Source: Leptotrichia sp. oral taxon 221 (GTDB lineage Bacteria > Fusobacteriota > Fusobacteriia > Fusobacteriales > Leptotrichiaceae). Taken from it: 64,000 nucleotides of DNA. The notes under the pieces are model-generated. The model saw only the letters and a program-made list of their open reading frames with translations, did no database searches and had not been told where the DNA came from. This document shows positions 1 to 64,000 of this stretch, in pieces. A program made the position numbers and the translations under genes. Position 1 is the first letter of the stretch, and the number at the start of each line of letters is the position of its first letter. The stretch covers positions 1-64,000 of the forward strand of contig NZ_CP072378.1 in the NCBI RefSeq assembly GCF_018128245.1, read 5' to 3'.

Positions 1-332
1 TTTTTGTAATTTTTAATTTAAAAATTTTTACTCAAAAAATAAATTTACTTATTAAAAATATTTTACAAATTTTATGAAATACATTTTTATATAAAACATA
101 TTTTTAAAATTTCAAATTTAAAAAATTTTTAGAAAATAAATCAATTCTCAAAAATATAAAAAATATATTTTTAAATTAAATCTTTCTACAAAATATTTTT
201 ATTAATTTTTATTTTCAAAAATATAATTTACAATTTTGTTTAAAAAAATTTTTCTAAAATAATAAAAAGTAAAAATCCTTTTACAAATTTTATTTTTTTA
301 ATTTAAAATATTGAAAAAGTATCAAATACTTC
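1..332. other. Gene-free A/T-rich stretch next to rpmH, possible oriC-proximal DNA
   Basis: The stretch is almost entirely A and T and has no open reading frame of note. It lies directly upstream of rpmH-rnpA-yidD-yidC-jag-mnmE-gyrB-gyrA, which in many bacteria sit beside dnaA and oriC. A motif of the form TTTACAAA/T recurs near 61, 184, 228 and 278 (for example ttttacaaa). It only loosely resembles the DnaA-box consensus TTATCCACA. No dnaA gene is visible, so origin function is an inference from gene order and composition. Confidence 0.35.
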
Positions 333-361
333 TTGACTTTTTTTGAAAATTTGTTTATTAT
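333..361 (+). promoter_or_regulatory. Sigma70-type promoter for rpmH
   Basis: TTGACT at 333-338, a 17-base spacer and TATTAT at 356-361. The site is about 90 bases upstream of the rpmH start codon and ends the A/T-rich stretch, so it probably drives rpmH and, by read-through, rnpA and the genes after it. Confidence 0.6.
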
Positions 362-450
362 ATATCGTAAACAGTTTATTAAAAAATGTTATTTAAAAAT
401 GTAAATAAATAAACTAGTAAAAATAAAATTAATTTTAGAAAGGAAGAGAG

Positions 451-588
451 ATGACAAAAAGAACATATCAACCAAATAAAAGAAAAAGAAAAAAAGACCA
501 CGGATTTAGATTAAGAATGAAAACTAAAAGTGGAAGAAATGTATTAAAAAGAAGAAGAGCAAAAGGAAGAGCTAAATTATCAGCATAA
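451..588 (+). CDS. rpmH: Large ribosomal subunit protein bL34
   Basis: This 45-residue, strongly basic protein begins [15 protein letters not shown] and ends with GRAKLSA, the standard layout of bL34 (44-46 residues). It is a structural protein of the 50S subunit. The start is fixed by AGGAAGAGAG immediately upstream. As in most bacteria it is followed by rnpA, here separated by a hairpin terminator (589-620) that would leave rnpA less transcribed than rpmH. Identification is certain from sequence and context. Confidence 0.97.
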
Positions 589-620
589 CCCGGTGAATAA
601 AAAGCAGCACCGGGCTTTTT
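589..620 (+). terminator. Intrinsic terminator/attenuator between rpmH and rnpA
   Basis: A 7-bp stem CCCGGTG/CACCGGG (589-595 with 608-614) is followed by a T run. It starts right after the rpmH stop codon. There is no obvious new promoter before rnpA at 645, so it probably acts as a partial terminator that sets the L34 to RNase P protein ratio. Confidence 0.75.
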
Positions 621-644
621 AAAACAGAAAAGAGTTAAGAGAAA

Positions 645-974
645 ATGTCTATAAAAAAAATAAAAAATTCAAAAGAGTTTTCTTTAGTTTACAATAATTC
701 AAAAAAAATTTATACAAAATATGCGATTGTTTTCGTAAGGAATAATGAAAATGAGGAACAAAGATTCGGATTTGTTGCAAGTAAGAAGACTGGAAATGCT
801 GTTCAAAGAAATAGAATAAAAAGACTTTTTAGAGAATTTGTAAAAGAAAATGGGCAGAATTTAAAAAAGAATTCGGATTATGTGTTTGTAGGCAAATCAA
901 TTTTGAAAGAAAATATAAAAAATATAAAATATAAAGATATTGAAAAAGATTTATTGAAGGTGACGAGAAAATGA
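645..974 (+). CDS. rnpA: Ribonuclease P protein component
   Basis: The 109-residue basic protein contains the RNase P signature around residues 45-65 ([19 protein letters not shown]), which binds the catalytic RNA and pre-tRNA leader during 5' maturation of tRNAs. Length is normal for the family. It lies between rpmH and yidD, the standard order, and its stop codon overlaps the yidD start (ATGA at 971-974), which suggests translational coupling. Confidence 0.96.
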
Positions 975-1180
975 AACAAATTCTATTGTTTTTAATTAAA
1001 ATTTATCAGAATTTTTTTTCAGGAGCTTTTGGTAGAAGATGTAGGTTTTACCCAACCTGTTCTGAATATTCAAGACAAGCAATTACAAAATATGGAGCGA
1101 TTAAAGGAACTTTTTTGAGTGTAAAAAGAATACTGAAGTGTCATCCATTTCATAAAGGTGGATACGATCCCTTAAAATAA
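971..1180 (+). CDS. yidD: Membrane protein insertion efficiency factor YidD
   Basis: The 69-residue protein has the YidD hallmarks: a short amphipathic N-terminus, the segment [11 protein letters not shown] (about residues 24-34) and a C-terminal [11 protein letters not shown] motif. YidD sits at the inner membrane face and assists YidC/Sec insertion. It starts inside the rnpA stop and is followed 22 bases later by yidC, so the three are likely one operon. Confidence 0.95.
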
Positions 1181-1202
1181 AATAATATGGAGGAACTAAT
1201 TC

Positions 1203-1859
1203 ATGTTTAAAATACCGTTTTTGGTAGATTTAGCAGTAAATTTATTAAAAGGAATTACTAATATAGTTGGAAATTATGGTGTTGCGATAATTATTTTAAC
1301 TATAATGATGAGAATATTAATATTTCCATTGACTTTAAAGCAAGAGAAGTCGATGAAAAAAATGAGAGAAATTCAACCAGAATTGGATAAATTGAAAGAG
1401 AAATATAAAGATAATCCGCAAGAATTTCAAAAAAGAACAGCGGAAGTTTATAAGGAAAATGGGGTAAATCCATTAGGTGGATGTTTGCCATTGTTAATTC
1501 AAATGCCAATATTTGTGGCTTTATATTATGCGCTTATTGGAAATGCAATCCCTAATGATGCAACTTTTTTATGGTTTAATTTGAAAAAACCAGATGCGTT
1601 ATTTCAAATTACAAATACATTGTCGTTTAATTTGTTGCCAATTTTAAATACAGCAGCAACTTTTGTACAACAAAAAATTATGACTGGTAGCACAGGTGAT
1701 AAGCAAGAAAATAATCCAATGCAATCAATGCTTTATACAATGCCATTGATGATGTTATTTATTTTCTATAGAATGCCTTCGGGAGTAACTTTATACTACT
1801 TATTCTCAACGATTTTTTCTGTTATTCAACAATATTTCATTATGAAAGGAAGAAATTAG
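1203..1859 (+). CDS. yidC: Membrane protein insertase YidC (short form)
   Basis: At 218 residues this is the compact YidC/Oxa1 form: the large periplasmic domain of proteobacterial YidC is absent. Visible are an N-terminal membrane segment, a cytoplasmic Lys/Glu-rich helical hairpin (about residues 46-90, KQEKSMKKMREIQPEL), the conserved NPLGGCLPLLIQMPIFVALY stretch (about 88-107) and further membrane helices ending MPSGVTLYYL. It inserts and folds inner-membrane proteins with or without Sec. AGGAGG precedes the start; jag begins 4 bases after its stop. Confidence 0.95.
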   Translation: MFKIPFLVDLAVNLLKGITNIVGNYGVAIIILTIMMRILIFPLTLKQEKSMKKMREIQPELDKLKEKYKDNPQEFQKRTAEVYKENGVNPLGGCLPLLIQMPIFVALYYALIGNAIPNDATFLWFNLKKPDALFQITNTLSFNLLPILNTAATFVQQKIMTGSTGDKQENNPMQSMLYTMPLMMLFIFYRMPSGVTLYYLFSTIFSVIQQYFIMKGRN

Positions 1860-1862
1860 GTA

Positions 1863-2708
1863 ATGGATAAAATAATCTTAAAAGCACAAAATGAAGAAGA
1901 ATTAAACAGTATGATAAAAAGATCGCTTACTTTAGGAGAGGACGAAACTTATAAAGTAAAGGTCTTAAAATATCCTAAAAAGATATTGTTTGTTAGTATA
2001 AAAGGTGAATATGAAGTAGAAATAGTGAAAAAATCTCAAGTTGAGGATTTGAAAAATGAGCACTTGAAAAAAAGAGAAAGTAAAAATGAAAATATTACTT
2101 TAAAACCTAGATTACAAACTAAAAATGAAAATAAAGAAAATGACAAAAAAAATTCTGAAAGAAGAAATTCTAGTTCAAAAGATTTTCAAAAAAATAAAAT
2201 TGTAAAAAGAAAAGAAGAAAACAAAGAAACTGTATTAGAAAAACAAATTGATGCTAATGATGCAAATGTTAGCAAAATTAGAAGTTTTATAAAAGAGTTT
2301 TTGGTTAATTCTAAATTGGAAATAGTAATAGTTGATATCGCTAAAGAAGGTGACAAATATATTGTTAATGTGGATGGAAAAGATATGAGATATTTAATTG
2401 GTGAAAAAGGAAGTTCATTGAATAGTATTGAGTATTTGTTAAGTTCAGTTAAATCTTTAAAACATTTGAAAGTTGTTATTGATTCAAATAATTACAAACA
2501 AAAAAGAGAAGCTTCTTTGAGAGAATTAGCTAGAAAAAAAGGTAAAAAAGTGTTGGATTCAGGAAAAACTGTAAAATTGAATCCTATGTCAGCTAGAGAA
2601 AGAAAGATAATACATGAAGAAATATCATTTATCAAAGGGTTAGAAACTGAAAGTGTAGGAGAAGATCCTAAAAGATATTTGGTAATTAAAAAAACAAAAA
2701 ATAAATAG
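1863..2708 (+). CDS. khpB: RNA-binding protein Jag/KhpB (Jag_N, KH and R3H domains)
   Basis: The 281-residue protein has an N-terminal Jag domain (about 1-55), a charged, low-complexity Lys/Glu/Asn linker (about 58-130), a KH domain with GEKGSSLNSIEYL (about 178-190) and a C-terminal R3H domain (NPMSARERKIIHEEI, then GEDPKRYLVI). KhpB binds RNA, usually with KhpA, and affects cell elongation and division in Firmicutes; that role is carried over from homologues. It follows yidC by 3 bases as in most genomes. Confidence 0.92.
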   Translation: MDKIILKAQNEEELNSMIKRSLTLGEDETYKVKVLKYPKKILFVSIKGEYEVEIVKKSQVEDLKNEHLKKRESKNENITLKPRLQTKNENKENDKKNSERRNSSSKDFQKNKIVKRKEENKETVLEKQIDANDANVSKIRSFIKEFLVNSKLEIVIVDIAKEGDKYIVNVDGKDMRYLIGEKGSSLNSIEYLLSSVKSLKHLKVVIDSNNYKQKREASLRELARKKGKKVLDSGKTVKLNPMSARERKIIHEEISFIKGLETESVGEDPKRYLVIKKTKNK

Positions 2709-2716
2709 AATGAGGT

Positions 2717-4090
2717 ATGACGATGTTATTTGATACAATTGCAGCAATTTCAACGCCTAAAGGTGAAGGTGGAATTGGTATAATAAGAATATCGGGAGAT
2801 AAATCATTTGAAATTTTAGATAAAATATTTAAGCCTAAAAACCCAAATAGAGATTTGGGTTTTTATCAGTTTAATTATGGATTTATTCACGATGGAGAAA
2901 AAGTAATAGATGAATCGATGGTTGTGAGAATGAAGGCACCGAAAACATATACTTGTGAGGATGTTGTTGAGATTAATTGTCATGGTGGACAATTTGTTAC
3001 TCAAAAGGTGTTGGAATTGGTTCTTAAAAATGGTGCTAGACATGCTGAGCAAGGGGAATTTACAAAAAGAGCATTTATGAATGGGAGAATTGATTTGTCG
3101 CAAGCAGAGGCGGTAATGGACTTGATACAAGGGAAAACTGAGAAGAGTATCTCGCTTTCTTTAGATCAATTGAGAGGAGATTTGAGGGATAAGATTAATA
3201 GCTTTAAAAAGGCGTTGCTGGATATTACGGCGCATGTTAATGTTGTTTTGGATTATCCTGAGGAAGGGATTGATGATCCGTTGCCAGTTGAGTTAAGAGA
3301 TAACTTAGAGGCGGTTTATGAAGAGGCTACTCGACTTATAGAATCTTATGATAAAGGTAAAAAAATAAAAGAGGGGATAAAAACAGTTATTGTTGGAAAA
3401 CCAAATGTTGGGAAGTCTACGCTTTTAAATTCGTTGTTGAGGGAAGAGAGAGCGATAGTAACTCATGTTGCGGGAACTACGAGAGATGTGATTGAGGAAG
3501 TTATTAACATAAAAGGGATTCCGTTAGTATTAGTAGATACGGCTGGAATTAGACAGACAGATGATATTGTTGAAAATATTGGTGTTGAAAAATCGAAGGA
3601 ATTTATTGAAAAAGCTGATTTAGTGTTATTGGTTTTGGATGCCTCGAGAGAATTGGAAGATGAAGACCGTGAAGTAATTAATCAGATTAATGAAAATCAT
3701 AAAAAAGTAATTGTTTTATTGAATAAAATTGATTTGGAAAGAAAAATCGATTTGGATGAATATAATTTTGAAAATATTGTGGAAATTTCAGCACAAAAAA
3801 ATGTTGGAATTGAGGATATGGAAGAAAAAATTTATTCGTTCATTGTAGATGAAAAGGTGGAAGATTCGTCTGAAAAATTGATAATTACTAATGTTCGGCA
3901 TAAAACGGCACTTGAAAAGACGAAGGATGCGATAAGAAATATTTTTGAAACAATAGATATGGGACTTCCGATGGATTTGATTTCTGTGGACTTAAAAGAG
4001 GCGCTAGATTCATTGTCTGAAATTACTGGAGAAATTTCTTCAGAGGATATTTTAGATCATGTCTTTGGAAATTTCTGTGTTGGAAAATAA
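2717..4090 (+). CDS. mnmE: tRNA uridine-5-carboxymethylaminomethyl modification GTPase MnmE
   Basis: The 457-residue protein has the tetrahydrofolate-binding N-terminal domain ([22 protein letters not shown]), a central helical domain and an inserted G domain with [12 protein letters not shown] (P loop), DTAGI and NKID, ending in the family's invariant C-terminal CxGK motif (CVGK). With MnmG it makes the 5-substituted wobble uridine of several tRNAs. Its usual partner mnmG is not next door; gyrB follows. The start could be 2717 or the ATG at 2723. Confidence 0.95.
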
Positions 4091-4242
4091 ATTTGAGAAA
4101 AATAAAAAAATTAAGTGAATTAAAACAATAAATAAACTTAAGAAGTGTATAATAGAAGTAGCGTAAAAAATAATTTATTCAAAATGACAAGTTAAAGTAA
4201 TTGGAAAAGTAAATAATAGTGAAAAGGGAGGAATTTGTAAAA

Positions 4243-6225
4243 ATGGCTAATAATTATGGAGCCGAGAGTATTACGGTTTTAGAAGGGTTGGAAGCGGTAA
4301 GAAAGAGACCTGGAATGTATATAGGATCGACTTCTTCAAAAGGATTGCACCATTTGGTGTGGGAAATTGTTGATAATAGTGTGGATGAGGCTTTGGCTGG
4401 GATTTGTGATAATATAACAGTGAAAATTTTAGAAGGAAATATTATCGAAGTAACAGACAATGGTCGTGGAATACCAGTAGCAATGCATAAAACTGGGAAA
4501 TCTACATTGGAAGTTGTAATGACAGTGCTTCATGCTGGAGGTAAATTTGATAACGATAACTATAAAGTGTCTGGGGGACTTCACGGAGTAGGTATTTCCG
4601 TTGTAAATGCGTTGTCTGAATGGGTTGAAGCAACTGTAACTAGAGATGGACAAATTGTGAGACAGACTTACAAAAGAGGAGTTCCTACATCAGCACCTGA
4701 AAAAATTGGGGACGCACCAGAAGATGCACATGGTACAATTATTAAATTTAAAGCAGATGATGAAATATTTGAAACAACGGTTTATGATTTTTCGGTTTTA
4801 GAATCGAGATTAAAAGAGTTGGCTTATTTGAATAAAGGTTTGAAAATCAAGTTGGTTGATGCAAGAAAACCTGATGAGATTAGAGAAGAAGATTTTCATT
4901 TTGAAGGTGGAATAAAAGACTTTTTGAGAGAGATTACTAATGAAGAAAAAATCGTGGAAGATGTAATTTACATGGCAGATTCTTATGAAACGCAACCAGC
5001 AAAAGAAGTAGAAGCTGTAGATGAAGACGGAAATGTTTTTATAAAAAAAGTTGGAGCTAAAATTGTTGAAGTGGAAATTGCTATGAGTTATACTACTGCT
5101 CAAAGAGAAATTGTTTATTCATTTGTAAATAATATAAATACTCATGAAGGTGGAACGCATGTAAGTGGGTTTAGAACAGCTTTAACAAGAACAGTGAATG
5201 ATATTGCAAAAGAAATGAAATTGATTAAGGAAAAAGGTGGATCATTCCAAGGGACAGATGTTAGAGAAGGGTTAGTTTGCGTAATTAGTGTGAAAATACC
5301 TGAGCCACAATTTGAAGGGCAAACAAAAACTAAATTAGGAAATAGTGAAGTTTCAGGAATTGTTTCGAATATTGTTGGAAATAAATTGAAATTCTATTTG
5401 GAAGATCATCCGAAAGCAACAGAAAAAATTATTGAAAAAATGTTGATGTCGAAAAAAGCTAGAGAAGCGGCTAAAAAAGCTAGAGAGTTAGTTTTGAGAA
5501 AAAGTAATCTTGAAGTTGGTTCATTGCCAGGGAAATTAGCTGATTGTTCGTCAAAAGATCCGTCAGAATCAGAAATTTTCATAGTTGAGGGGAATTCAGC
5601 TGGAGGTTCTGCAAAACAAGGTAGAGATAGAAGATTCCAAGCGATTTTGCCTTTGAGAGGAAAAATTTTGAATGTAGAAAAATCGGGGATTCACAAAGCG
5701 CTTGAAAATGCAGAAATTAGAGATATGATAACAGCATTTGGAGCTGGATTTGGTGATGATATAAATCTTGAAAAATTGAGATATCATAAAATTGTAATAA
5801 TGACAGATGCGGATGTTGATGGAGCACATATTAGAACATTGATGCTAACGTTCTTTTACAGACATTTGAGAGAGTTAATTGATGAAGGGTATATTTATAT
5901 AGCGCAACCGCCTTTATACAAAATACAGGCTGGTAGAGCGGTTAGATACGCGTATTCTGATGACCAATTAAAACAAGTGACAAAAGTTCTTGAAAATGAG
6001 AATAGAAAATATACAGTTCAAAGATATAAAGGATTGGGAGAAATGAATCCTGAGCAATTGTGGGAAACTACGTTGGATCCAGAAGTGAGAACATTGTTGA
6101 AAGTATCGATGGAAGATGCATCTTATGCTGATAAAATGTTTAATATTTTAATGGGAGATAAAGTAGAGCCAAGAAGAAAATTCATTGAAGATAATGCAAG
6201 TTATGTTAAGAATTTGGATATTTAG
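4243..6225 (+). CDS. gyrB: DNA gyrase subunit B
   Basis: The 660-residue protein shows the GHKL ATPase motifs ([32 protein letters not shown]), the transducer domain and a TOPRIM domain with [15 protein letters not shown] and [12 protein letters not shown], then the C-terminal [18 protein letters not shown] block. With GyrA it introduces negative supercoils. The frame is open from a GTG at 4219, but GGGAGG at 4226-4231 lies inside that extension and ideally serves the ATG at 4243 (MANNYGAES), which is chosen here. gyrA follows after 51 bases. Confidence 0.97.
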
Positions 6226-6276
6226 TTGTGAAATGATGAGGTTAGTGATGAACTAAAAACGAGGAGGAGAAAATAA

Positions 6277-8838
6277 ATGTCTGATGATTTCAGAGATGAA
6301 GATAAAAAAGAAAACGAAGAGATAAATGAAAATGACGATAAAGAAATAATTGTAGATGGATTACCAAAAACTACTGATTTATCGAATGAACAAAATGTGT
6401 ATATAGAAGACGAGATAAAATCTGCGTACTTAGATTACTCGATGAGTGTTATTGTAAGTCGTGCGTTGCCAGATGTAAGGGATGGATTAAAACCTGTTCA
6501 CAGAAGAATTCTTTTTGCAATGAATGAAATGGGAATGAGCCACAAAACGCCATTTAAAAAATCAGCGAGAATTGTTGGGGACGTTTTAGGGAAATTTCAC
6601 CCTCACGGAGATTCGTCTGTATATGGTGCGATGGTAAGAATGGCACAAGATTTTAATATGAGATATGAATTAATCGATGGTCACGGAAACTTTGGATCGA
6701 TTGATGGTGATGAAGCTGCGGCGATGAGATATACTGAGGCGAGAATGGCTAAAATTACTGAAGAATTATTGGCAGATATCGGAAAAGATACGATTGATTA
6801 TAGAAAAAACTTTGATGAAAGTTTAGATGAACCAGTGGTTTTACCAGCAAAATTGCCTAATTTATTGTTAAATGGAGCGAATGGGATTGCTGTAGGGATG
6901 GCAACAAATATTCCGCCACATAATTTAGGAGAAGTAGTTGATGGAATTGTAGCATTGATTGATAATCCAGAAATTTCGATAGATGAGTTAATCGGTTACA
7001 TAAAAGGTCCTGATTTTCCGACAGGTGGAATTATAAATGGTAGACAAGGAATTTATGATGCGTACAGAACAGGACGTGGTAGGTTAATCGTTGCGGGTCG
7101 TGTAGAAATTGAAAAAGCAAAAAATGGGAAAGAGTCAATAATTGTAACTGAATTGCCATATCAAGTGAATAAATCTAGATTTATCGAAAGAATTGCAAAT
7201 TTAGTAAAACAAAAAAGATTGACTGGAATTTCAGATTTAAGAGATGAAACTGACAGAGACGGAATTAGAATTGTTATCGAGTTGAAAAAAGGTGAAGAAA
7301 GTGAGTTAGTATTAAATAATTTGTATAAATTCACTGATTTGCAAAATACTTTTGGAGTGATAATGTTGGCGTTGGTAAACAATGCACCAAAAGTCTTGAA
7401 TTTAAAACAGATTTTGGAAAAATATTTAGAGCATAGATATGAGGTTATTACGAGAAGAGTAAAATTTGAGCTTAATAAGGCTAAAAATAGGGCTCATATT
7501 TTGGAAGGATTTAAAATAGCACTTGATAATATTGAAGAAGTTATTAGAATTATTAGAGCTGCAAAAGATGCGAATATTGCGAAAGCTAATTTAATAGAGG
7601 CTTTTTCATTCTCAGAAATTCAAGCAAAAGCAATTTTAGATATGAGATTGCAAAGATTGACTGGATTGGAAAGAGATAAAATTAATGAAGAATACAACGA
7701 ATTGATGTTATTAATTGAAGAATTAAATGCAATTTTAGCTGATGATTCGAAAATATATGGTATAATTAAAGAGGAGGCTATTAAGTTAAAAGAAGATTTT
7801 GGTGATGATAGAAAAACTGAAATTAGAAATACGAGAGCCGAAATTACGATTGAAGATTTGATTAAAGATGAAGAAGTTGTAGTGACTTTGACTGAAAAAG
7901 GTTATGTTAAGAGAATACCTATTGATTCGTACCGTTCGCAAAGAAGAGGTGGCGTAGGAGTTAATGCGACAAATACGATTGAAGATGACGTTGTAAAAGA
8001 TATGTATATTGCCAAAAACTTGGATACATTGCTTATATTTACGACAAAAGGAAAAGTATTTAGCATAAAAGTTTACGAAATTCCAGAAACTGGAAAACAA
8101 GCTCGTGGTAAATTAATTGGAAATATTATCAAATTATCTGAAGATGAAAGTGTTAGTACGGTAATAAAAGTTCGTGAATTTGAAAAAGATAGAAATTTAT
8201 TCTTTGTAACACGAAACGGAGTTGTTAAAAAATCTGAATTAACATTGTTTGGAAATATTAATAAAAATGGAAAACGTGCTATACGATTAAATGATGATGA
8301 TGAAGTTATGTATATTGGACTTACAAGTGGTACAGGAGAAGATGAAATTTTTGCTGCAACTAGAAATGGAATTGCTATGAGATTTTCTGAAAAAGAAGTT
8401 AGAAGCATGGGAACTGCTGCTGCTGGAGTTAAAGGAATAACTCTTCGTGATGAAGATAAAGTTGTAGGTGCTGCTATCATAAATTCTCAAATGGATAATG
8501 CTGAAGTAAGAATATTGACAATTACAGAAGAAGGTTATGGAAAACGAACTAAATTATTGGAATACAGATTAACTTCTCGTGGTGGAAAAGGTATTATTAA
8601 TGCTAAATTAAATGAAAAAACAGGAAAAATCGTAGATGTTAAAGTAGTTAATGAGAACGATGAAATCATGCTTATAACTTCAGAAGGAACTTTGATTAGA
8701 ACTAGCGTAAATAATATATCTGTAATTGGTCGTACAGCAACTGGAGTGAGAATAATGAAAGTTAGAAACAATGAGAAAATTGCCTCAGTTGTAAAAATTA
8801 CTGAAGAACCAAAATTAGATGAAGATGAACAAGAGTAA
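6277..8838 (+). CDS. gyrA: DNA gyrase subunit A
   Basis: The 853-residue protein has an unusually acidic N-terminal extension (about 35 residues, many Asp/Glu), then the breakage-reunion domain with the catalytic tyrosine in [11 protein letters not shown] and the QRRGG(VG) GyrA-box sequence at the start of the C-terminal beta-pinwheel, which ends in an acidic tail. In the quinolone-resistance-determining region it reads [17 protein letters not shown]: serine is kept at the E. coli Ser83 position but glycine occupies the Asp87 position. GAGGAGGAG precedes the start. Confidence 0.97.
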
Positions 8839-8862
8839 ATAAGTAAAAAGGAAGTGATCTAA

Positions 8863-9618
8863 ATGTTATCGAAAAAAGCATTATTTTTAATTACTGCAGA
8901 AAATGAAGTTGAAGCTTTGGTGGAATTTGCTAAAGTGTTTAAAAAGAAATACGGAATAGAGGCAGAAGGTCTTTATGTTAAGGATATCTTGAAATATGAA
9001 ATATTTCCAATCGCAGTAGAGGGAATTGGAATTAATGTGGGGGCAAACTACGCATTCAAGGAATACAAAGAATTAGAAGAAAAAACTTTTAGACACATAA
9101 GAGAGCTAACAGCACCAGATTTTTCAAATGTTTATAGTAGAGAAGGAGAAACTGTTGAAATTGCTTTAGAAGAGTTAAAAAAATATGATATGTTAGTTGT
9201 TGTAAAAAATGATAAGGTAACTTCTATTTTGAAGGATATTATGAGAAGTGTTTACAAACCGTTGATAATATTGCCTAATCAACTAGAATTTAAGTTAGAT
9301 AACTTATTATTATTAGATGATGGAGCTTACAACGCGAATAAGACATTGTTTACATTTTATAACATATTTCATGAACAAAAGGTTGATGTTTTGCGGGTAA
9401 ATGTGGATTCAGAAGATAATTTGTCAGAAAGATTTGGAGAAAATTACAATTTGATTCACAAAAAAGGAGATCCCTTTAAAACAATCATGGAAACATCGAA
9501 AGATTATGATATGATTTTGATGGGAGATTTGAGATACACAATAATGGTTGAAAGAATTACTGGAAAGTTAGGTGTAAGAATTTTAGAAAATATGAAAAAA
9601 CCGATTTTTATTGATTAA
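8863..9618 (+). CDS. UspA-like stress protein, probably two tandem Usp domains
   Basis: The 251-residue soluble protein has two alternating beta/alpha halves. Each resembles a universal stress protein fold: the first strand KKALFLITAENEVEALVEFA followed by GLYVKDIL, and a second half beginning DNLLLLDDGAYNANKTL followed by VDVLRVNVDS and ending DMILMGDLRYT and GKLGVRILENMKKPIFID. Usp proteins often bind nucleotides, but the classical G-2x-G-9x-G(S/T) loop is not clear here. It lies 24 bases after gyrA and could be cotranscribed with it. Function beyond the fold is unknown. Confidence 0.55.
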   Translation: MLSKKALFLITAENEVEALVEFAKVFKKKYGIEAEGLYVKDILKYEIFPIAVEGIGINVGANYAFKEYKELEEKTFRHIRELTAPDFSNVYSREGETVEIALEELKKYDMLVVVKNDKVTSILKDIMRSVYKPLIILPNQLEFKLDNLLLLDDGAYNANKTLFTFYNIFHEQKVDVLRVNVDSEDNLSERFGENYNLIHKKGDPFKTIMETSKDYDMILMGDLRYTIMVERITGKLGVRILENMKKPIFID

Positions 9619-9899
9619 TTATTTTGTTTTAATATTGAATGAAAGTTTTTAGACTCTCTCTAGTATGCATTTAAAACCTTAAAATTATTGAAATAATAAT
9701 AGATACTAAATATTAATTGTTTGTTTTTATTACAGATAATTATTTAGAAAAATAATAAAAAAATCTAGATAAAAGAAGTTATATTATTTTTAATAGAAAA
9801 TTATGTATTTTATCATATGATTTTTAAGATAAAATTAAGATGAAACTAGTATAATGTAAAAAATGAGAAAATAAAAAATTAGAAGGAGAGAGAGCATAA

Positions 9900-10349
9900 A
9901 TGAAAGTTTTAATTTGTTCAGATAGCCACGGGAAATTGGATTATTTCCAAGATGTAATGGAATTAGAGCAGCCAGAAATTGTTATATTTGCTGGAGATCA
10001 CAGTGTAGATGCATTGAATATATCATTGATGCATCATAAAATTCCATTTGCATATGTTCGTGGAAATACAGACTATGATGATGATGATGCTAAAGATGTT
10101 AGAATTTTTGATTTGATGGGTAGAAAAGTATTTTTAACTCATGGACATCTTTATGGAGTAAAAACGAATTTAAATGAGCTTGAAAAAAAAGCAAGAGAAG
10201 AAAATGCTGATATTTGTATTTTCGGGCATACTCACAGAGAGTATTTAGTAGAAAAAGATGGAACTGTTTACGTTAATCCAGGAGCATTGCAAGATAAAAA
10301 ATACGTAATATACGATGGAAGAGATTTCATACAAAAAGTTTTGGATTAA
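9900..10349 (+). CDS. YfcE/MJ0936-type metallophosphoesterase
   Basis: The 149-residue protein has the full metal-binding set of the small calcineurin-like phosphodiesterases: SDSHG near the start, AGDHS (aspartate and histidine ligands), RGNTDYD, LTHGHLYG and FGHTH. These coordinate two metal ions for phosphodiester hydrolysis. The natural substrate is not predictable. AGAAGGAGAGAGA precedes the start and a TATAAT at 9850-9855 may be its -10 box. It is a single-gene unit closed by a terminator at 10360-10396. Confidence 0.88.
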   Translation: MKVLICSDSHGKLDYFQDVMELEQPEIVIFAGDHSVDALNISLMHHKIPFAYVRGNTDYDDDDAKDVRIFDLMGRKVFLTHGHLYGVKTNLNELEKKAREENADICIFGHTHREYLVEKDGTVYVNPGALQDKKYVIYDGRDFIQKVLD

Positions 10350-10359
10350 ATAATTAGAG

Positions 10360-10396
10360 GAGTTGTAGATGGCTAGTGTTATTTGCAGCTCTTTTT
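10360..10396 (+). terminator. Intrinsic terminator after the phosphoesterase gene
   Basis: GAGTTG (10360-10365) can pair with CAGCTC (10386-10391, one G-U pair) and is followed directly by six T residues. Confidence 0.6.
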
Positions 10397-10458
10397 TATT
10401 ATAAATTATTTTCTATAGAAAAATAAAAGTTTTTAATATTTTAGACTTAACTTTTGTC

Positions 10459-10487
10459 TTGTAAATAATCAAATAAACCAGTATAAT
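10459..10487 (+). promoter_or_regulatory. Sigma70-type promoter for thiamine pyrophosphokinase
   Basis: TTGTAA at 10459-10464, 17-base spacer, TATAAT at 10482-10487, about 35 bases before the gene. No thiamine-pyrophosphate riboswitch is seen in this short leader. Confidence 0.65.
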
Positions 10488-10522
10488 ATTAAAACAGAAA
10501 ATCTGAAGTTTGGAGGGAAAAG

Positions 10523-11182
10523 ATGAGGAAAAAATTTGTGATTTTTTTGAATGGAGAGTATAAATATTCGCAGGAATTTATGGATAGATTGGTTTCAGAA
10601 GAGACGATTTGCTTTTGTGCTGATGGTGGAGCGAATTTTGCGTTTCGGTATGGGAAGGTTCCTGAAATGATTATTGGAGATTTGGATTCGATTGAGAAAA
10701 AAGTTTTGGAATATTATAAAAGTAAAAATGTTTTGATAAAAAAATTTCCACGAGATAAGGATTTTACTGATTTTGAGTTGATTTTAGAAGAAATTAATAA
10801 AATTTCAGGAAATGAGGATTTTGTAGAAAAAATATTTATCGTTGGAGGGCTTGGAAATAGGCTTGATATGACTTTGAGTAATTTATTTTTGATGGAAAAG
10901 TATAAAAATATTGTGTTTTTATTGGAAGATGAAGAAATTTTTTATGTAGAAAAACCATTTGCCTTGAAAAATAAAAAGAACTTTGAATTTTCGATTGTTC
11001 CAATAAGTGAAAATGTGGAAAAGTTGACGCTTAAGGGATTTAAGTTTGAGACTGATGGGATTGATGTGAAAAGGGAGAGTTCTAGGCTTGTGAGTAATGT
11101 GATTTGTGAAAATGAGGCAAGTGTTGAATTTGAAAGTGGGAAATTGATTGTAATTTTGAAAAATAAAAAATTTATTTATTAA
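10523..11182 (+). CDS. thiN: Thiamine pyrophosphokinase
   Basis: The 219-residue protein transfers pyrophosphate from ATP to thiamine to make TPP. Family motifs are present in order: ADGGANFAFRYG, the IGDLDSI aspartates, RDKDFTDFE and GGLGNRLDMTLSN. The last normally reads GG.G.R.DH..; here the His is Met, a substitution at a usually conserved position. The C-terminal beta domain (about 155-219) is degenerate but present. The start codon follows GGAGGGAAAAG. Confidence 0.9.
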   Translation: MRKKFVIFLNGEYKYSQEFMDRLVSEETICFCADGGANFAFRYGKVPEMIIGDLDSIEKKVLEYYKSKNVLIKKFPRDKDFTDFELILEEINKISGNEDFVEKIFIVGGLGNRLDMTLSNLFLMEKYKNIVFLLEDEEIFYVEKPFALKNKKNFEFSIVPISENVEKLTLKGFKFETDGIDVKRESSRLVSNVICENEASVEFESGKLIVILKNKKFIY

Positions 11183-11245
11183 AAAATTTTGGTAATTTTG
11201 AAAACAACAAAAATTGGAAGTAATAAAAAAGGAAGTGCATAAATA

Positions 11246-12484
11246 TTGAAAAAATTTAGGATTGAGAAGGAACATCAGAGAATGAAAATTTCCCAGTATT
11301 TGCGAGAAGTGCAGAATTATTCGGGGAGAAGTTTGAGAAATGTGGAAGTTTTTTTGAATGGGAAGCAAGTTAGGCTTACGAAAAAATTGCCGTCACATGG
11401 AAATTTGAAGGTTGTGGAGAAGAAGAAAGGGACTGATATTAAGCCGATTAAATTGCCGATTGATATTGTGTTTGAAGATGAAGATATTTTGGTTGTGAAT
11501 AAGGAGCCGTTTTTGTTGACACATCCGACACAGAAAAAGGTTGATTTTACTTTGGCAAATGGGATTGTGAATCATTTTTTGGAAAAATATGGTGAAGTAA
11601 GAGTGCCACGATTTTATAACAGACTCGATATGAATACATCTGGATTGATTATTATTGCTAAAAACAGTTTTGCACAGGCGTTTTTGCAAAACTTTTCGAT
11701 TTTTGAGAAAAAATATTTGGCGATTGTGAATGGAATTATTGATGATGAAGAAATTTCTAGAATTAAAGATGAATTGGTAAAAGATGGGGAAAATCATAAA
11801 ATTCAGGATTTTGAGAAAGAAAATTTGAAAGCTGAAGTTGAAAAAGTTAATTTTGGAAAAATGAAAAAGTATGATGAAATTGAGAAAATTGAAAATAATT
11901 CAAATTTTGAAAATAAAGATAACAAAATTGGAGAAAATATAAATTTTGACAGTAAAAAAGAAAATAATAATTTAAATCTGGAAAGTAAAAGCAATTTTGA
12001 AAATATAAATTTTAAAATAAATAAAAATATAGATTTTGACAGCAAAAATACAAAATATAATTTAAATTTGAAAGATAAAAATGATTTTAATAATGAAATT
12101 TTGGAAAAAAATGGAACAAATAAAATAATTATCGAAAGACGGATTTTTCGAGATGGCGATAATTTGGAGAGAATTATTGACGAGAGAGGTCAGTATGCGA
12201 AAACGGCTGTAAAAGTGTTGAAAACTTATCCTGAAAAAAATGTGACGCTTGTGGAATGTGAGCTTTTTACGGGAAGAACACATCAAATTCGTGTGCATTT
12301 GAAATCAATTGGGCATACAATTGTTGGGGATGAGCTTTATGGAAATGGCTTAAATAAAGAGCTTGGGATAAATAGACAATTTTTACATGCTTACAAGGTA
12401 AAATTTACACATCCTGCGAGTAAAGAGGAAGTTGAATTGGAAATACCTATTTTTACTGATATGAAAGACTTTTTAGAAAAATAA
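11246..12484 (+). CDS. RluA/RluD-family pseudouridine synthase with an Asn-rich insertion
   Basis: An S4-like N-terminal domain (FRIEKEHQRMKISQYLRE, about 1-60) precedes the RluA catalytic domain with PRFYNRLDMNTSGLI, whose Asp is catalytic, and GRTHQIRVHLKSIGHTIVGDELYG. These enzymes isomerise uridines in 23S rRNA or tRNA. At 412 residues it is about 110 longer than usual: residues roughly 175-290 are a low-complexity Asn/Lys/Glu segment containing two imperfect tandem repeats. The start is TTG, set by GGAAGTG upstream. The exact target uridine cannot be assigned. Confidence 0.88.
   Translation: MKKFRIEKEHQRMKISQYLREVQNYSGRSLRNVEVFLNGKQVRLTKKLPSHGNLKVVEKKKGTDIKPIKLPIDIVFEDEDILVVNKEPFLLTHPTQKKVDFTLANGIVNHFLEKYGEVRVPRFYNRLDMNTSGLIIIAKNSFAQAFLQNFSIFEKKYLAIVNGIIDDEEISRIKDELVKDGENHKIQDFEKENLKAEVEKVNFGKMKKYDEIEKIENNSNFENKDNKIGENINFDSKKENNNLNLESKSNFENINFKINKNIDFDSKNTKYNLNLKDKNDFNNEILEKNGTNKIIIERRIFRDGDNLERIIDERGQYAKTAVKVLKTYPEKNVTLVECELFTGRTHQIRVHLKSIGHTIVGDELYGNGLNKELGINRQFLHAYKVKFTHPASKEEVELEIPIFTDMKDFLEK
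11936..12098 (+). repeat. Imperfect tandem repeat inside the pseudouridine synthase gene
   Basis: Two related units of about 73-75 bases begin at 11936 and 12026. Both contain AT..ATTTTGACAG, then AATTTAAAT(C/T)TG, then A-rich DNA ending in a GATTTT or AATTTTGA block. They encode NINFDSK..NNLNLESK and NIDFDSK..YNLNLKDK. The units stay in frame and fall in the Asn-rich insertion. Confidence 0.65.
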
Positions 12485-12560
12485 TTTTTATTAGTTGAGA
12501 TAAATAATTTTACAGAATAACGATAGATAAAGAATAATTAAAATTAAAGAAAGGAGAAAA

Positions 12561-13934
12561 ATGAAAAAATTTAATTTTTCTGTTGATTTAATAAACGACA
12601 GCATTTTGAAATCACTATTGATTTTTTCAATACCAATTTTAGTGTCAAATATTTTTCAGCAACTTTACAATATGGCGGACATTGCTATTGTTGGACATAC
12701 TTTAGGAGACAATTCACTTGCAGCAATTGGGGCCTCAGCAGCAATTTTTGAGCTAATTTTTGGTTTTGCGCTTGGAATTGGGAATGGGCTTAGTATGGTT
12801 GCAGCTAGAAGTTACGGAGCGAATAATAAAAATCTTTTGAAAAAATCGGTTGCAGGTTCGATTGTTATTGGACTTATGGTAACAATTGCCGTGATGATTT
12901 TATCAAGATTTATTTTAATGCCGTTGCTAAAAATTTTACACACACCTGAAAATATCATAAATGAAGCATTTGAATACATAAATATTATAACAATGTTCAT
13001 AGGAGTAACTTTTTCCTATAACTTGTCATCAGGACTTTTGAGAGCAATCGGAAACAGTTTTATGTCGCTTGTATTTTTAGTAATTGCCTCAATTTTGAAT
13101 ATTTTTCTTGATATTTATTTCATAACTTCCTTAAAAATGGGAATTGGTGGTGCTGCAGTCGCAACTGTTATCGCACAAGCAATATCTGTAATTTTAAGCG
13201 TAATTTATATTTACATAAAAGAACCAATTTTAATCCCAAGAAAAAAACATTTCCGATTCGACGCAAAATTATACAGAGAATTGCTCGGACAAGGAATCTC
13301 AATGGGATTAATGATTGCAATTGTATTAACAGGATCACTAATTTTACAATACGCAATAAACGGATTTGGCTATTTAATTATCGCTGGACACACTTCGGCA
13401 AGGAAATTAATGGGATTTTGCAACATTCCACTAACAACAATGGCACTTGCACTAGCAACCTTCGTTTCTCAAAATAAAGGAGCCGACAGAGTTGACAGAA
13501 TACGAAAAGGTGTATTTTACGCAAACCTAATGGACATCTTTTTTGCAATCGGAATCACAATTTTCGTTTACCTATTTTCAAAAAATATGATTCACCTAAT
13601 GTCTGGCTCAAACTCCGAAGTAGTCCTCTATAACGGTTCAACCTACCTAAAAATCGCCTCGCCATTTTTCACAATATTAGGCGTTTTATTCAACTTAAGA
13701 TACGCTCTGCAAGCTTTAGGAGAAAAAGTGATCCCCCTAGTTTCCAGTATAATTGAATTTTTCGGGAAAATAATCTTTGTAATTTTTATTGTGCCAAAGT
13801 TGGGGTATTTTGGTGTAATGATTTGTGAGCCGCTGATTTGGATTGTGATGACTGGGCAGTTGGCTTGGGCGTTTTATGGGAATGAGTATATTAGGGAAAA
13901 AAACTGGAATAATAAAAAAACAGGGCATTGTTAA
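12561..13934 (+). CDS. MATE-family multidrug/sodium antiporter
   Basis: The 457-residue polytopic protein has the two-fold MATE layout: SIPILVSNIFQQLYNMADIAIVGHTLG near the start and a second bundle beginning LGQGISMGLMIAIVL. About 12 membrane helices are visible. MATE proteins export cationic compounds using Na+ or H+; the substrate is unknown. Codon use changes within the gene: about 13000-13790 uses many C-ending codons, whereas the tail from about 13797 uses G/T-ending ones. The tail is duplicated at 16636-16758, so the present 3' end is probably recombinant. Confidence 0.9.
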   Translation: MKKFNFSVDLINDSILKSLLIFSIPILVSNIFQQLYNMADIAIVGHTLGDNSLAAIGASAAIFELIFGFALGIGNGLSMVAARSYGANNKNLLKKSVAGSIVIGLMVTIAVMILSRFILMPLLKILHTPENIINEAFEYINIITMFIGVTFSYNLSSGLLRAIGNSFMSLVFLVIASILNIFLDIYFITSLKMGIGGAAVATVIAQAISVILSVIYIYIKEPILIPRKKHFRFDAKLYRELLGQGISMGLMIAIVLTGSLILQYAINGFGYLIIAGHTSARKLMGFCNIPLTTMALALATFVSQNKGADRVDRIRKGVFYANLMDIFFAIGITIFVYLFSKNMIHLMSGSNSEVVLYNGSTYLKIASPFFTILGVLFNLRYALQALGEKVIPLVSSIIEFFGKIIFVIFIVPKLGYFGVMICEPLIWIVMTGQLAWAFYGNEYIREKNWNNKKTGHC

Positions 13935-13950
13935 AATGATGTCCTGTTTT
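13917..13950. terminator. Bidirectional terminator overlapping the MATE stop codon
   Basis: The inverted repeat AAAACAGGGCA (13917-13927) and TGTCCTGTTTT (13940-13950) begins inside the last MATE codons. A/T runs on both sides allow it to terminate MATE transcripts from the left and the minus-strand gene at 13967 from the right. Confidence 0.7.
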
Positions 13951-13966
13951 TATAATTTATGAAAAA

Positions 13967-14380
13967 TTAATTTGTTATAAGACTGCAAAGTTTCTTGGTA
14001 TCTGAAATACGATATAGATCCATTTTAGGTCTATTTTTTTTATCAAACGAATAAGATAATTTGTAATCTGAAAAAACTTGTGTTTTATCATTTAAGTTTG
14101 TAAAATAGATAGAATTTTCATTTTCTTTTACTTCGTAATCTAATTGTGAAAGTTCAAGCGAAACTTTTCCTGTTTTTAATGCTGCACGATTATCCAATAT
14201 GCTAACTGAAATAGAAGGTTTACCATTTTCATTTAAGAATTTTACATAAGTAAGACCTTTAAAAATTTTGTCAACAGAATAAGGACATCTCCACAGTTCT
14301 TTGGATATTATATCAATATCAGAATTAGAAAAACTTAAACTAAAAGTCAGTAAAAACAACGCAAATATAATTTTTTTCAT
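13967..14380 (-). CDS. Small exported protein of unknown function
   Basis: The 137-residue protein begins with a clear signal peptide (MKKIIFALFLLTFSLSFSNS). The mature part has one pair of cysteines (WRCPYS and KLCSL) that could form a disulphide, and a beta-rich pattern. I do not recognise the family. Start: AGGAGTG lies just upstream of the ATG at 14380; the open frame extends to 14401 but that extension would precede the signal sequence. It lies downstream of the SDR gene on the same strand, 75 bases away, inside the accessory block. Confidence 0.7.
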   Translation of the reverse strand: MKKIIFALFLLTFSLSFSNSDIDIISKELWRCPYSVDKIFKGLTYVKFLNENGKPSISVSILDNRAALKTGKVSLELSQLDYEVKENENSIYFTNLNDKTQVFSDYKLSYSFDKKNRPKMDLYRISDTKKLCSLITN

Positions 14381-14455
14381 AAAATCACTCCTAAATAACA
14401 ATTTTCGTATATTTTATAATATTTTTTTAGGAAAATCAACGATAAAAACTAATAT

Positions 14456-15235
14456 TTAAAATTTTACATTATTTTTAGAACTAAACGCATTTTGAAAAAA
14501 TTCATCGGATAAGTTAAATTCAAAAGTTTCACGGCTGATATAACCGACAGTTTTGTCGCTTTTGTAAAGTTGAATGAGAAAATCTGCCATTTCTTCGGAT
14601 GTATGATAGTTTGGATAAGATTTATCATAATCAAAATCAGTTTTACCAGTTGCGACATTTCCAAAGTTAGTTTTGGTTGCAGCGGGTGCTAGGACTTTTG
14701 CTTTTAATTGTGCGTTATTTTGCTTTAATTCTAGTGCAAGTCCTTCTGTGAAGGCGTTTACGTAAAATTTTGTGGCACAGTAGACAATTCCGTTCGGAAC
14801 GATTGTGTAGCCTCCTGCTGAGGAGATATTGATTAATTGAGAGCCTTTTTCGTTGTGGTAATCTTTGACATATAAGGAAGATAACAAAGTTAATGCTTCT
14901 ACATTGAGATGAAGCATATCTGAAATTTTATTTAAAGGCTGCTTTTTTACATCGCCATACATTCCAAAACCTGCATTATTTATTAAAGTTTCAATGTGAT
15001 AATTGTTAAATTTTGAATATAGTTCAGGGATTTTACCGACATCAGTTAAGTCAAAATCTATTACAATAATGTCTAAATTAGGATTTTTCTTCAAAATTTC
15101 GTTTTTTAGGTCTTCTAGTAAATTCTTTCTTCGTGCAATCAGAATAAGATTTTTATTTCTTTCTGCAAATTTTAGAGCCACAGCCTTTCCTATTCCCGAA
15201 CTTGATCCTGTTATAACAGTATATTTTGTTTTCAT
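14456..15235 (-). CDS. Short-chain dehydrogenase/reductase (SDR)
   Basis: The 260-residue protein is a classical SDR. It has the TGSSSGIGKA cofactor-binding glycine motif at residues about 8-17, NNAGFGMYG, the catalytic Ser in INISSAGG and the YCATKFYVNA Tyr-x-x-x-Lys. Arg/Lys residues after the second strand (IARRKN) suggest NADP(H). The substrate is unknown. GGAGG sits 8 bases upstream of the ATG at 15235; an earlier in-frame ATG at 15250 overlaps that site and is rejected. It is transcribed divergently from a MerR regulator, which probably controls it. Confidence 0.88.
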   Translation of the reverse strand: MKTKYTVITGSSSGIGKAVALKFAERNKNLILIARRKNLLEDLKNEILKKNPNLDIIVIDFDLTDVGKIPELYSKFNNYHIETLINNAGFGMYGDVKKQPLNKISDMLHLNVEALTLLSSLYVKDYHNEKGSQLINISSAGGYTIVPNGIVYCATKFYVNAFTEGLALELKQNNAQLKAKVLAPAATKTNFGNVATGKTDFDYDKSYPNYHTSEEMADFLIQLYKSDKTVGYISRETFEFNLSDEFFQNAFSSKNNVKF

Positions 15236-15266
15236 AGTTATTACCTCCATAAATTTGATAAATAAA

Positions 15267-15296
15267 GGATAACAGTTAGAGTATAGTATAAGTCAA
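15267..15296 (-). promoter_or_regulatory. SDR promoter with MerR/AdhR-like operator in the spacer
   Basis: On the minus strand TTGACT (15296-15291) is followed by an 18-base spacer and TTATCC (15272-15267). The spacer reads TATACTATACTCTAACTG, an imperfect dyad. AdhR-type MerR promoters in Firmicutes have a CTTGACT element followed by a similar ACTCTAA half-site. MerR regulators act on promoters with such over-long spacers, and the divergent neighbour is a MerR gene. Confidence 0.5.
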
Positions 15297-15373
15297 GCGT
15301 TTTTTAAAAAATTTTCCCAAATTAATTTTTTCTAACAAAGTTTCCATTTTACCTCCAAAATTTTTTATTTGAG

Positions 15374-15402
15374 TTGTTTTCATTTCATATATTTAGTATA
15401 AT
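15374..15402 (+). promoter_or_regulatory. Promoter for the MerR regulator gene
   Basis: TTGTTT at 15374-15379, 17-base spacer, TATAAT at 15397-15402, about 80 bases before the MerR start. Confidence 0.55.
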
Positions 15403-15482
15403 ATAAAATAACCAAAATATTTATAATTAATATTCAACTATTATTTTTAGTTATAATAAAGAGAAGGAGAAAAAATAGAACA

Positions 15483-15848
15483 ATGCAAATAAAGGAATTT
15501 TCAGAAAAAACAGGCTTAACTCCATATACAATAAGGTTTTATGAAAAAAAGGATCTGTTTCGTGTAAAAAGGGACGAAAAGAATAGAAGAATATATGATG
15601 AAACTGATATTGAATGGATAAAAATGTTAAAAAGATTAAAAGACATGGGAATGAAATTGAGTGAAATTAAGAAATATTCAGATTTACGATATGAAGGGAA
15701 CGGAACGATAAAAGAAAGAATGAAAATTTTGACAAATCATAAAAAATATATAAACATAGAAATTGAAAAGTGGCAAAAACATTTACAAAATCTTGATGAT
15801 AAACTTGAGATTTATGAAAATTATTTAAAAAGTATTTTTGAAAAATAA
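15483..15848 (+). CDS. MerR-family transcriptional regulator (AdhR-like)
   Basis: The 121-residue protein starts with the MerR winged helix-turn-helix (MQIKEFSEKTGLTPYTIRFYE, then RIYDETDIEWIKMLKRLKDMGM). It ends in a dimerisation coiled coil (about 75-118). No metal-binding cysteines are present, so it is not a metal sensor of the MerR/CueR type; it resembles the AdhR group that senses reactive aldehydes and controls SDR or alcohol dehydrogenase genes. The divergent SDR and operator-like spacer at 15267-15296 fit that role. The inducer is inferred, not shown. Confidence 0.85.
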   Translation: MQIKEFSEKTGLTPYTIRFYEKKDLFRVKRDEKNRRIYDETDIEWIKMLKRLKDMGMKLSEIKKYSDLRYEGNGTIKERMKILTNHKKYINIEIEKWQKHLQNLDDKLEIYENYLKSIFEK

Positions 15849-15883
15849 AAAGGTCATAAATATATAGAAATTAAGGAGAAAAT

Positions 15884-16621
15884 ATGCTTACAGATACAAA
15901 TATAACTTGGGGATTTGTCTTGTTATCCCCTTTTATAATTCCAATATTAATTTTATTAACTTTCTGGTTTTTTGTTTCAAAACGAAAGTTTAATTTTCTT
16001 ATTGCATTTACAATTTTATCATTATTATTTGTTATATATCTCCGTTTCCCTTATGACACAGTTAATCGTAACAGTGAACTTGAAATATCAAAAAATTTTT
16101 TGATAAAGAGAACTTTAAGCTCGGATTCGGAACATGAAGTTTATAAACTTGTAGATAAGACAAAACCTGAGGATTTAATTTTGTATTTAGATGGATTATC
16201 TAAAATTAATAATAATTGGATTGGCTATATTGAGGAAACAGATTCTTATGAAGGAAAATACGGTATCAAACCAGAAACATATTTTTTGATTAATGGTAAT
16301 AAGATTGAGTATAACTTAGATGAGAAAACTTTAGAAAAAAAATTAAATCTAAAAGAAATAAAATTACAGGATGCTGAGTACTTTGTTGATAAATTTGGGA
16401 GTAAAAAAGAAATTCTGTATCAATATCAATTAGATAAAACAGGAGATTTAGATGAAAATATTTCTTTAAATTTGGAATTAAATAAAAAATTAGAAACAAA
16501 GTATAAGAAAGATAAGGTATTTTATTTGACATTTTGGAGTGGAATGTTATTTTTAGAAATTGTTTATTTGATTTTGAAAAATAGAAAAAAAGGGGAAAAA
16601 ACACAAAAACTTTATATTTAA
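15884..16621 (+). CDS. Membrane protein of unknown function
   Basis: The 245-residue protein has two N-terminal membrane helices (about 10-33 and 36-54), a polar, Lys/Glu-rich domain of about 160 residues and one C-terminal helix (about 212-232) followed by a basic tail. I recognise no family. It lies 35 bases after the MerR gene with an AAGGAG site, so the two may be cotranscribed. It closes the accessory block: 15 bases after its stop the duplicated MATE tail begins. Confidence 0.65.
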   Translation: MLTDTNITWGFVLLSPFIIPILILLTFWFFVSKRKFNFLIAFTILSLLFVIYLRFPYDTVNRNSELEISKNFLIKRTLSSDSEHEVYKLVDKTKPEDLILYLDGLSKINNNWIGYIEETDSYEGKYGIKPETYFLINGNKIEYNLDEKTLEKKLNLKEIKLQDAEYFVDKFGSKKEILYQYQLDKTGDLDENISLNLELNKKLETKYKKDKVFYLTFWSGMLFLEIVYLILKNRKKGEKTQKLYI

Positions 16622-16635
16622 AACATAATTATGAC

Positions 16636-16758
16636 AAATTAGGATATTTCGGTGTAATGATTTGCGAACCACTGATTTGGATTGTGATGACTGGGCAGTT
16701 GGCTTGGGCGTTTTATGGGAATGAGTACATAAGAAAAGGTACAATAGAACAAAAATAA
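16636..16758 (+). pseudogene. Orphan 3' end of a MATE gene
   Basis: The in-frame fragment KLGYFGVMICEPLIWIVMTG and following residues, ending EYIRKGTIEQK, repeats the last 40 or so residues of the MATE protein at 13797-13934. Bases 16672-16727 are identical to 13833-13888 (56 bases), while the proximal part (16636-16671) differs at synonymous sites and uses C-ending codons as the middle of the full gene does. No start codon or 5' part is present. It is best read as the displaced original gene end. Confidence 0.85.
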
Positions 16759-16936
16759 TTTTCAAATTTTATAAAAAAATTTGTAAAAAAACTTTATAGA
16801 AATAAATTTTCAATATTGCAAAAAGATAAAAAAATCATAAAATTACTATAAAAAATATAGAACTAAAACTAATTTTATAAGGATTTATCGAGTTTTCAAC
16901 ATAACTTATAAAAAGAAAATTAATATATTTAATCTA

Positions 16937-16965
16937 TTGAAAAGTGAACTAATTTGTGTTATACT
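16937..16965 (+). promoter_or_regulatory. Strong promoter for gapA
   Basis: TTGAAA at 16937-16942, 17-base spacer and TATACT at 16960-16965, about 60 bases upstream of gapA. The stretch 16759-16936 before it is A/T-rich and holds nothing recognisable. Confidence 0.65.
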
Positions 16966-17025
16966 TTTAGTGCGAAATAATTAATATATTAACAAATATA
17001 TAAAATTTTTAGGAGGTATGTTACA

Positions 17026-18042
17026 ATGGCAAAAACTAGAGTAGCAATTAATGGATTTGGAAGAATAGGGAGATTAGCATTAAGATTAATGGCTGAACAA
17101 ACTGATAAATTTGAAGTAGTAGCAATTAATGATTTAACAGATGCTAAAATGTTAGCTCACTTATTCAAATACGACTCTTCTCAAGGAAGATTCAATGGAA
17201 CAATCGAAGTTAAAGAAGGAGCTTTCGTAGTAAACGGACAAGAAATTAAAACTTTCGCAAAAGCTAACCCTGAAGAATTACCTTGGGGAGAATTAAACGT
17301 AGACGTAGTATTAGAAGCTACAGGATTCTTTGCAACTAAAGAAAAAGCTGAATTACACGTTAAAGCAGGAGCTAAAAAAGTAGTTATTACTGCACCTGGT
17401 GGAAACGACGTTAAAACAGTAGTTTACAACGTAAACCACGAAATCTTAGATGGTTCAGAAACAGTTATTTCAGGAGCTTCTTGTACAACTAACTGTTTAG
17501 CACCAATGGCTAAAGCATTAAATGATAACTTCGGAGTTGTAACTGGAACAATGACAACTATTCACGCTTACACAGGAGATCAAAATACATTAGATGCACC
17601 ACACAGAAAAGGTGACTTAAGAAGAGCTAGAGCTGCGGCTGTAAATATCGTACCTAACTCAACTGGAGCTGCAAAAGCAATTGGATTAGTAGTACCTGAA
17701 TTAAACGGAAAATTAGATGGAGCTGCTCAAAGAGTACCTGTTCCAACTGGTTCATTAACTGAATTAGTATCTATTTTAAACAAAAAAGTAACTGTTGAAG
17801 AAGTAAATGCAGCTATGAAAGCAGCATCTAACGAATCATTCGGATACACTGAAGAACAATTAGTTTCTTCTGACATCGTTGGAATTCACTATGGATCATT
17901 ATTTGATGCAACTCAAACTAAAATTGTTCAAAACGGAGATACTCAATTAGTTAAAACAGTATCTTGGTACGACAATGAAATGTCTTATACTTCTCAATTA
18001 ATCAGAACTTTAGGATATTTCGCAAGCAAAATTGCTAAATAA
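17026..18042 (+). CDS. gapA: Type I glyceraldehyde-3-phosphate dehydrogenase
   Basis: The 338-residue NAD-dependent glycolytic enzyme has the Rossmann motif [12 protein letters not shown], the active-site [12 protein letters not shown] (catalytic Cys) with the later HAYTGDQ histidine, and the terminal [13 protein letters not shown] block. Asp in AINDL suggests NAD rather than NADP. Codons are strongly biased to the C/A-ending set also seen in eno, as expected of very highly expressed genes. AGGAGGT is ideally spaced. It is a single-gene unit with its own promoter and terminator. Confidence 0.97.
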
Positions 18043-18076
18043 TTGACTTTAAAAAGTTTTTAGAATTATTATAGAG

Positions 18077-18106
18077 AATCGGCTAGAAATAGTCGATTTT
18101 TCTTTT
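18077..18106 (+). terminator. Intrinsic terminator of gapA
   Basis: AATCGGCTA (18077-18085) pairs with TAGTCGATT (18090-18098) around a GAAA loop, with one G-U pair, followed by a T-rich tract. Confidence 0.75.
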
Positions 18107-18155
18107 TATAATTTGAAATTATTTTAGTTATTAGTTAAAAGAAAACTTAAAAAAA

Positions 18156-18272
18156 GGAACAGGAGTTACAATTGGAAATGATGTTGTAATTGCCGCAGGA
18201 AGCATCGTTACTAAAGATATTCCTTCTGGAGTTATGGCAGCTGGTGTTCCATGTAAAGTTGTAAAAAAATAA
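18156..18272 (+). pseudogene. C-terminal fragment of a hexapeptide-repeat O-acetyltransferase
   Basis: The 38-residue in-frame stretch [20 protein letters not shown] and following residues to [11 protein letters not shown] and a stop is the typical C-terminal left-handed beta-helix end of maltose/galactoside O-acetyltransferases (Maa/LacA type). There is no start codon or 5' portion; the upstream bases are gapA terminator and A-rich DNA. It is therefore a deletion remnant lying between gapA and the FUSC gene. Confidence 0.8.
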
Positions 18273-18316
18273 CAGATTAAAAATTATAATTATTTAAAAA
18301 GGGAGGAAAGTAAATT

Positions 18317-19324
18317 ATGATTGAAAATTTAAAATTAAAAAAAGTAAATGCTCCAAAAGATTTACCATTATTAGCAAGTTTATCAATGGCAGTACCGATA
18401 TTAATTGGATTATTGTCAAATAATTTAAAATTAGGAATGACAGCTTCATTAGCAGCAATTTTAGTTGTATATTTTCCGTTAAAAGGTTCATTTTCTGAAA
18501 AAATCTTAATGCTAATGGGGTGTTCATTTGGATTCATATCAGTTTATACGATTGGATTAGTTTTTAGCTTTAACACGGTAGTTTCGGTTATAGTATTTGG
18601 AATAACAGCAGGAATTATTCACTGGATGGTTTCACATTTTAAATTAAAACCTCCAAAAGATTTCTTTTTTGTAATGATATGCTCAAATGCTATTTCAATT
18701 CCACATCAACCGATTCACAAAATTGCAGAAAATATAGGTTATATGACTTTTGGAACATTGTCAACATGTTTAGTAGTATTTTTGTATTGTTTCATAGTGA
18801 AGAAGAAATTAAATCTAGAAAAAACATTGAATATTCCTCATACTCCGCAAGAAATAAGAAAAAGTATTATTGAAGCAATCATATTTGGAATATTTTTGAG
18901 TATAGCTTTAGGAGTGGGATATTTTTTAAATTTGACAAATCCGTATTGGGTAGCAGTAGCTTGTATCGCCGTAATGCAAGGAAATTCAACTCAACATGTT
19001 TTCCAAAGAAGTGTTCAAAGAATAGTTGGGACTTTAATAGGAGTCGTTTTTTGCTGGGGAATACTTTTATTTGAAAAAAATCCATGGGAAATATGTATGC
19101 TAATAATAATCCTTCAATTTATTGTTGAATATTTAGTTCCAAGAAATTATGGAATAGCAATGATTTTTATAACGCCACTTACAATTTTTTTGTCAGAAGC
19201 AGGTACATTATTTACAAAAAGTCCTTTTTTATTTGCCGAAGGGAGACTTTTTAATACGATAATAGGTTCTTTAATAGGGATTATAGGTGGATATGTCGTA
19301 TATCATGAAAAATTTAGAGAATGA
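18317..19324 (+). CDS. FUSC-family inner-membrane protein
   Basis: The 335-residue polytopic protein has two blocks of about five membrane helices. The second block contains NPYWVAVACIAVMQGNSTQ followed by QRSVQRIVGTLIGV, the pattern of the fusaric-acid-resistance/aromatic-acid-exporter (FUSC) superfamily. Members are proposed exporters of aromatic acids; the substrate here is unknown. GGGAGGAAAG precedes the start. It has no obvious operon partner and is followed by a terminator at 19386-19420. Confidence 0.75.
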   Translation: MIENLKLKKVNAPKDLPLLASLSMAVPILIGLLSNNLKLGMTASLAAILVVYFPLKGSFSEKILMLMGCSFGFISVYTIGLVFSFNTVVSVIVFGITAGIIHWMVSHFKLKPPKDFFFVMICSNAISIPHQPIHKIAENIGYMTFGTLSTCLVVFLYCFIVKKKLNLEKTLNIPHTPQEIRKSIIEAIIFGIFLSIALGVGYFLNLTNPYWVAVACIAVMQGNSTQHVFQRSVQRIVGTLIGVVFCWGILLFEKNPWEICMLIIILQFIVEYLVPRNYGIAMIFITPLTIFLSEAGTLFTKSPFLFAEGRLFNTIIGSLIGIIGGYVVYHEKFRE

Positions 19325-19385
19325 TTTAATTTTTTGTAAAAAATATCTTAAAATAATTAATTCTATAAATTTGGATATAATAAAA

Positions 19386-19420
19386 AATACTCTAATCTTA
19401 ATTGATAGGGGTATTTTTTT
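19386..19420 (+). terminator. Intrinsic terminator after the FUSC gene
   Basis: AATAC (19386-19390) extended by T-G pairs can pair with GGGGTATT (19408-19415), followed by T residues. A TATAAT box for the next small gene begins just after it, at 19423. Confidence 0.5.
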
Positions 19421-19482
19421 GTTATAATACTGTGAGATTTTACCGCCTCACAATTTAAAATATGAAAGGAAGACACCAAATT

Positions 19483-19557
19483 ATGATTAACAGGGACTTT
19501 CTAGTATTTATTATTCTAGTTGTAATTTTAACTTTCTGGTTTAATAGAACTAAATAG
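19483..19557 (+). CDS. 24-residue hydrophobic peptide, candidate type I toxin
   Basis: The ORF encodes MINRDFLVFIILVVILTFWF plus NRTK: one membrane span with charged ends, the form of type I toxin peptides. AAAGGAAG lies 12-19 bases upstream. TATAAT at 19423-19428 would start a transcript near 19435 whose 5' end can fold (TGTGAG with CTCACA, 19431-19452). Downstream, CAG..CAC/GTG..CTG (19585-19605) plus seven T residues is a possible terminator. A 9-base repeat GCCTCACAA occurs at 19445 in the leader and 19587 in the terminator. No convincing antisense promoter was found, so toxin identity is tentative. Confidence 0.45.
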   Translation: MINRDFLVFIILVVILTFWFNRTK

Positions 19558-19746
19558 AAGCTGTTAATTCCTCCTTGAATATTTCAGCCTCACAAGTTAG
19601 TGCTGTTTTTTTATATAAGGGAAAAAATTGGGAAATAAAGATAAATGTGGTAAAATTATGGTAGAAATAAATATTTGTAAATAATGGACTTTTCAATAAA
19701 TTGGTATAAATAATAATATAAAAAATTATTAGGAGGATTGTAAAAA

Positions 19747-21450
19747 ATGAAAAATTATAAAGAGTTAGAAAAAATATTATTTTCAATGGATGGAAAAAGT
19801 TATTCAGCGTATAAATCTCTAAAGGGAGAATATAAATTTCCAAAGTATGTTCTTGCAATTGACCATGTCCAATCAGATCCTTACGCTCCGCCTTCAAGAA
19901 TGCGAATTATAATGGATAGAAAAATTTCAGGAATTCCTTATGAATTAACAGATACAAAGGAGAAAAATATTGCAGTTTCAGATTTTCTTACAAGAAATTT
20001 TTACAAGGAAATTCAAAAAAATGGAAATGATAGTTCAGGAACTGGAGGAAGCGGAAGGATTTTTATTGATAAATGTGGGCAAGAAATTTTGGAAAGAACG
20101 TCAGTTTTAATAAAGGAAGATAAAATCGAAGTTAGATTTGAAATGGGAATGCCAGCAAGAGGTAGACGAATAATGGGAAAAGCTGCACAAAAAATTATTT
20201 TTGAACAGTTACCTAAAATTGTTGAAAAATCTATTATATATGATAATTTGAAGAAAGAAGCCTTAAAAGAGCAAATAGTTTTAGTATTAGACCAAGAATA
20301 CATAAGAAAAATATTGAAAGAAAAAGGATTAGTAACATTTGTAGCTAACGATTCGATACTTCCACGTGAAAACGGAATTTCAGATAAACCTATGAAAAAT
20401 GCAGTCAAATTCAAAAGTCCAGAAAAATTTGAAATTACGTTAAATCTTCCTAGTGGAAAAGAAGTATCTGGAATGGGGATTCCAAAAGGAATTACACTAA
20501 TTGTAGGGGGAGGTTATCACGGGAAATCCACTTTATTAGCAGCTCTCGAACGAGGAATTTATAATCACGTTGCTCAAGATGGACGTGAATTCATAATTTC
20601 TGAAACAGATGCAGTAAAAATACGTGCAGAAGATGGAAGAAATGTAGAAAAAGTAAATATCAGCGGATTTATCAACAATTTACCAGGAAATAAAGATACC
20701 ATAGCCTTTTCAACTGAAAATGCAAGCGGAAGCACTTCACAAGCAGCAAATGTAGCGGAAGCACTAGAATACGGAACTTCTTTACTTTTAATAGATGAAG
20801 ACACTTCAGCCACAAATTTTATGATTCGTGATGGAAGAATGCAAAAACTTGTTGCAAAGGAAAAAGAACCTATAACGCCATTTATTGATAGAGTAAAAGA
20901 ACTTTATGACAATTTTGGAGTTTCTACGATATTGATTGTCGGCGGTTCTGGAGATTATTTTGATGTGGCAAATCATGTTATAACGATGGATGAATATATA
21001 CCAAAAGATGTAACAGAAAAGGCAAAGAAAATTGCAAAATCAGATGAAAATAAGCGAGAATTTTCTCCAAATGATAAATTTCAAGGAATTACACAGCGAA
21101 TTCCACTCAAAAAAAGTTTTTCACAATCAGGAAAATTAGATAAAACAAAAGCTAAAGGGAAATACAGCATTCTATATGGAAAGGAATTAATCGACATTTC
21201 AGGACTGGAGCAACTTGTGGATGACAGCCAAACAAACTGTATTGCCGTAATGATTGACTATTTTAAAAATAAAGTACTAGATGAAAAATTGACACTTTCG
21301 CAAGCGGCTAATAGGATTTATGAAAAGATTCAAAAGGATGGACTTGATTCAATTTCTTCGTACGTAGGACATCCAGGAAATTTGGCATTGCCTAGAAAAC
21401 AGGAATTTTGTGCGGCAGTGAATAGATATAGGAAGTTGAAAATAAAATAG
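19747..21450 (+). CDS. ABC-class ATPase of the COG3044 family
   Basis: The 567-residue soluble protein has an N-terminal domain (about 1-240, with GTGGSGRIFID and MPARGRRIMG). It is followed by an ABC-type ATPase core with Walker A GGGYHGKSTLL, the signature-like ENASGSTSQAANV, Walker B LLLIDEDTSATNFM and a switch segment ILIVGGSGDYFDVA. This matches the uncharacterised 'predicted ATPase of the ABC class' family. The cellular role is not known; nucleic-acid-related roles have been proposed for homologues. AGGAGG precedes the start; it stands alone. Confidence 0.85.
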   Translation: MKNYKELEKILFSMDGKSYSAYKSLKGEYKFPKYVLAIDHVQSDPYAPPSRMRIIMDRKISGIPYELTDTKEKNIAVSDFLTRNFYKEIQKNGNDSSGTGGSGRIFIDKCGQEILERTSVLIKEDKIEVRFEMGMPARGRRIMGKAAQKIIFEQLPKIVEKSIIYDNLKKEALKEQIVLVLDQEYIRKILKEKGLVTFVANDSILPRENGISDKPMKNAVKFKSPEKFEITLNLPSGKEVSGMGIPKGITLIVGGGYHGKSTLLAALERGIYNHVAQDGREFIISETDAVKIRAEDGRNVEKVNISGFINNLPGNKDTIAFSTENASGSTSQAANVAEALEYGTSLLLIDEDTSATNFMIRDGRMQKLVAKEKEPITPFIDRVKELYDNFGVSTILIVGGSGDYFDVANHVITMDEYIPKDVTEKAKKIAKSDENKREFSPNDKFQGITQRIPLKKSFSQSGKLDKTKAKGKYSILYGKELIDISGLEQLVDDSQTNCIAVMIDYFKNKVLDEKLTLSQAANRIYEKIQKDGLDSISSYVGHPGNLALPRKQEFCAAVNRYRKLKIK

Positions 21451-21531
21451 TTTATTTTTAAATTTTTACTTTGTTTAATAATTTTATTAATTAAATTTGA
21501 AATAAAAAATATTGTAGAGGAAGTGATGGTT

Positions 21532-22854
21532 ATGAGAACTAAAGTATTGGTATTTGTAGGTTTGTTTTTTGTAAGTATGTTAGGAATTGCATCAGAATTA
21601 GTTTTTAAAGGTGGAGAATTAGTTTTTAAAAGTGGATATGACTTTAATACATATTCATATTCATTAAAGGCAAAAATATTCGATTATGGGCAGAATATAG
21701 TTTCGATTGAAATTGATACAAAAGGGCAAGGGAAAGATATTCAAAATAAACAAATTGCTAAAGGTACATTCAAGGTTTTTGCTAAGGGAACTTTACCAAA
21801 AGATACTGGGATTGTGCTTGACGAAAAAACTAAATCTCTTGGGACATTTGAAGTTGAGAGGGAAATTGAGAATATTTATGTGAATGACAAGGGAAAAATT
21901 GTTATTAACTTGAAATATGGAAAAGATGTGGCTGGATCAAATACTTTGAGTTATGTTACAGGGGATGTTTCTCGAAATGTATTGATGAACTTGGAGTATA
22001 GAGTGGAGCAAAAAAAGGAGATAAAGGGTTATAAAACAGGATTTTATAGACAAGGGAAAGTTGTTGATGAGGAAGCTGATAAATTTTTAGCAACGAAGTC
22101 TAAAAGTGGAGTGAATTATCAATATTTTAAACCTGTTAATAAAGATGATGGGAAGAAACATCCGCTTATAATCTGGTTTCATGGAAATGGTGAAGGCGGA
22201 TACAAGGATTATCAGAATAATGTTTCACAAAAATTGGCAAATCGTGGGGCAGTGGCTTTTGCAGGAGATAAAGCACAAAAGATATTTGGCGGGGCTTATG
22301 TTGTGGCACCGCAGGCTGATGACACTTGGTATAACAATTATAGTAAAGGATACATAAAATCAGTAAAGGCTATGATTGATGAATTTGCTTCTGAAAATAA
22401 TGTTGATAAAAATAGAATTTATATTTTTGGAGCTTCTGCTGGTGGATATATGTCATTTAGAATGATAATCGAGTATCCAGATTATTTTGCGGCATTTAGT
22501 ACAAGTGCAGCTGCTCTTGATAAAGCGGCTATTTCTGGCGGAGTTGCAACTACTGCGCAGGATTTGATGAAAATAAGAAATAAACCGCTTTGGATGGTTC
22601 ACGCACAAAATGATCCGACTATTTCCTACGAAAATACAAGTAAAAGAGTTTATGACGTTCTTTCAAAATATGGAGCAATACTTTCCTCTTATCCAAATGT
22701 AAAAATTGGTGAAACTGAGTACAATGGACACTGGAGCTGGATTTACAGCCTTAGAAATATGCCTGTGAATGATAAAGGTGAGCATTTATTTGAATGGATG
22801 GCAAGACAGAATTTGAAAAAGAAATTCAAAAAATCCCAAATAATGATAAAGTAA
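21532..22854 (+). CDS. Exported alpha/beta-hydrolase (esterase/peptidase type) with an altered C-terminus
   Basis: A signal peptide (MRTKVLVFVGLFFVSMLGIAS) precedes an Ig-like N-terminal domain (about 20-150) and an alpha/beta-hydrolase domain. The latter has IIWFHGNGEGG (oxyanion region), the nucleophile elbow FGASAGGYMS, HAQNDPTISY (Asp) and NGHWSWIY (His), so the triad is complete. GTG/ATG starts at 21523-21528 overlap the AGAGGAAG site, so the ATG at 21532 is chosen. After LFEWMARQ the protein ends in a basic tail NLKKKFKKSQIMIK that is out-of-frame tnpB sequence. Confidence 0.82.
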   Translation: MRTKVLVFVGLFFVSMLGIASELVFKGGELVFKSGYDFNTYSYSLKAKIFDYGQNIVSIEIDTKGQGKDIQNKQIAKGTFKVFAKGTLPKDTGIVLDEKTKSLGTFEVEREIENIYVNDKGKIVINLKYGKDVAGSNTLSYVTGDVSRNVLMNLEYRVEQKKEIKGYKTGFYRQGKVVDEEADKFLATKSKSGVNYQYFKPVNKDDGKKHPLIIWFHGNGEGGYKDYQNNVSQKLANRGAVAFAGDKAQKIFGGAYVVAPQADDTWYNNYSKGYIKSVKAMIDEFASENNVDKNRIYIFGASAGGYMSFRMIIEYPDYFAAFSTSAAALDKAAISGGVATTAQDLMKIRNKPLWMVHAQNDPTISYENTSKRVYDVLSKYGAILSSYPNVKIGETEYNGHWSWIYSLRNMPVNDKGEHLFEWMARQNLKKKFKKSQIMIK

Positions 22855-23224
22855 TTGGACTTGACTTTTCAATGTCTGAATTATTTATCAGTTCTGAAAA
22901 TCAAAGGGCTGATTATTCAAAATATTTTAGGATATTAGAAGAAGGATTGAAAAATTACAGGAATTATTATCAAGAAAAGTAAAATTTTCTAAAAATTGAT
23001 ATAAACAAAAAGCGAAAATATCAAAATTACATGAATGTATCAAAAATTGTCGAAGAGATTTTTTGCATAAATTATCAAAAAAATTGTCTGAAGGATATAA
23101 TGCTGTGGTTGTTGAGAATTTAAATATAAAAAACATCGGAAAATTGATATTGAAATATTAGGAAAATAAAAAAAACAGAGTAGGAACTACCCGAAGAATT
23201 TGGTAAATATATTTGGCTAGTAAA
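22805..23224 (+). pseudogene. Decayed tnpB (IS200/IS605-type RNA-guided nuclease) remnant
   Basis: In one frame the DNA reads KVIGLDFSMSELFISSENQR, the RuvC-I block of TnpB, up to a stop at 22982. In another frame it resumes with AKISKLHECIKNCRRDFLHK and VVVENLN, TnpB's second conserved block, and later FGKYIWLVKAD, the region before the zinc ribbon. The N-terminus, zinc ribbon and C-terminus are missing and frameshifts and stops separate the pieces. It begins inside the esterase gene's 3' end and runs to a right-end-like hairpin at 23226. Confidence 0.85.
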
Positions 23225-23225
23225 A

Positions 23226-23276
23226 GCAGATACTTCCCAAGAAGTTCCCGTTTCTAAAAGTGGGAGTAGTTCACTG
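23226..23276 (+). mobile_element. IS200/IS605-type right-end hairpin, copy A
   Basis: The sequence GAAGTTCCCG-TTTCTAAAAG-TGGGAGTAGTTCAC (23241-23274) forms a hairpin and directly follows the tnpB remnant, where the right end and guide-RNA scaffold of such elements lie. Two further copies occur at 28421 and 32671 without any transposase. Confidence 0.65.
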
Positions 23277-23323
23277 ACATAATAGATTTATTTAAAAAAA
23301 ATCAAAAAAAATAAAAAAAGTAG

Positions 23324-23352
23324 TTGACAAATATTTTTTTGTTTGATATAAT
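23324..23352 (+). promoter_or_regulatory. Near-consensus rRNA promoter
   Basis: A perfect TTGACA at 23324-23329, a 17-base spacer and a perfect TATAAT at 23347-23352, about 140 bases before the 16S rRNA. It is among the strongest promoters by consensus in the window. Confidence 0.85.
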
Positions 23353-23493
23353 ACTTCTTGTCGATACGAAAATGTATCATGTACAATAAACAAATAAATA
23401 GAAGAAGCATATACCATGAAAGATGTGATAAATAAGGACTTTTAATAATAAAAAGTTCCTGTCAATAAGACTTTAAAAGGTGAAAATAAATAT

Positions 23494-25005
<1,512 letters not shown>

Positions 25006-25064
25006 CTAAGGAGTATATAAATACTAAATCTGTTTGGATTATGTTTCTTCGTGTTTATTCTTAA

Positions 25065-25141
<77 letters not shown>

Positions 25142-25157
25142 AAGAATTTTATTGTAT

Positions 25158-25233
25158 GGGGATATAGCTCAGTTGGGAGAGCGCTGCCCTTGCAAGGCAG
25201 AGGTCAGCGGTTCGAACCCGCTTATCTCCACCA
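25158..25233 (+). tRNA. tRNA-Ala (anticodon TGC)
   Basis: Acceptor stem GGGGATA/TATCTCC, anticodon loop CTTGCAA with TGC, T arm GGTTCGAACCC, encoded CCA. It is 16 bases after tRNA-Ile in the rRNA spacer. Confidence 0.95.
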
Positions 25234-25310
25234 ATATTAATTAAGGACAATGGGAAATGAATAGTAGGTAAAAAGATTACAATGAAAACAGGAAAACTGT
25301 TAGAGTTAGA

Positions 25311-28224
<2,914 letters not shown>

Positions 28225-28270
28225 CTTTTTACCGTACTATTTATTTCTCATTGTCTTTATTAAATTTTAA

Positions 28271-28384
28271 GTTTGGTGACAATAGCGACAGGGATATACC
28301 TGGTTACATTTCGAACCCAGTAGTTAAGTCTGTTTACGCCGAAGATACTTAGAGTTATCTAGGGAAAATAGGAAATTGCCAAAC
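28271..28384 (+). rRNA. rrf: 5S ribosomal RNA
   Basis: A 114-base gene closed by the terminal stem GTTTGG/CCAAAC, containing the conserved CGAACCCAGTAGTTAAG loop. It is followed at once by a T run that ends the operon. Confidence 0.94.
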
Positions 28385-28420
28385 TTTTTTTATTTGTAAA
28401 ATTTATGTTAAATAGAAAAC

Positions 28421-28476
28421 TTTAACAAAAAGATAGCAAGAAGTCTCCCGTTTCTAGAAGTGGGAGCAGTTCACTA
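28421..28476 (+). mobile_element. IS200/IS605-type right-end hairpin, copy B (solo)
   Basis: It shares with copy C the stretch TTTAACAAAA(A)GATAGCAAG and then AAGTCTCC, and has the hairpin CTCCCG-TTTCTAGAAG-TGGGAG followed by CAGTTCACTA. It lies 37 bases after the 5S rRNA with no transposase gene nearby. Confidence 0.6.
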
Positions 28477-28487
28477 ATATTATTGTA

Positions 28488-28519
28488 AATCAATTCTTTG
28501 AATAAGAGTTGATTTTTTT
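28488..28519 (+). terminator. Terminator-like hairpin downstream of the rRNA operon
   Basis: AATCAA (28488-28493) pairs with TTGATT (28509-28514) and is followed by eight T residues in all. It may be a backup terminator for the rRNA operon. Confidence 0.55.
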
Positions 28520-29005
28520 TAGTTATTTATAATTTGTAGAATATTTAGGCTTTTGTAAATTTTATTAATTTTGTAAATTTTATTAATATAGTAAAACTGC
28601 TTTAAAACGATATTCAAAAGCTATGACTATTTTACCCTTTTACTCTACGCTCAATTTTATATAATTTTAAATAGTTTTGAGTATAATTTATGGATTAGTT
28701 TATTATTTTTTCAATAAAATAAAGTTATCATCAATTTTTTTCATATATACTTTAAACAGTATTTCAAAATCCGTTGTGATAAATATTTTAAATTGTTGCT
28801 CAATGAAAGTTTAAAGGGGAAAATATTAAAAAAAAGTTTTTATAATCGAAGAAAAATCTTGTATTTTAATCATAAAGGGGGAATACATTTCAATAGGATT
28901 TAGTGATCGTATTGTAATTTGTTTCCTCTTTTTTTGTTAATTAAAAATATGATTAAACTTATTTATTTTTATATTTTTTACTTTATCCCATATTTTATAA
29001 AAAGT
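28520..29005. other. Gene-free A/T-rich stretch
   Basis: No credible coding frame or RNA gene is seen. AAAGGGGGAATAC (from 28874) can partly pair with GTATT and TTTCCTCTTT near 28912-28933 before a T run, a weak terminator-like structure. Otherwise nothing supportable. Confidence 0.4.
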
Positions 29006-29034
29006 TTGAAAAAAATTGTTACATATGGTACAAT
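29006..29034 (+). promoter_or_regulatory. Promoter for the PpiD-like foldase gene
   Basis: TTGAAA at 29006-29011, 17-base spacer, TACAAT at 29029-29034. This gives an untranslated leader of about 135 bases, which is long for this window. Confidence 0.55.
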
Positions 29035-29174
29035 AACAGAACATTGATATTCTCAATAAAGGCCTTATTCATTAAACTTTTTGGAGTTGTGTAAATGATG
29101 AATTTTTAGAGAGTGAATGGGGTTTAGGTTTTGAGGAATTGGTGGTTTAATAAAATGAATGGAGAAGAGGAAAA

Positions 29175-31028
29175 ATGGGAATAAGAAATCATAAAGGGAC
29201 GATTAGAATTGTTTCGATAATTTTGATTGTTGGATTTGCATTATCGATGTTGATAACTGGGATTATTTCGTTGAAAAATAATGTGTTGGATGCTAAAAAG
29301 CATGGAGATAAAACGCAGGCGATAGTAACGGTTAATAAAGAGAAAATTACTAGAGATGAATTTAATTTGGAAGTTGAAAGTTTGAAAGAGAATTTGAGAG
29401 CTAGTTTGCAGCAAAAACAACAGCAGTTGGCTCAAATGGGAGCTGATAGTTCTAATTTGAAAGAAATACCTGAGGAAATATTGAAGGAATATACGTTGCA
29501 ATTATTGATAAATAAAGACTTGTTGCTTTCTTCGGCTAAAGATTTGAATGTTAAGATAAGTGGTAGCGAAGTTGATAAGAAAATGCAAGAGTATTATGCT
29601 CAAGCTGGTGGGAAAAATAACTTTTTGATGGCTATAAGAAGTAGAGGATATAGTTTTGATAAATTTAAAGAAACTATTAAAGAACAAGAATTGATACAAA
29701 AAATTCAAGATAAAATAGCTTCAATTTCTAAAGTTGATGAAAGTGAATTAAAAAAGGCTTATGAGAGATATAAGTATGCAAGTTTTGGTGGAAGACCTTA
29801 TGAAGAAGTGAAACCAAGATTGGAACAAGCGTTAAATAATGAAAAAAGTACAATGATGTTGAGTTCGTATATTTTTAAAGCTAGAGAAAAGGCTAAAATA
29901 GATATTAAAGATCCTGAAATTAAGAAATTATATGATCAAATAAATTCTGTAGTTGCCGAAAAAGATGGTTATAAATATACAAAAGCATCGTTGAATGAAC
30001 AATTGTTAAGTGATTATACTTCTACACCAGATGGATATTCAGAAGAAAAAGTTCAAAAATTGAGGGAAAGTTTTAAACAAAATTTGGATAAATTTATTGC
30101 TATTGCGGCTAAGGCTAAAGCTGTTGGAATAAAAGCAGATAAAGAATTTGTTGGTATTGATGAGTTAAGTGATTATTCTAAGAAATATTATGACTATTTA
30201 GTTGATAGTTATAAACCATCAGAACAAGCATTATTGGATAGATTTAATTCTAGAAGAGATAAATATAATCAAAAGAATACTATTTCAGGATATGTAGTTG
30301 GACAAGATTACAAGGCATCTAGTAAAGATTTTGAAAGTGCGAAAAAACAAGCTGAAGAAATTATGAAAACTACAAATAAAGAGAATTTTGCGGCAAAGGC
30401 AGAGCAATTTAGTAAAGATCCAGGTTCGGCTAAAAATGGTGGAAGTTTGGGAGAAAGTACTGATTTGAGTAAATTGGTTCCAGAATTTGCACAAGCTGTT
30501 AATAATGCTAAAGTAGGAGAAATTGTGGGTCCTGTAAAATCAGAATATGGATATCACATAATTTATGTTCAAGGTAAAAATGCACAAAATCCTAATGTTG
30601 CTAAAGTTAGTCATATTTTGATAACTCCGACAATATCAGAAGAAACTAAAAAAGCGGTTGCTAAACAAGTTCAAGATTTAAAAGCTGAATTGTTGGCAAA
30701 TAAAGTAACTTGGGATAAAATAGAAAAACAAGATAAATATAAATTTGATACTAAAGAGCAATTTAGTGATTTGACAAAAGATCAACCAATTCCAGGAATA
30801 GGAAAAGCTAATCCAGAATTGTCAAATAAATTATTTGCTGCGAAAACTAATGAAATATTGGATTATGGTTCAAATGAAGGATATTTCTTATTAACAAAAA
30901 CTTCTGAAATTCCATTTAAAGAAGCGAAATTTGAGGATGTGAAAGAGCGTATAAGAGTGGAATTAGGAATTGAGTATGCGAATAAAGAAATGGGATTGAA
31001 AGATGATAATACTCAAGCAGGAGCATAA
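29175..31028 (+). CDS. Membrane-anchored peptidyl-prolyl isomerase, PpiD/SurA type
   Basis: An N-terminal membrane anchor (about 11-31, VSIILIVGFALSMLITGIIS) is followed by a SurA_N-like helical chaperone domain (VTVNKEKITRDEFN and EILKEYTLQLLINKDLLL) and a parvulin domain with SKDPGSAKNGGSLG, VPEFAQAVNNAKVGEIVGPV and EYGYHIIYV (about 400-460). After it, AKVSHILITP starts a second, degenerate parvulin-like region. At 617 residues it matches PpiD. It should act on the outer face of the inner membrane in folding outer-membrane and exported proteins such as the adhesins nearby. Confidence 0.87.
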   Translation: MGIRNHKGTIRIVSIILIVGFALSMLITGIISLKNNVLDAKKHGDKTQAIVTVNKEKITRDEFNLEVESLKENLRASLQQKQQQLAQMGADSSNLKEIPEEILKEYTLQLLINKDLLLSSAKDLNVKISGSEVDKKMQEYYAQAGGKNNFLMAIRSRGYSFDKFKETIKEQELIQKIQDKIASISKVDESELKKAYERYKYASFGGRPYEEVKPRLEQALNNEKSTMMLSSYIFKAREKAKIDIKDPEIKKLYDQINSVVAEKDGYKYTKASLNEQLLSDYTSTPDGYSEEKVQKLRESFKQNLDKFIAIAAKAKAVGIKADKEFVGIDELSDYSKKYYDYLVDSYKPSEQALLDRFNSRRDKYNQKNTISGYVVGQDYKASSKDFESAKKQAEEIMKTTNKENFAAKAEQFSKDPGSAKNGGSLGESTDLSKLVPEFAQAVNNAKVGEIVGPVKSEYGYHIIYVQGKNAQNPNVAKVSHILITPTISEETKKAVAKQVQDLKAELLANKVTWDKIEKQDKYKFDTKEQFSDLTKDQPIPGIGKANPELSNKLFAAKTNEILDYGSNEGYFLLTKTSEIPFKEAKFEDVKERIRVELGIEYANKEMGLKDDNTQAGA

Positions 31029-31085
31029 TTTATTAGGAGTATTTAGTTTTTTGAAAATTATAAAATAAGAATTATTGAATATAAA

Positions 31086-31124
31086 AAAAATACTTTGACT
31101 TTTAAAAGTTGAAGTATTTTTTTT
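31086..31124 (+). terminator. Intrinsic terminator after the foldase gene
   Basis: The long inverted repeat AAATACTTTGACTTTT/AAAAGTTGAAGTATTT (with a central T-G mismatch) is followed by a T run. The A run on the other side could allow termination in both directions. Confidence 0.8.
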
Positions 31125-31191
31125 ATAATGGGAGTAAAAAAGTTGATAATTATTAATATTTGATAAATTTTAAAAAAAATGAAATTTTCTT

Positions 31192-31220
31192 TTGAAAATA
31201 TATTCACATTGTGATATAAT
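31192..31220 (+). promoter_or_regulatory. Promoter for enolase
   Basis: TTGAAA at 31192-31197, 17-base spacer, TATAAT at 31215-31220, about 55 bases before the start. Confidence 0.75.
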
Positions 31221-31270
31221 TGGTTGAGTAAATATATAAATATATTAAATTAAAAAATTTATGGAGGTAA

Positions 31271-32587
<1,317 letters not shown>

Positions 32588-32622
32588 TTTAATTTGATAT
32601 TTAGATATTGACTTAATTTATG

Positions 32623-32672
32623 AAATACGTCACTTATTTGTGTTTTCGGACATAAATTTGGGGCGTATTTTT
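32623..32672 (+). terminator. Intrinsic terminator of eno
   Basis: AAATACG (32623-32629) pairs with CGTATTT (32664-32670) across a long loop and is followed by T residues that merge into the right-end hairpin copy C. Confidence 0.55.
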
Positions 32673-32724
32673 TAACAAAAGATAGCAAGAAGTCTCCAAC
32701 TTCTACAAGCGGGAGTAGTTCACC
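32671..32724 (+). mobile_element. IS200/IS605-type right-end hairpin, copy C (solo)
   Basis: TTTAACAAAAGATAGCAAGA followed by AGTCTCC is almost the same as copy B. The hairpin arms are CTCC and GGAG (AACTTCTACAAGCG loop), followed by TAGTTCACC. No transposase or tnpB sequence adjoins it; it sits on the eno terminator. Confidence 0.6.
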
Positions 32725-32959
32725 ATAGTCAAAGTTTTTAGAGTTCAATTTTGAGGTAGTTTTATTATGAGTAGTTAATTATGAAAATAAAAAATTATAA
32801 TTTACATAAAAAATATATAGAAAAAAATTTGTCTTTGGGATTTTAGAGAGAAAATTAGAACAAATTTAAAATTTTTAAAAATACATTCAAAGCCTTTAAA
32901 AATCAGTTGTTTATTAAAATAATGAAAAAAGTATAGGTTTGTTGTGACTAAAATAGGAA

Positions 32960-32988
32960 TTGACAATAAGTATTAAATAATATATAAT
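32960..32988 (+). promoter_or_regulatory. Promoter for the first FadA-like pair
   Basis: Perfect TTGACA at 32960-32965, 17-base spacer, perfect TATAAT at 32983-32988, about 50 bases upstream. This predicts strong, constitutive-looking expression of the two adhesin genes. Confidence 0.8.
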
Positions 32989-33038
32989 ATACAAAAGATT
33001 AGAAGTAAAAAATAGAGAGAAATTTAGGGAGGAAGAAC

Positions 33039-33455
33039 ATGAAAAAAATCGTAACATTATTTATTCTTGCAAGTGCTGTTTCATTCTCAGCTAGAAAAGT
33101 TGAAAAAGCTCCAGTTAAAACATCTGGTGATGTAGTAGCTAAATTCAATGCTTTAGAAGCTTCTTATGCTAAATTAGTTGAAACTGAAAATGCAGAATTT
33201 GCAAAATTAAGAGCAACAGCAGAAAGAGCATCTGCACAATTGGAACAAAAACAACAAATGAAAGCTAAAATTGAAGAAAGAATTGCTAAAATTGAAGGTG
33301 CAGCAAACGCTAAATACTTCAAAGAACAATATTCTAGCTTAGTTAAAGAATACAACAATGTTGTTAAAGCATTAGATCAAGAAATCAACGCTTTAAGCAA
33401 AACTGTAGATAACTACAACACAATATTACAATTAAAAGAAGGAAGTGGACAATAA
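33039..33455 (+). CDS. FadA-like adhesin 1
   Basis: The 138-residue protein has a short signal peptide (MKKIVTLFILASAVSFSA) and a mature chain that is an almost continuous alpha-helical hairpin. The pattern FNALEASYAKLVETENAEFA, AERASAQLEQ, EGAANAKYFKEQYSSL and VKEYNNV follows that of Fusobacterium nucleatum FadA (AEY-type helix, then AN.+FY/F+.QY). FadA binds E-cadherin and forms filaments; whether this homologue binds the same target is unknown. GGGAGGAAG precedes the start. The second FadA-like gene begins one base after its stop. Confidence 0.78.
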   Translation: MKKIVTLFILASAVSFSARKVEKAPVKTSGDVVAKFNALEASYAKLVETENAEFAKLRATAERASAQLEQKQQMKAKIEERIAKIEGAANAKYFKEQYSSLVKEYNNVVKALDQEINALSKTVDNYNTILQLKEGSGQ

Positions 33456-33456
33456 T

Positions 33457-33837
33457 ATGAAAAAAAGATTAGCAGTATTATTAGGTGTATTAGCTTTAAG
33501 TAGTTTTTCATTCGCAGCACCTACATCAGTAGAAAGCAGCTTAAATAACTTAGAAGCTCAATTACAAAAATTGGAACAAATGGAAAATGCAAAATTTGCT
33601 CAAGAACAAGCAAAAGCTGAAGCAGCTCAAGCTAGATTGGACAACTTGCAAAAAATGGATTCAGTAATTGATCAAAGAATAGCTGATATCGATGCTAACG
33701 TTGATACAACTATTTTCAATAAAGAATTCAAAGAAAAAGAAGCACAATATAAATCATTAAAAGCAGAAATTTCTAAAGAAATCGAAAAAGAACAAAAAGT
33801 TTTAGAAAACTTTGAATTATTGAAATCTTTAAGATAA
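33457..33837 (+). CDS. FadA-like adhesin 2
   Basis: The 126-residue protein has signal peptide MKKRLAVLLGVLALSSFSFA and a helical hairpin with LNNLEAQLQKLEQMENAKFA, the heptad-like AKAEAAQARLDNL and FNKEFKEKEAQYKSL, ending FELLKSLR, which resembles FadA's end FEKIQALR. The ATG at 33457 is chosen: GGAAGTGG at 33441-33448, within the end of the preceding gene, is its ribosome binding site, whereas the GTG at 33445 lies inside that site. It is cotranscribed with adhesin 1 and closed by a terminator. Confidence 0.8.
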   Translation: MKKRLAVLLGVLALSSFSFAAPTSVESSLNNLEAQLQKLEQMENAKFAQEQAKAEAAQARLDNLQKMDSVIDQRIADIDANVDTTIFNKEFKEKEAQYKSLKAEISKEIEKEQKVLENFELLKSLR

Positions 33838-33855
33838 TTAAATGAATGTTTGCTG

Positions 33856-33885
33856 GTGCTAGATTTTATCTAGCACTTTTTTTTT
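33856..33885 (+). terminator. Strong intrinsic terminator after FadA-like gene 2
   Basis: GTGCTAGA (33856-33863) pairs perfectly with TCTAGCAC (33869-33876) and nine T residues follow. Confidence 0.9.
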
Positions 33886-33937
33886 GAAAAAGTTTTAAAA
33901 ATGTTTTTAGGAAACACTATGAAAAATCTTAAAGATA

Positions 33938-33946
33938 TGGTATAAT
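33938..33946 (+). promoter_or_regulatory. Extended -10 promoter for the third FadA-like gene
   Basis: TGG-TATAAT at 33938-33946 is an extended -10 element; no good -35 box is seen. The leader (about 33953-34038) contains a G/C-rich patch, CCATCGGCTAGGAAGATCGG at about 33973-33992, that stands out in this A/T-rich DNA. Confidence 0.55.
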
Positions 33947-34038
33947 TTAATCAAAATGGAGAAGCAACTATTGCCATCGGCTAGGAAGATCGGTGTGAGA
34001 AAAAATTAAAAATTAATATAATTAATAGGAGGAAGAAA

Positions 34039-34440
34039 ATGAAAAAGGCATTATTTATGTTAGTAGGAATGACACTTTTGTCTTCAGTGTCATATTCTGC
34101 ACCAGTTAAAAATACAAACACAAACAGTTTAGAATCAAGTTTGAATGCAATTGAAAATAAATTTAATGATTTATTACAAAAAGAAGCTCAAAAGAAAGCT
34201 GAATTCCAAAATGAAAAAGATAGATTGGAAAAAGAAGTTGAAGACTTGCAAAATAAATTGATTGGAAAAGAAAAATTACAAGAAAAATTGAAAAAAGATT
34301 CAGAAGTTAGATGGCACAGAGATGAATACAAAAAAATCTTGAAAAACTACGATGAATATTACAAAAACTTAGAAAAAACAATCGTACAAAAACAAACTAG
34401 AATCGCTGAATTGGAAACTCTTTTATCAGTAATGCAATAA
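34039..34440 (+). CDS. FadA-like adhesin 3
   Basis: The 133-residue protein starts with a signal peptide (MKKALFMLVGMTLLSSVSYS-A) and is otherwise a long charged helical hairpin: SLESSLNAIENKFNDLLQKE, a Glu/Lys coiled coil, WHRDEYKKILKNYDEYYKNL and a terminal ELETLLSVMQ. The arrangement matches the two FadA-like genes just upstream, though the sequence is more diverged and more strongly charged. It has its own promoter and is followed by two further exported proteins. AGGAGGAAG precedes the start. Confidence 0.68.
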   Translation: MKKALFMLVGMTLLSSVSYSAPVKNTNTNSLESSLNAIENKFNDLLQKEAQKKAEFQNEKDRLEKEVEDLQNKLIGKEKLQEKLKKDSEVRWHRDEYKKILKNYDEYYKNLEKTIVQKQTRIAELETLLSVMQ

Positions 34441-34501
34441 TTTGTGTTAATGTTTAAGAGAAGATAGGGTTAAAATAAAAAAAGAAGAAGAGGAGATAAA
34501 A

Positions 34502-34966
34502 ATGAAAAAAACTTTATTTTTAGGATTAATCTTGGCTGCTTCAGTTCAAATGTTTGGAGCGAGTGCACAAGATTTATTAAAAGAAGCTAGAAACGATTAT
34601 TACAAAAATTTAAATAAAAAAGCTGAACCAGTGAAAGTAAAAAGAGAAAAAGTAGTTAAAGATGCGCAAAAAGCAATGGATGAAGCTAGAAAAGAAATGT
34701 CAGATGGGACAGTAGACGAATACTTAGATCAAAAAGAAGAAGCACCAAAACCAAAAACTCCGATGGAAAGATTACAATACAATTCAGAAAAAGCAGCTGA
34801 CAAAGTTGATTTTTATGAAAGAGTAGTAAGAAGTGTTAAGAGAGAAGAAGTTGAAGTTAGTGGATATAATGATGTATTAGGAAGAACTAATCCTAAAAAA
34901 GTTGATATTAACAAAAAAGGTGCTAAAAAAGTAGTAAAAAAAGCAGTAAAAACTAAAAAGAAATAA
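34502..34966 (+). CDS. Exported Lys-rich helical protein of unknown function
   Basis: The 154-residue protein has signal peptide MKKTLFLGLILAASVQMFGA, a helical, charged mature part (QDLLKEARNDYYKNLNKK, then a DGTVDEYLDQKEEAPKPKTP segment) and a very basic tail (KKGAKKVVKKAVKTKKK). No known family is recognised; the position after three FadA-like genes and the helical character suggest a periplasmic or surface role. The basic tail could contact anionic polymers, which is speculation. AGAGGAG precedes the start. Confidence 0.65.
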   Translation: MKKTLFLGLILAASVQMFGASAQDLLKEARNDYYKNLNKKAEPVKVKREKVVKDAQKAMDEARKEMSDGTVDEYLDQKEEAPKPKTPMERLQYNSEKAADKVDFYERVVRSVKREEVEVSGYNDVLGRTNPKKVDINKKGAKKVVKKAVKTKKK

Positions 34967-35017
34967 TAAATTAAAGTAAAAAATAAAAAGCCAATTGGTT
35001 ATGAAAGGAAAAGAAAA

Positions 35018-35422
35018 ATGAAAAAAATTATTGGAATTGCAGCATTGTCAGTATTAGCAGTATGTCAATTGTCATATTCAGCTGGAAAAACAAATAATGA
35101 TGCGGCTATACAAAGATTATTAAAAGTAGCAAAACAAAGACAAGCTGAACAAGCAGTAGAAGTAACTCCAGTGGAAGTAACTGGAACAACAACAAGTGCT
35201 ACACCTAGAGTAAAAAGAGTTAACTCTAAAAAAGCTGAAATTAAAGCAATGAAAGCTAAAGAAAAAAATATGACTGAAAGCGAAAAAATGGATGTAGAAA
35301 TTCAAAGAATTAAAAAAAGAGTAACTCAAATCAATAACAACATTGATACATTCAATAAAAATAATGAAATTTTAGAAAAAATGGAACAAAGATTGGATCA
35401 AATCCAAGATAAAATGAAATAA
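35018..35422 (+). CDS. Exported coiled-coil protein of unknown function
   Basis: The 134-residue protein begins with MKKIIGIAALSVLAVCQLSY-SA, a signal peptide. A Thr/Val-rich linker (about 45-70) leads into a coiled coil (about 75-134: EIKAMKAKEKNMTESEKMDV, then IDTFNKNNEILEKMEQRLDQ). The cysteine in VCQLS is not in a convincing lipobox. Family unknown; part of the same exported-protein cluster. A GAAAGGAAA site precedes it. Confidence 0.63.
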   Translation: MKKIIGIAALSVLAVCQLSYSAGKTNNDAAIQRLLKVAKQRQAEQAVEVTPVEVTGTTTSATPRVKRVNSKKAEIKAMKAKEKNMTESEKMDVEIQRIKKRVTQINNNIDTFNKNNEILEKMEQRLDQIQDKMK

Positions 35423-35538
35423 GAAATTTGAAATAGATCCAAACATGTGGTATTATAATAATATGATTATGGACTATTTATAAAAGTTAATGAAATAAAA
35501 ATTTAATATAAAAAGTTCGAAAACGAAAGGAGAATTAA

Positions 35539-35736
35539 ATGAAAAAATTAGTATTATTAGGGGCGTTAGCAACATTAGGAGCAATTTCATGTACAGATGC
35601 TAATGCAATAAATTATTCAACAGCGAGAGTAACTCATGTAGAAGATTACTTAAGAGAAAACAAACCAAATCCAGGTACTAAAAAATATAAATCGCTTGAG
35701 AAAGAGGCGGAAGCATGGAAAGAAAGTCAAGAGTAG
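35539..35736 (+). CDS. Small putative lipoprotein
   Basis: The 65-residue protein begins MKKLVLLGALATLGAISCTD; AISC is an acceptable lipobox, so Cys18 would be lipidated. The mature part is short, polar and helical (YLRENKPNPGTKKYKSLEKE). The last 22 bases overlap the start of the OmpA-domain gene in another frame, which suggests translational coupling, and a joint role at the envelope is plausible. AAAGGAG precedes the start. Confidence 0.6.
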   Translation: MKKLVLLGALATLGAISCTDANAINYSTARVTHVEDYLRENKPNPGTKKYKSLEKEAEAWKESQE

Positions 35737-36254
35737 CAGCAATGTTATCTATGCTGTTAGTTTCAGCACCGACAACAGCTAAAAAAATTACGACAACAAA
35801 CTTGAGAGACGATACTATGAAAACTAATGCAGTTGAAGTAGAAGGAGCGACTCAAAGTGATGATTTAGCTGTAAATCAAACGGCAAAAGCTCAAAATCCT
35901 GCTGAAATAATGGTGTTAGATACGGATAGTTTAAAATTTGATTTTAATAGCGCAACTATAAAAGATGAAAATGTAGGAACATTAAAAAAACTTAAAGATT
36001 ATATTGAGAAAAAGAATTATAAAGTTGCGATATATGGGCATACAGATTCAAAAGGGACTGAATCTTACAACTCAGAACTTTCATTGAGAAGGGCTGAAAA
36101 TGTGGAAGAAAAATTAGTTGAACTTGGATTGGCACCAGAAAGAATAGTGAAAACTATTGGAGAAGGTTCTAAAAAACCTGTAGCTTCTAACGATACCGAA
36201 GAAGGTAGGGCAATGAATAGAAGAATAGAATTAGAATTTTTTGCACAAAAATAA
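35715..36254 (+). CDS. OmpA-family peptidoglycan-binding protein
   Basis: The 179-residue protein has an N-terminal hydrophobic signal-like segment (RVAAMLSMLLVSAPTTA) and a linker of about 45 residues. A C-terminal OmpA domain (about 75-179) carries LKFDFNSATIKDENVGTLKK, YGHTDSKGTESYNSELSLRR (Asp and Arg that bind diaminopimelate or its equivalent) and AMNRRIELEF. Such domains tether the outer membrane to the cell wall. The gene starts inside the lipoprotein gene; GAGGCGGA serves as its ribosome binding site. It lies just before the giant autotransporter. Confidence 0.85.
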   Translation: MERKSRVAAMLSMLLVSAPTTAKKITTTNLRDDTMKTNAVEVEGATQSDDLAVNQTAKAQNPAEIMVLDTDSLKFDFNSATIKDENVGTLKKLKDYIEKKNYKVAIYGHTDSKGTESYNSELSLRRAENVEEKLVELGLAPERIVKTIGEGSKKPVASNDTEEGRAMNRRIELEFFAQK

Positions 36255-36269
36255 TTTTAAATAGCTACT

Positions 36270-36299
36270 ACCACTTTTACTTTTGTAGTAGTGGTTTTG
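36270..36299 (+). terminator. Intrinsic terminator after the OmpA-domain gene
   Basis: ACCAC pairs with GTGGT, with an inner TAC/GTA pairing possible, followed by T residues. It separates the OmpA unit from the autotransporter. Confidence 0.55.
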
Positions 36300-36477
36300 T
36301 CTGTTATTGCACAACGAGAATTTAGATAATAGTTTAAGAGGAAAATAATTTTTCTCTTAAATTATTTTTTTGTTTCTAAATTCCAGACAAATTAAATTAT
36401 TTTAAAAAATTCTAAAATTGGAAAAGTTATAATTAATGTAAATTTGAAACAAATTAAATTTAGGAGAATGTGTAAAT

Positions 36478-39400
36478 ATGACTAATGAACTAAGACAATT
36501 AGCGAAAGATTTAAAAGCTTTTGCGAAGAGATGCAAAGAATTTAAGTACACAGAGAGTGCTTTATTTGCATTTCCTTTATTAGGATTGACATCTTTTGCA
36601 GAAACATCGACAACAGATAAAGCAATCCAAAATCAAAGACAAGAAATATCAACTTCTATAGGTGATATGAGACAACAGTTTAGAAAAATTAAAACTGAAA
36701 ATGACAAGTTAATGAAAGACTATAACTTGGAATTGATCCAATTAATGGAACAAGGAGACCATGTAGTTAAATCGCCTTGGAGCTCTTGGCAATATGGAGC
36801 TAACACAATTTTGAATGATTGGCATGGAAGCTATAAAGGTCGTGGAGATAAGAAAGAGAAATATCCTTATGAGGGTGTGTTGAAGAGAGATTCAAATGCT
36901 TACAATAGATATATTTCTAAAGAAAGCTCAATGTATCAATATTTACCACAAAGTAGTGATCCTTCATCAGCTTCTACAAACTCTAGAAAAGGATATGGTT
37001 CATACGGATTGGCAAGTAACAAAACAGTGCCAGAACCACCTGTATCATTTGAAATATCTGCTAGTATTAAACCTAGAATAGTTAGTAAGGGAGCTATTAC
37101 GGTGCCTGAGCCACAACCAATACAACCTACTTTACCGAAGGCAATTGATTTTAAACCAGTGCAACCTAAAATAACTCCTCCACCATTACCAACTATAAAT
37201 ATACCTCCTATAACACCACCTGGTACTGGAAATGGAGATAACCAATGGGTAAATCAATCAGGAGACGTTGCACCACTTGCTCAACAAAATATGACAGGTG
37301 GAACATTAACAGTAAAAGCGAATGGTACATTATTTGATGTAAGCGCTAATAAAGTGAAAATGGTTGGAGTAGTAGGTTCTTCGCATACAGAAGTAGACAA
37401 TGGAGAACAAATTTTTAACTGGACAGGACTTGGGACTCCTGCTTTAGATCAGTTTGCAGTAATGAAACTTGTTGGAGGGCATCCAGTAAAAATAAATGGA
37501 GTTGCTATAAAATATAGTGGTAATTCTTCTGGAGCTTACGATAGATGGTTATTCCATACAGATGGACATAATGATCATGGAGATTCTACATGGGTTTTGG
37601 ATAATGGAACTACTGTTGATATGGATGGAAAAAATTTAGTAATGTACTCAGCGCAATATCACACACACAGTTGGAATCCTAGTTCGTATCCTACAGAAAA
37701 TAATAATATAGGATTTCAAAATAATGGAAAAATAACAACATCAAATACAGGTTCTGATAACTATTTATGGCTAGCATTAGCGGCTACAGGTGGGTTTGAT
37801 AGAGTTATGTGGTTTGATAATAAAGGAAGTATAACTCTTGGAGGAACAGGAGATACAATAGCTGTAATCGGAAGCGAGTATGCAGCTAAGGGTGGTTTTA
37901 GTTTTATGAATTCAGGAGATATATATCTTAATGGAAATCAACAAAAAGGTATAGTCGTAAATGATAAGCTTCTTAATACTTCGAATTCATCAAATCCAGG
38001 TTATCCAGGGGCAGAAATAATATTAACTAAACCAATAAAAATAACAGGAAGTGAATCTGTAGGAGTTGCTTTTAAAACATTTGTTGATTTGAATGGTGGA
38101 ACTGCAATTAGCCCAGGAGCTTCAGCAAGTACAAATGTTAATGAACAAAATTCAAGTGTTTTAGCATTACCTGCTACATCAAGAGAATCTGTTTTAAATG
38201 TTGAATTTGAAGGAGCTACTAATAAAAAGAATACAGGTCTTTATTTTGAACATGCAAATGCTTCAACAAATCCATTTGAAGTTTCAAATTATACTTTGAA
38301 GTCAACAGATGGAAGTGAAAATGCCATGGTTTATATAAAAAATGGATATGTAAACCTTGCAGCACAAAATCAAGCAGGTAAGGATAATGTTATTACTATA
38401 ACAAGTGGAAGTAGTAATACCGGAGTATATACAGAAGCAGCAGGAAAAACTTTAAATACAGGGGCTAAAATTATAGTAGATAATTCAGATGGTTCTACAG
38501 GTATTTATGCTAAATCTTCTGGAACAGTAACAAATACTGGAGAAATAAATGCAAAAGGAAAATCTGTAAAAGCAATAATTACAGATGCTGCAACAATTAA
38601 TAGTTCAGGTAAAGTTACTGTAGATGGAACAGCTTTAAGCGCTACTGATGGTTCTGTAGGATTAGTAGCTATGAATGGAGGAACATTAAATCAAACTGGA
38701 ACAACAGATATAACTGTAGCAGGTAGTGCTTCTTCAGGTGTTTATGCTGAATCAGCAGGTAGTACTTTGAATTTAACAGGTGGAAAAATAACTGCAAAAG
38801 ATGGAGCATTTAATGTTTATTCAAAAGGTGGATTAGTTAAATTAGATGGAACTGATGTAATAACTGGGCAAAAATCGTTAGCATTTTATACAGACAATAC
38901 AGGAAAAATTGAATTTACAAATGGGATGACAAAAGCTGATATAGCAGGTGGAACAGATGCAAATTCAAGAGGAACTGCATTCTTGTATAAAGGTAATGGA
39001 TATACGAATTTTGATTCATCAGCAATTTCAGCTTGGAAAGCAACTAATTTCAATAACAGTATGGGACATTTAACATTGAATATGAATGAGGGTTCTAGAT
39101 TATTTATTGCACAAGATGTACATATGGATCTTAATAATACAAATCCATCTGGTTTAGTGACTTCGCTTGGTGTAGCTAATATAACAGGAAGTCCTAACTA
39201 TAAAACATTCATGCTTTATTTAAGTGAGTTAAGTTTAAATCAAAATGTTGATTTAGATAATCCTACAGATGCATATAATATGCTTGAAATTGCAAACTCA
39301 AGAATTGAAAATAAAAATACAAATACTATGACAGGTACAACAGCAGGGCAAGTTGCAATGGCTCAAGAAAATGATCCAAGTTATAATAGAAATAAAGTTC

Positions 39401-42400
39401 AGTTAGTAAATAAAGGAACTATTTCATTGAGTGGAGCAAATTCTACAGCTATGTATTCAAAATTTGGTGAATTAACAAATGATGGTGGAACAATTACAGT
39501 GGGAGATAGTTCAGCTGCATTATATGGAAAAGATGATTCTAAAATTGAAAATATAAATGGTGGAGTGATTAACTTAGGAAATGGTTCTACAGGAATTTAC
39601 TCTGAAGGAGATACAGCAGCAGGAGTAACTAATGCAAGTGGAAACTTTAAAGGTTCTGTAAGAAATGATGGAACAATTACAAGTACTGGTAAATCTATAG
39701 GTATTACTTATAAAGGGACAGGAGCAGGTAATACAGATGTAAGAGTTACGAATGATACAAATGGTCAAATTAATTTAGCTGGAGAAGGTTCAGTTGGAAT
39801 ATTTGGACTTGGAGCAAGTTATGGAATTGAAAATAAAGGTCAAATTAATTTAGGAAATTCAAGTAGTTTGACTACAAATCCTAATGTTGGAATTTATACA
39901 CCAGTTGAAAGTGTTAAAGTAACAAATGATGGATCTGGAAAAATAACAACAGGAAGTAATTCAGTAGGTATTTACGGATTTGATATTGACAACGCAGGAC
40001 AAATCACAACTGGAGATAACGGAATTGGAATTTATTCTAAGAAATTATCTACAGGACCATCTACTGTAAATCATACAGGAACAATCACAGTAGGAAATAA
40101 TGACGCAACTGGTATTTTCCTTGAAGATGGAGGAACTTTAAACTTTAATAGTGGTGCGATAAATGTAGGAGATAACTCTTATGGAATAGTTGCAATTGGA
40201 AGTAGTCCATTTAACTATACTAATAATGCAGCGGCAACTGTAACATTAGGAAATGGTTCAACATACTTCTATTCAAATAATCCTACAACAAACTTTACGA
40301 ATAATATTGCATTAAATAATCCTTCAGGAGTAGGAATTTATGGAATATCTTCACCAGGTACAATTGTAAATAATGCAAACTTTACTTTAGGTGATCAAAG
40401 TGTTGGTATTTTGAATACAGGAAATGGTGTAGCTACAAATAATGGTACAATAGTTGTTGGAAATTCAGATACAGGAAATAAAAACTATGCTATTGGTATG
40501 GCTACAACTACAGGAAAAGTAGTAAATAGTGGTTCAGGAGTAATTACAGTAGGAGCAGATGGTATTGGATTATTTGCAGATGGAGCAAATGCACAAGCTG
40601 AAAATGCTGGTACAATTAATATCGCTGGAGATCGTGGAATGGGTATTTACTTAGACCATGGAGCTAAAGGGGTAAATAATGGTACAATTACAACAGTAGG
40701 AACTCCAACAGGAGCAGTTGGTGTAGTTGTGCAACATCAAGCTGAATTGACAAATAATGGTACAATTAATATTAATTCTCCAGATGGATATGCAATGTTT
40801 AAAGCAACTGGTGGGGTAATTAAAAACTATGGTACAATTACTTTAGGAAGTGGAGCAACTGAATCATTTGATCCAACTTCAAAACCTACATCAAAAACAG
40901 CAGGTGGAATTTCAATAAATGCACCAACAGGAGCAACACCAGCAACAACTACAGTTACAACAATAGATCATGGAACTATATCAAGTATAGTATCACCTGA
41001 ACATGTGGTAATTAATAATCCACAAGGACCAGCAGGACCTTCACCTACATCATTAGGAATTTATATTGATACATTAGGTTCAACTAATCCAATTTCAGGT
41101 AACTTAGGATTGATAACAGATGAAGCAGACTTGATTATTGGTACAGAAGCTGCTAGAACTACAAATAGTAAAAATATCGTAGTTTCAGGAGCAGTATTAA
41201 ATCCATATATTCAAATGATGGATGCAAATCCAGGAGTAACATGGAACGCTTATGGTGGATCATTAACTTGGATGGCAACACCATTATATTCTAATGGTCA
41301 ATTAGGATCAGTTGTATTAGCTAAATTACCTTATACAGAATTTGCTGGAAATGAAACAACACCAGTAAATAGTAGTGATACTTACAACTTCTTACATGGA
41401 TTAGACGACAGATATGGAGTTGACTGGTACGGAGATAGAGGAGCTAGAGAAAAACAATTATTCAATAAATTGAATGAAATTGGTAAGAACGAAGAAGCAT
41501 TATTCTATCAAGCAACAGACGAAATGATGGGACACCAATACGGAAACGTTCAACAAAGAATCAATGAAACTGGAAGCTTGTTGGATAAAGAATTCAAATA
41601 CTTACGTAATGATTGGAGAAATCCTTCTAAACAAAATAACAAAATTAAAGTATTTGGTATGAGAAATGAATACAACACAGATACAGCTGGTATCATTGAT
41701 TATACAAGTAATGCTTATGGAGTAGCTTATGTTCATGAAGATGAAACTCTTAAATTAGGAAATTCTTCTGGATGGTATGCAGGAGCTGTTAATAACAGAT
41801 TCAAATTCAAAGACATCGGTGGATCTAGAGAAAATCAAACTATGGTAAAAGCAGGAATCTTTAAAACAATGTCACCTTACATGGATCATAATGGTTCATT
41901 GAGATGGACAATTGCAGGAGATGTTTTTGCAGGTAGAAATGAAATGAAACGTAGATTCTTAGTTGTTGATGATGTATTTGGTGCTAAAGGAAGTTATACT
42001 TCTTATGGTGCTGCGTTTAAAACAGATTTAGGATATGATATTAGAATGTCTGAAAGAACTCATTTGAGACCATATGGTGCGTTGAAAATGGAATATGGAA
42101 GATTTAATAGCATAAAAGAAGATGACGGAGAAGTTAGATTGGAAGTAAAAGGAAATGACTACTTCTCAGTTAAACCAGAAGTTGGAATGGAATTCAAATA
42201 CGTTCAACCAATGGCTGTAAGAACGCAATTATCTGTTGGATTGACAGCTGCTTATGAAAACGAATTAGGAAGAGTTGCAGATGGTAAAAATGTAGCAAGA
42301 GTAAGATTTACAGATGCTGACTGGTTCGGAATCAGAGGAGAAAAAGAAGACAGAAGAGGAAGCGGTAAATTTGACTTGAACATCGGTGTAGATAACACTA

Positions 42401-42483
42401 GATTCGGAGTAACAGCAAACTTAGGATATGACACTAAAGGAAGCAACATCAGAGGTGGAATTGGATTTAGAGCGATTTACTAA
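36478..42483 (+). CDS. Giant type Va autotransporter adhesin
   Basis: The 2001-residue protein opens with the N-terminal segment typical of fusobacterial autotransporters (LAKDLKAFAKRCKEFKYTES) and a signal-like stretch ending LTSFAE. A coiled region (about 45-90), a Pro-rich spacer (about 185-255, e.g. PPPLPTINIPPITPP) and a passenger of about 1400 residues follow. The passenger is rich in Gly, Asn and Thr with recurring beta-helix units such as NNGTITVG and GSTGIYS. The last 280 residues (from about 1720) form the beta-barrel, ending GIGFRAIY with a terminal aromatic. It resembles RadD/Fap2-type adhesins; the ligand is unknown. Confidence 0.9.
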   Translation: MTNELRQLAKDLKAFAKRCKEFKYTESALFAFPLLGLTSFAETSTTDKAIQNQRQEISTSIGDMRQQFRKIKTENDKLMKDYNLELIQLMEQGDHVVKSPWSSWQYGANTILNDWHGSYKGRGDKKEKYPYEGVLKRDSNAYNRYISKESSMYQYLPQSSDPSSASTNSRKGYGSYGLASNKTVPEPPVSFEISASIKPRIVSKGAITVPEPQPIQPTLPKAIDFKPVQPKITPPPLPTINIPPITPPGTGNGDNQWVNQSGDVAPLAQQNMTGGTLTVKANGTLFDVSANKVKMVGVVGSSHTEVDNGEQIFNWTGLGTPALDQFAVMKLVGGHPVKINGVAIKYSGNSSGAYDRWLFHTDGHNDHGDSTWVLDNGTTVDMDGKNLVMYSAQYHTHSWNPSSYPTENNNIGFQNNGKITTSNTGSDNYLWLALAATGGFDRVMWFDNKGSITLGGTGDTIAVIGSEYAAKGGFSFMNSGDIYLNGNQQKGIVVNDKLLNTSNSSNPGYPGAEIILTKPIKITGSESVGVAFKTFVDLNGGTAISPGASASTNVNEQNSSVLALPATSRESVLNVEFEGATNKKNTGLYFEHANASTNPFEVSNYTLKSTDGSENAMVYIKNGYVNLAAQNQAGKDNVITITSGSSNTGVYTEAAGKTLNTGAKIIVDNSDGSTGIYAKSSGTVTNTGEINAKGKSVKAIITDAATINSSGKVTVDGTALSATDGSVGLVAMNGGTLNQTGTTDITVAGSASSGVYAESAGSTLNLTGGKITAKDGAFNVYSKGGLVKLDGTDVITGQKSLAFYTDNTGKIEFTNGMTKADIAGGTDANSRGTAFLYKGNGYTNFDSSAISAWKATNFNNSMGHLTLNMNEGSRLFIAQDVHMDLNNTNPSGLVTSLGVANITGSPNYKTFMLYLSELSLNQNVDLDNPTDAYNMLEIANSRIENKNTNTMTGTTAGQVAMAQENDPSYNRNKVQLVNKGTISLSGANSTAMYSKFGELTNDGGTITVGDSSAALYGKDDSKIENINGGVINLGNGSTGIYSEGDTAAGVTNASGNFKGSVRNDGTITSTGKSIGITYKGTGAGNTDVRVTNDTNGQINLAGEGSVGIFGLGASYGIENKGQINLGNSSSLTTNPNVGIYTPVESVKVTNDGSGKITTGSNSVGIYGFDIDNAGQITTGDNGIGIYSKKLSTGPSTVNHTGTITVGNNDATGIFLEDGGTLNFNSGAINVGDNSYGIVAIGSSPFNYTNNAAATVTLGNGSTYFYSNNPTTNFTNNIALNNPSGVGIYGISSPGTIVNNANFTLGDQSVGILNTGNGVATNNGTIVVGNSDTGNKNYAIGMATTTGKVVNSGSGVITVGADGIGLFADGANAQAENAGTINIAGDRGMGIYLDHGAKGVNNGTITTVGTPTGAVGVVVQHQAELTNNGTININSPDGYAMFKATGGVIKNYGTITLGSGATESFDPTSKPTSKTAGGISINAPTGATPATTTVTTIDHGTISSIVSPEHVVINNPQGPAGPSPTSLGIYIDTLGSTNPISGNLGLITDEADLIIGTEAARTTNSKNIVVSGAVLNPYIQMMDANPGVTWNAYGGSLTWMATPLYSNGQLGSVVLAKLPYTEFAGNETTPVNSSDTYNFLHGLDDRYGVDWYGDRGAREKQLFNKLNEIGKNEEALFYQATDEMMGHQYGNVQQRINETGSLLDKEFKYLRNDWRNPSKQNNKIKVFGMRNEYNTDTAGIIDYTSNAYGVAYVHEDETLKLGNSSGWYAGAVNNRFKFKDIGGSRENQTMVKAGIFKTMSPYMDHNGSLRWTIAGDVFAGRNEMKRRFLVVDDVFGAKGSYTSYGAAFKTDLGYDIRMSERTHLRPYGALKMEYGRFNSIKEDDGEVRLEVKGNDYFSVKPEVGMEFKYVQPMAVRTQLSVGLTAAYENELGRVADGKNVARVRFTDADWFGIRGEKEDRRGSGKFDLNIGVDNTRFGVTANLGYDTKGSNIRGGIGFRAIY

Positions 42484-42522
42484 TGAGAAATGTTTGAGTT
42501 TAGAAATAGCTTAAATAGAAGT

Positions 42523-42558
42523 AAGAGTAGTGGAACTTTGGTTTCACTGCTCTTTTTA
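42523..42558 (+). terminator. Intrinsic terminator of the autotransporter gene
   Basis: AAGAGTAGTG (42523-42532) pairs with CACTGCTCTT (42545-42554), with one G-T wobble, followed by T residues. Confidence 0.8.
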
Positions 42559-42597
42559 TTATATTTTTTATTAATGTTTTACCTAGATATTATATAT

Positions 42598-42626
42598 TTG
42601 ACTAATTGAAAAAAATAAGGTACACT
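42598..42626 (+). promoter_or_regulatory. Promoter for the peptide-binding lipoprotein gene
   Basis: TTGACT at 42598-42603, 17-base spacer, TACACT at 42621-42626, 34 bases before the start codon. Confidence 0.6.
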
Positions 42627-42660
42627 TATTTATTGAAAAAATATTGAAAGGTGTGATGTT

Positions 42661-44250
42661 ATGAAAAAGCTATTTTTAGCTATGATGTTAATTTTAGGTT
42701 TATTATCTTGTGGAAAATCAGGTATAGGAGGAAAAAGTATATCATTTAATATGGAAGCAGAACCCAACTCTTTAGATCCTCAGCTGACTAGTGATATGGG
42801 AGGATTTATTATTACAGATATGGCTTATGAAGGATTGCTTAGATTAAATGAGAAAAATGAAATTGTACCAGCGAGTGCGGAAAGCTGGAAGGTTTCAGAT
42901 GATGGAAAAGTTTGGACATTGACTCTTAGAAAAAATTTGAAATGGTCGAATGGAGATCCAATAAAAGCTCAAGATTATTATAATGCTATAAAAAGAGGGA
43001 TAGATCCTGAAACATCTTCAGAATATGCATTTATAACTTACTATATTAAAGGGGCTGAGGATTATAATACTGGGAAAATAAAAGATTTTAATCAAGTTGG
43101 AGTAAAAGTTAAGGATGACTATACGATAGAGTTTACTTTATCGAAACCGGCAGCATATTTTGGAAAAACTTTAGTAATGCCGATATATTTTCCTGTAAAT
43201 GAAAAGGTATTAGCTGCAAATAAGGATAAGTATGCTTCAGAAGCTGATAAATCTGTTTATAATGGACCGTATATCATAAAAAAATGGGTTCATGATAATA
43301 AAGTGGTTCTAGAAAAAAATCCAAATTACTGGAATGCTGGAAATATAAAAATCAATCAAATAACAGCTTTAATGGTACCTGATTTTGATACAGCAACAAA
43401 TTTGTTTAAAAATAAAGAGCTTGGAGTCACTAGAGCTTCTATAGAAAAAAGTGCTGAATTTAAAAGAAAACCAGAGCTAAGAAAAGTTTCAAATGGAAGA
43501 CTTTACTATCTAGCATTTAATCAAAAAATTCCTGCCTTAAAAAGTAAAAAAGTTAGGGAAGCATTGGCTTTGGCGATTAACAGAGATGATTTGGTAGAAA
43601 AAGTTTTAAGTGGTGGTGGAGTAAAAACTACTGGAGTTGTAGCTGACCAAATGAGAGGAATTTCTAAAGACTTTAGAGAAGAAAATGGAGATTTGTATGC
43701 GGCATACAAAAATATAGATGTAAAAAAATTGTTTGATGAAGGTTTGAAAGAAGAAGGATTGACACCTGATAAAGTCCATTTGACATTAACTGTAGATGAA
43801 AAAGGAACAGGAAAAAGAGAAGCTGAGTTTTATCAATCTCAATGGAAAGAGAAATTGGGAATAGATGTTCAAGTGGAAGTATTGACTTATAAAGAAAGAT
43901 TATCAAGAGGTAAAGAAGGAAACTTTGAAATTATAAGATCTGTTTGGGGGCCTGATTATGCTGATGCGATGACATATTTGGAAATTTTTGCTTCAAATGG
44001 ATTGAATATTGCAAAAAATAAAAATCCAGAATATGATAAATTGATTGAAGAAGGAAAAGTTATTACTGACAATGGAAAAAGAATGCAGACTTTAGAAAAA
44101 GCTGAAAAAATATTAGCTAATGATTTTGTGTATTCAGGATTGTACTATGAGTTGGCAATGTATTTGGTAGATCCTAAAATAGAAAATGTTACACTTAGAG
44201 CAGTTGGAAGTAAAATTAATTTCAATAAAGCAGATGTTAAAAGTAAATAA
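42661..44250 (+). CDS. Oligopeptide ABC-transporter substrate-binding lipoprotein (OppA type)
   Basis: The 529-residue protein begins with a lipoprotein signal (MKKLFLAMMLILGLLSC), the lipobox being LLSC with Cys17. The SBP_bac_5 domain follows, with EPNSLDPQLTSDMGGFIITD, VPASAESWKVSDDGKVWTLT and LRKNLKWSNGDPIKAQDY, the usual OppA/DppA markers. It should bind peptides for import at the inner membrane. No permease or ATPase gene is adjacent, so it must work with a system encoded elsewhere. AAAGGTGTG is the ribosome binding site. Confidence 0.92.
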   Translation: MKKLFLAMMLILGLLSCGKSGIGGKSISFNMEAEPNSLDPQLTSDMGGFIITDMAYEGLLRLNEKNEIVPASAESWKVSDDGKVWTLTLRKNLKWSNGDPIKAQDYYNAIKRGIDPETSSEYAFITYYIKGAEDYNTGKIKDFNQVGVKVKDDYTIEFTLSKPAAYFGKTLVMPIYFPVNEKVLAANKDKYASEADKSVYNGPYIIKKWVHDNKVVLEKNPNYWNAGNIKINQITALMVPDFDTATNLFKNKELGVTRASIEKSAEFKRKPELRKVSNGRLYYLAFNQKIPALKSKKVREALALAINRDDLVEKVLSGGGVKTTGVVADQMRGISKDFREENGDLYAAYKNIDVKKLFDEGLKEEGLTPDKVHLTLTVDEKGTGKREAEFYQSQWKEKLGIDVQVEVLTYKERLSRGKEGNFEIIRSVWGPDYADAMTYLEIFASNGLNIAKNKNPEYDKLIEEGKVITDNGKRMQTLEKAEKILANDFVYSGLYYELAMYLVDPKIENVTLRAVGSKINFNKADVKSK

Positions 44251-44257
44251 ATTATGA

Positions 44258-44286
44258 TTGTAGTTTTATAGGATTCATGATATAAT
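44258..44286 (+). promoter_or_regulatory. Promoter of antisense RNA 1
   Basis: TTGTAG at 44258-44263, 17-base spacer, TATAAT at 44281-44286. The same 29-base promoter sequence recurs exactly at 44528-44556. Confidence 0.8.
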
Positions 44287-44292
44287 TATTTT

Positions 44293-44355
44293 GTAAATAT
44301 ATTCATAAGATATGACAAAAAAGAGAGCTAACGGCCAAGTAAGCTCTCTTTTTTT
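44293..44355 (+). ncRNA. Putative antitoxin RNA 1 (type I TA)
   Basis: A transcript of about 63 bases is predicted between the promoter at 44258-44286 and the terminator ending in T residues at 44355. Near its 5' end it carries TTCATAAGATATGAC (44302-44316), complementary to the toxin 1 mRNA from the end of its Shine-Dalgarno sequence through the start codon. Its 3' end is also fully antisense to the toxin mRNA terminator. Existence and size are predictions from promoter, terminator and repeat positions. Confidence 0.7.
44317..44355. terminator. Bidirectional terminator shared by toxin 1 and antisense RNA 1
   Basis: AGAGAGCT (44322-44329) pairs with AGCTCTCT (44342-44349). An A run on the left and a T run on the right give a terminator for both strands, so the two transcripts overlap at their 3' ends. 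Confidence 0.88.
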
Positions 44356-44357
44356 AG

Positions 44358-44438
44358 TTATTTTGAGAATTCATTGATTAAGATAATAATGATTTGAAGC
44401 ATTATTGTTACAATGATTCTTATCCATAACACTTTCAT
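44358..44438 (-). CDS. 26-residue hydrophobic peptide, candidate type I toxin 1
   Basis: The peptide begins MKVLWIRIIVTIMLQ, continues with a run of isoleucines and leucine, and ends INEFSK: one membrane span with a basic N-terminal side and a polar C-terminus. AAAGGAGGT (44447-44454) lies 8 bases before the ATG, an excellent site. It has its own promoter (44471-44499), a leader of about 26 bases and a shared terminator. It is 20/26 identical to the peptide at 44624-44704. I know no named family for it; pore-type membrane toxicity is inferred from form and arrangement. Confidence 0.75.
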   Translation of the reverse strand: MKVLWIRIIVTIMLQIIIILINEFSK

Positions 44439-44470
44439 AAGATATGACCTCCTTTTCAAGGATTGAAAAA

Positions 44471-44499
44471 ATTATATCATTTTTAAAGAGAAGGTGCAA
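44471..44499 (-). promoter_or_regulatory. Promoter of toxin gene 1
   Basis: On the minus strand TTGCAC (44499-44494), 17-base spacer, TATAAT (44476-44471), placing the start of transcription near 44464. Confidence 0.75.
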
Positions 44500-44527
44500 T
44501 ATCATGTAAAAAATGTAATTAAAAAGA

Positions 44528-44556
44528 TTGTAGTTTTATAGGATTCATGATATAAT
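44528..44556 (+). promoter_or_regulatory. Promoter of antisense RNA 2
   Basis: TTGTAG at 44528-44533, 17-base spacer, TATAAT at 44551-44556; identical, including the spacer, to the promoter at 44258-44286. Confidence 0.8.
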
Positions 44557-44562
44557 ATATCA

Positions 44563-44621
44563 TATAAAATCATGATGTATGACAAAAAGAGAGCTAACCG
44601 CCAAGTAAGCTCTCTTTTTTT
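44563..44621 (+). ncRNA. Putative antitoxin RNA 2 (type I TA)
   Basis: A transcript of about 59 bases is predicted from the promoter at 44528-44556 to the T run ending at 44621. It carries TCATGATGTATGAC (44570-44583), complementary to the toxin 2 mRNA over its SD-start spacer and start codon. Relative to RNA 1 this element differs at three positions, each matched by the same change in its own toxin gene. Confidence 0.7.
44584..44621. terminator. Bidirectional terminator shared by toxin 2 and antisense RNA 2
   Basis: AGAGAGCT (44588-44595) pairs with AGCTCTCT (44608-44615), flanked by an A run and a T run. The loop AACCGCCAAGTA differs from that of cassette 1 at two places. Confidence 0.88.
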
Positions 44622-44623
44622 AG

Positions 44624-44704
44624 TTATTTCCAAAATTCGCTAATTAAAATAATAATGATTTGAAGCATTATTTTAATGATAATTTTTATCCATAACTCTT
44701 TCAT
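44624..44704 (-). CDS. 26-residue hydrophobic peptide, candidate type I toxin 2
   Basis: The peptide begins MKELWIKIIIKIMLQ and ends ISEFWK, 20/26 identical to toxin 1, with all membrane-core residues kept and changes mainly at the ends. AAAGGAGGT (44713-44720) precedes the start with the same spacing. The cassette has the same parts in the same order as the first and arose by tandem duplication of about 270 bases. Confidence 0.75.
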   Translation of the reverse strand: MKELWIKIIIKIMLQIIIILISEFWK

Positions 44705-44737
44705 GATGTATGACCTCCTTTCTTCAAGGATGTTAAG

Positions 44738-44766
44738 ATTATATCACATCATTAAGAAATATACAA
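44738..44766 (-). promoter_or_regulatory. Promoter of toxin gene 2
   Basis: On the minus strand TTGTAT (44766-44761), 17-base spacer, TATAAT (44743-44738). The -10 box and spacing match cassette 1; the -35 differs. Confidence 0.65.
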
Positions 44767-44893
44767 AAAACAGTAATTTCCTTATTTTATAAAGAAGTTA
44801 GAAATAATTGTAGTATTAAATATGATAATTTTTGGAAATAATTTTATATAAAGATTTTTCAATGGGAATTAACAAAAATGAGAAATAAATAAC

Positions 44894-44922
44894 TTGAAAA
44901 TGAACTTAAAGAGTGGTATAAT
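44894..44922 (+). promoter_or_regulatory. Promoter for pgk
   Basis: TTGAAA at 44894-44899, 17-base spacer, TATAAT at 44917-44922. Confidence 0.75.
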
Positions 44923-44988
44923 TAACATGGAATTTAAAGAGATTCTGATTTTTAATAAGTTGGGATTGTAAATATTTTAGGAGGAAAA

Positions 44989-46191
44989 ATGGCTAAAAAA
45001 ACATTAAAAGATTTAGATGTAAAAGGTAAAAAAGTTTTAGTAAGAGTTGACTTTAATGTACCTATAAAAGACGGAGTTGTTGGGAATGATAACAGAATTA
45101 CTGCTGCATTGCCTACATTAAACTATATTTTGGACAACGGTGGAGCAGTTATTGCTTTTTCTCACTTAGGAAAAGTTAAAACTGAAGAAGATAAAGTTTC
45201 AAAAACATTGGCACCAGTTGCTAAAGTATTAGCTGAAAAATTAGGAAAACCAGTTAAATTTGTACCTGTAACAAGAGGACCAGAATTGGAAAAAGCAGTT
45301 GCTGAATTGAAACCAGGAGAAATTTTAATGTTTGAAAACACTAGATTTGAAGATTTAGATGGTAAAAAAGAATCTAAAAATGATCCTGAATTAGGAAAAT
45401 ATTGGGCTTCTTTAGGAGATGTATTCGTAAATGATGCATTCGGAACTGCTCATAGAGCACACGCTTCAAATGTAGGAATTGCTTCAAATATCAAAGAATC
45501 AGCAGTTGGATTCTTAATTGAAAAAGAAATTAAATTCATCGGAGGAGCTGTTGATAATCCTGAAAGACCATTAGTAGCTATTTTAGGAGGAGCAAAAGTT
45601 TCTGATAAAATTGGAGTTATTGATAACTTATTAGAAAAAGCTGATAAAGTAATTATCGGTGGAGGAATGATGTTTACTTTCTTAAAAGCATTAGGAAAAA
45701 ATACAGGTTCTTCATTATTAGAAGCTGATAAAGTAGATTTAGCTAAATCATTAATCGAAAAAGCAAAAACAAAAGGTGTTGAATTATTGTTACCAGTAGA
45801 TGCTGTTGTAGCTCAAGAATTCAGTAACGATGTACCATTTAAAACAGTTTCAGTGGATGACATTGAAGATGGATGGATGGGATTAGATATAGGTGAAAAA
45901 TCTGTAGAATTATTCAAAAAAGCTTTAGAAGGTGCTAAAACTGTAGTATGGAACGGACCTATGGGAGTATTCGAAATGTCTAACTATGCTAACGGAACAA
46001 TTGGTGTTTGTAAAGCAATCGCTGAATTGAAAGATGCTAAAACAATTATCGGTGGAGGAGACTCTGCAGCAGCAGCAATTCAATTAGGATTTGCTGATAA
46101 ATTCTCTCACATTTCAACTGGTGGAGGAGCTTCAATGGAATACTTAGAAGGTAAAGTATTACCAGGTGTAGCAGCTATTTCAGAAAAATAG
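44989..46191 (+). CDS. pgk: Phosphoglycerate kinase
   Basis: The 400-residue two-domain glycolytic kinase has [11 protein letters not shown] with NRITAALPT (substrate loop), [27 protein letters not shown] and the nucleotide loops [19 protein letters not shown] and GGGDSAAA with [14 protein letters not shown] at the end. It transfers phosphate from 1,3-bisphosphoglycerate to ADP. gapA and eno lie elsewhere in this window, so the glycolytic genes are scattered, each monocistronic. AGGAGG precedes the start. Confidence 0.98.
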
Positions 46192-46205
46192 GAAAAAATT
46201 ATAAA

Positions 46206-46238
46206 TAAAAATGTGGAATTTAAGTTCCACATTTTTTT
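46206..46238. terminator. Bidirectional terminator between pgk and the convergent gene
   Basis: AAAATGTGGAA and TTCCACATTTT form a perfect stem around TTAAG or similar, with T residues on one side and A residues on the other. It serves pgk from the left and the minus-strand gene from the right. Confidence 0.88.
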
Positions 46239-46254
46239 GTTTTTTCTCACTATT

Positions 46255-46944
46255 CTAGTTTGGATAGTGAGTTTTTTTTCTTGAAAATGGCAAGTACATC
46301 AAATACATAATAAATAACATTGTTACAATTAATACAACTCTATAAAACCAAAGTGGTTTAATGAAACTGACAAAAGGTGCGATATAACTTCTTAAAAACA
46401 TTGCATTTACAGGGAAAAATAGGTTGTAAATGGCGGCATAGATAAAAAGGCCGATTAATGTTATACTTGCTTGGATGTAGCCTTTTTTTGTGATTTTATC
46501 TTTGTTGTATACGAAGCCTATTATTGGAGTGAGAACTATTAGAGCGTGTACGAACATGAAAATATGAACGTAAAGTGGACGATAATAGACTGTAACACCA
46601 GGAAGTAATAAAGCAAGGACAGCTCCAAAACTTAAAAAATATGCTGTATTAAATAAATATGCAGTTCTAAAAATCAAATACAGTCCTGCGAATAAAACGG
46701 CAAAATTACATAGATGTATTAAAAATACATTGTAAACAGGTTCGTGTTCAGAAACTACTCTAAAAATAGAATCAACTATTTTAGAAACAATTGCAAGTAT
46801 TCCTAAAAAAATATTGTAGTATTTCAAATTGATGTTTTTAAAAATTTTTGGTATAAAAAATAAAATAGTGCAAAGAACTATCGAGACAATAAAAGTTTCA
46901 ATGTGAATTGCACTGAAATAGCTAAATTTATGGGCTATTGGCAT
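46255..46944 (-). CDS. YwaF/TIGR02206-type integral membrane protein
   Basis: The 229-residue protein has about seven membrane helices. The segments LIHLCNFAVLFAGLYLIFRT and LFNTAYFLSFGAVLALLLPG match the conserved core (HLC followed by an AYF motif) of the YwaF-like family, related to TMEM164. In the eukaryotic relative an acyltransferase role has been proposed, with Cys and His in this motif; no role is known in bacteria. AAGGAGGAAA precedes the start at 46944. It is convergent with pgk. Confidence 0.72.
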   Translation of the reverse strand: MPIAHKFSYFSAIHIETFIVSIVLCTILFFIPKIFKNINLKYYNIFLGILAIVSKIVDSIFRVVSEHEPVYNVFLIHLCNFAVLFAGLYLIFRTAYLFNTAYFLSFGAVLALLLPGVTVYYRPLYVHIFMFVHALIVLTPIIGFVYNKDKITKKGYIQASITLIGLFIYAAIYNLFFPVNAMFLRSYIAPFVSFIKPLWFYRVVLIVTMLFIMYLMYLPFSRKKTHYPN

Positions 46945-47125
46945 TTTTTCCTCCTTAAAGATTTTTTAATTATTATATTATGATTTTGGGAGAAAAACAA
47001 GACTAGAAATAATATTTTTTAGAATTTGTATTTAATGTATTTTTTATAATAAAAGTTATTTCTTTGTATAAATAAATTTTAAAATCCTTAGTATTATAAT
47101 ATAATTCTCGAAGAATAAAAAAACA

Positions 47126-47154
47126 TTGAAAAATTATGTATCTAGTGATATAAT
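47126..47154 (+). promoter_or_regulatory. Promoter of the mur/fts cluster
   Basis: TTGAAA at 47126-47131, 17-base spacer, TATAAT at 47149-47154. Transcription would start near 47161, so an ATG at 47163 would be almost leaderless; this supports the murF start at 47193. Confidence 0.75.
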
Positions 47155-47192
47155 CGTACAATATGATTAAGTATAATTTGGAGAAAAAATTT

Positions 47193-48587
47193 ATGAATAA
47201 AAGTAAAGTATTTTGCAATATTTTTTTAGAGAAAAATATTGATTTTGATGAAAATGAAATTAAGATAAAAAGAGTTTGTATGAATTCGCAAGAAGTTGAG
47301 AAAGATGATTTATTTGTTGCGATAAGAGGTGGAAATAATTTTGTAAACGAGGCTCTGGAAAAGGGTGCTGTAGTTGTTTATGATAAAAAGGATTTAGAGA
47401 TAGAGGGGAAATATAGGAAAAAAGCTTTTTGGGTGCAAGATAGTGTAGAATTTTTGCAAGAATATGCTAAAAAGTGGCGTGAAAATTTGAAAGATTTAAA
47501 AGTAATTGGTATAACGGGAAGTAACGGGAAAACAACCGTGAAAGATATGATTTATCAATTAATGTCAACTAAATATAAAGGTAAAAAGACAGAAGGGAAT
47601 TATAATAACCATATTGGACTACCCTTTACTTTGTTGCGTGCAGAGGAATCTGATGAGTTTATGATTCTTGAAATGGGAATGAGCGGTTTTGGAGAAATAG
47701 ATTTGTTAGGGAAAATTTCAAATCCTGATGTGGGAGTGATTACAAATATTGGAGAATCGCATTTGGAATTTTTGAAGACGAAAGAAAATGTATTTAAGGC
47801 AAAAACGGAATTGGTGCCTTATGTGAAAAATGCTATTATTATTAATGGCGATGATTTTTATTTGAAAGATTTAACTGTTGATGGAATAAATTTGGTAAAA
47901 GCGCTGAGTTTAAAAGAAAATCAATTTAAAGATAAAACTCGTGATTTTTATTACGGTGATATTAGATTTAATGAGAGTGGAACGAAATTTAGTCTGAAAT
48001 ATTTTGGACAAAAATGTGGAAAAACTGTTGAAAGAAATTATGAAACAAACATCTTGGGAGAACATAACATATTAAATTTAACAATGGCGATTGCGGTTGT
48101 TAAACAATTCGGAATGGAAGATAAGTATATTGAAGAGGCTATAAAAAATATAGCTTTAACTAATATGAGATTCCAAATAATTGAAAAAGGAACTACAACT
48201 TATATAAATGATGCATATAATGCAAGTCCAATGTCTATGGAAAAATCTTTAGAAACTTTTTCAAAAATCTATAATGATGGAGATGTGAAAGTTCTAGTTT
48301 TAGCGGATATGCTTGAATTGGGAGATAGAGAGTTAGAATTACATCAAAATATTTATTATACAATTGAAAAAACAAAATTTGATAAACTTTATTTGTATGG
48401 TGAGAGAATGAGAAGCTTATATGATAAAGTAAAAGAAAATATGGAAAATGGGAATTTAAAAGGTAAAGAAGTAGAACATTTTAGTGATAAAAAAGCGATA
48501 AAAGCTAGAATAAATCAGATAAAAGATAAAAAAGTAGTTCTTATAAAAGGTTCACGTGGAATGAAACTAGAAGAGGTAATAGAATAA
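47193..48587 (+). CDS. murF: UDP-N-acetylmuramoyl-tripeptide--D-Ala-D-Ala ligase
   Basis: The Mur ligase has GITGSNGKTTVKDM (P loop) around residue 105, MGMSGFGEIDLL, NIGESHLEFL and the C-terminal NDAYNASPMSMEKSL with LADMLELGDRE. It adds D-Ala-D-Ala to the peptidoglycan precursor in the cytoplasm. The open frame begins at 47163, but TTGGAG at 47178-47183 and the promoter position favour the ATG at 47193 (464 residues). It heads the division and cell-wall cluster; mraY follows after 43 bases. Confidence 0.95.
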   Translation: MNKSKVFCNIFLEKNIDFDENEIKIKRVCMNSQEVEKDDLFVAIRGGNNFVNEALEKGAVVVYDKKDLEIEGKYRKKAFWVQDSVEFLQEYAKKWRENLKDLKVIGITGSNGKTTVKDMIYQLMSTKYKGKKTEGNYNNHIGLPFTLLRAEESDEFMILEMGMSGFGEIDLLGKISNPDVGVITNIGESHLEFLKTKENVFKAKTELVPYVKNAIIINGDDFYLKDLTVDGINLVKALSLKENQFKDKTRDFYYGDIRFNESGTKFSLKYFGQKCGKTVERNYETNILGEHNILNLTMAIAVVKQFGMEDKYIEEAIKNIALTNMRFQIIEKGTTTYINDAYNASPMSMEKSLETFSKIYNDGDVKVLVLADMLELGDRELELHQNIYYTIEKTKFDKLYLYGERMRSLYDKVKENMENGNLKGKEVEHFSDKKAIKARINQIKDKKVVLIKGSRGMKLEEVIE

Positions 48588-48630
48588 ACGAAGTATTTTG
48601 AAATTAAGTTGAGAAGGAGAGAAAAAGATA

Positions 48631-49719
48631 ATGTTATATTTGATACAAAGTTTGTTTATAAACAATTTTGGAACGTTGAGGGTTTTTAAATCGATAATGT
48701 TTAGAGCGTCGACAGCGTTTATAGTAGCGTTTTTGTTTATGTTAATTTTAGGAAAACCGTTTATACAATGGTTGAAGGTGAAAAAATATGGAGATACTGC
48801 TAGAGAGGTAGGACCTAAATCACATTTTGATAAATCAGGAACACCGACAATGGGTGGTTTGTTGATTATTGGTGCGATATTGTTTGCGACATTGATAGCA
48901 GGGAATTTTACAAATAAGTTTATTGTATTTTTATTTATTATAACAATTTTGTTTACAACAATTGGTTTTTATGATGATTATTTGAAGTTAACACGGAATA
49001 AAAATGGGTTGTCTGGAAAGAAAAAAATTGCAGGACAATTAATAATAACAGCATTAACGTTTTTCTTCGTATATAAATTTGGATTAATAAATAAAGAAAT
49101 TGATTTTTCGATAGTAAATCCAGTGTTTAAAAATTCGTATTTTTATATAACACCAGTGTTATTCTTCATATTTATGGCACTTGTAATTATTGGGTCTTCA
49201 AATGCAGTGAATTTAACAGATGGATTGGATGGATTGGTAAGTGGTCCAATAATTGTTGTTAGTATAACATTATTTATAATTACATATTTGACAGGGCATT
49301 ATGAATATGCGAAATATTTGAATTTGTATCATGTAAAAGATTCTGCTGAAATTTGTGTTTATCTTGCTTCAGTGATTGGAGCATTGACAGGGTTCTTATG
49401 GTATAATTTCTATCCAGCACAAGTGTTTATGGGAGATACTGGTTCTTTGACGTTAGGTGGAATTTTGGGAATTATTGTAATTTTTATAAAACAAGAATTG
49501 TTGTTACCAGTGGCTGGATTTATTTTCATAATGGAGGCATTATCAGTAATGATCCAAGTTTGGCATTATAAAACTTTTGGGAAAAGGGTATTTAAAATGG
49601 CACCTATTCATCATCACTTTGAGTTGTTGGGGTTGCCAGAAACAAAAGTTACAATTAGATTTTGGATTGTGTCGATATTGACTTGTTTGTTGACATTTGT
49701 AGTATTGAAATTGAGATAA
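48631..49719 (+). CDS. mraY: Phospho-N-acetylmuramoyl-pentapeptide transferase
   Basis: The 362-residue integral membrane enzyme has about ten helices. It shows the MraY signatures GPKSHFDKSGTPTMGG, GFYDDYLKLTR (the catalytic Asp pair), SNAVNLTDGLDGL, FMGDTGSLTLGG and APIHHHFELLG. It makes lipid I on the inner membrane. AAGGAGAG precedes the start. Between it and murD is a further promoter. Confidence 0.97.
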   Translation: MLYLIQSLFINNFGTLRVFKSIMFRASTAFIVAFLFMLILGKPFIQWLKVKKYGDTAREVGPKSHFDKSGTPTMGGLLIIGAILFATLIAGNFTNKFIVFLFIITILFTTIGFYDDYLKLTRNKNGLSGKKKIAGQLIITALTFFFVYKFGLINKEIDFSIVNPVFKNSYFYITPVLFFIFMALVIIGSSNAVNLTDGLDGLVSGPIIVVSITLFIITYLTGHYEYAKYLNLYHVKDSAEICVYLASVIGALTGFLWYNFYPAQVFMGDTGSLTLGGILGIIVIFIKQELLLPVAGFIFIMEALSVMIQVWHYKTFGKRVFKMAPIHHHFELLGLPETKVTIRFWIVSILTCLLTFVVLKLR

Positions 49720-49734
49720 TTCTAAAATGTAATT

Positions 49735-49762
49735 TTGGAAAATCGGATTTTGTTGGTATAAT
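49735..49762 (+). promoter_or_regulatory. Internal promoter before murD
   Basis: TTGGAA at 49735-49740, 16-base spacer, TATAAT at 49757-49762. Confidence 0.5.
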
Positions 49763-49829
49763 ATTAGAAAGAGTTTGTATAAAAAATAATAAAAAATGAA
49801 TAACTCAGAATTGTAGAAAGGAAAGAAAA

Positions 49830-51200
49830 ATGGAAAAAGCTTTAGTTTTTGGAGCAGGATTGAGTGGTTTAGGAGCAAAAGAATTACTAGAAAAGAAAGG
49901 TTACGAAGTATATTTAATAGATGACAAAGTGGCAAAAACTTCAAAAGAGGGAATTGAAATTTTAAACAATAAAAAAATAGAGTTTATTGTTAAAAGTCCA
50001 GGAATTCCTTGGAAAGCAGAATTGTTACAAGTGGCGAAGGAAAAAAATGTGCAAGTGATCTCTGAAATTGATTTAGCTTACAAATATATGGATAAAAATA
50101 TTAAAGTTTTTTCTATAACAGGTACAAATGGTAAAACAACAACAGCTACTAAAATTTATGAGTTATTGGATTTTGCAGGGTATAAGGCGAGATTAGCTGG
50201 AAATGCAGGGTTTTCGTTTGCGAAATTGGTTGCAGATGAGGAACCGTTAGAGTATGTAGTGTTAGAATTAAGTAGTTATCAATTGGAAAATAATCCTCAA
50301 ATTCATTCAAATATAGCTGGAATTATTAATTTGACTCCAGATCATTTGACTAGATATAAAACAGTTGAAGATTATTACATTACAAAATTTAACATTTTTA
50401 GTAAACAGACTGAAGATGATTTTGCTTTGATTAATCTTGATGATCCAGTATTTTTGGGATTGGCGGAAAGAGAAGAAATAAAATCATTGATGAAAGCTAA
50501 AAATGTGTATTTGAGTAAAGAGAAAAAAGGTAACATTTTTGTGTATAACAATGAAATTCGTATTATGAATGATTTGGCAGATAGAGCTGAAAATTTAAGT
50601 GAGAGCGAAATTTTAGAAAAATCTAGATTTTTAATAAAAGTTGAAGATTTAGCATTAAAAGGAGTGCACAATTTGGAAAATATGCTATTTTTAATAGGAG
50701 TAGCGACGATTGTGAAAGTTCCTGATGAAAAAGTTGTTGAATTTTTAAGTAGTACGAAAGCGTTAGAACACAGATTGGAAAACTTTTTTGTGAAAGGGAA
50801 TACGACATTTATTAATGATTCTAAAGGTACAAATGTGGAATCGACTTTAAAAGCGATTGATTCGTTTAATAATGATATTATTATGATTTTAGGCGGAGAT
50901 GACAAGAAAATTGATAATACGGAATTGGTAAAAAGAATAGCTGAAAAGGTGGAAAGAGTGTATTTGATAGGAGATAATGCACCGTTGTTGATAGATGATA
51001 TGGAAAAAATAAATTATAAAAATTATAAAAATTTGGAAACATTGGAAAATGTGTTGAATTATATAAAAGAAAATGAGGATTTTGAAAAAGATCAAACAAT
51101 ATTGTTTTCACCAGCAACTTCAAGTTTTTGCCAATTTAGAAGTTTTGAACATAGAGGAAAAGTATTTAAGGAATTAACAGTTAAAATTTTAGGAAATTAG
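49830..51200 (+). CDS. murD: UDP-N-acetylmuramoylalanine--D-glutamate ligase
   Basis: The 456-residue Mur ligase begins with the MurD Rossmann-like domain (VFGAGLSGLGAKELLEKKGY) and has SITGTNGKTTTATKIYELL as P loop, ELSSYQLE and LTPDHLTRY, HRLENF, NDSKGTNVESTL and SPATSSFCQFRSFEHRG, the last being MurD-specific. It adds D-Glu to UDP-MurNAc-Ala in the cytoplasm. GAAAGGAAAG is the ribosome binding site. Confidence 0.96.
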   Translation: MEKALVFGAGLSGLGAKELLEKKGYEVYLIDDKVAKTSKEGIEILNNKKIEFIVKSPGIPWKAELLQVAKEKNVQVISEIDLAYKYMDKNIKVFSITGTNGKTTTATKIYELLDFAGYKARLAGNAGFSFAKLVADEEPLEYVVLELSSYQLENNPQIHSNIAGIINLTPDHLTRYKTVEDYYITKFNIFSKQTEDDFALINLDDPVFLGLAEREEIKSLMKAKNVYLSKEKKGNIFVYNNEIRIMNDLADRAENLSESEILEKSRFLIKVEDLALKGVHNLENMLFLIGVATIVKVPDEKVVEFLSSTKALEHRLENFFVKGNTTFINDSKGTNVESTLKAIDSFNNDIIMILGGDDKKIDNTELVKRIAEKVERVYLIGDNAPLLIDDMEKINYKNYKNLETLENVLNYIKENEDFEKDQTILFSPATSSFCQFRSFEHRGKVFKELTVKILGN

Positions 51201-51252
51201 AAGAATGTACTTAAATTTATTAAAAAAATTTGGGGTTTGGAATTAAGGTGGT

Positions 51253-52446
51253 GTGATAATAAAGTTGAAAAAAAATAGGAAAGATTTAGGAACAGTTTTC
51301 ATTATAGTGATTTTATTGCTTATGGCATTAAGTATTATTACGTTAGCTAGTTTAAGTTCTCCAAGATCACTTTCAGATAGTAATGGGAAAAATGCGTTAC
51401 ATTTTGTAAATCTGCAAGGAATGTGGTTTGGATTAGGGATAATAGTATTTTTTGGTGTTTCTAAAATAGATTATAGGAAATATAGAAAAAAATGGTTTAG
51501 CAATGGATTGTATTCTATTGGAGCGATATTACTGAGTGCTGTACTAGTTATTGGACAAAGTGTAAATGGTGCGAAAAGATGGTTTCAATTAGGTCCAATA
51601 CGTGTTCAACCGTCAGAATTTGCAAAAATATTTTTGATTTTAGCTTTGGCTGGGTGTATTGATAGGATTTCAAAATCAAGTAAAAAAAAATATAGAAATA
51701 AAATAAAATTAAAAAAAATGCGAGATATATCATTATTAAAAGGAGTAGGATTATATACCGGACTGTATTTAATACTAATACTTTTTGAAAAATCGTTTAG
51801 TTCAATGTTCCAAATACTAATTTTAGGATTTGTATTATTATTTGTTTCAGGATTTAATTTAGGATGGTTTTCAGTGATTACTGGTGTAGGTTTTTTTGGA
51901 GCATTTGATGTAGCTATACAGGCTGGGTATCGTTCTAAAAGAATTCAAGATTTCATTGCTAATATAACATTGAAGTCAGAACCACCTTATCAAACAAAAC
52001 AATCATTGATAGCGATCGGAAGTGGAAAATTTCTTGGAAGAGGCTATGGGGGTAGTATTCAGAAATATTATTTCTTACCAGAAATTCATACAGATTATAT
52101 TTTTTCAGGGTACTCTGAAGAAATGGGATTTATTGGAGTATTACTTTTAATAGCATTGTATCTAGCTTTGGTTATAGTTATTATTATAACAATCGGTAAA
52201 GCAAGAGATTTTTTTGCAAAATATATTTTAACAGGGATATTAGTAATGATTTCAACACAAATAATAGGAAATATTGGAGTTGTAAGTGGATTGGTACCGT
52301 CAACAGGAATTCCTTTACCTCTTATGAGTTACGGAGGAAGTACAACGATTGCATTGATGATTTCTTTGGGAATTGTTTATAATATAATAAAATCAATATA
52401 TGAACAAGAAGAAGAGACAATTGAAGAGTTTGAATATGAGATGTAA
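51253..52446 (+). CDS. ftsW: FtsW/RodA-type SEDS peptidoglycan glycosyltransferase
   Basis: The 397-residue polytopic protein of the SEDS family has NGAKRWFQLGPIRVQPSEFAK, the essential EKSFSSM segment, LPEIHTDYIFSGYSEEMGFI and VPSTGIPLPLMSYGGST. It polymerises glycan strands at the septum with a class B PBP. The position among mur and fts genes supports FtsW rather than RodA. The start is uncertain: GTG at 51253 lies very close to AAGGTGG, and the in-frame TTG at 51265 is an alternative. No class B PBP gene is in the window. Confidence 0.92.
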   Translation: MIIKLKKNRKDLGTVFIIVILLLMALSIITLASLSSPRSLSDSNGKNALHFVNLQGMWFGLGIIVFFGVSKIDYRKYRKKWFSNGLYSIGAILLSAVLVIGQSVNGAKRWFQLGPIRVQPSEFAKIFLILALAGCIDRISKSSKKKYRNKIKLKKMRDISLLKGVGLYTGLYLILILFEKSFSSMFQILILGFVLLFVSGFNLGWFSVITGVGFFGAFDVAIQAGYRSKRIQDFIANITLKSEPPYQTKQSLIAIGSGKFLGRGYGGSIQKYYFLPEIHTDYIFSGYSEEMGFIGVLLLIALYLALVIVIIITIGKARDFFAKYILTGILVMISTQIIGNIGVVSGLVPSTGIPLPLMSYGGSTTIALMISLGIVYNIIKSIYEQEEETIEEFEYEM

Positions 52447-52473
52447 AAAATAAATTGAATGGAGAATATTTAG

Positions 52474-53523
52474 ATGAAAAAAGTAGTTTTTACAACAGGA
52501 GGGACTGGAGGTCATATTTATCCAGCTTTGTCTATAGCGAAAAAAGTTAGAGAAAAAGGTGGAGAAGTGTTGTTTATAGGGACTAAACATAGAATGGAAA
52601 AAGATTTGGTTCCAAAAGAAAATTTTAGATTTATTGGATTAGATGTGTTTCCGTTGAAATCACCATCTTCTTTAATAAAAATGATAAAAGCAACATTTCA
52701 AACAATAAAATTATTAAAAAAAGAAAAACCGACTGAAATAATCGGATTTGGAAATTATATAACAATACCGGTGTTATTGGCAGCGATTGTGCTAAAAATA
52801 CCGTATTATTTGCAGGAGCAAAACTGTACAATGGGTCAAGCAAATAAATATTTTTACAAAATGGCAAAAAAAGTTTTTATTGCTTTTGAAAATACATTGC
52901 CAAATATACCAGAAAAATATAGAAGTAAATTTGTGGTGACTGGAAATCCATTGAGGGAAGAATTTTATACGAAAAATAAAAATGAAGAGAGAAAAAAATT
53001 AGATATAAAAGATAATGAAAAAGGGATTTTGGTAATTGGTGGAAGTTTAGGAGCCAAAAATATAAATGAGGCTATTTCAAAAAAATGGGATAAAATTGTA
53101 AATGATAAAGATATTAGATTGTTCTGGGCGACTGGGAAAGATAATTTTGAACAAGCGACATATAGAATGAGAAATTTTGGAAGTACAGTAGTAAAACCGT
53201 ATTTTGATAATGCGGCTGATCTTATGGCAGCTGTAGATTTAGTAATTTGTCGTGCTGGAGCTTCAACGATTTCTGAATTGATTGAGTTGGAAAAACCAGC
53301 AATATTGATACCATATGATTTTGTTGGACAAAAGGAAAATGCAGATGTTTTAGAATATGCTGATGCGGCGAAAATATTTTCAAATGAAGAAGTGGATAAA
53401 GCATTAGAAGAAGCATTGGAACTTGTAAAACAAGATAGCATATTGGGTTTTATGAGCAGTAACGCAAAAACATTGAAAAAAGGAAATGCAGCAAATATAA
53501 TATTAAAAGAGATGGAAATATAA
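52474..53523 (+). CDS. murG: Lipid II synthase (UDP-GlcNAc transferase MurG)
   Basis: The 349-residue GT28 glycosyltransferase has the glycine-rich N-terminal FTTGGTGGHIYPALSIA, GFGNYITIPVLLAA, LQEQNCTMGQANK, VIGGSLGAKNINEA and the donor-site DLVICRAGASTISELIELEK with GQKENADVL. It transfers GlcNAc to lipid I at the inner membrane face. TGGAGAA precedes the start; murC follows after 16 bases. Confidence 0.97.
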   Translation: MKKVVFTTGGTGGHIYPALSIAKKVREKGGEVLFIGTKHRMEKDLVPKENFRFIGLDVFPLKSPSSLIKMIKATFQTIKLLKKEKPTEIIGFGNYITIPVLLAAIVLKIPYYLQEQNCTMGQANKYFYKMAKKVFIAFENTLPNIPEKYRSKFVVTGNPLREEFYTKNKNEERKKLDIKDNEKGILVIGGSLGAKNINEAISKKWDKIVNDKDIRLFWATGKDNFEQATYRMRNFGSTVVKPYFDNAADLMAAVDLVICRAGASTISELIELEKPAILIPYDFVGQKENADVLEYADAAKIFSNEEVDKALEEALELVKQDSILGFMSSNAKTLKKGNAANIILKEMEI

Positions 53524-53539
53524 GGGAAGTGGAGGAAAG

Positions 53540-54904
53540 ATGTTAGCAGAAATAAAAAGTATTTATTTTAGTGGAATAAATGGGATTGGAATGAGTGGAC
53601 TTGCAAAAATACTTGCAAAAGATGGGTATGAAGTTTACGGATCAGATATTGATAGAAAACCTATAACAGATGAATTAGAAGCAATGGGTGTTAAAGTGTA
53701 CATTGGTCAAGTGGAAGAAAATATGAAAGGGAAAGATATTGATGTATTCGTATATTCGACAGCAATTAGAAAAACTAATCCAGAGTACAAATATGCAGTT
53801 GAAAATAATATTACAATGATAAAAAGAGGACAGTTACTTGCTGAAATAATGAATAGATTTGATGGAATCGCAGTAGCTGGAACTCACGGAAAAACAACAA
53901 CAAGTTCAATGATGAGTGTTGCTTTATTAGAAAAAGAGCCATTTATCGTAGTTGGAGGGATAATTCCTGAAATTCACAGTAATAGTAAAATTGGAAATTC
54001 AGAATATTTCGTAGCAGAAGCTGATGAAAGTGATAACTCATTCTTGTTCATAAAACCTAAATATGCGGTAGTAACAAATGTTGAGCCTGATCACTTAGAA
54101 CATCACGGTACTTTTGAAAATATTAAAAAATCATTTGAGCAATTTATTGATAGTACAGAAAGATTGGTTCTTTTGTGTAAAGATACTGTAGAAAAAGAAC
54201 ATTTGAAATTTACGAATAAAAATGTAGCTTGGTACAGTTTGGAATCAGAAGATGCTCAAATTTATGCGAAAGATGTAGAAATAAAAGATGGGAAAACTTC
54301 ATATGAAGTTGTAAAAAATGGAGAAAGCTTAGGAAGATTTACATTGACAATTCCTGGAAAACATAATATTCTTAATTCATTGCCTGTGATTTATTTGGCT
54401 CATGAATTTAAATGTGATATGAATAAAGTTAAAGAAAAAATTGAAGAATTTAAAGGTGCAAATAGAAGATACCAAGTTATATACGATAATAATTTGAGAA
54501 TAATTGATGACTATGCACATCATCCGACTGAAGTCAGTGTAACAATTGAAGCTGCAAAATCTACAGAAAAAGGAAAAGTTACAGTTATATTTCAACCACA
54601 TAGATATACAAGAACAAAATTCTTCTTGGATGGATTTGTGGAAGCCTTGAAAAAAGCGGATGACTTGATGTTGTTACCAATTTATGCAGCGAGTGAAGAT
54701 AACATTTATGGAATTTCATCTGAAGATTTAGCAGAAAAAATAGGAAATCATGTAAAAGTTACGACAGAAGAAGAAATTGAAAAAATAGTGGAAGAAAGTA
54801 AAAATAGTGGAAATACATTTGTGTTTATGGGAGCTGGAAGCGTTTCTAAAGTTGCTCATAATATTGTTGATAAATTAAATGCGAACGAAAATAAAAATAA
54901 ATAG
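53540..54904 (+). CDS. murC: UDP-N-acetylmuramate--L-alanine ligase
   Basis: The 454-residue Mur ligase has GINGIGMSGLAKILAKDGYE, YSTAIRKTNPE, the P loop AVAGTHGKTTTSSMM, EADESDNSFL, NVEPDHLEHHG, the MurC-specific DDYAHHPTEV and FQPHRYTRTKFF. It adds the first amino acid to UDP-MurNAc. GTGGAGGAAAG precedes the start. murB starts 10 bases after its stop. Confidence 0.97.
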   Translation: MLAEIKSIYFSGINGIGMSGLAKILAKDGYEVYGSDIDRKPITDELEAMGVKVYIGQVEENMKGKDIDVFVYSTAIRKTNPEYKYAVENNITMIKRGQLLAEIMNRFDGIAVAGTHGKTTTSSMMSVALLEKEPFIVVGGIIPEIHSNSKIGNSEYFVAEADESDNSFLFIKPKYAVVTNVEPDHLEHHGTFENIKKSFEQFIDSTERLVLLCKDTVEKEHLKFTNKNVAWYSLESEDAQIYAKDVEIKDGKTSYEVVKNGESLGRFTLTIPGKHNILNSLPVIYLAHEFKCDMNKVKEKIEEFKGANRRYQVIYDNNLRIIDDYAHHPTEVSVTIEAAKSTEKGKVTVIFQPHRYTRTKFFLDGFVEALKKADDLMLLPIYAASEDNIYGISSEDLAEKIGNHVKVTTEEEIEKIVEESKNSGNTFVFMGAGSVSKVAHNIVDKLNANENKNK

Positions 54905-54914
54905 GAGTGTTCAA

Positions 54915-55769
54915 ATGGAAGTATTAAAAAATGTTGAGATGAAAGAATATTCAAATATGAAAGTCGGAGGAACTGCCGATGAATTGATTTTTATAGAAGA
55001 TAAAAATGAGTTAAAAGAAGTATTACAAACTAGAAAAAGAGTGTTTCTTTTAGGAAATGGAACAAATACTTTGATAAATAATGGTCATTTAAATATAAGT
55101 TTTGTTTCATTGAAAAAATTACAAAAAATTGAAGTTGTGGAAAAACATGATGATTATGATTTGGTAAGAGTAGAAGCGGGACTAGATTTAGACGATTTGA
55201 TAAAATTTATGGAAGAAAATGACTATTCTGGATTGGAAAATATTACAGGAATTCCTGGATCTGTTGGTGGACTTGTTAATATGAATGGTGGAGCTTACGG
55301 GACAGAAATCTTTGACTGTATTGAAGAAGTAGAAGTTTGTAAAAATGATGGAGAAATAGTAACTTTGAAAACATCAGATTTGAAATTTGAGTATAGAACT
55401 ACTGAAATTAAAATAAATCACTGGATTGTAGTTTCAGCGTTATTTAAATTTGGAAGAGGATTTGATAAAGCAGCATCTCAAGATAAAAGAGATCAAAGGG
55501 CCTTCAAACATCCTTTAGATTTACCAAATTTAGGAAGTACATTTAAAAATCCAGAAGGAACATTTGCAGCAAAATTAATTTCTGACGCTGGATTGAAAGG
55601 ATACAGAGTTGGAGATGCAATGGTGTCACCAAAACACCCTAATTTCGTTACAAATTTAGGAAATGCAAAATTTTCTGATGTAATAGGTGTTATTCAACAT
55701 GTAAAAGAAGTTGTATTAGAAAAATTTGGGATACAATTGGAAACAGAAATTATTATATTGGAAAAATAA
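54915..55769 (+). CDS. murB: UDP-N-acetylenolpyruvoylglucosamine reductase
   Basis: The 284-residue FAD-dependent reductase has MKEYSNMKVGGTADEL, LGNGTNTLINNG, GLENITGIPGSVGGLVNMNG, EYRTTEI and LGSTFKNPEGTFAAKLI with the catalytic Ser of the NxGSxFKNP motif, followed by VSPKHPNFVTNLGNA. The GSxFKNP form without the extra loop fits the type II MurB enzymes. The frame is open from 54879, but TAGGAGTG just before the ATG at 54915 sets the start. Confidence 0.96.
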   Translation: MEVLKNVEMKEYSNMKVGGTADELIFIEDKNELKEVLQTRKRVFLLGNGTNTLINNGHLNISFVSLKKLQKIEVVEKHDDYDLVRVEAGLDLDDLIKFMEENDYSGLENITGIPGSVGGLVNMNGGAYGTEIFDCIEEVEVCKNDGEIVTLKTSDLKFEYRTTEIKINHWIVVSALFKFGRGFDKAASQDKRDQRAFKHPLDLPNLGSTFKNPEGTFAAKLISDAGLKGYRVGDAMVSPKHPNFVTNLGNAKFSDVIGVIQHVKEVVLEKFGIQLETEIIILEK

Positions 55770-55821
55770 AAGGGAAATATTAAAAAATATTAATTTTGAA
55801 TGAAAAGTTTTATAAAAAAAA

Positions 55822-55850
55822 TTGAATAATAGTAAAAAAAAGTGTATAAT
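55822..55850 (+). promoter_or_regulatory. Promoter for ftsQ-ftsZ
   Basis: TTGAAT at 55822-55827, 17-base spacer, TATAAT at 55845-55850, followed 22 bases later by the ftsQ start. It would give division genes separate control from the mur genes. Confidence 0.65.
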
Positions 55851-55871
55851 ACTAACGAGTGGAGTTTGAAT

Positions 55872-56543
55872 ATGAGAAGAGTATACCAAACATTAGTTTT
55901 ATTAGTAGTTTTAGCAATAGGTATTTTTTCAACAGTTACTTTTTTGAATACTGATTATTTTAAGATAGAAAAAGTTGACATAAAAGGGAATACCGAATTG
56001 CTTAGACAGGATATAAAAAGCCATTTAGAAGATATGAAGGGTAAAAATATTATCTATTTGGATACTAATAAAATACAAGATTTGATAAAAAGTGATGCGA
56101 GGGTTAGTAATATTTCTATAAAAAAAATATATCCGAATAAGATTGAGATACAGCTAGATGAAAGACAGCCTTATGTTTACGTAAAAAAGGGATCCGATAT
56201 ATTTTTAGCAGATGCAAATTTGAATTTATATGGAGATATTTCTGAAACACCTCAAAAAAATATACCAGTAATAATATATTCTGATAGTGCAACTATGAAC
56301 GGATTCAAAACAATTATTTCAAAAATAAAAAATAAAGACTTATATGCTTTAATATCTGAAATAAGATTAGCTGACAAAAGTTATCAATTAATTTTGACAG
56401 ATAATACTAGAGTTTATGTAGACACGTTTGTAGATGAGGAAAAGTACAATCAGATGTATAGACTGTACAAAAAATTAAAAGCGCAACATACGGATTTTAA
56501 AACGGTGGAGCTAAGATATAAAGACATAACTACAAGACAATAA
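55872..56543 (+). CDS. ftsQ: Cell division protein FtsQ/DivIB
   Basis: The 223-residue bitopic protein has an N-terminal membrane helix (LVLLVVLAIGIFSTVTFL) and a POTRA domain (IEKVDIKGNTELLRQDIKSH and IKKIYPNKIEIQLDERQPYV), then a beta domain with FLADANLNLYGD. FtsQ/DivIB recruits and regulates the septal synthase complex. The promoter at 55822-55850 excludes the upstream frame extension; GGAG at 55861-55864 serves the ATG at 55872. ddl, usual between murB and ftsQ, is absent. Confidence 0.85.
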   Translation: MRRVYQTLVLLVVLAIGIFSTVTFLNTDYFKIEKVDIKGNTELLRQDIKSHLEDMKGKNIIYLDTNKIQDLIKSDARVSNISIKKIYPNKIEIQLDERQPYVYVKKGSDIFLADANLNLYGDISETPQKNIPVIIYSDSATMNGFKTIISKIKNKDLYALISEIRLADKSYQLILTDNTRVYVDTFVDEEKYNQMYRLYKKLKAQHTDFKTVELRYKDITTRQ

Positions 56544-56698
56544 AAATATAGATAATTTAAGAGAAAGGAGAAGCTACTTTAAAAAAATATATCAATGATT
56601 ATATTTTGTGACTATAAATGTCTACAAATAATCAAATAAAAGTAAACTGAATCTCAGTAAGACATATAGAATTAGGTAAATATATTTTAAGTGGCTAA

Positions 56699-57886
56699 AT
56701 GATTAAGATGGAGAATTCTAGCAATGCAGCAAAACTAAAAGTCGTAGGAGTAGGTGGAGCTGGAGGAAATGCGATAAACGATATGATTCAAAGTGAAATA
56801 AATGATGTAGAATTTATAGCTATAAACACTGATCAGCAAGATTTAGACAGATCGGTAGCAGGGAAAAAAGTTCTTTTGGGAAAAGGAATGGGAGCTGGTG
56901 CTGATCCTGAAAAAGGGAGAATTGCAGCAAAAGAGTCTGAAGAAAAAATAAAAGAAGTATTAGAAGGAACAGACATGCTATTTATAACTGCCGGAATGGG
57001 TGGAGGAACAGGAACTGGAGCCTCTCCAATTGTTGCTGAAATAGCTAAATCTATGGGAATTTTAACAGTAGCTGTGGTAACAAAACCATTTGAGTTTGAA
57101 GGAGCATTAAAAAAGAATAACGCAGATGCAGGAATAGAAAATTTAAAAGAACAAGTGGATACATTAATAGCAATACCAAATGATAAATTATTTGAATTGC
57201 CAAATGTTAGCATCACTTTAATGACAGCTTTCAAAGAAGCAAATAGTGTATTGAGAGTTGGAATTAAAGGGATTTCTGACTTAATTACAAAACAAGGATT
57301 TGTAAATTTGGATTTTGCAGATGTTAAAGCAATTATGCAAGATTCAGGAATAGCAATGCTTGGATTTGGAGAAGGTAGCGGAGATGGAAAAGCTAAGACT
57401 GCAACAGAACAAGCATTAAACAGTCCGTTATTAGAAAAATCAATTGAAGGTGCTCAAAAAGTATTGTTAAATATAACAGCAGGACAAGATATAGGATTAC
57501 ACGAAATAAGAGAAGTTTCTGAAACAGTGTCGAAAAAAACTGGAAGCGCAGGAGCAACATTAATTTGGGGAGTTATCCTAGATCCTGAATTAGAAGGAAC
57601 AATAAAAGTTTCGTTAATAGCAACAGATTTTAAAGAAGTTAAAGATGTAGAAAAAGTGACTTCAGGAATGGTATTTACACCACACAAAGAAGCTACTAAT
57701 AAAACAGGAACTACTCCTGAAAAGTCTGAAAATGCGGAAAAAGCAACAGTGGAAAATGGTGCTGAAACTGAAAAAAAGTCTGAAAATGGTGTTGAAAAAG
57801 AAGAAGTTCCAGAAATGGGAGATGAAAATAAAGAAAACGATTTTATAGGAGACGGATTCGTTGTTCCACCATTTTTTGAAGAATAA
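56699..57886 (+). CDS. ftsZ: Cell division protein FtsZ
   Basis: The 395-residue tubulin homologue has VVGVGGAGGNAINDMI, INTDQQDL, the GTP-binding GMGGGTGTGASPIVAEIA, NADAGIENLKEQVDTLIAIPND and the catalytic T7 loop NLDFADVKAIMQDSGIAMLG. An acidic linker (about 325-380) leads to a C-terminal peptide FVVPPFFEE, which differs from the common DIPxF form that binds FtsA/ZipA. No ftsA precedes it, unlike most clusters. Before it, AAAGGAG at 56564-56570 has no start codon and could be a relic of a lost gene. The start may be 56699 or 56708. Confidence 0.96.
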   Translation: MIKMENSSNAAKLKVVGVGGAGGNAINDMIQSEINDVEFIAINTDQQDLDRSVAGKKVLLGKGMGAGADPEKGRIAAKESEEKIKEVLEGTDMLFITAGMGGGTGTGASPIVAEIAKSMGILTVAVVTKPFEFEGALKKNNADAGIENLKEQVDTLIAIPNDKLFELPNVSITLMTAFKEANSVLRVGIKGISDLITKQGFVNLDFADVKAIMQDSGIAMLGFGEGSGDGKAKTATEQALNSPLLEKSIEGAQKVLLNITAGQDIGLHEIREVSETVSKKTGSAGATLIWGVILDPELEGTIKVSLIATDFKEVKDVEKVTSGMVFTPHKEATNKTGTTPEKSENAEKATVENGAETEKKSENGVEKEEVPEMGDENKENDFIGDGFVVPPFFEE

Positions 57887-57895
57887 AAAATATTC

Positions 57896-57924
57896 TTGAT
57901 TTAATTAAATTTTTTTGATATAAT
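57896..57924 (+). promoter_or_regulatory. Promoter of the rpsF operon
   Basis: TTGATT at 57896-57901, 17-base spacer, TATAAT at 57919-57924. Confidence 0.75.
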
Positions 57925-57930
57925 ACTAAG

Positions 57931-57966
57931 ACGAGCCTGCTCTATTGTAAGAAGTAGGGCTAAAAA
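57931..57966 (+). promoter_or_regulatory. Leader hairpin of rpsF, candidate S6:S18 autoregulatory element
   Basis: AGCCTGCT (57934-57941) and AGTAGGGCT (57953-57961) can pair imperfectly in the 5' leader. In many bacteria the S6:S18 complex binds a leader structure of rpsF-ssb-rpsR mRNA to repress it. Gene order here is the same, but the match to the known motif was judged by eye only. Confidence 0.4.
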
Positions 57967-57987
57967 GCCAAAGGAAAGGAGAAAAGA

Positions 57988-58272
57988 ATGAAAAATTACG
58001 AAATTATGTTTATACTTTCTACGCAATTAACTGATGAAGAAAAACAAGCAAAAGTTAAATTCGTTGAAGAAACTTTAGTAAAATCAGAAGCTGCAGAAAT
58101 TAAAACAGAAGTTTGGGGAGAAAGAAAATTAGCTTACCCTATTAAGAAAAAAGAAAATGGATACTATGTTTTAACTACATTCCAAATTGATGGAATTAAA
58201 TTAGCTGAAGTTGAAGCTAGATTAAATATCGAAGAATCTATTTTGAAATATATGATAGTAAAAAATGACTAA
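57988..58272 (+). CDS. rpsF: Small ribosomal subunit protein bS6
   Basis: The 94-residue protein starts MKNYEIMFILSTQLTDEEKQ and contains WGERKLAYPIKKKENGYYVL, the standard bS6 core with its ferredoxin-like fold. It binds 16S rRNA together with bS18, encoded two genes on. AAAGGAGAAA precedes the start. First gene of rpsF-ssb-rpsR. Confidence 0.97.
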   Translation: MKNYEIMFILSTQLTDEEKQAKVKFVEETLVKSEAAEIKTEVWGERKLAYPIKKKENGYYVLTTFQIDGIKLAEVEARLNIEESILKYMIVKND

Positions 58273-58332
58273 TTAGATTAAATATAATGGGGGTTATAAA
58301 ATAATTCAAGTGATTATGAGGGGGAATAAATT

Positions 58333-58836
58333 ATGAATAATATAGTTTTAATTGGAAGAATGACAAAGGATCCAGAATTAAAATATACAAGTACTGGAAA
58401 AGGAAATACTAGATTTACTTTAGCCGTGTCAAGAAATAAAGATGAAGCAGATTTTATTAACTGTGTTGCATGGGAGAAAACTGGAGAGACTATTGCTGAA
58501 TATTTTAGAAAAGGTAGTCAAATAGGTGTACAAGGTAGATTAAGTGTTAGAAGTTATGAACAAAATGGTGAGAATAAATGGATTGCTGAAGTTATAGTAG
58601 AAAAATTTGATTTTATAGGATCAAATAATCCTTCAAATGGTGGAGGAAGCTATTCACATAATAATTCTAATAATAACTACAATAGTAGTAATTATAACAA
58701 TAACAATAACAATAACAATAACAATAATTACAATAATTCGCACAACCATGATAATCAATCGCAACATTCAGATAATAAACCATTTGCTGGAAATAATGGT
58801 AATTCGGATGATTCAGACGAAGATTTCCCATTTTAG
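58333..58836 (+). CDS. ssb: Single-stranded DNA-binding protein
   Basis: The 167-residue protein has an OB fold (about 1-105: MNNIVLIGRMTKDPELKYT, FTLAVSRNKDEADFINCVAW, GRLSVRSYEQNGENKW), a low-complexity linker with 11 consecutive Asn and further Ser/Asn/His, and the acidic C-terminal tip SDEDFPF, which binds partner proteins such as repair and replication enzymes. The Asn run is encoded by an AACAAT hexanucleotide tract. It lies between rpsF and rpsR as in many bacteria. Confidence 0.97.
   Translation: MNNIVLIGRMTKDPELKYTSTGKGNTRFTLAVSRNKDEADFINCVAWEKTGETIAEYFRKGSQIGVQGRLSVRSYEQNGENKWIAEVIVEKFDFIGSNNPSNGGGSYSHNNSNNNYNSSNYNNNNNNNNNNNYNNSHNHDNQSQHSDNKPFAGNNGNSDDSDEDFPF
58696..58725 (+). repeat. 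AACAAT hexanucleotide tract in ssb
   Basis: Five perfect tandem units of AACAAT, flanked by near-units (AATTAT before, AATTAC after), encode Asn in the linker. A gain or loss of units keeps the frame and changes linker length by two residues. Confidence 0.9.
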
Positions 58837-58859
58837 GGTAAAAAAATTAGGAGGTGACT

Positions 58860-59099
58860 ATGAGAGCGAAACCATCTACAGAATTTAAAAGAAGAAAAAG
58901 AAGACCAAAAGTAAAATTTAAAGTTGAAGATATTAACTACAAAAATGTAGATTTATTAAAAAATTTCATGAATGATAAAGGTAAAATCTCTCCTGCAAGA
59001 GTTACAGGATTAGATGCAAAAATTCAAAGAAAAATAGCTAAAGCTATTAAAAGAGCAAGACAAATAGCTTTAATGCCTTATACAAAAATAGAAAAATAA
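58860..59099 (+). CDS. rpsR: Small ribosomal subunit protein bS18
   Basis: The 79-residue basic protein contains [40 protein letters not shown] and RQIALMPYT, the bS18 core. The start is the ATG at 58860, six to eleven bases after AGGAGG (58849-58854); the in-frame GTG at 58854 lies inside that site. The protein lacks the zinc-binding cysteines found in some bS18 forms. Last gene of the operon. Confidence 0.96.
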
Positions 59100-59116
59100 T
59101 TCATTGAATTTATAAA

Positions 59117-59164
59117 AGGGCTATTTAAAGATAAGTAAAACTTATTTTTGATAGCTCTTTTTTT
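59117..59164 (+). terminator. Intrinsic terminator of the rpsF operon
   Basis: GGGCTATT (from 59117) pairs with GATAGCTC near 59149-59156, with an inner AAGATAAGT/ACTTATTTTT pairing, followed by eight or more T residues. Confidence 0.75.
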
Positions 59165-59460
59165 TAAAGATAAAATTGAAAGGAATTACGTGAATACGTG
59201 AATTAATAGGAATGTGGTAATTTTTATAAGTGATAAATACTACTTTTTTTATAAATCGTTAAGGAATGTTATACCGTGGAATTTAACAAGATTTATATAA
59301 TTTATAAAAAAATTAAAATTTAATTATAAGACAAAAATAATCGTAATATTTTTCTAAATCGTATTTTTTTTTGTATAATTAGCATAAATAAAAGTAATAA
59401 AATTCTAAAAATGATAAAAGGACTCTTGAGCTTTAGTTATAAAAGGTTCAGATATAAGGT
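59165..59460. other. Gene-free A/T-rich spacer
   Basis: A tandem ACGTGAAT repeat lies near 59187. A GTATAATTAG at about 59373 may be the -10 box for the next lipoprotein gene. Nothing else is supportable. Confidence 0.35.
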
Positions 59461-59468
59461 GATGAAAA

Positions 59469-60071
59469 ATGAAGAATAAAAAAATATTATTGACAGGTTT
59501 TTTATCAGTTTTTCTTGTATTAGCATGTAATGAACAAAAGAAAAAGATGGAAGAACAGAAGAAAATAGAAATGGAAGCTAAAAAAGAAGAGCAAAAAAAA
59601 AGTTTATTTTTTAACAACTCCATAGATACAATAATACAGAATTTTGACAAAAAATCGAGGGAAAATAATATCGCTATTGGGAAATTTGAGAAATTGAATT
59701 TTGATAATAGAAATTACTATTATTCAAAAATTAATTCAAGAGAAGGATCAAATTCTAATTATGTTTTGGATTATCAAGGTGTGAATGTAAGTGGAATGTT
59801 TTTAAAAGTAGGTGTTGTGACAGGTCAAAATTTGGCAACTATTGAAAATATGGTCGTTAATTTGATACAAGTTTCGGATTCGGCGATGTCAGATGAGGAA
59901 GCGAAAAAGATTTATGCACAAGTATTATCAAAAATGGATGATAACGGTTTAGAAAGTTCGATTTTGTATTCAAATGGAGTGATTTATAGTGTAAAAATTA
60001 CTCAGAAAACAGGAGAGCTAGTATTCATGGCAAGAGAGGTGGAAGATAGGTCACTTTCACAAAAAATATAA
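59469..60071 (+). CDS. Lipoprotein of unknown function
   Basis: The 200-residue protein begins MKNKKILLTGFLSVFLVLAC; VLAC is a good lipobox with Cys20. A charged Lys/Glu/Met helix (about 24-45) works as a spacer, then a mixed alpha/beta domain with VNVSGMFLKVGVVTG and YSVKITQKTGELVFMA. The domain is not recognised. It is 20 bases before the DUF937 gene and may be cotranscribed with it. Confidence 0.7.
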   Translation: MKNKKILLTGFLSVFLVLACNEQKKKMEEQKKIEMEAKKEEQKKSLFFNNSIDTIIQNFDKKSRENNIAIGKFEKLNFDNRNYYYSKINSREGSNSNYVLDYQGVNVSGMFLKVGVVTGQNLATIENMVVNLIQVSDSAMSDEEAKKIYAQVLSKMDDNGLESSILYSNGVIYSVKITQKTGELVFMAREVEDRSLSQKI

Positions 60072-60091
60072 AATAAAAAATGGAGGGAATT

Positions 60092-60670
60092 ATGAATTTA
60101 GAAGCACTATTGGGATTATTACAAGGACAAAATTTAGGAAAATTAGCAGAACAAATTGGTGGAACTGATGGTCAAACTAAAAATGCGATAATGGCAGCAC
60201 TTCCAGCATTGTTGGGAGCTTTAAATAAAAATTCAAATACACCAGAAGGTGCACAAACATTGAATAATGCATTGGAGCAACATGATGGTTCAGTTTTGAA
60301 TAATGTAGAAGGGTACTTACAAAACCCTGATTTAAAAGATGGAGCAGGAATTTTGAGCCATTTATTTGGTGGAAATACACAAAATGTGGCAAATGCAGTT
60401 TCTCAGTCGAGCGGTTTGGATACTCAAGGAAGTTTGAAGATGTTAGAAACTTTAGCACCATTAGTTTTGGGAGCGTTAGGACAACAGAAAAAAGAAAATA
60501 ATTTAGACGCACAAGGAATTAGTAATTTAACTTCAAATCTTGCAGCGAATTTTGCTGGAGAAGGTGGAATTATGAGTATGATTACAAATTTATTAGATGC
60601 GAATAAAGATGGAAATGTAATGGATGATTTGACTGGAATGATTGGTAAATTATTTGGTGGTAATAAATAA
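60092..60670 (+). CDS. DUF937-family protein
   Basis: The 192-residue Gly/Asn/Leu-rich protein matches the DUF937 pattern: LGKLAEQIGGTDGQTKNAIM, AALPALLGALNKN, a repeat of the same idea in LETLAPLVLGALGQQK, and GAGILSHLFGGN. It ends in DANKDGNVMDDL, an EF-hand/dockerin-like Asp/Asn loop that could bind calcium, a common ending in this family. No function is established; no signal peptide is seen. TGGAGGGAA sets the ATG at 60092. Confidence 0.8.
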   Translation: MNLEALLGLLQGQNLGKLAEQIGGTDGQTKNAIMAALPALLGALNKNSNTPEGAQTLNNALEQHDGSVLNNVEGYLQNPDLKDGAGILSHLFGGNTQNVANAVSQSSGLDTQGSLKMLETLAPLVLGALGQQKKENNLDAQGISNLTSNLAANFAGEGGIMSMITNLLDANKDGNVMDDLTGMIGKLFGGNK

Positions 60671-60697
60671 TTAAATTATAAAATAAATATGCAGTTA

Positions 60698-60746
60698 GGC
60701 AAAGAGGTTATTCAGTTTTGAATTAGTCATCTTTGTCTATTTTTTT
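60698..60746 (+). terminator. Intrinsic terminator after the DUF937 gene
   Basis: GGCAAAGAG (60698-60706) can pair with ATCTTTGTC (60729-60737), followed by a T run at 60740-60746. Confidence 0.65.
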
Positions 60747-60786
60747 AGATTGTCAATTGAGGCGACAGGAGAAATTGGAGGGAAAT

Positions 60787-62157
60787 ATGGATAGAGAACG
60801 TTCGATAGAAAATACAAAAAAATATGCGATATTAGAAGTTATGTTCTTTAATGGATATTCGGTAGGAATGCAGAGCTTTGTACTGTTAAGTCTGGCGATT
60901 TATTTTAATATGAGTTCTTTTTTTATCTCGATTGTGTCGTCTTTACCAACGGCTGGATATCTATTGCAAATATTTACAAGTAAGGTAAATAATATTCTCG
61001 GGAGTAGAAAAAGGACAATGGTAATAGCAGCAACCCTTTCAAGATTGGTAATATGCGTAATGCCTTTTGCTGTTCTTTTTGATGTGAGAAAACAGGGAGT
61101 ATATTTTATGGTAATGTTCATTTATGCTATTGTTTCACCATTTTCGAATAATGTGTGGACAGCGGTAATGACAACGATTATTAACAAAAAAGAAAGAGGA
61201 AAATATTTTGGAGTGCGTAATTTATTTTCTTCATTATCTACTGTAGTTTATACTTTGTTTTACGGATATGTTTTATCAATGCCTAACAGAAAACTCGCAA
61301 TGCTATTTTTGACAACAACAATGTCGCTTTCAGCAATAGGTTCAGCAATATTTATGTGTCTTCATTATGTTCCTGATTTAGGAGATGATGCTAAAAAAGT
61401 GAGTATAAAAACAGCCTTTAAGAATAAGAATTTTGTTGATTATTTAAGATTTGCTTCTGTGTGGCTTTTTACATGGGAATTTTTGAAACCAATGACAGAA
61501 TACTATAGAATCAAAATACTTGGTGTAAATACAATGTTTATTTCACAAATGGGAGTTTTAACAGCAATTTTGTCAAGCGTACTTTATTTGGTGTATGGAA
61601 AATTTTCTGATAAATACGGGAATAAAACGATGTTACGAATGGGAATATTTTTTACAACATATTATGTCCTTACATATTTTTCGATGACTCAGGATAACAA
61701 AATGTCAATGCTTTTTGCAGCTGCGGTAATTGATGCGATTGGATTTACAGCAATAACACTAAGTCTATTAAATTTGATGATGGAAGTTTCTGGAGAACCT
61801 GCTGATGCTTATGTGGGAGCTTATGCGATGGTTTCCGGGCTTTCAGCAATAGCAGCTGGAATATTTGGTGGAATTTTAGGAAAATTTATCAATAACGGCG
61901 TAATTTATATTTTTGGAGAACAATTTTACACTATAAGATTTGCTTTTGTTATCGGATTTGTCTTGAGATTATTTTCATTGTTGGAATTGACAAGAGTTTA
62001 TTCATTTGAAAAAACATTTGTGTACGCTAGAAAAAGTGGAAAGATGAAAAGTATGTTCTCAAAAATAATGTTTTCGGGATCTAGATATGTTCTTAATTCT
62101 AGTAAATCTAGAGATGAGTGGAGTGATGAGAAAGAAGTTGAGAATGAGAAGGAATAA
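60787..62157 (+). CDS. Major facilitator superfamily transporter
   Basis: The 456-residue protein has about 12 membrane helices. A short loop with SRKRTMVIAA after helix 2-3 and KFSDKYGNKTMLRMGIFF in the second half correspond to the MFS loop 2-3 and 8-9 motifs (GRRK-like and DKYGNK). Substrate unknown; the family includes drug and sugar exporters. The soluble C-terminal tail is charged and of about 45 residues. GGAGGGAAAT sets the ATG at 60787; an upstream in-frame start at 60733 would lie in the terminator region. Confidence 0.85.
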   Translation: MDRERSIENTKKYAILEVMFFNGYSVGMQSFVLLSLAIYFNMSSFFISIVSSLPTAGYLLQIFTSKVNNILGSRKRTMVIAATLSRLVICVMPFAVLFDVRKQGVYFMVMFIYAIVSPFSNNVWTAVMTTIINKKERGKYFGVRNLFSSLSTVVYTLFYGYVLSMPNRKLAMLFLTTTMSLSAIGSAIFMCLHYVPDLGDDAKKVSIKTAFKNKNFVDYLRFASVWLFTWEFLKPMTEYYRIKILGVNTMFISQMGVLTAILSSVLYLVYGKFSDKYGNKTMLRMGIFFTTYYVLTYFSMTQDNKMSMLFAAAVIDAIGFTAITLSLLNLMMEVSGEPADAYVGAYAMVSGLSAIAAGIFGGILGKFINNGVIYIFGEQFYTIRFAFVIGFVLRLFSLLELTRVYSFEKTFVYARKSGKMKSMFSKIMFSGSRYVLNSSKSRDEWSDEKEVENEKE

Positions 62158-62203
62158 TGAAGAAATTTCATTTGAAATTTTTTGATTATTATTGGAGGAT
62201 TTT

Positions 62204-63562
62204 ATGAGAGAAATAACAATTATTTATATAATTGCGATTATAATTTTACTGATTTACTGCTTTTGGACAGTAAAATTTTGGGGTAAAAATTTTTTCAAAA
62301 AAGATGTGCTACCAAAATTGAAAGTTCCAAAAAGTATTTCTGCAATGGGAGTTGGAATTTTGAATAATTCGAGGACGGAGAAAAATTTTCATATTGGGAT
62401 ATTTTCTTTGGTGGAGAAAAATTTTATAATTGCGGGACGAGAAAAACTTTTTGAAAATATGGATTTTCAAACGAATATTTTGTATAAGAAAAATTTGGAA
62501 AAATCTAAAAGTAATTATTACAGACAAGATGAGCTTTTTGCAGAAGAGCGATGGGTTTTAGATAGCTTGGCGGATTCTGAAAAGGGGATTTTGAGTGATT
62601 ATCAAAGTTCTGGGAATAGAGAGAAATTGCCGAAAATGGATGAAAAAAATATTGATAGAAGAAAAGAGATTTTTAGAGAAGTCTTGCAAGTGTTAATAAC
62701 TTTTTTAGTAGCTTTTTTGATAAATGTAATTTTAAAGGGTTCTTCATCGAGTAGTTCAAGCGGCAATTATTCGAGTAGTTCATATAATCAAAAATCTTTA
62801 GATCCTTTTTTTGAAAAAATGTTTGAGATTTATAAAAGGACGAAGAAAAAGTTTTTAGGTTCATTTTGGTCGCCTGAAAAATTGGAAGAATTTATAATTT
62901 ACAAGAAAAATTCAGGGTTTTATATTTTTTATTTTGGCGTTATTTTAGCTTCAATTATAATGACAAGTAAAGATGTAAAATTTGGAAGTGGGGAAGGGAA
63001 TTTTGGACTTATAGTTTTAGCTGCAATAATCGTTTTTTTCTTGGAAAGTCTTTGGCTAAGAATGTCATTTTTACCGATATTTTCTAAGTATATCCCAAAA
63101 ATAGTAAAAATTTTTATTGCATTGGTATTTTTATTTTCGTTGTATAGTTTTATGTTGCCAAATATTGCATTCATATTTGAACTAAGATTTTATATTTTAA
63201 TTCCACTGATATTTGTAATTTTATTTTTCATTTACAAGAAATTAATCGTGCGATATACTGAAAATGGACTTTTGGCCATGAATGAAATTGAATCATTCAG
63301 AAAATACATTTTAAATTTTGAAAAATTAGAAGTTCCCACTTTTTCAAGTGAAGATGAATTAATCGAAAATTTTCAGCAAATGTATATTTACGCTTTTGCT
63401 TTGGGAATTGAAAAAAGATTTTTGAAATTTTTGGATGTTACTTTGGAGAAAAATAATTTTTTTGGGAGAAAAGAATTTATTTACGAAAAACTTTTGATTT
63501 CGACTGTTTTTTGTGATAAAAAATTGTTGGGGGAATTGAAAGTTAATATTATGGGAAGATGA
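62204..63562 (+). CDS. Membrane protein of unknown function with a Ser-rich segment
   Basis: The 452-residue protein has an N-terminal membrane helix (about 5-22), a cytoplasmic-looking domain (about 35-155) and a helix near 165-182 followed by a Ser-rich stretch SSSSSSSGNYSSSSYNQ. A cluster of four or five helices (about 235-340) and a soluble C-terminal part of about 110 residues complete it. It recalls the architecture of the DUF2207/YciQ membrane proteins, but no defining motif is certain. TTGGAGGATTTT sets the ATG at 62204. It is 46 bases after the MFS gene and 20 bases before the next gene. Confidence 0.65.
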   Translation: MREITIIYIIAIIILLIYCFWTVKFWGKNFFKKDVLPKLKVPKSISAMGVGILNNSRTEKNFHIGIFSLVEKNFIIAGREKLFENMDFQTNILYKKNLEKSKSNYYRQDELFAEERWVLDSLADSEKGILSDYQSSGNREKLPKMDEKNIDRRKEIFREVLQVLITFLVAFLINVILKGSSSSSSSGNYSSSSYNQKSLDPFFEKMFEIYKRTKKKFLGSFWSPEKLEEFIIYKKNSGFYIFYFGVILASIIMTSKDVKFGSGEGNFGLIVLAAIIVFFLESLWLRMSFLPIFSKYIPKIVKIFIALVFLFSLYSFMLPNIAFIFELRFYILIPLIFVILFFIYKKLIVRYTENGLLAMNEIESFRKYILNFEKLEVPTFSSEDELIENFQQMYIYAFALGIEKRFLKFLDVTLEKNNFFGRKEFIYEKLLISTVFCDKKLLGELKVNIMGR

Positions 63563-63582
63563 TTTTTTAAGGAGGAAACTTT

Positions 63583-64000
63583 ATGAAAAAATTTTTAGAA
63601 AAAATTGGGAAAGATGAGTTGATTGAATATTCACGTTTAGGAGATAAATTTTCTGTTGGAAATCATATTGGGAGTAGTAATGATTTTCATATTTTTACAT
63701 CAATTAATCCATATGGAAAATACGAAGGTTATAAATTTTTAAAAGAAGAAGAATTGAAAAGATTAGGAAGAAATAAGTGGTATTTAGAATTGATGAAAGA
63801 AGAAATGAAGGAAAGAGAACTAAATGAAGGAAAGACTATTATTTTAGAAAAAGATAAATTTTTTAAAAATTTGTTTAAATATTTTATAGAAAATAAAATA
63901 AGATTACAAATTTTCTATGATAGAGATTGGAGTAAAAATGGATATTTGATAAAAAATTTAAAGGAATTTTTTAAATTTCATTTTTGTGATGAAGATGATA
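63583..64000 (+). CDS. Unrecognised soluble protein, 3' end beyond the window
   Basis: From the ATG at 63583 (preceded by AAGGAGGAAAC) the frame stays open to the window end, 139 codons. The sequence begins MKKFLEKIGKDELIEYSRLG and later has YLELMKEEMKERELNEGKTI and DRDWSKNGYLIKNLKEFFKF. There is no signal peptide or membrane span. No family is recognised. Its spacing suggests an operon with the preceding membrane-protein gene. Confidence 0.7.
   Translation, partial: MKKFLEKIGKDELIEYSRLGDKFSVGNHIGSSNDFHIFTSINPYGKYEGYKFLKEEELKRLGRNKWYLELMKEEMKERELNEGKTIILEKDKFFKNLFKYFIENKIRLQIFYDRDWSKNGYLIKNLKEFFKFHFCDEDD

Follow-up and report, generated by a model that had tools for sequence, protein, structure and literature searches.

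Tandem cassettes in a Leptotrichia chromosome predicted to be par-like type I toxin–antitoxin modules with a peptide that the tests applied do not assign to the Fst family

Between the gene of a solute-binding protein (42661-44250, PF00496) and pgk (44989-46191, PF00162), the window, that is, the 64,000-nucleotide stretch of Leptotrichia sp. oral taxon 221 DNA analyzed here, contains a region (44258-44766) in which two small hydrophobic ORFs lie in tandem, each facing a convergent promoter. The question is whether these cassettes are type I toxin–antitoxin modules and how they relate to the best comparable system, the par locus of Enterococcus faecalis pAD1 (Fst; RNA I/RNA II). For the latter, the available parts of PMC7472228 describe convergent promoters that share a bidirectional terminator, direct repeats read in opposite directions, a 5′ stem-loop (5′-SL) that hides the Shine–Dalgarno (SD) sequence, and an antitoxin RNA that blocks the initiation of toxin translation.

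A sequence-only reading had assigned to each cassette a minus-strand ORF for a hydrophobic peptide of 26 residues with a strong SD box and its own promoter, a plus-strand promoter on the opposite side, a shared bidirectional terminator, and a direct repeat by which the plus-strand RNA would carry the complement of the toxin mRNA from the end of the SD box to the start codon. All of these elements were recovered as sequence features (Table 1). Both toxin ORFs are preceded by a strong SD box (GGAGG in cassette 1) and relatives keep the peptide, while the repeat copies are identical over 14–15 nt, the proximal copy running from the end of the SD box through the start codon and one or two bases further. 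All four promoters have an exact TATAAT box and a weak −35 box (3/6 consensus bases each). A consensus scan of the window listed none of these promoters and no terminator, and the calls were based on reading, conservation in relatives, and RNA folding, the terminators being recognized by their hairpins and T runs on both strands. The leader-pattern search showed that the toxin TATAAT and the leader pattern are conserved in relatives. The predicted toxin mRNA would begin 6-7 nt after the TATAAT box and open with an SD-complementary sequence.

Table 1. Positions of the cassette features in the window
Feature	Position	Strand	Remark
Cassette 1 antitoxin promoter, TTGTAG-17-TATAAT	44258-44263 + 44281-44286	+	TATAAT kept by relatives
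Predicted cassette 1 antitoxin RNA	44293-44355	+	about 63 nt; predicted from promoter and terminator
Cassette 1 distal repeat	44302-44316	+	inside the predicted antitoxin RNA, beyond the terminator
Cassette 1 bidirectional terminator	about 44317-44353	both	hairpin, T runs on both strands
Predicted cassette 1 toxin mRNA	44317-44464	-	148 nt
Cassette 1 toxin ORF	44438-44358	-	26 codons, MKVLWIRIIVTIMLQIIIILINEFSK; relatives keep the ORF
Cassette 1 proximal repeat	44434-44448	-	begins at the SD end and covers the start codon plus 1-2 bases; 15/15 identical with the distal copy
Cassette 1 SD and predicted anti-SD hairpin	44449-44464	-	at the mRNA 5′ end
Cassette 1 toxin promoter, TTGCAC-17-TATAAT	44471-44499, TATAAT 44476-44471	-	read by eye
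Cassette 2 antitoxin promoter, TTGTAG-17-TATAAT	44528-44533 + 44551-44556	+	read by eye
Predicted cassette 2 antitoxin RNA	44563-44621	+	about 60 nt
Cassette 2 distal repeat	44570-44583	+	14/14 identical with the proximal copy
Cassette 2 bidirectional terminator	about 44584-44620	both	hairpin, T runs on both strands
Cassette 2 toxin ORF	44704-44624	-	26 codons, MKELWIKIIIKIMLQIIIILISEFWK
Cassette 2 proximal repeat	44701-44714	-	14/14 identical with the distal copy
Cassette 2 SD and predicted anti-SD hairpin	44715-44732	-	
Cassette 2 toxin promoter, TTGTAT-17-TATAAT	44738-44766, TATAAT 44743-44738	-	read by eye

In an alignment covering query positions 6-229 (query length, 250 bases) the two cassettes share 84% identity, and they comprise two duplicated segments (D1, 138 nt, 87%; D2, 53 nt, 81%). 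Judged by these alignments, the pair is the product of a tandem duplication. A scan of the window for an SD box followed by a small ORF and a downstream repeat of at least 11 nt spanning the start codon gave three matches, two of which were the cassettes and the third lay antisense to a large ORF (36478-42483); the same scan on 50 Markov shuffles of the window gave six matches in total. The large ORF encodes 2001 aa and appears by eye autotransporter-like with many repeats.

RNA folding, compared with shuffled sequences, gave z values of -4.1 and -3.5 for the whole toxin mRNAs of cassettes 1 and 2, respectively, and -6.0 and -5.3 for the predicted antitoxin RNAs. After removal of the terminator the structure of the toxin mRNAs did not exceed that of the shuffles (z -0.8 and -0.4), and besides the SD hairpin and the terminator no above-chance structure was detected in the two window mRNAs. 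The pairing probability of the SD box was 0.75 in cassette 1, a value attained by 13/300 shuffles, and 0.77 in cassette 2 (5/300). Across the leaders folded, SD pairing exceeded the shuffle mean in 14/14 and was significant at the 5% level (≤14/300 shuffles) in nine of them, the five that missed this level being G010p, G011, G017a, G017c, and G012B. A conserved RNA structure in the coding region was rejected, as it was not above chance and the predicted helices were inseparable from the coding sequence. The pairing that RNAalifold chose for the alignment of covariance model R2 was taken as an alignment artefact, Rfam matches below the gathering threshold were taken as noise, and small plus-strand ORFs running across the terminator were rejected, since no SD box was seen.

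The repeats provide evidence that is independent of the layout. Cassettes 1 and 2 differ at three positions of the 14-nt repeat, and each change is present in both copies of its own cassette. Nine cassette types with different repeats were then compared by scoring every leader against every downstream region, and the own distal repeat was the best match in 9/9 types; the true assignment was the unique optimum among 362,880 permutations both by sequence match and by predicted duplex energy. The distal repeat of cassette 1 reached -24.0 kcal/mol with its own mRNA leader (best non-cognate pairing, -17.1), and that of cassette 2 reached -23.9 kcal/mol (best non-cognate, -12.8). Specificity has its limits in cross-pairing, as in the mRNA of cassette 1 with antitoxin 2 (-17.1 kcal/mol) or the G007 mRNA with the G016 antitoxin (-24.0 kcal/mol). 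The 18 distinct repeat pairs hold 31 mismatches, 18 of which yield G.U pairs between mRNA and antitoxin. Among the 20 transitions, 18 have the polarity that allows G.U pairing and two the opposite one; these rows are not independent, and merging by hand the changes common to close relatives gave 13 versus 2. The non-pairing mismatches (13/31) include three of the four in G011, three in G017b, and two in G017c. The co-evolution of the repeats and the G.U polarity thus support, at the level of sequence, the antisense role that had been ascribed to the repeat.

The peptides consist of one hydrophobic stretch with charged ends and have 26-27 codons throughout; the best 15-residue hydropathy was 2.67-3.21 in 12 peptides. 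In codons 6-26, which lie outside the repeat, the pN/pS ratio was 0.14 between cassettes 1 and 2 and 0.32 when pooled across 12 cassettes, and the weakest constraint among the seven pairs listed was found for cassette 2 against the G000 plasmid copy and G020 (0.66 and 0.67). By this measure the peptide is under purifying selection. Its conservation in related genomes had been named beforehand as a test, and it was found here in multiple relatives. Searches of Pfam, NCBIfam, PHROGs, PADLOC, and PDB gave no convincing match of the peptide; the top-scoring entries were the NCBIfam model Prli42 (E 0.02), phrog_3045 (E 0.22), and a viral family of Pfam (E 7.2).

The search of relatives for the peptide and the repeat pair, which had been proposed as a check, covered 98 Fusobacteriota genomes, 33 from the family of the window (taken as Leptotrichiaceae) and 65 others, and was carried out with peptide profiles, the leader pattern, and covariance models. 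At least one cassette was present in 13/33 family genomes, and the 65 other Fusobacteriota yielded no confirmed one; strict filters were applied when model R1 searched the phylum, and model R2 searched the family only, so distant forms may be missed. Type A was found at 19 places in 12 genomes, 14 with intact and five with broken or truncated ORFs, and the distinct intact copies number 16 when the L. trevisanii and the second L. wadei plasmid are added to the 14 genomic ones. The window genome itself carries a third intact copy on the 38-kb contig C2, beside an ORF that appears RelB-like by eye, and a decayed chromosomal copy with no proper start region. In a third genus (G020) a weak profile match (E 0.019) was confirmed as a cassette by reading. 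Model R1, built from the toxin mRNA alone, led to two cassettes in a fourth genus (G017). Even with the threshold at E 3, the type A profile reports no peptide at either place, and both of these new matches have a similar repeat downstream as well as an antitoxin TATAAT. Model R2 added a third G017 cassette and the related type B at six places in genus g5. The three G017 cassettes (L109, L110, and L160) encode divergent peptides of 26-27 aa with the apparent starts TTG, ATG, and GTG. Next to the 13 other copies used for comparison, no match was found to the window genes flanking the cassettes (42661-44250 and pgk), indicating that the site is not shared.

Several candidates did not withstand inspection. 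The 14 low-scoring peptide matches (nine in the 65 other Fusobacteriota and five in the family) were examined for an ORF behind an SD box, for a repeat in two copies, and for the −10 box of an antitoxin; the cassette layout was present in 0/14 cases. The G041 match of R1 and the G057 match of the A3 profile were rejected on reading, two leader-pattern matches outside the family look coding, and for one in G011 no such ORF exists. Among the remaining weak matches (E > 0.01), those at G010 526k, G023, G020 279k, and G016 473k were read and are not counted. Profile scans of the genome_contigs and viral_contigs collections confirmed nothing, a 26-residue profile being hardly able to reach significance there, and the leader DNA pattern was absent from viral_contigs.

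A DNA search placed the cassette on five Leptotrichia plasmid records, from L. shahii, L. trevisanii, L. wadei (twice), and L. hofstadii; matching coordinates suggest that three of them are the C2 contigs of G010, G005, and G015, each of which was therefore counted a single time. The agreement of coordinates between C2 of G010 and of G005 (genus g5) and the L. shahii and L. hofstadii records is also the ground for taking the family as Leptotrichiaceae. One of the two L. wadei copies has a broken toxin ORF. The PLSDB tables, which describe themselves as incomplete, list no gene under the cassette in any of the five records. Type II toxin–antitoxin genes lie near the cassette in 5/5 records; in L075-L079 they are of the PemK/MazF, RelE/ParE, RelB, and Txe/YoeB kinds, varying by record. 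A tblastn search of plasmids and phages with the peptide returned nothing, a 26-residue query being hardly able to reach significance, and the phage DNA matches were set aside, as they covered at most 11% of the query.

The antitoxin TATAAT box was present in 16/16 distinct intact type A copies and also in the five distinct copies whose toxin ORF is broken or truncated, which fits a costly toxin and is not a proof of it. Three of the five broken copies (two in G015 and one in G005) keep a matched repeat pair; in the broken G014 copy the leader belongs to one type and the distal repeat to another, and the proximal repeat has been lost from the decayed copy in the window genome. The G014 locus (L066 on contig C4), where the type A leader and the C-terminal half lie about 470 bases apart together with two repeat types, looks as if it had been rearranged or recombined. 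Type B peptides are of the kind MRVKETIKILLLILLEVLRYLIEKFL (L142, L134, L125, and L135 in G012, G008, G014, and G006, respectively), and the type B repeat covers the 5′ end of the mRNA, that is, the anti-SD hairpin, instead of the start codon. The type B copies in G007 and G005 are visibly damaged and both are without an exact antitoxin TATAAT.

How far the peptide stands from Fst bears on whether the cassettes form a separate toxin family or belong, though strongly diverged, to the Fst/Ldr superfamily proper (PF13955). The regulatory layout is identical in kind, the peptides are likewise hydrophobic and span the membrane once, and a tryptophan stands near the C-terminus, after the hydrophobic stretch, in 9/11 type A peptides, recalling a signature of Fst/Ldr toxins described in the accessible text of PMC7472228. 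On the other hand, only lysine follows this tryptophan and the highly charged C-terminal tail is lacking, the residue is missing from the distant peptides of G017 and type B, and the P/D/S/TxxxG(C) motif is absent from the membrane segment by eye in alignment A3. PF13955 matched 0/11 peptides; it passed its cut-off in 0/98 Fusobacteriota genomes, yet also in 0/14 control genomes, and its weak matches in 3/98 genomes never fell at a cassette. Membership in Fst/Ldr therefore seems unlikely to us, and the earlier statement that the peptides are without clear Fst similarity held.

The same observations can be weighed against two explanations that dispense with a toxin. If the peptide were a small membrane protein with a signalling or envelope-stress role, for example, and the antisense RNA merely set its dose, then its conservation would be expected, and the Prli42 membrane mini-protein model is indeed matched weakly by 3/11 members (best E 0.02; one score, 9.5 bits, lay below the cut-off of 27.5). 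The carriage on plasmids near other addiction modules, the patchy presence in the family, the broken ORFs that keep their antitoxin box, and a tandem duplication with diverged repeats, together a toxin–antitoxin pattern, make this explanation improbable. Remnants of a transposon, with repeats and terminator as debris and ORFs arising by chance, would account for the tandem duplication and for a site not shared among the copies; with purifying selection, the constant length of 26-27 codons, the conserved −10 boxes, and the co-evolution and G.U polarity of the repeats on the other side, we give this view hardly any credence.

Considering the anatomy, the conservation, and the repeat co-evolution, all read from sequence, we regard each cassette as very probably a type I toxin–antitoxin module working like pAD1 par, and the proposal of such pairs in a fusobacterial chromosome thus gained support as a prediction. 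We infer transcription, a block of translation, toxicity, a difference in RNA stability, and post-segregational killing by the plasmid copies. A minus-strand mRNA of about 148 nt would encode a 26-residue membrane peptide, presumably toxic, and its 5′ hairpin would hide the SD box. The convergent plus-strand RNA of about 60 nt would end at the shared terminator and carry the complement of the terminator hairpin and, via the direct repeat, of the stretch from the SD box to the start codon, so that pairing with its own mRNA at both places would block the initiation of translation. Should the antitoxin RNA disappear faster than the mRNA, upon plasmid loss or, for chromosomal copies, under stress, translation of the peptide would follow, with harm to the membrane. 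After duplication, the repeats of the tandem pair would have diverged until each antitoxin preferred its own mRNA. The plasmid copies suggest post-segregational killing.

With pAD1 par, as far as the available text describes it, the Leptotrichia cassettes have in common the convergent promoters, the shared terminator, the oppositely transcribed direct repeats, an SD-hiding 5′ stem-loop (here predicted), a short antitoxin RNA, a small hydrophobic peptide, and the occurrence of plasmid and chromosomal copies. They differ in the peptide (26-27 aa with neither the Fst motif nor a Pfam match), in having one contiguous repeat per side instead of the separate DRa and DRb, which were absent by sequence comparison, in the length of the predicted mRNA (about 148 nt vs. 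about 230 in the same source), and in the host, which belongs to the Fusobacteriota. What appears to be new is par-like regulation combined with a toxin that the tests applied do not assign to the Fst family. A wider reading, to which we give somewhat less than even credence, is that in Leptotrichiaceae a par-type RNA chassis carries an Fst-unrelated toxin family, by independent origin or toxin replacement, which radiated into largely orthogonal cassettes, including type B, whose repeat moved from the start codon to the 5′ end of the mRNA.

According to passages of PMC12390103, type I systems are listed for Proteobacteria, Firmicutes, and Tenericutes, with Cyanobacteria added in 2025 and no entry for Fusobacteriota, and search bias is suspected as the reason why so few phyla are known. 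The cyanobacterial msoT1/msoA1 pair of that study resembles the present cassettes in being of type I and coming from beyond the classical phyla; its phylum is a different one, and the likeness lies in its description there. The open-licence literature yielded no type I system in Fusobacteriota, and a prior prediction elsewhere is possible; the passages available on toxin–antitoxin systems of Fusobacteria concern type III. The family would extend type I systems to the Fusobacteriota, its co-diverged repeat pairs offer a natural series for the evolution of antisense specificity after duplication, and a plasmid-addiction device, its gene unlisted in the PLSDB tables, is suggested on Leptotrichia plasmids.

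Two R2 matches, in G001 (E 0.0009) and G018 (E 0.003), combine a small membrane ORF with a terminator but show no clear repeat pair, and are not counted as cassettes. These loci (L126 and L127), together with L140 in G016, show small hydrophobic ORFs behind a strong SD box and an anti-SD-like stretch, and may possibly be further small-protein or type I loci.
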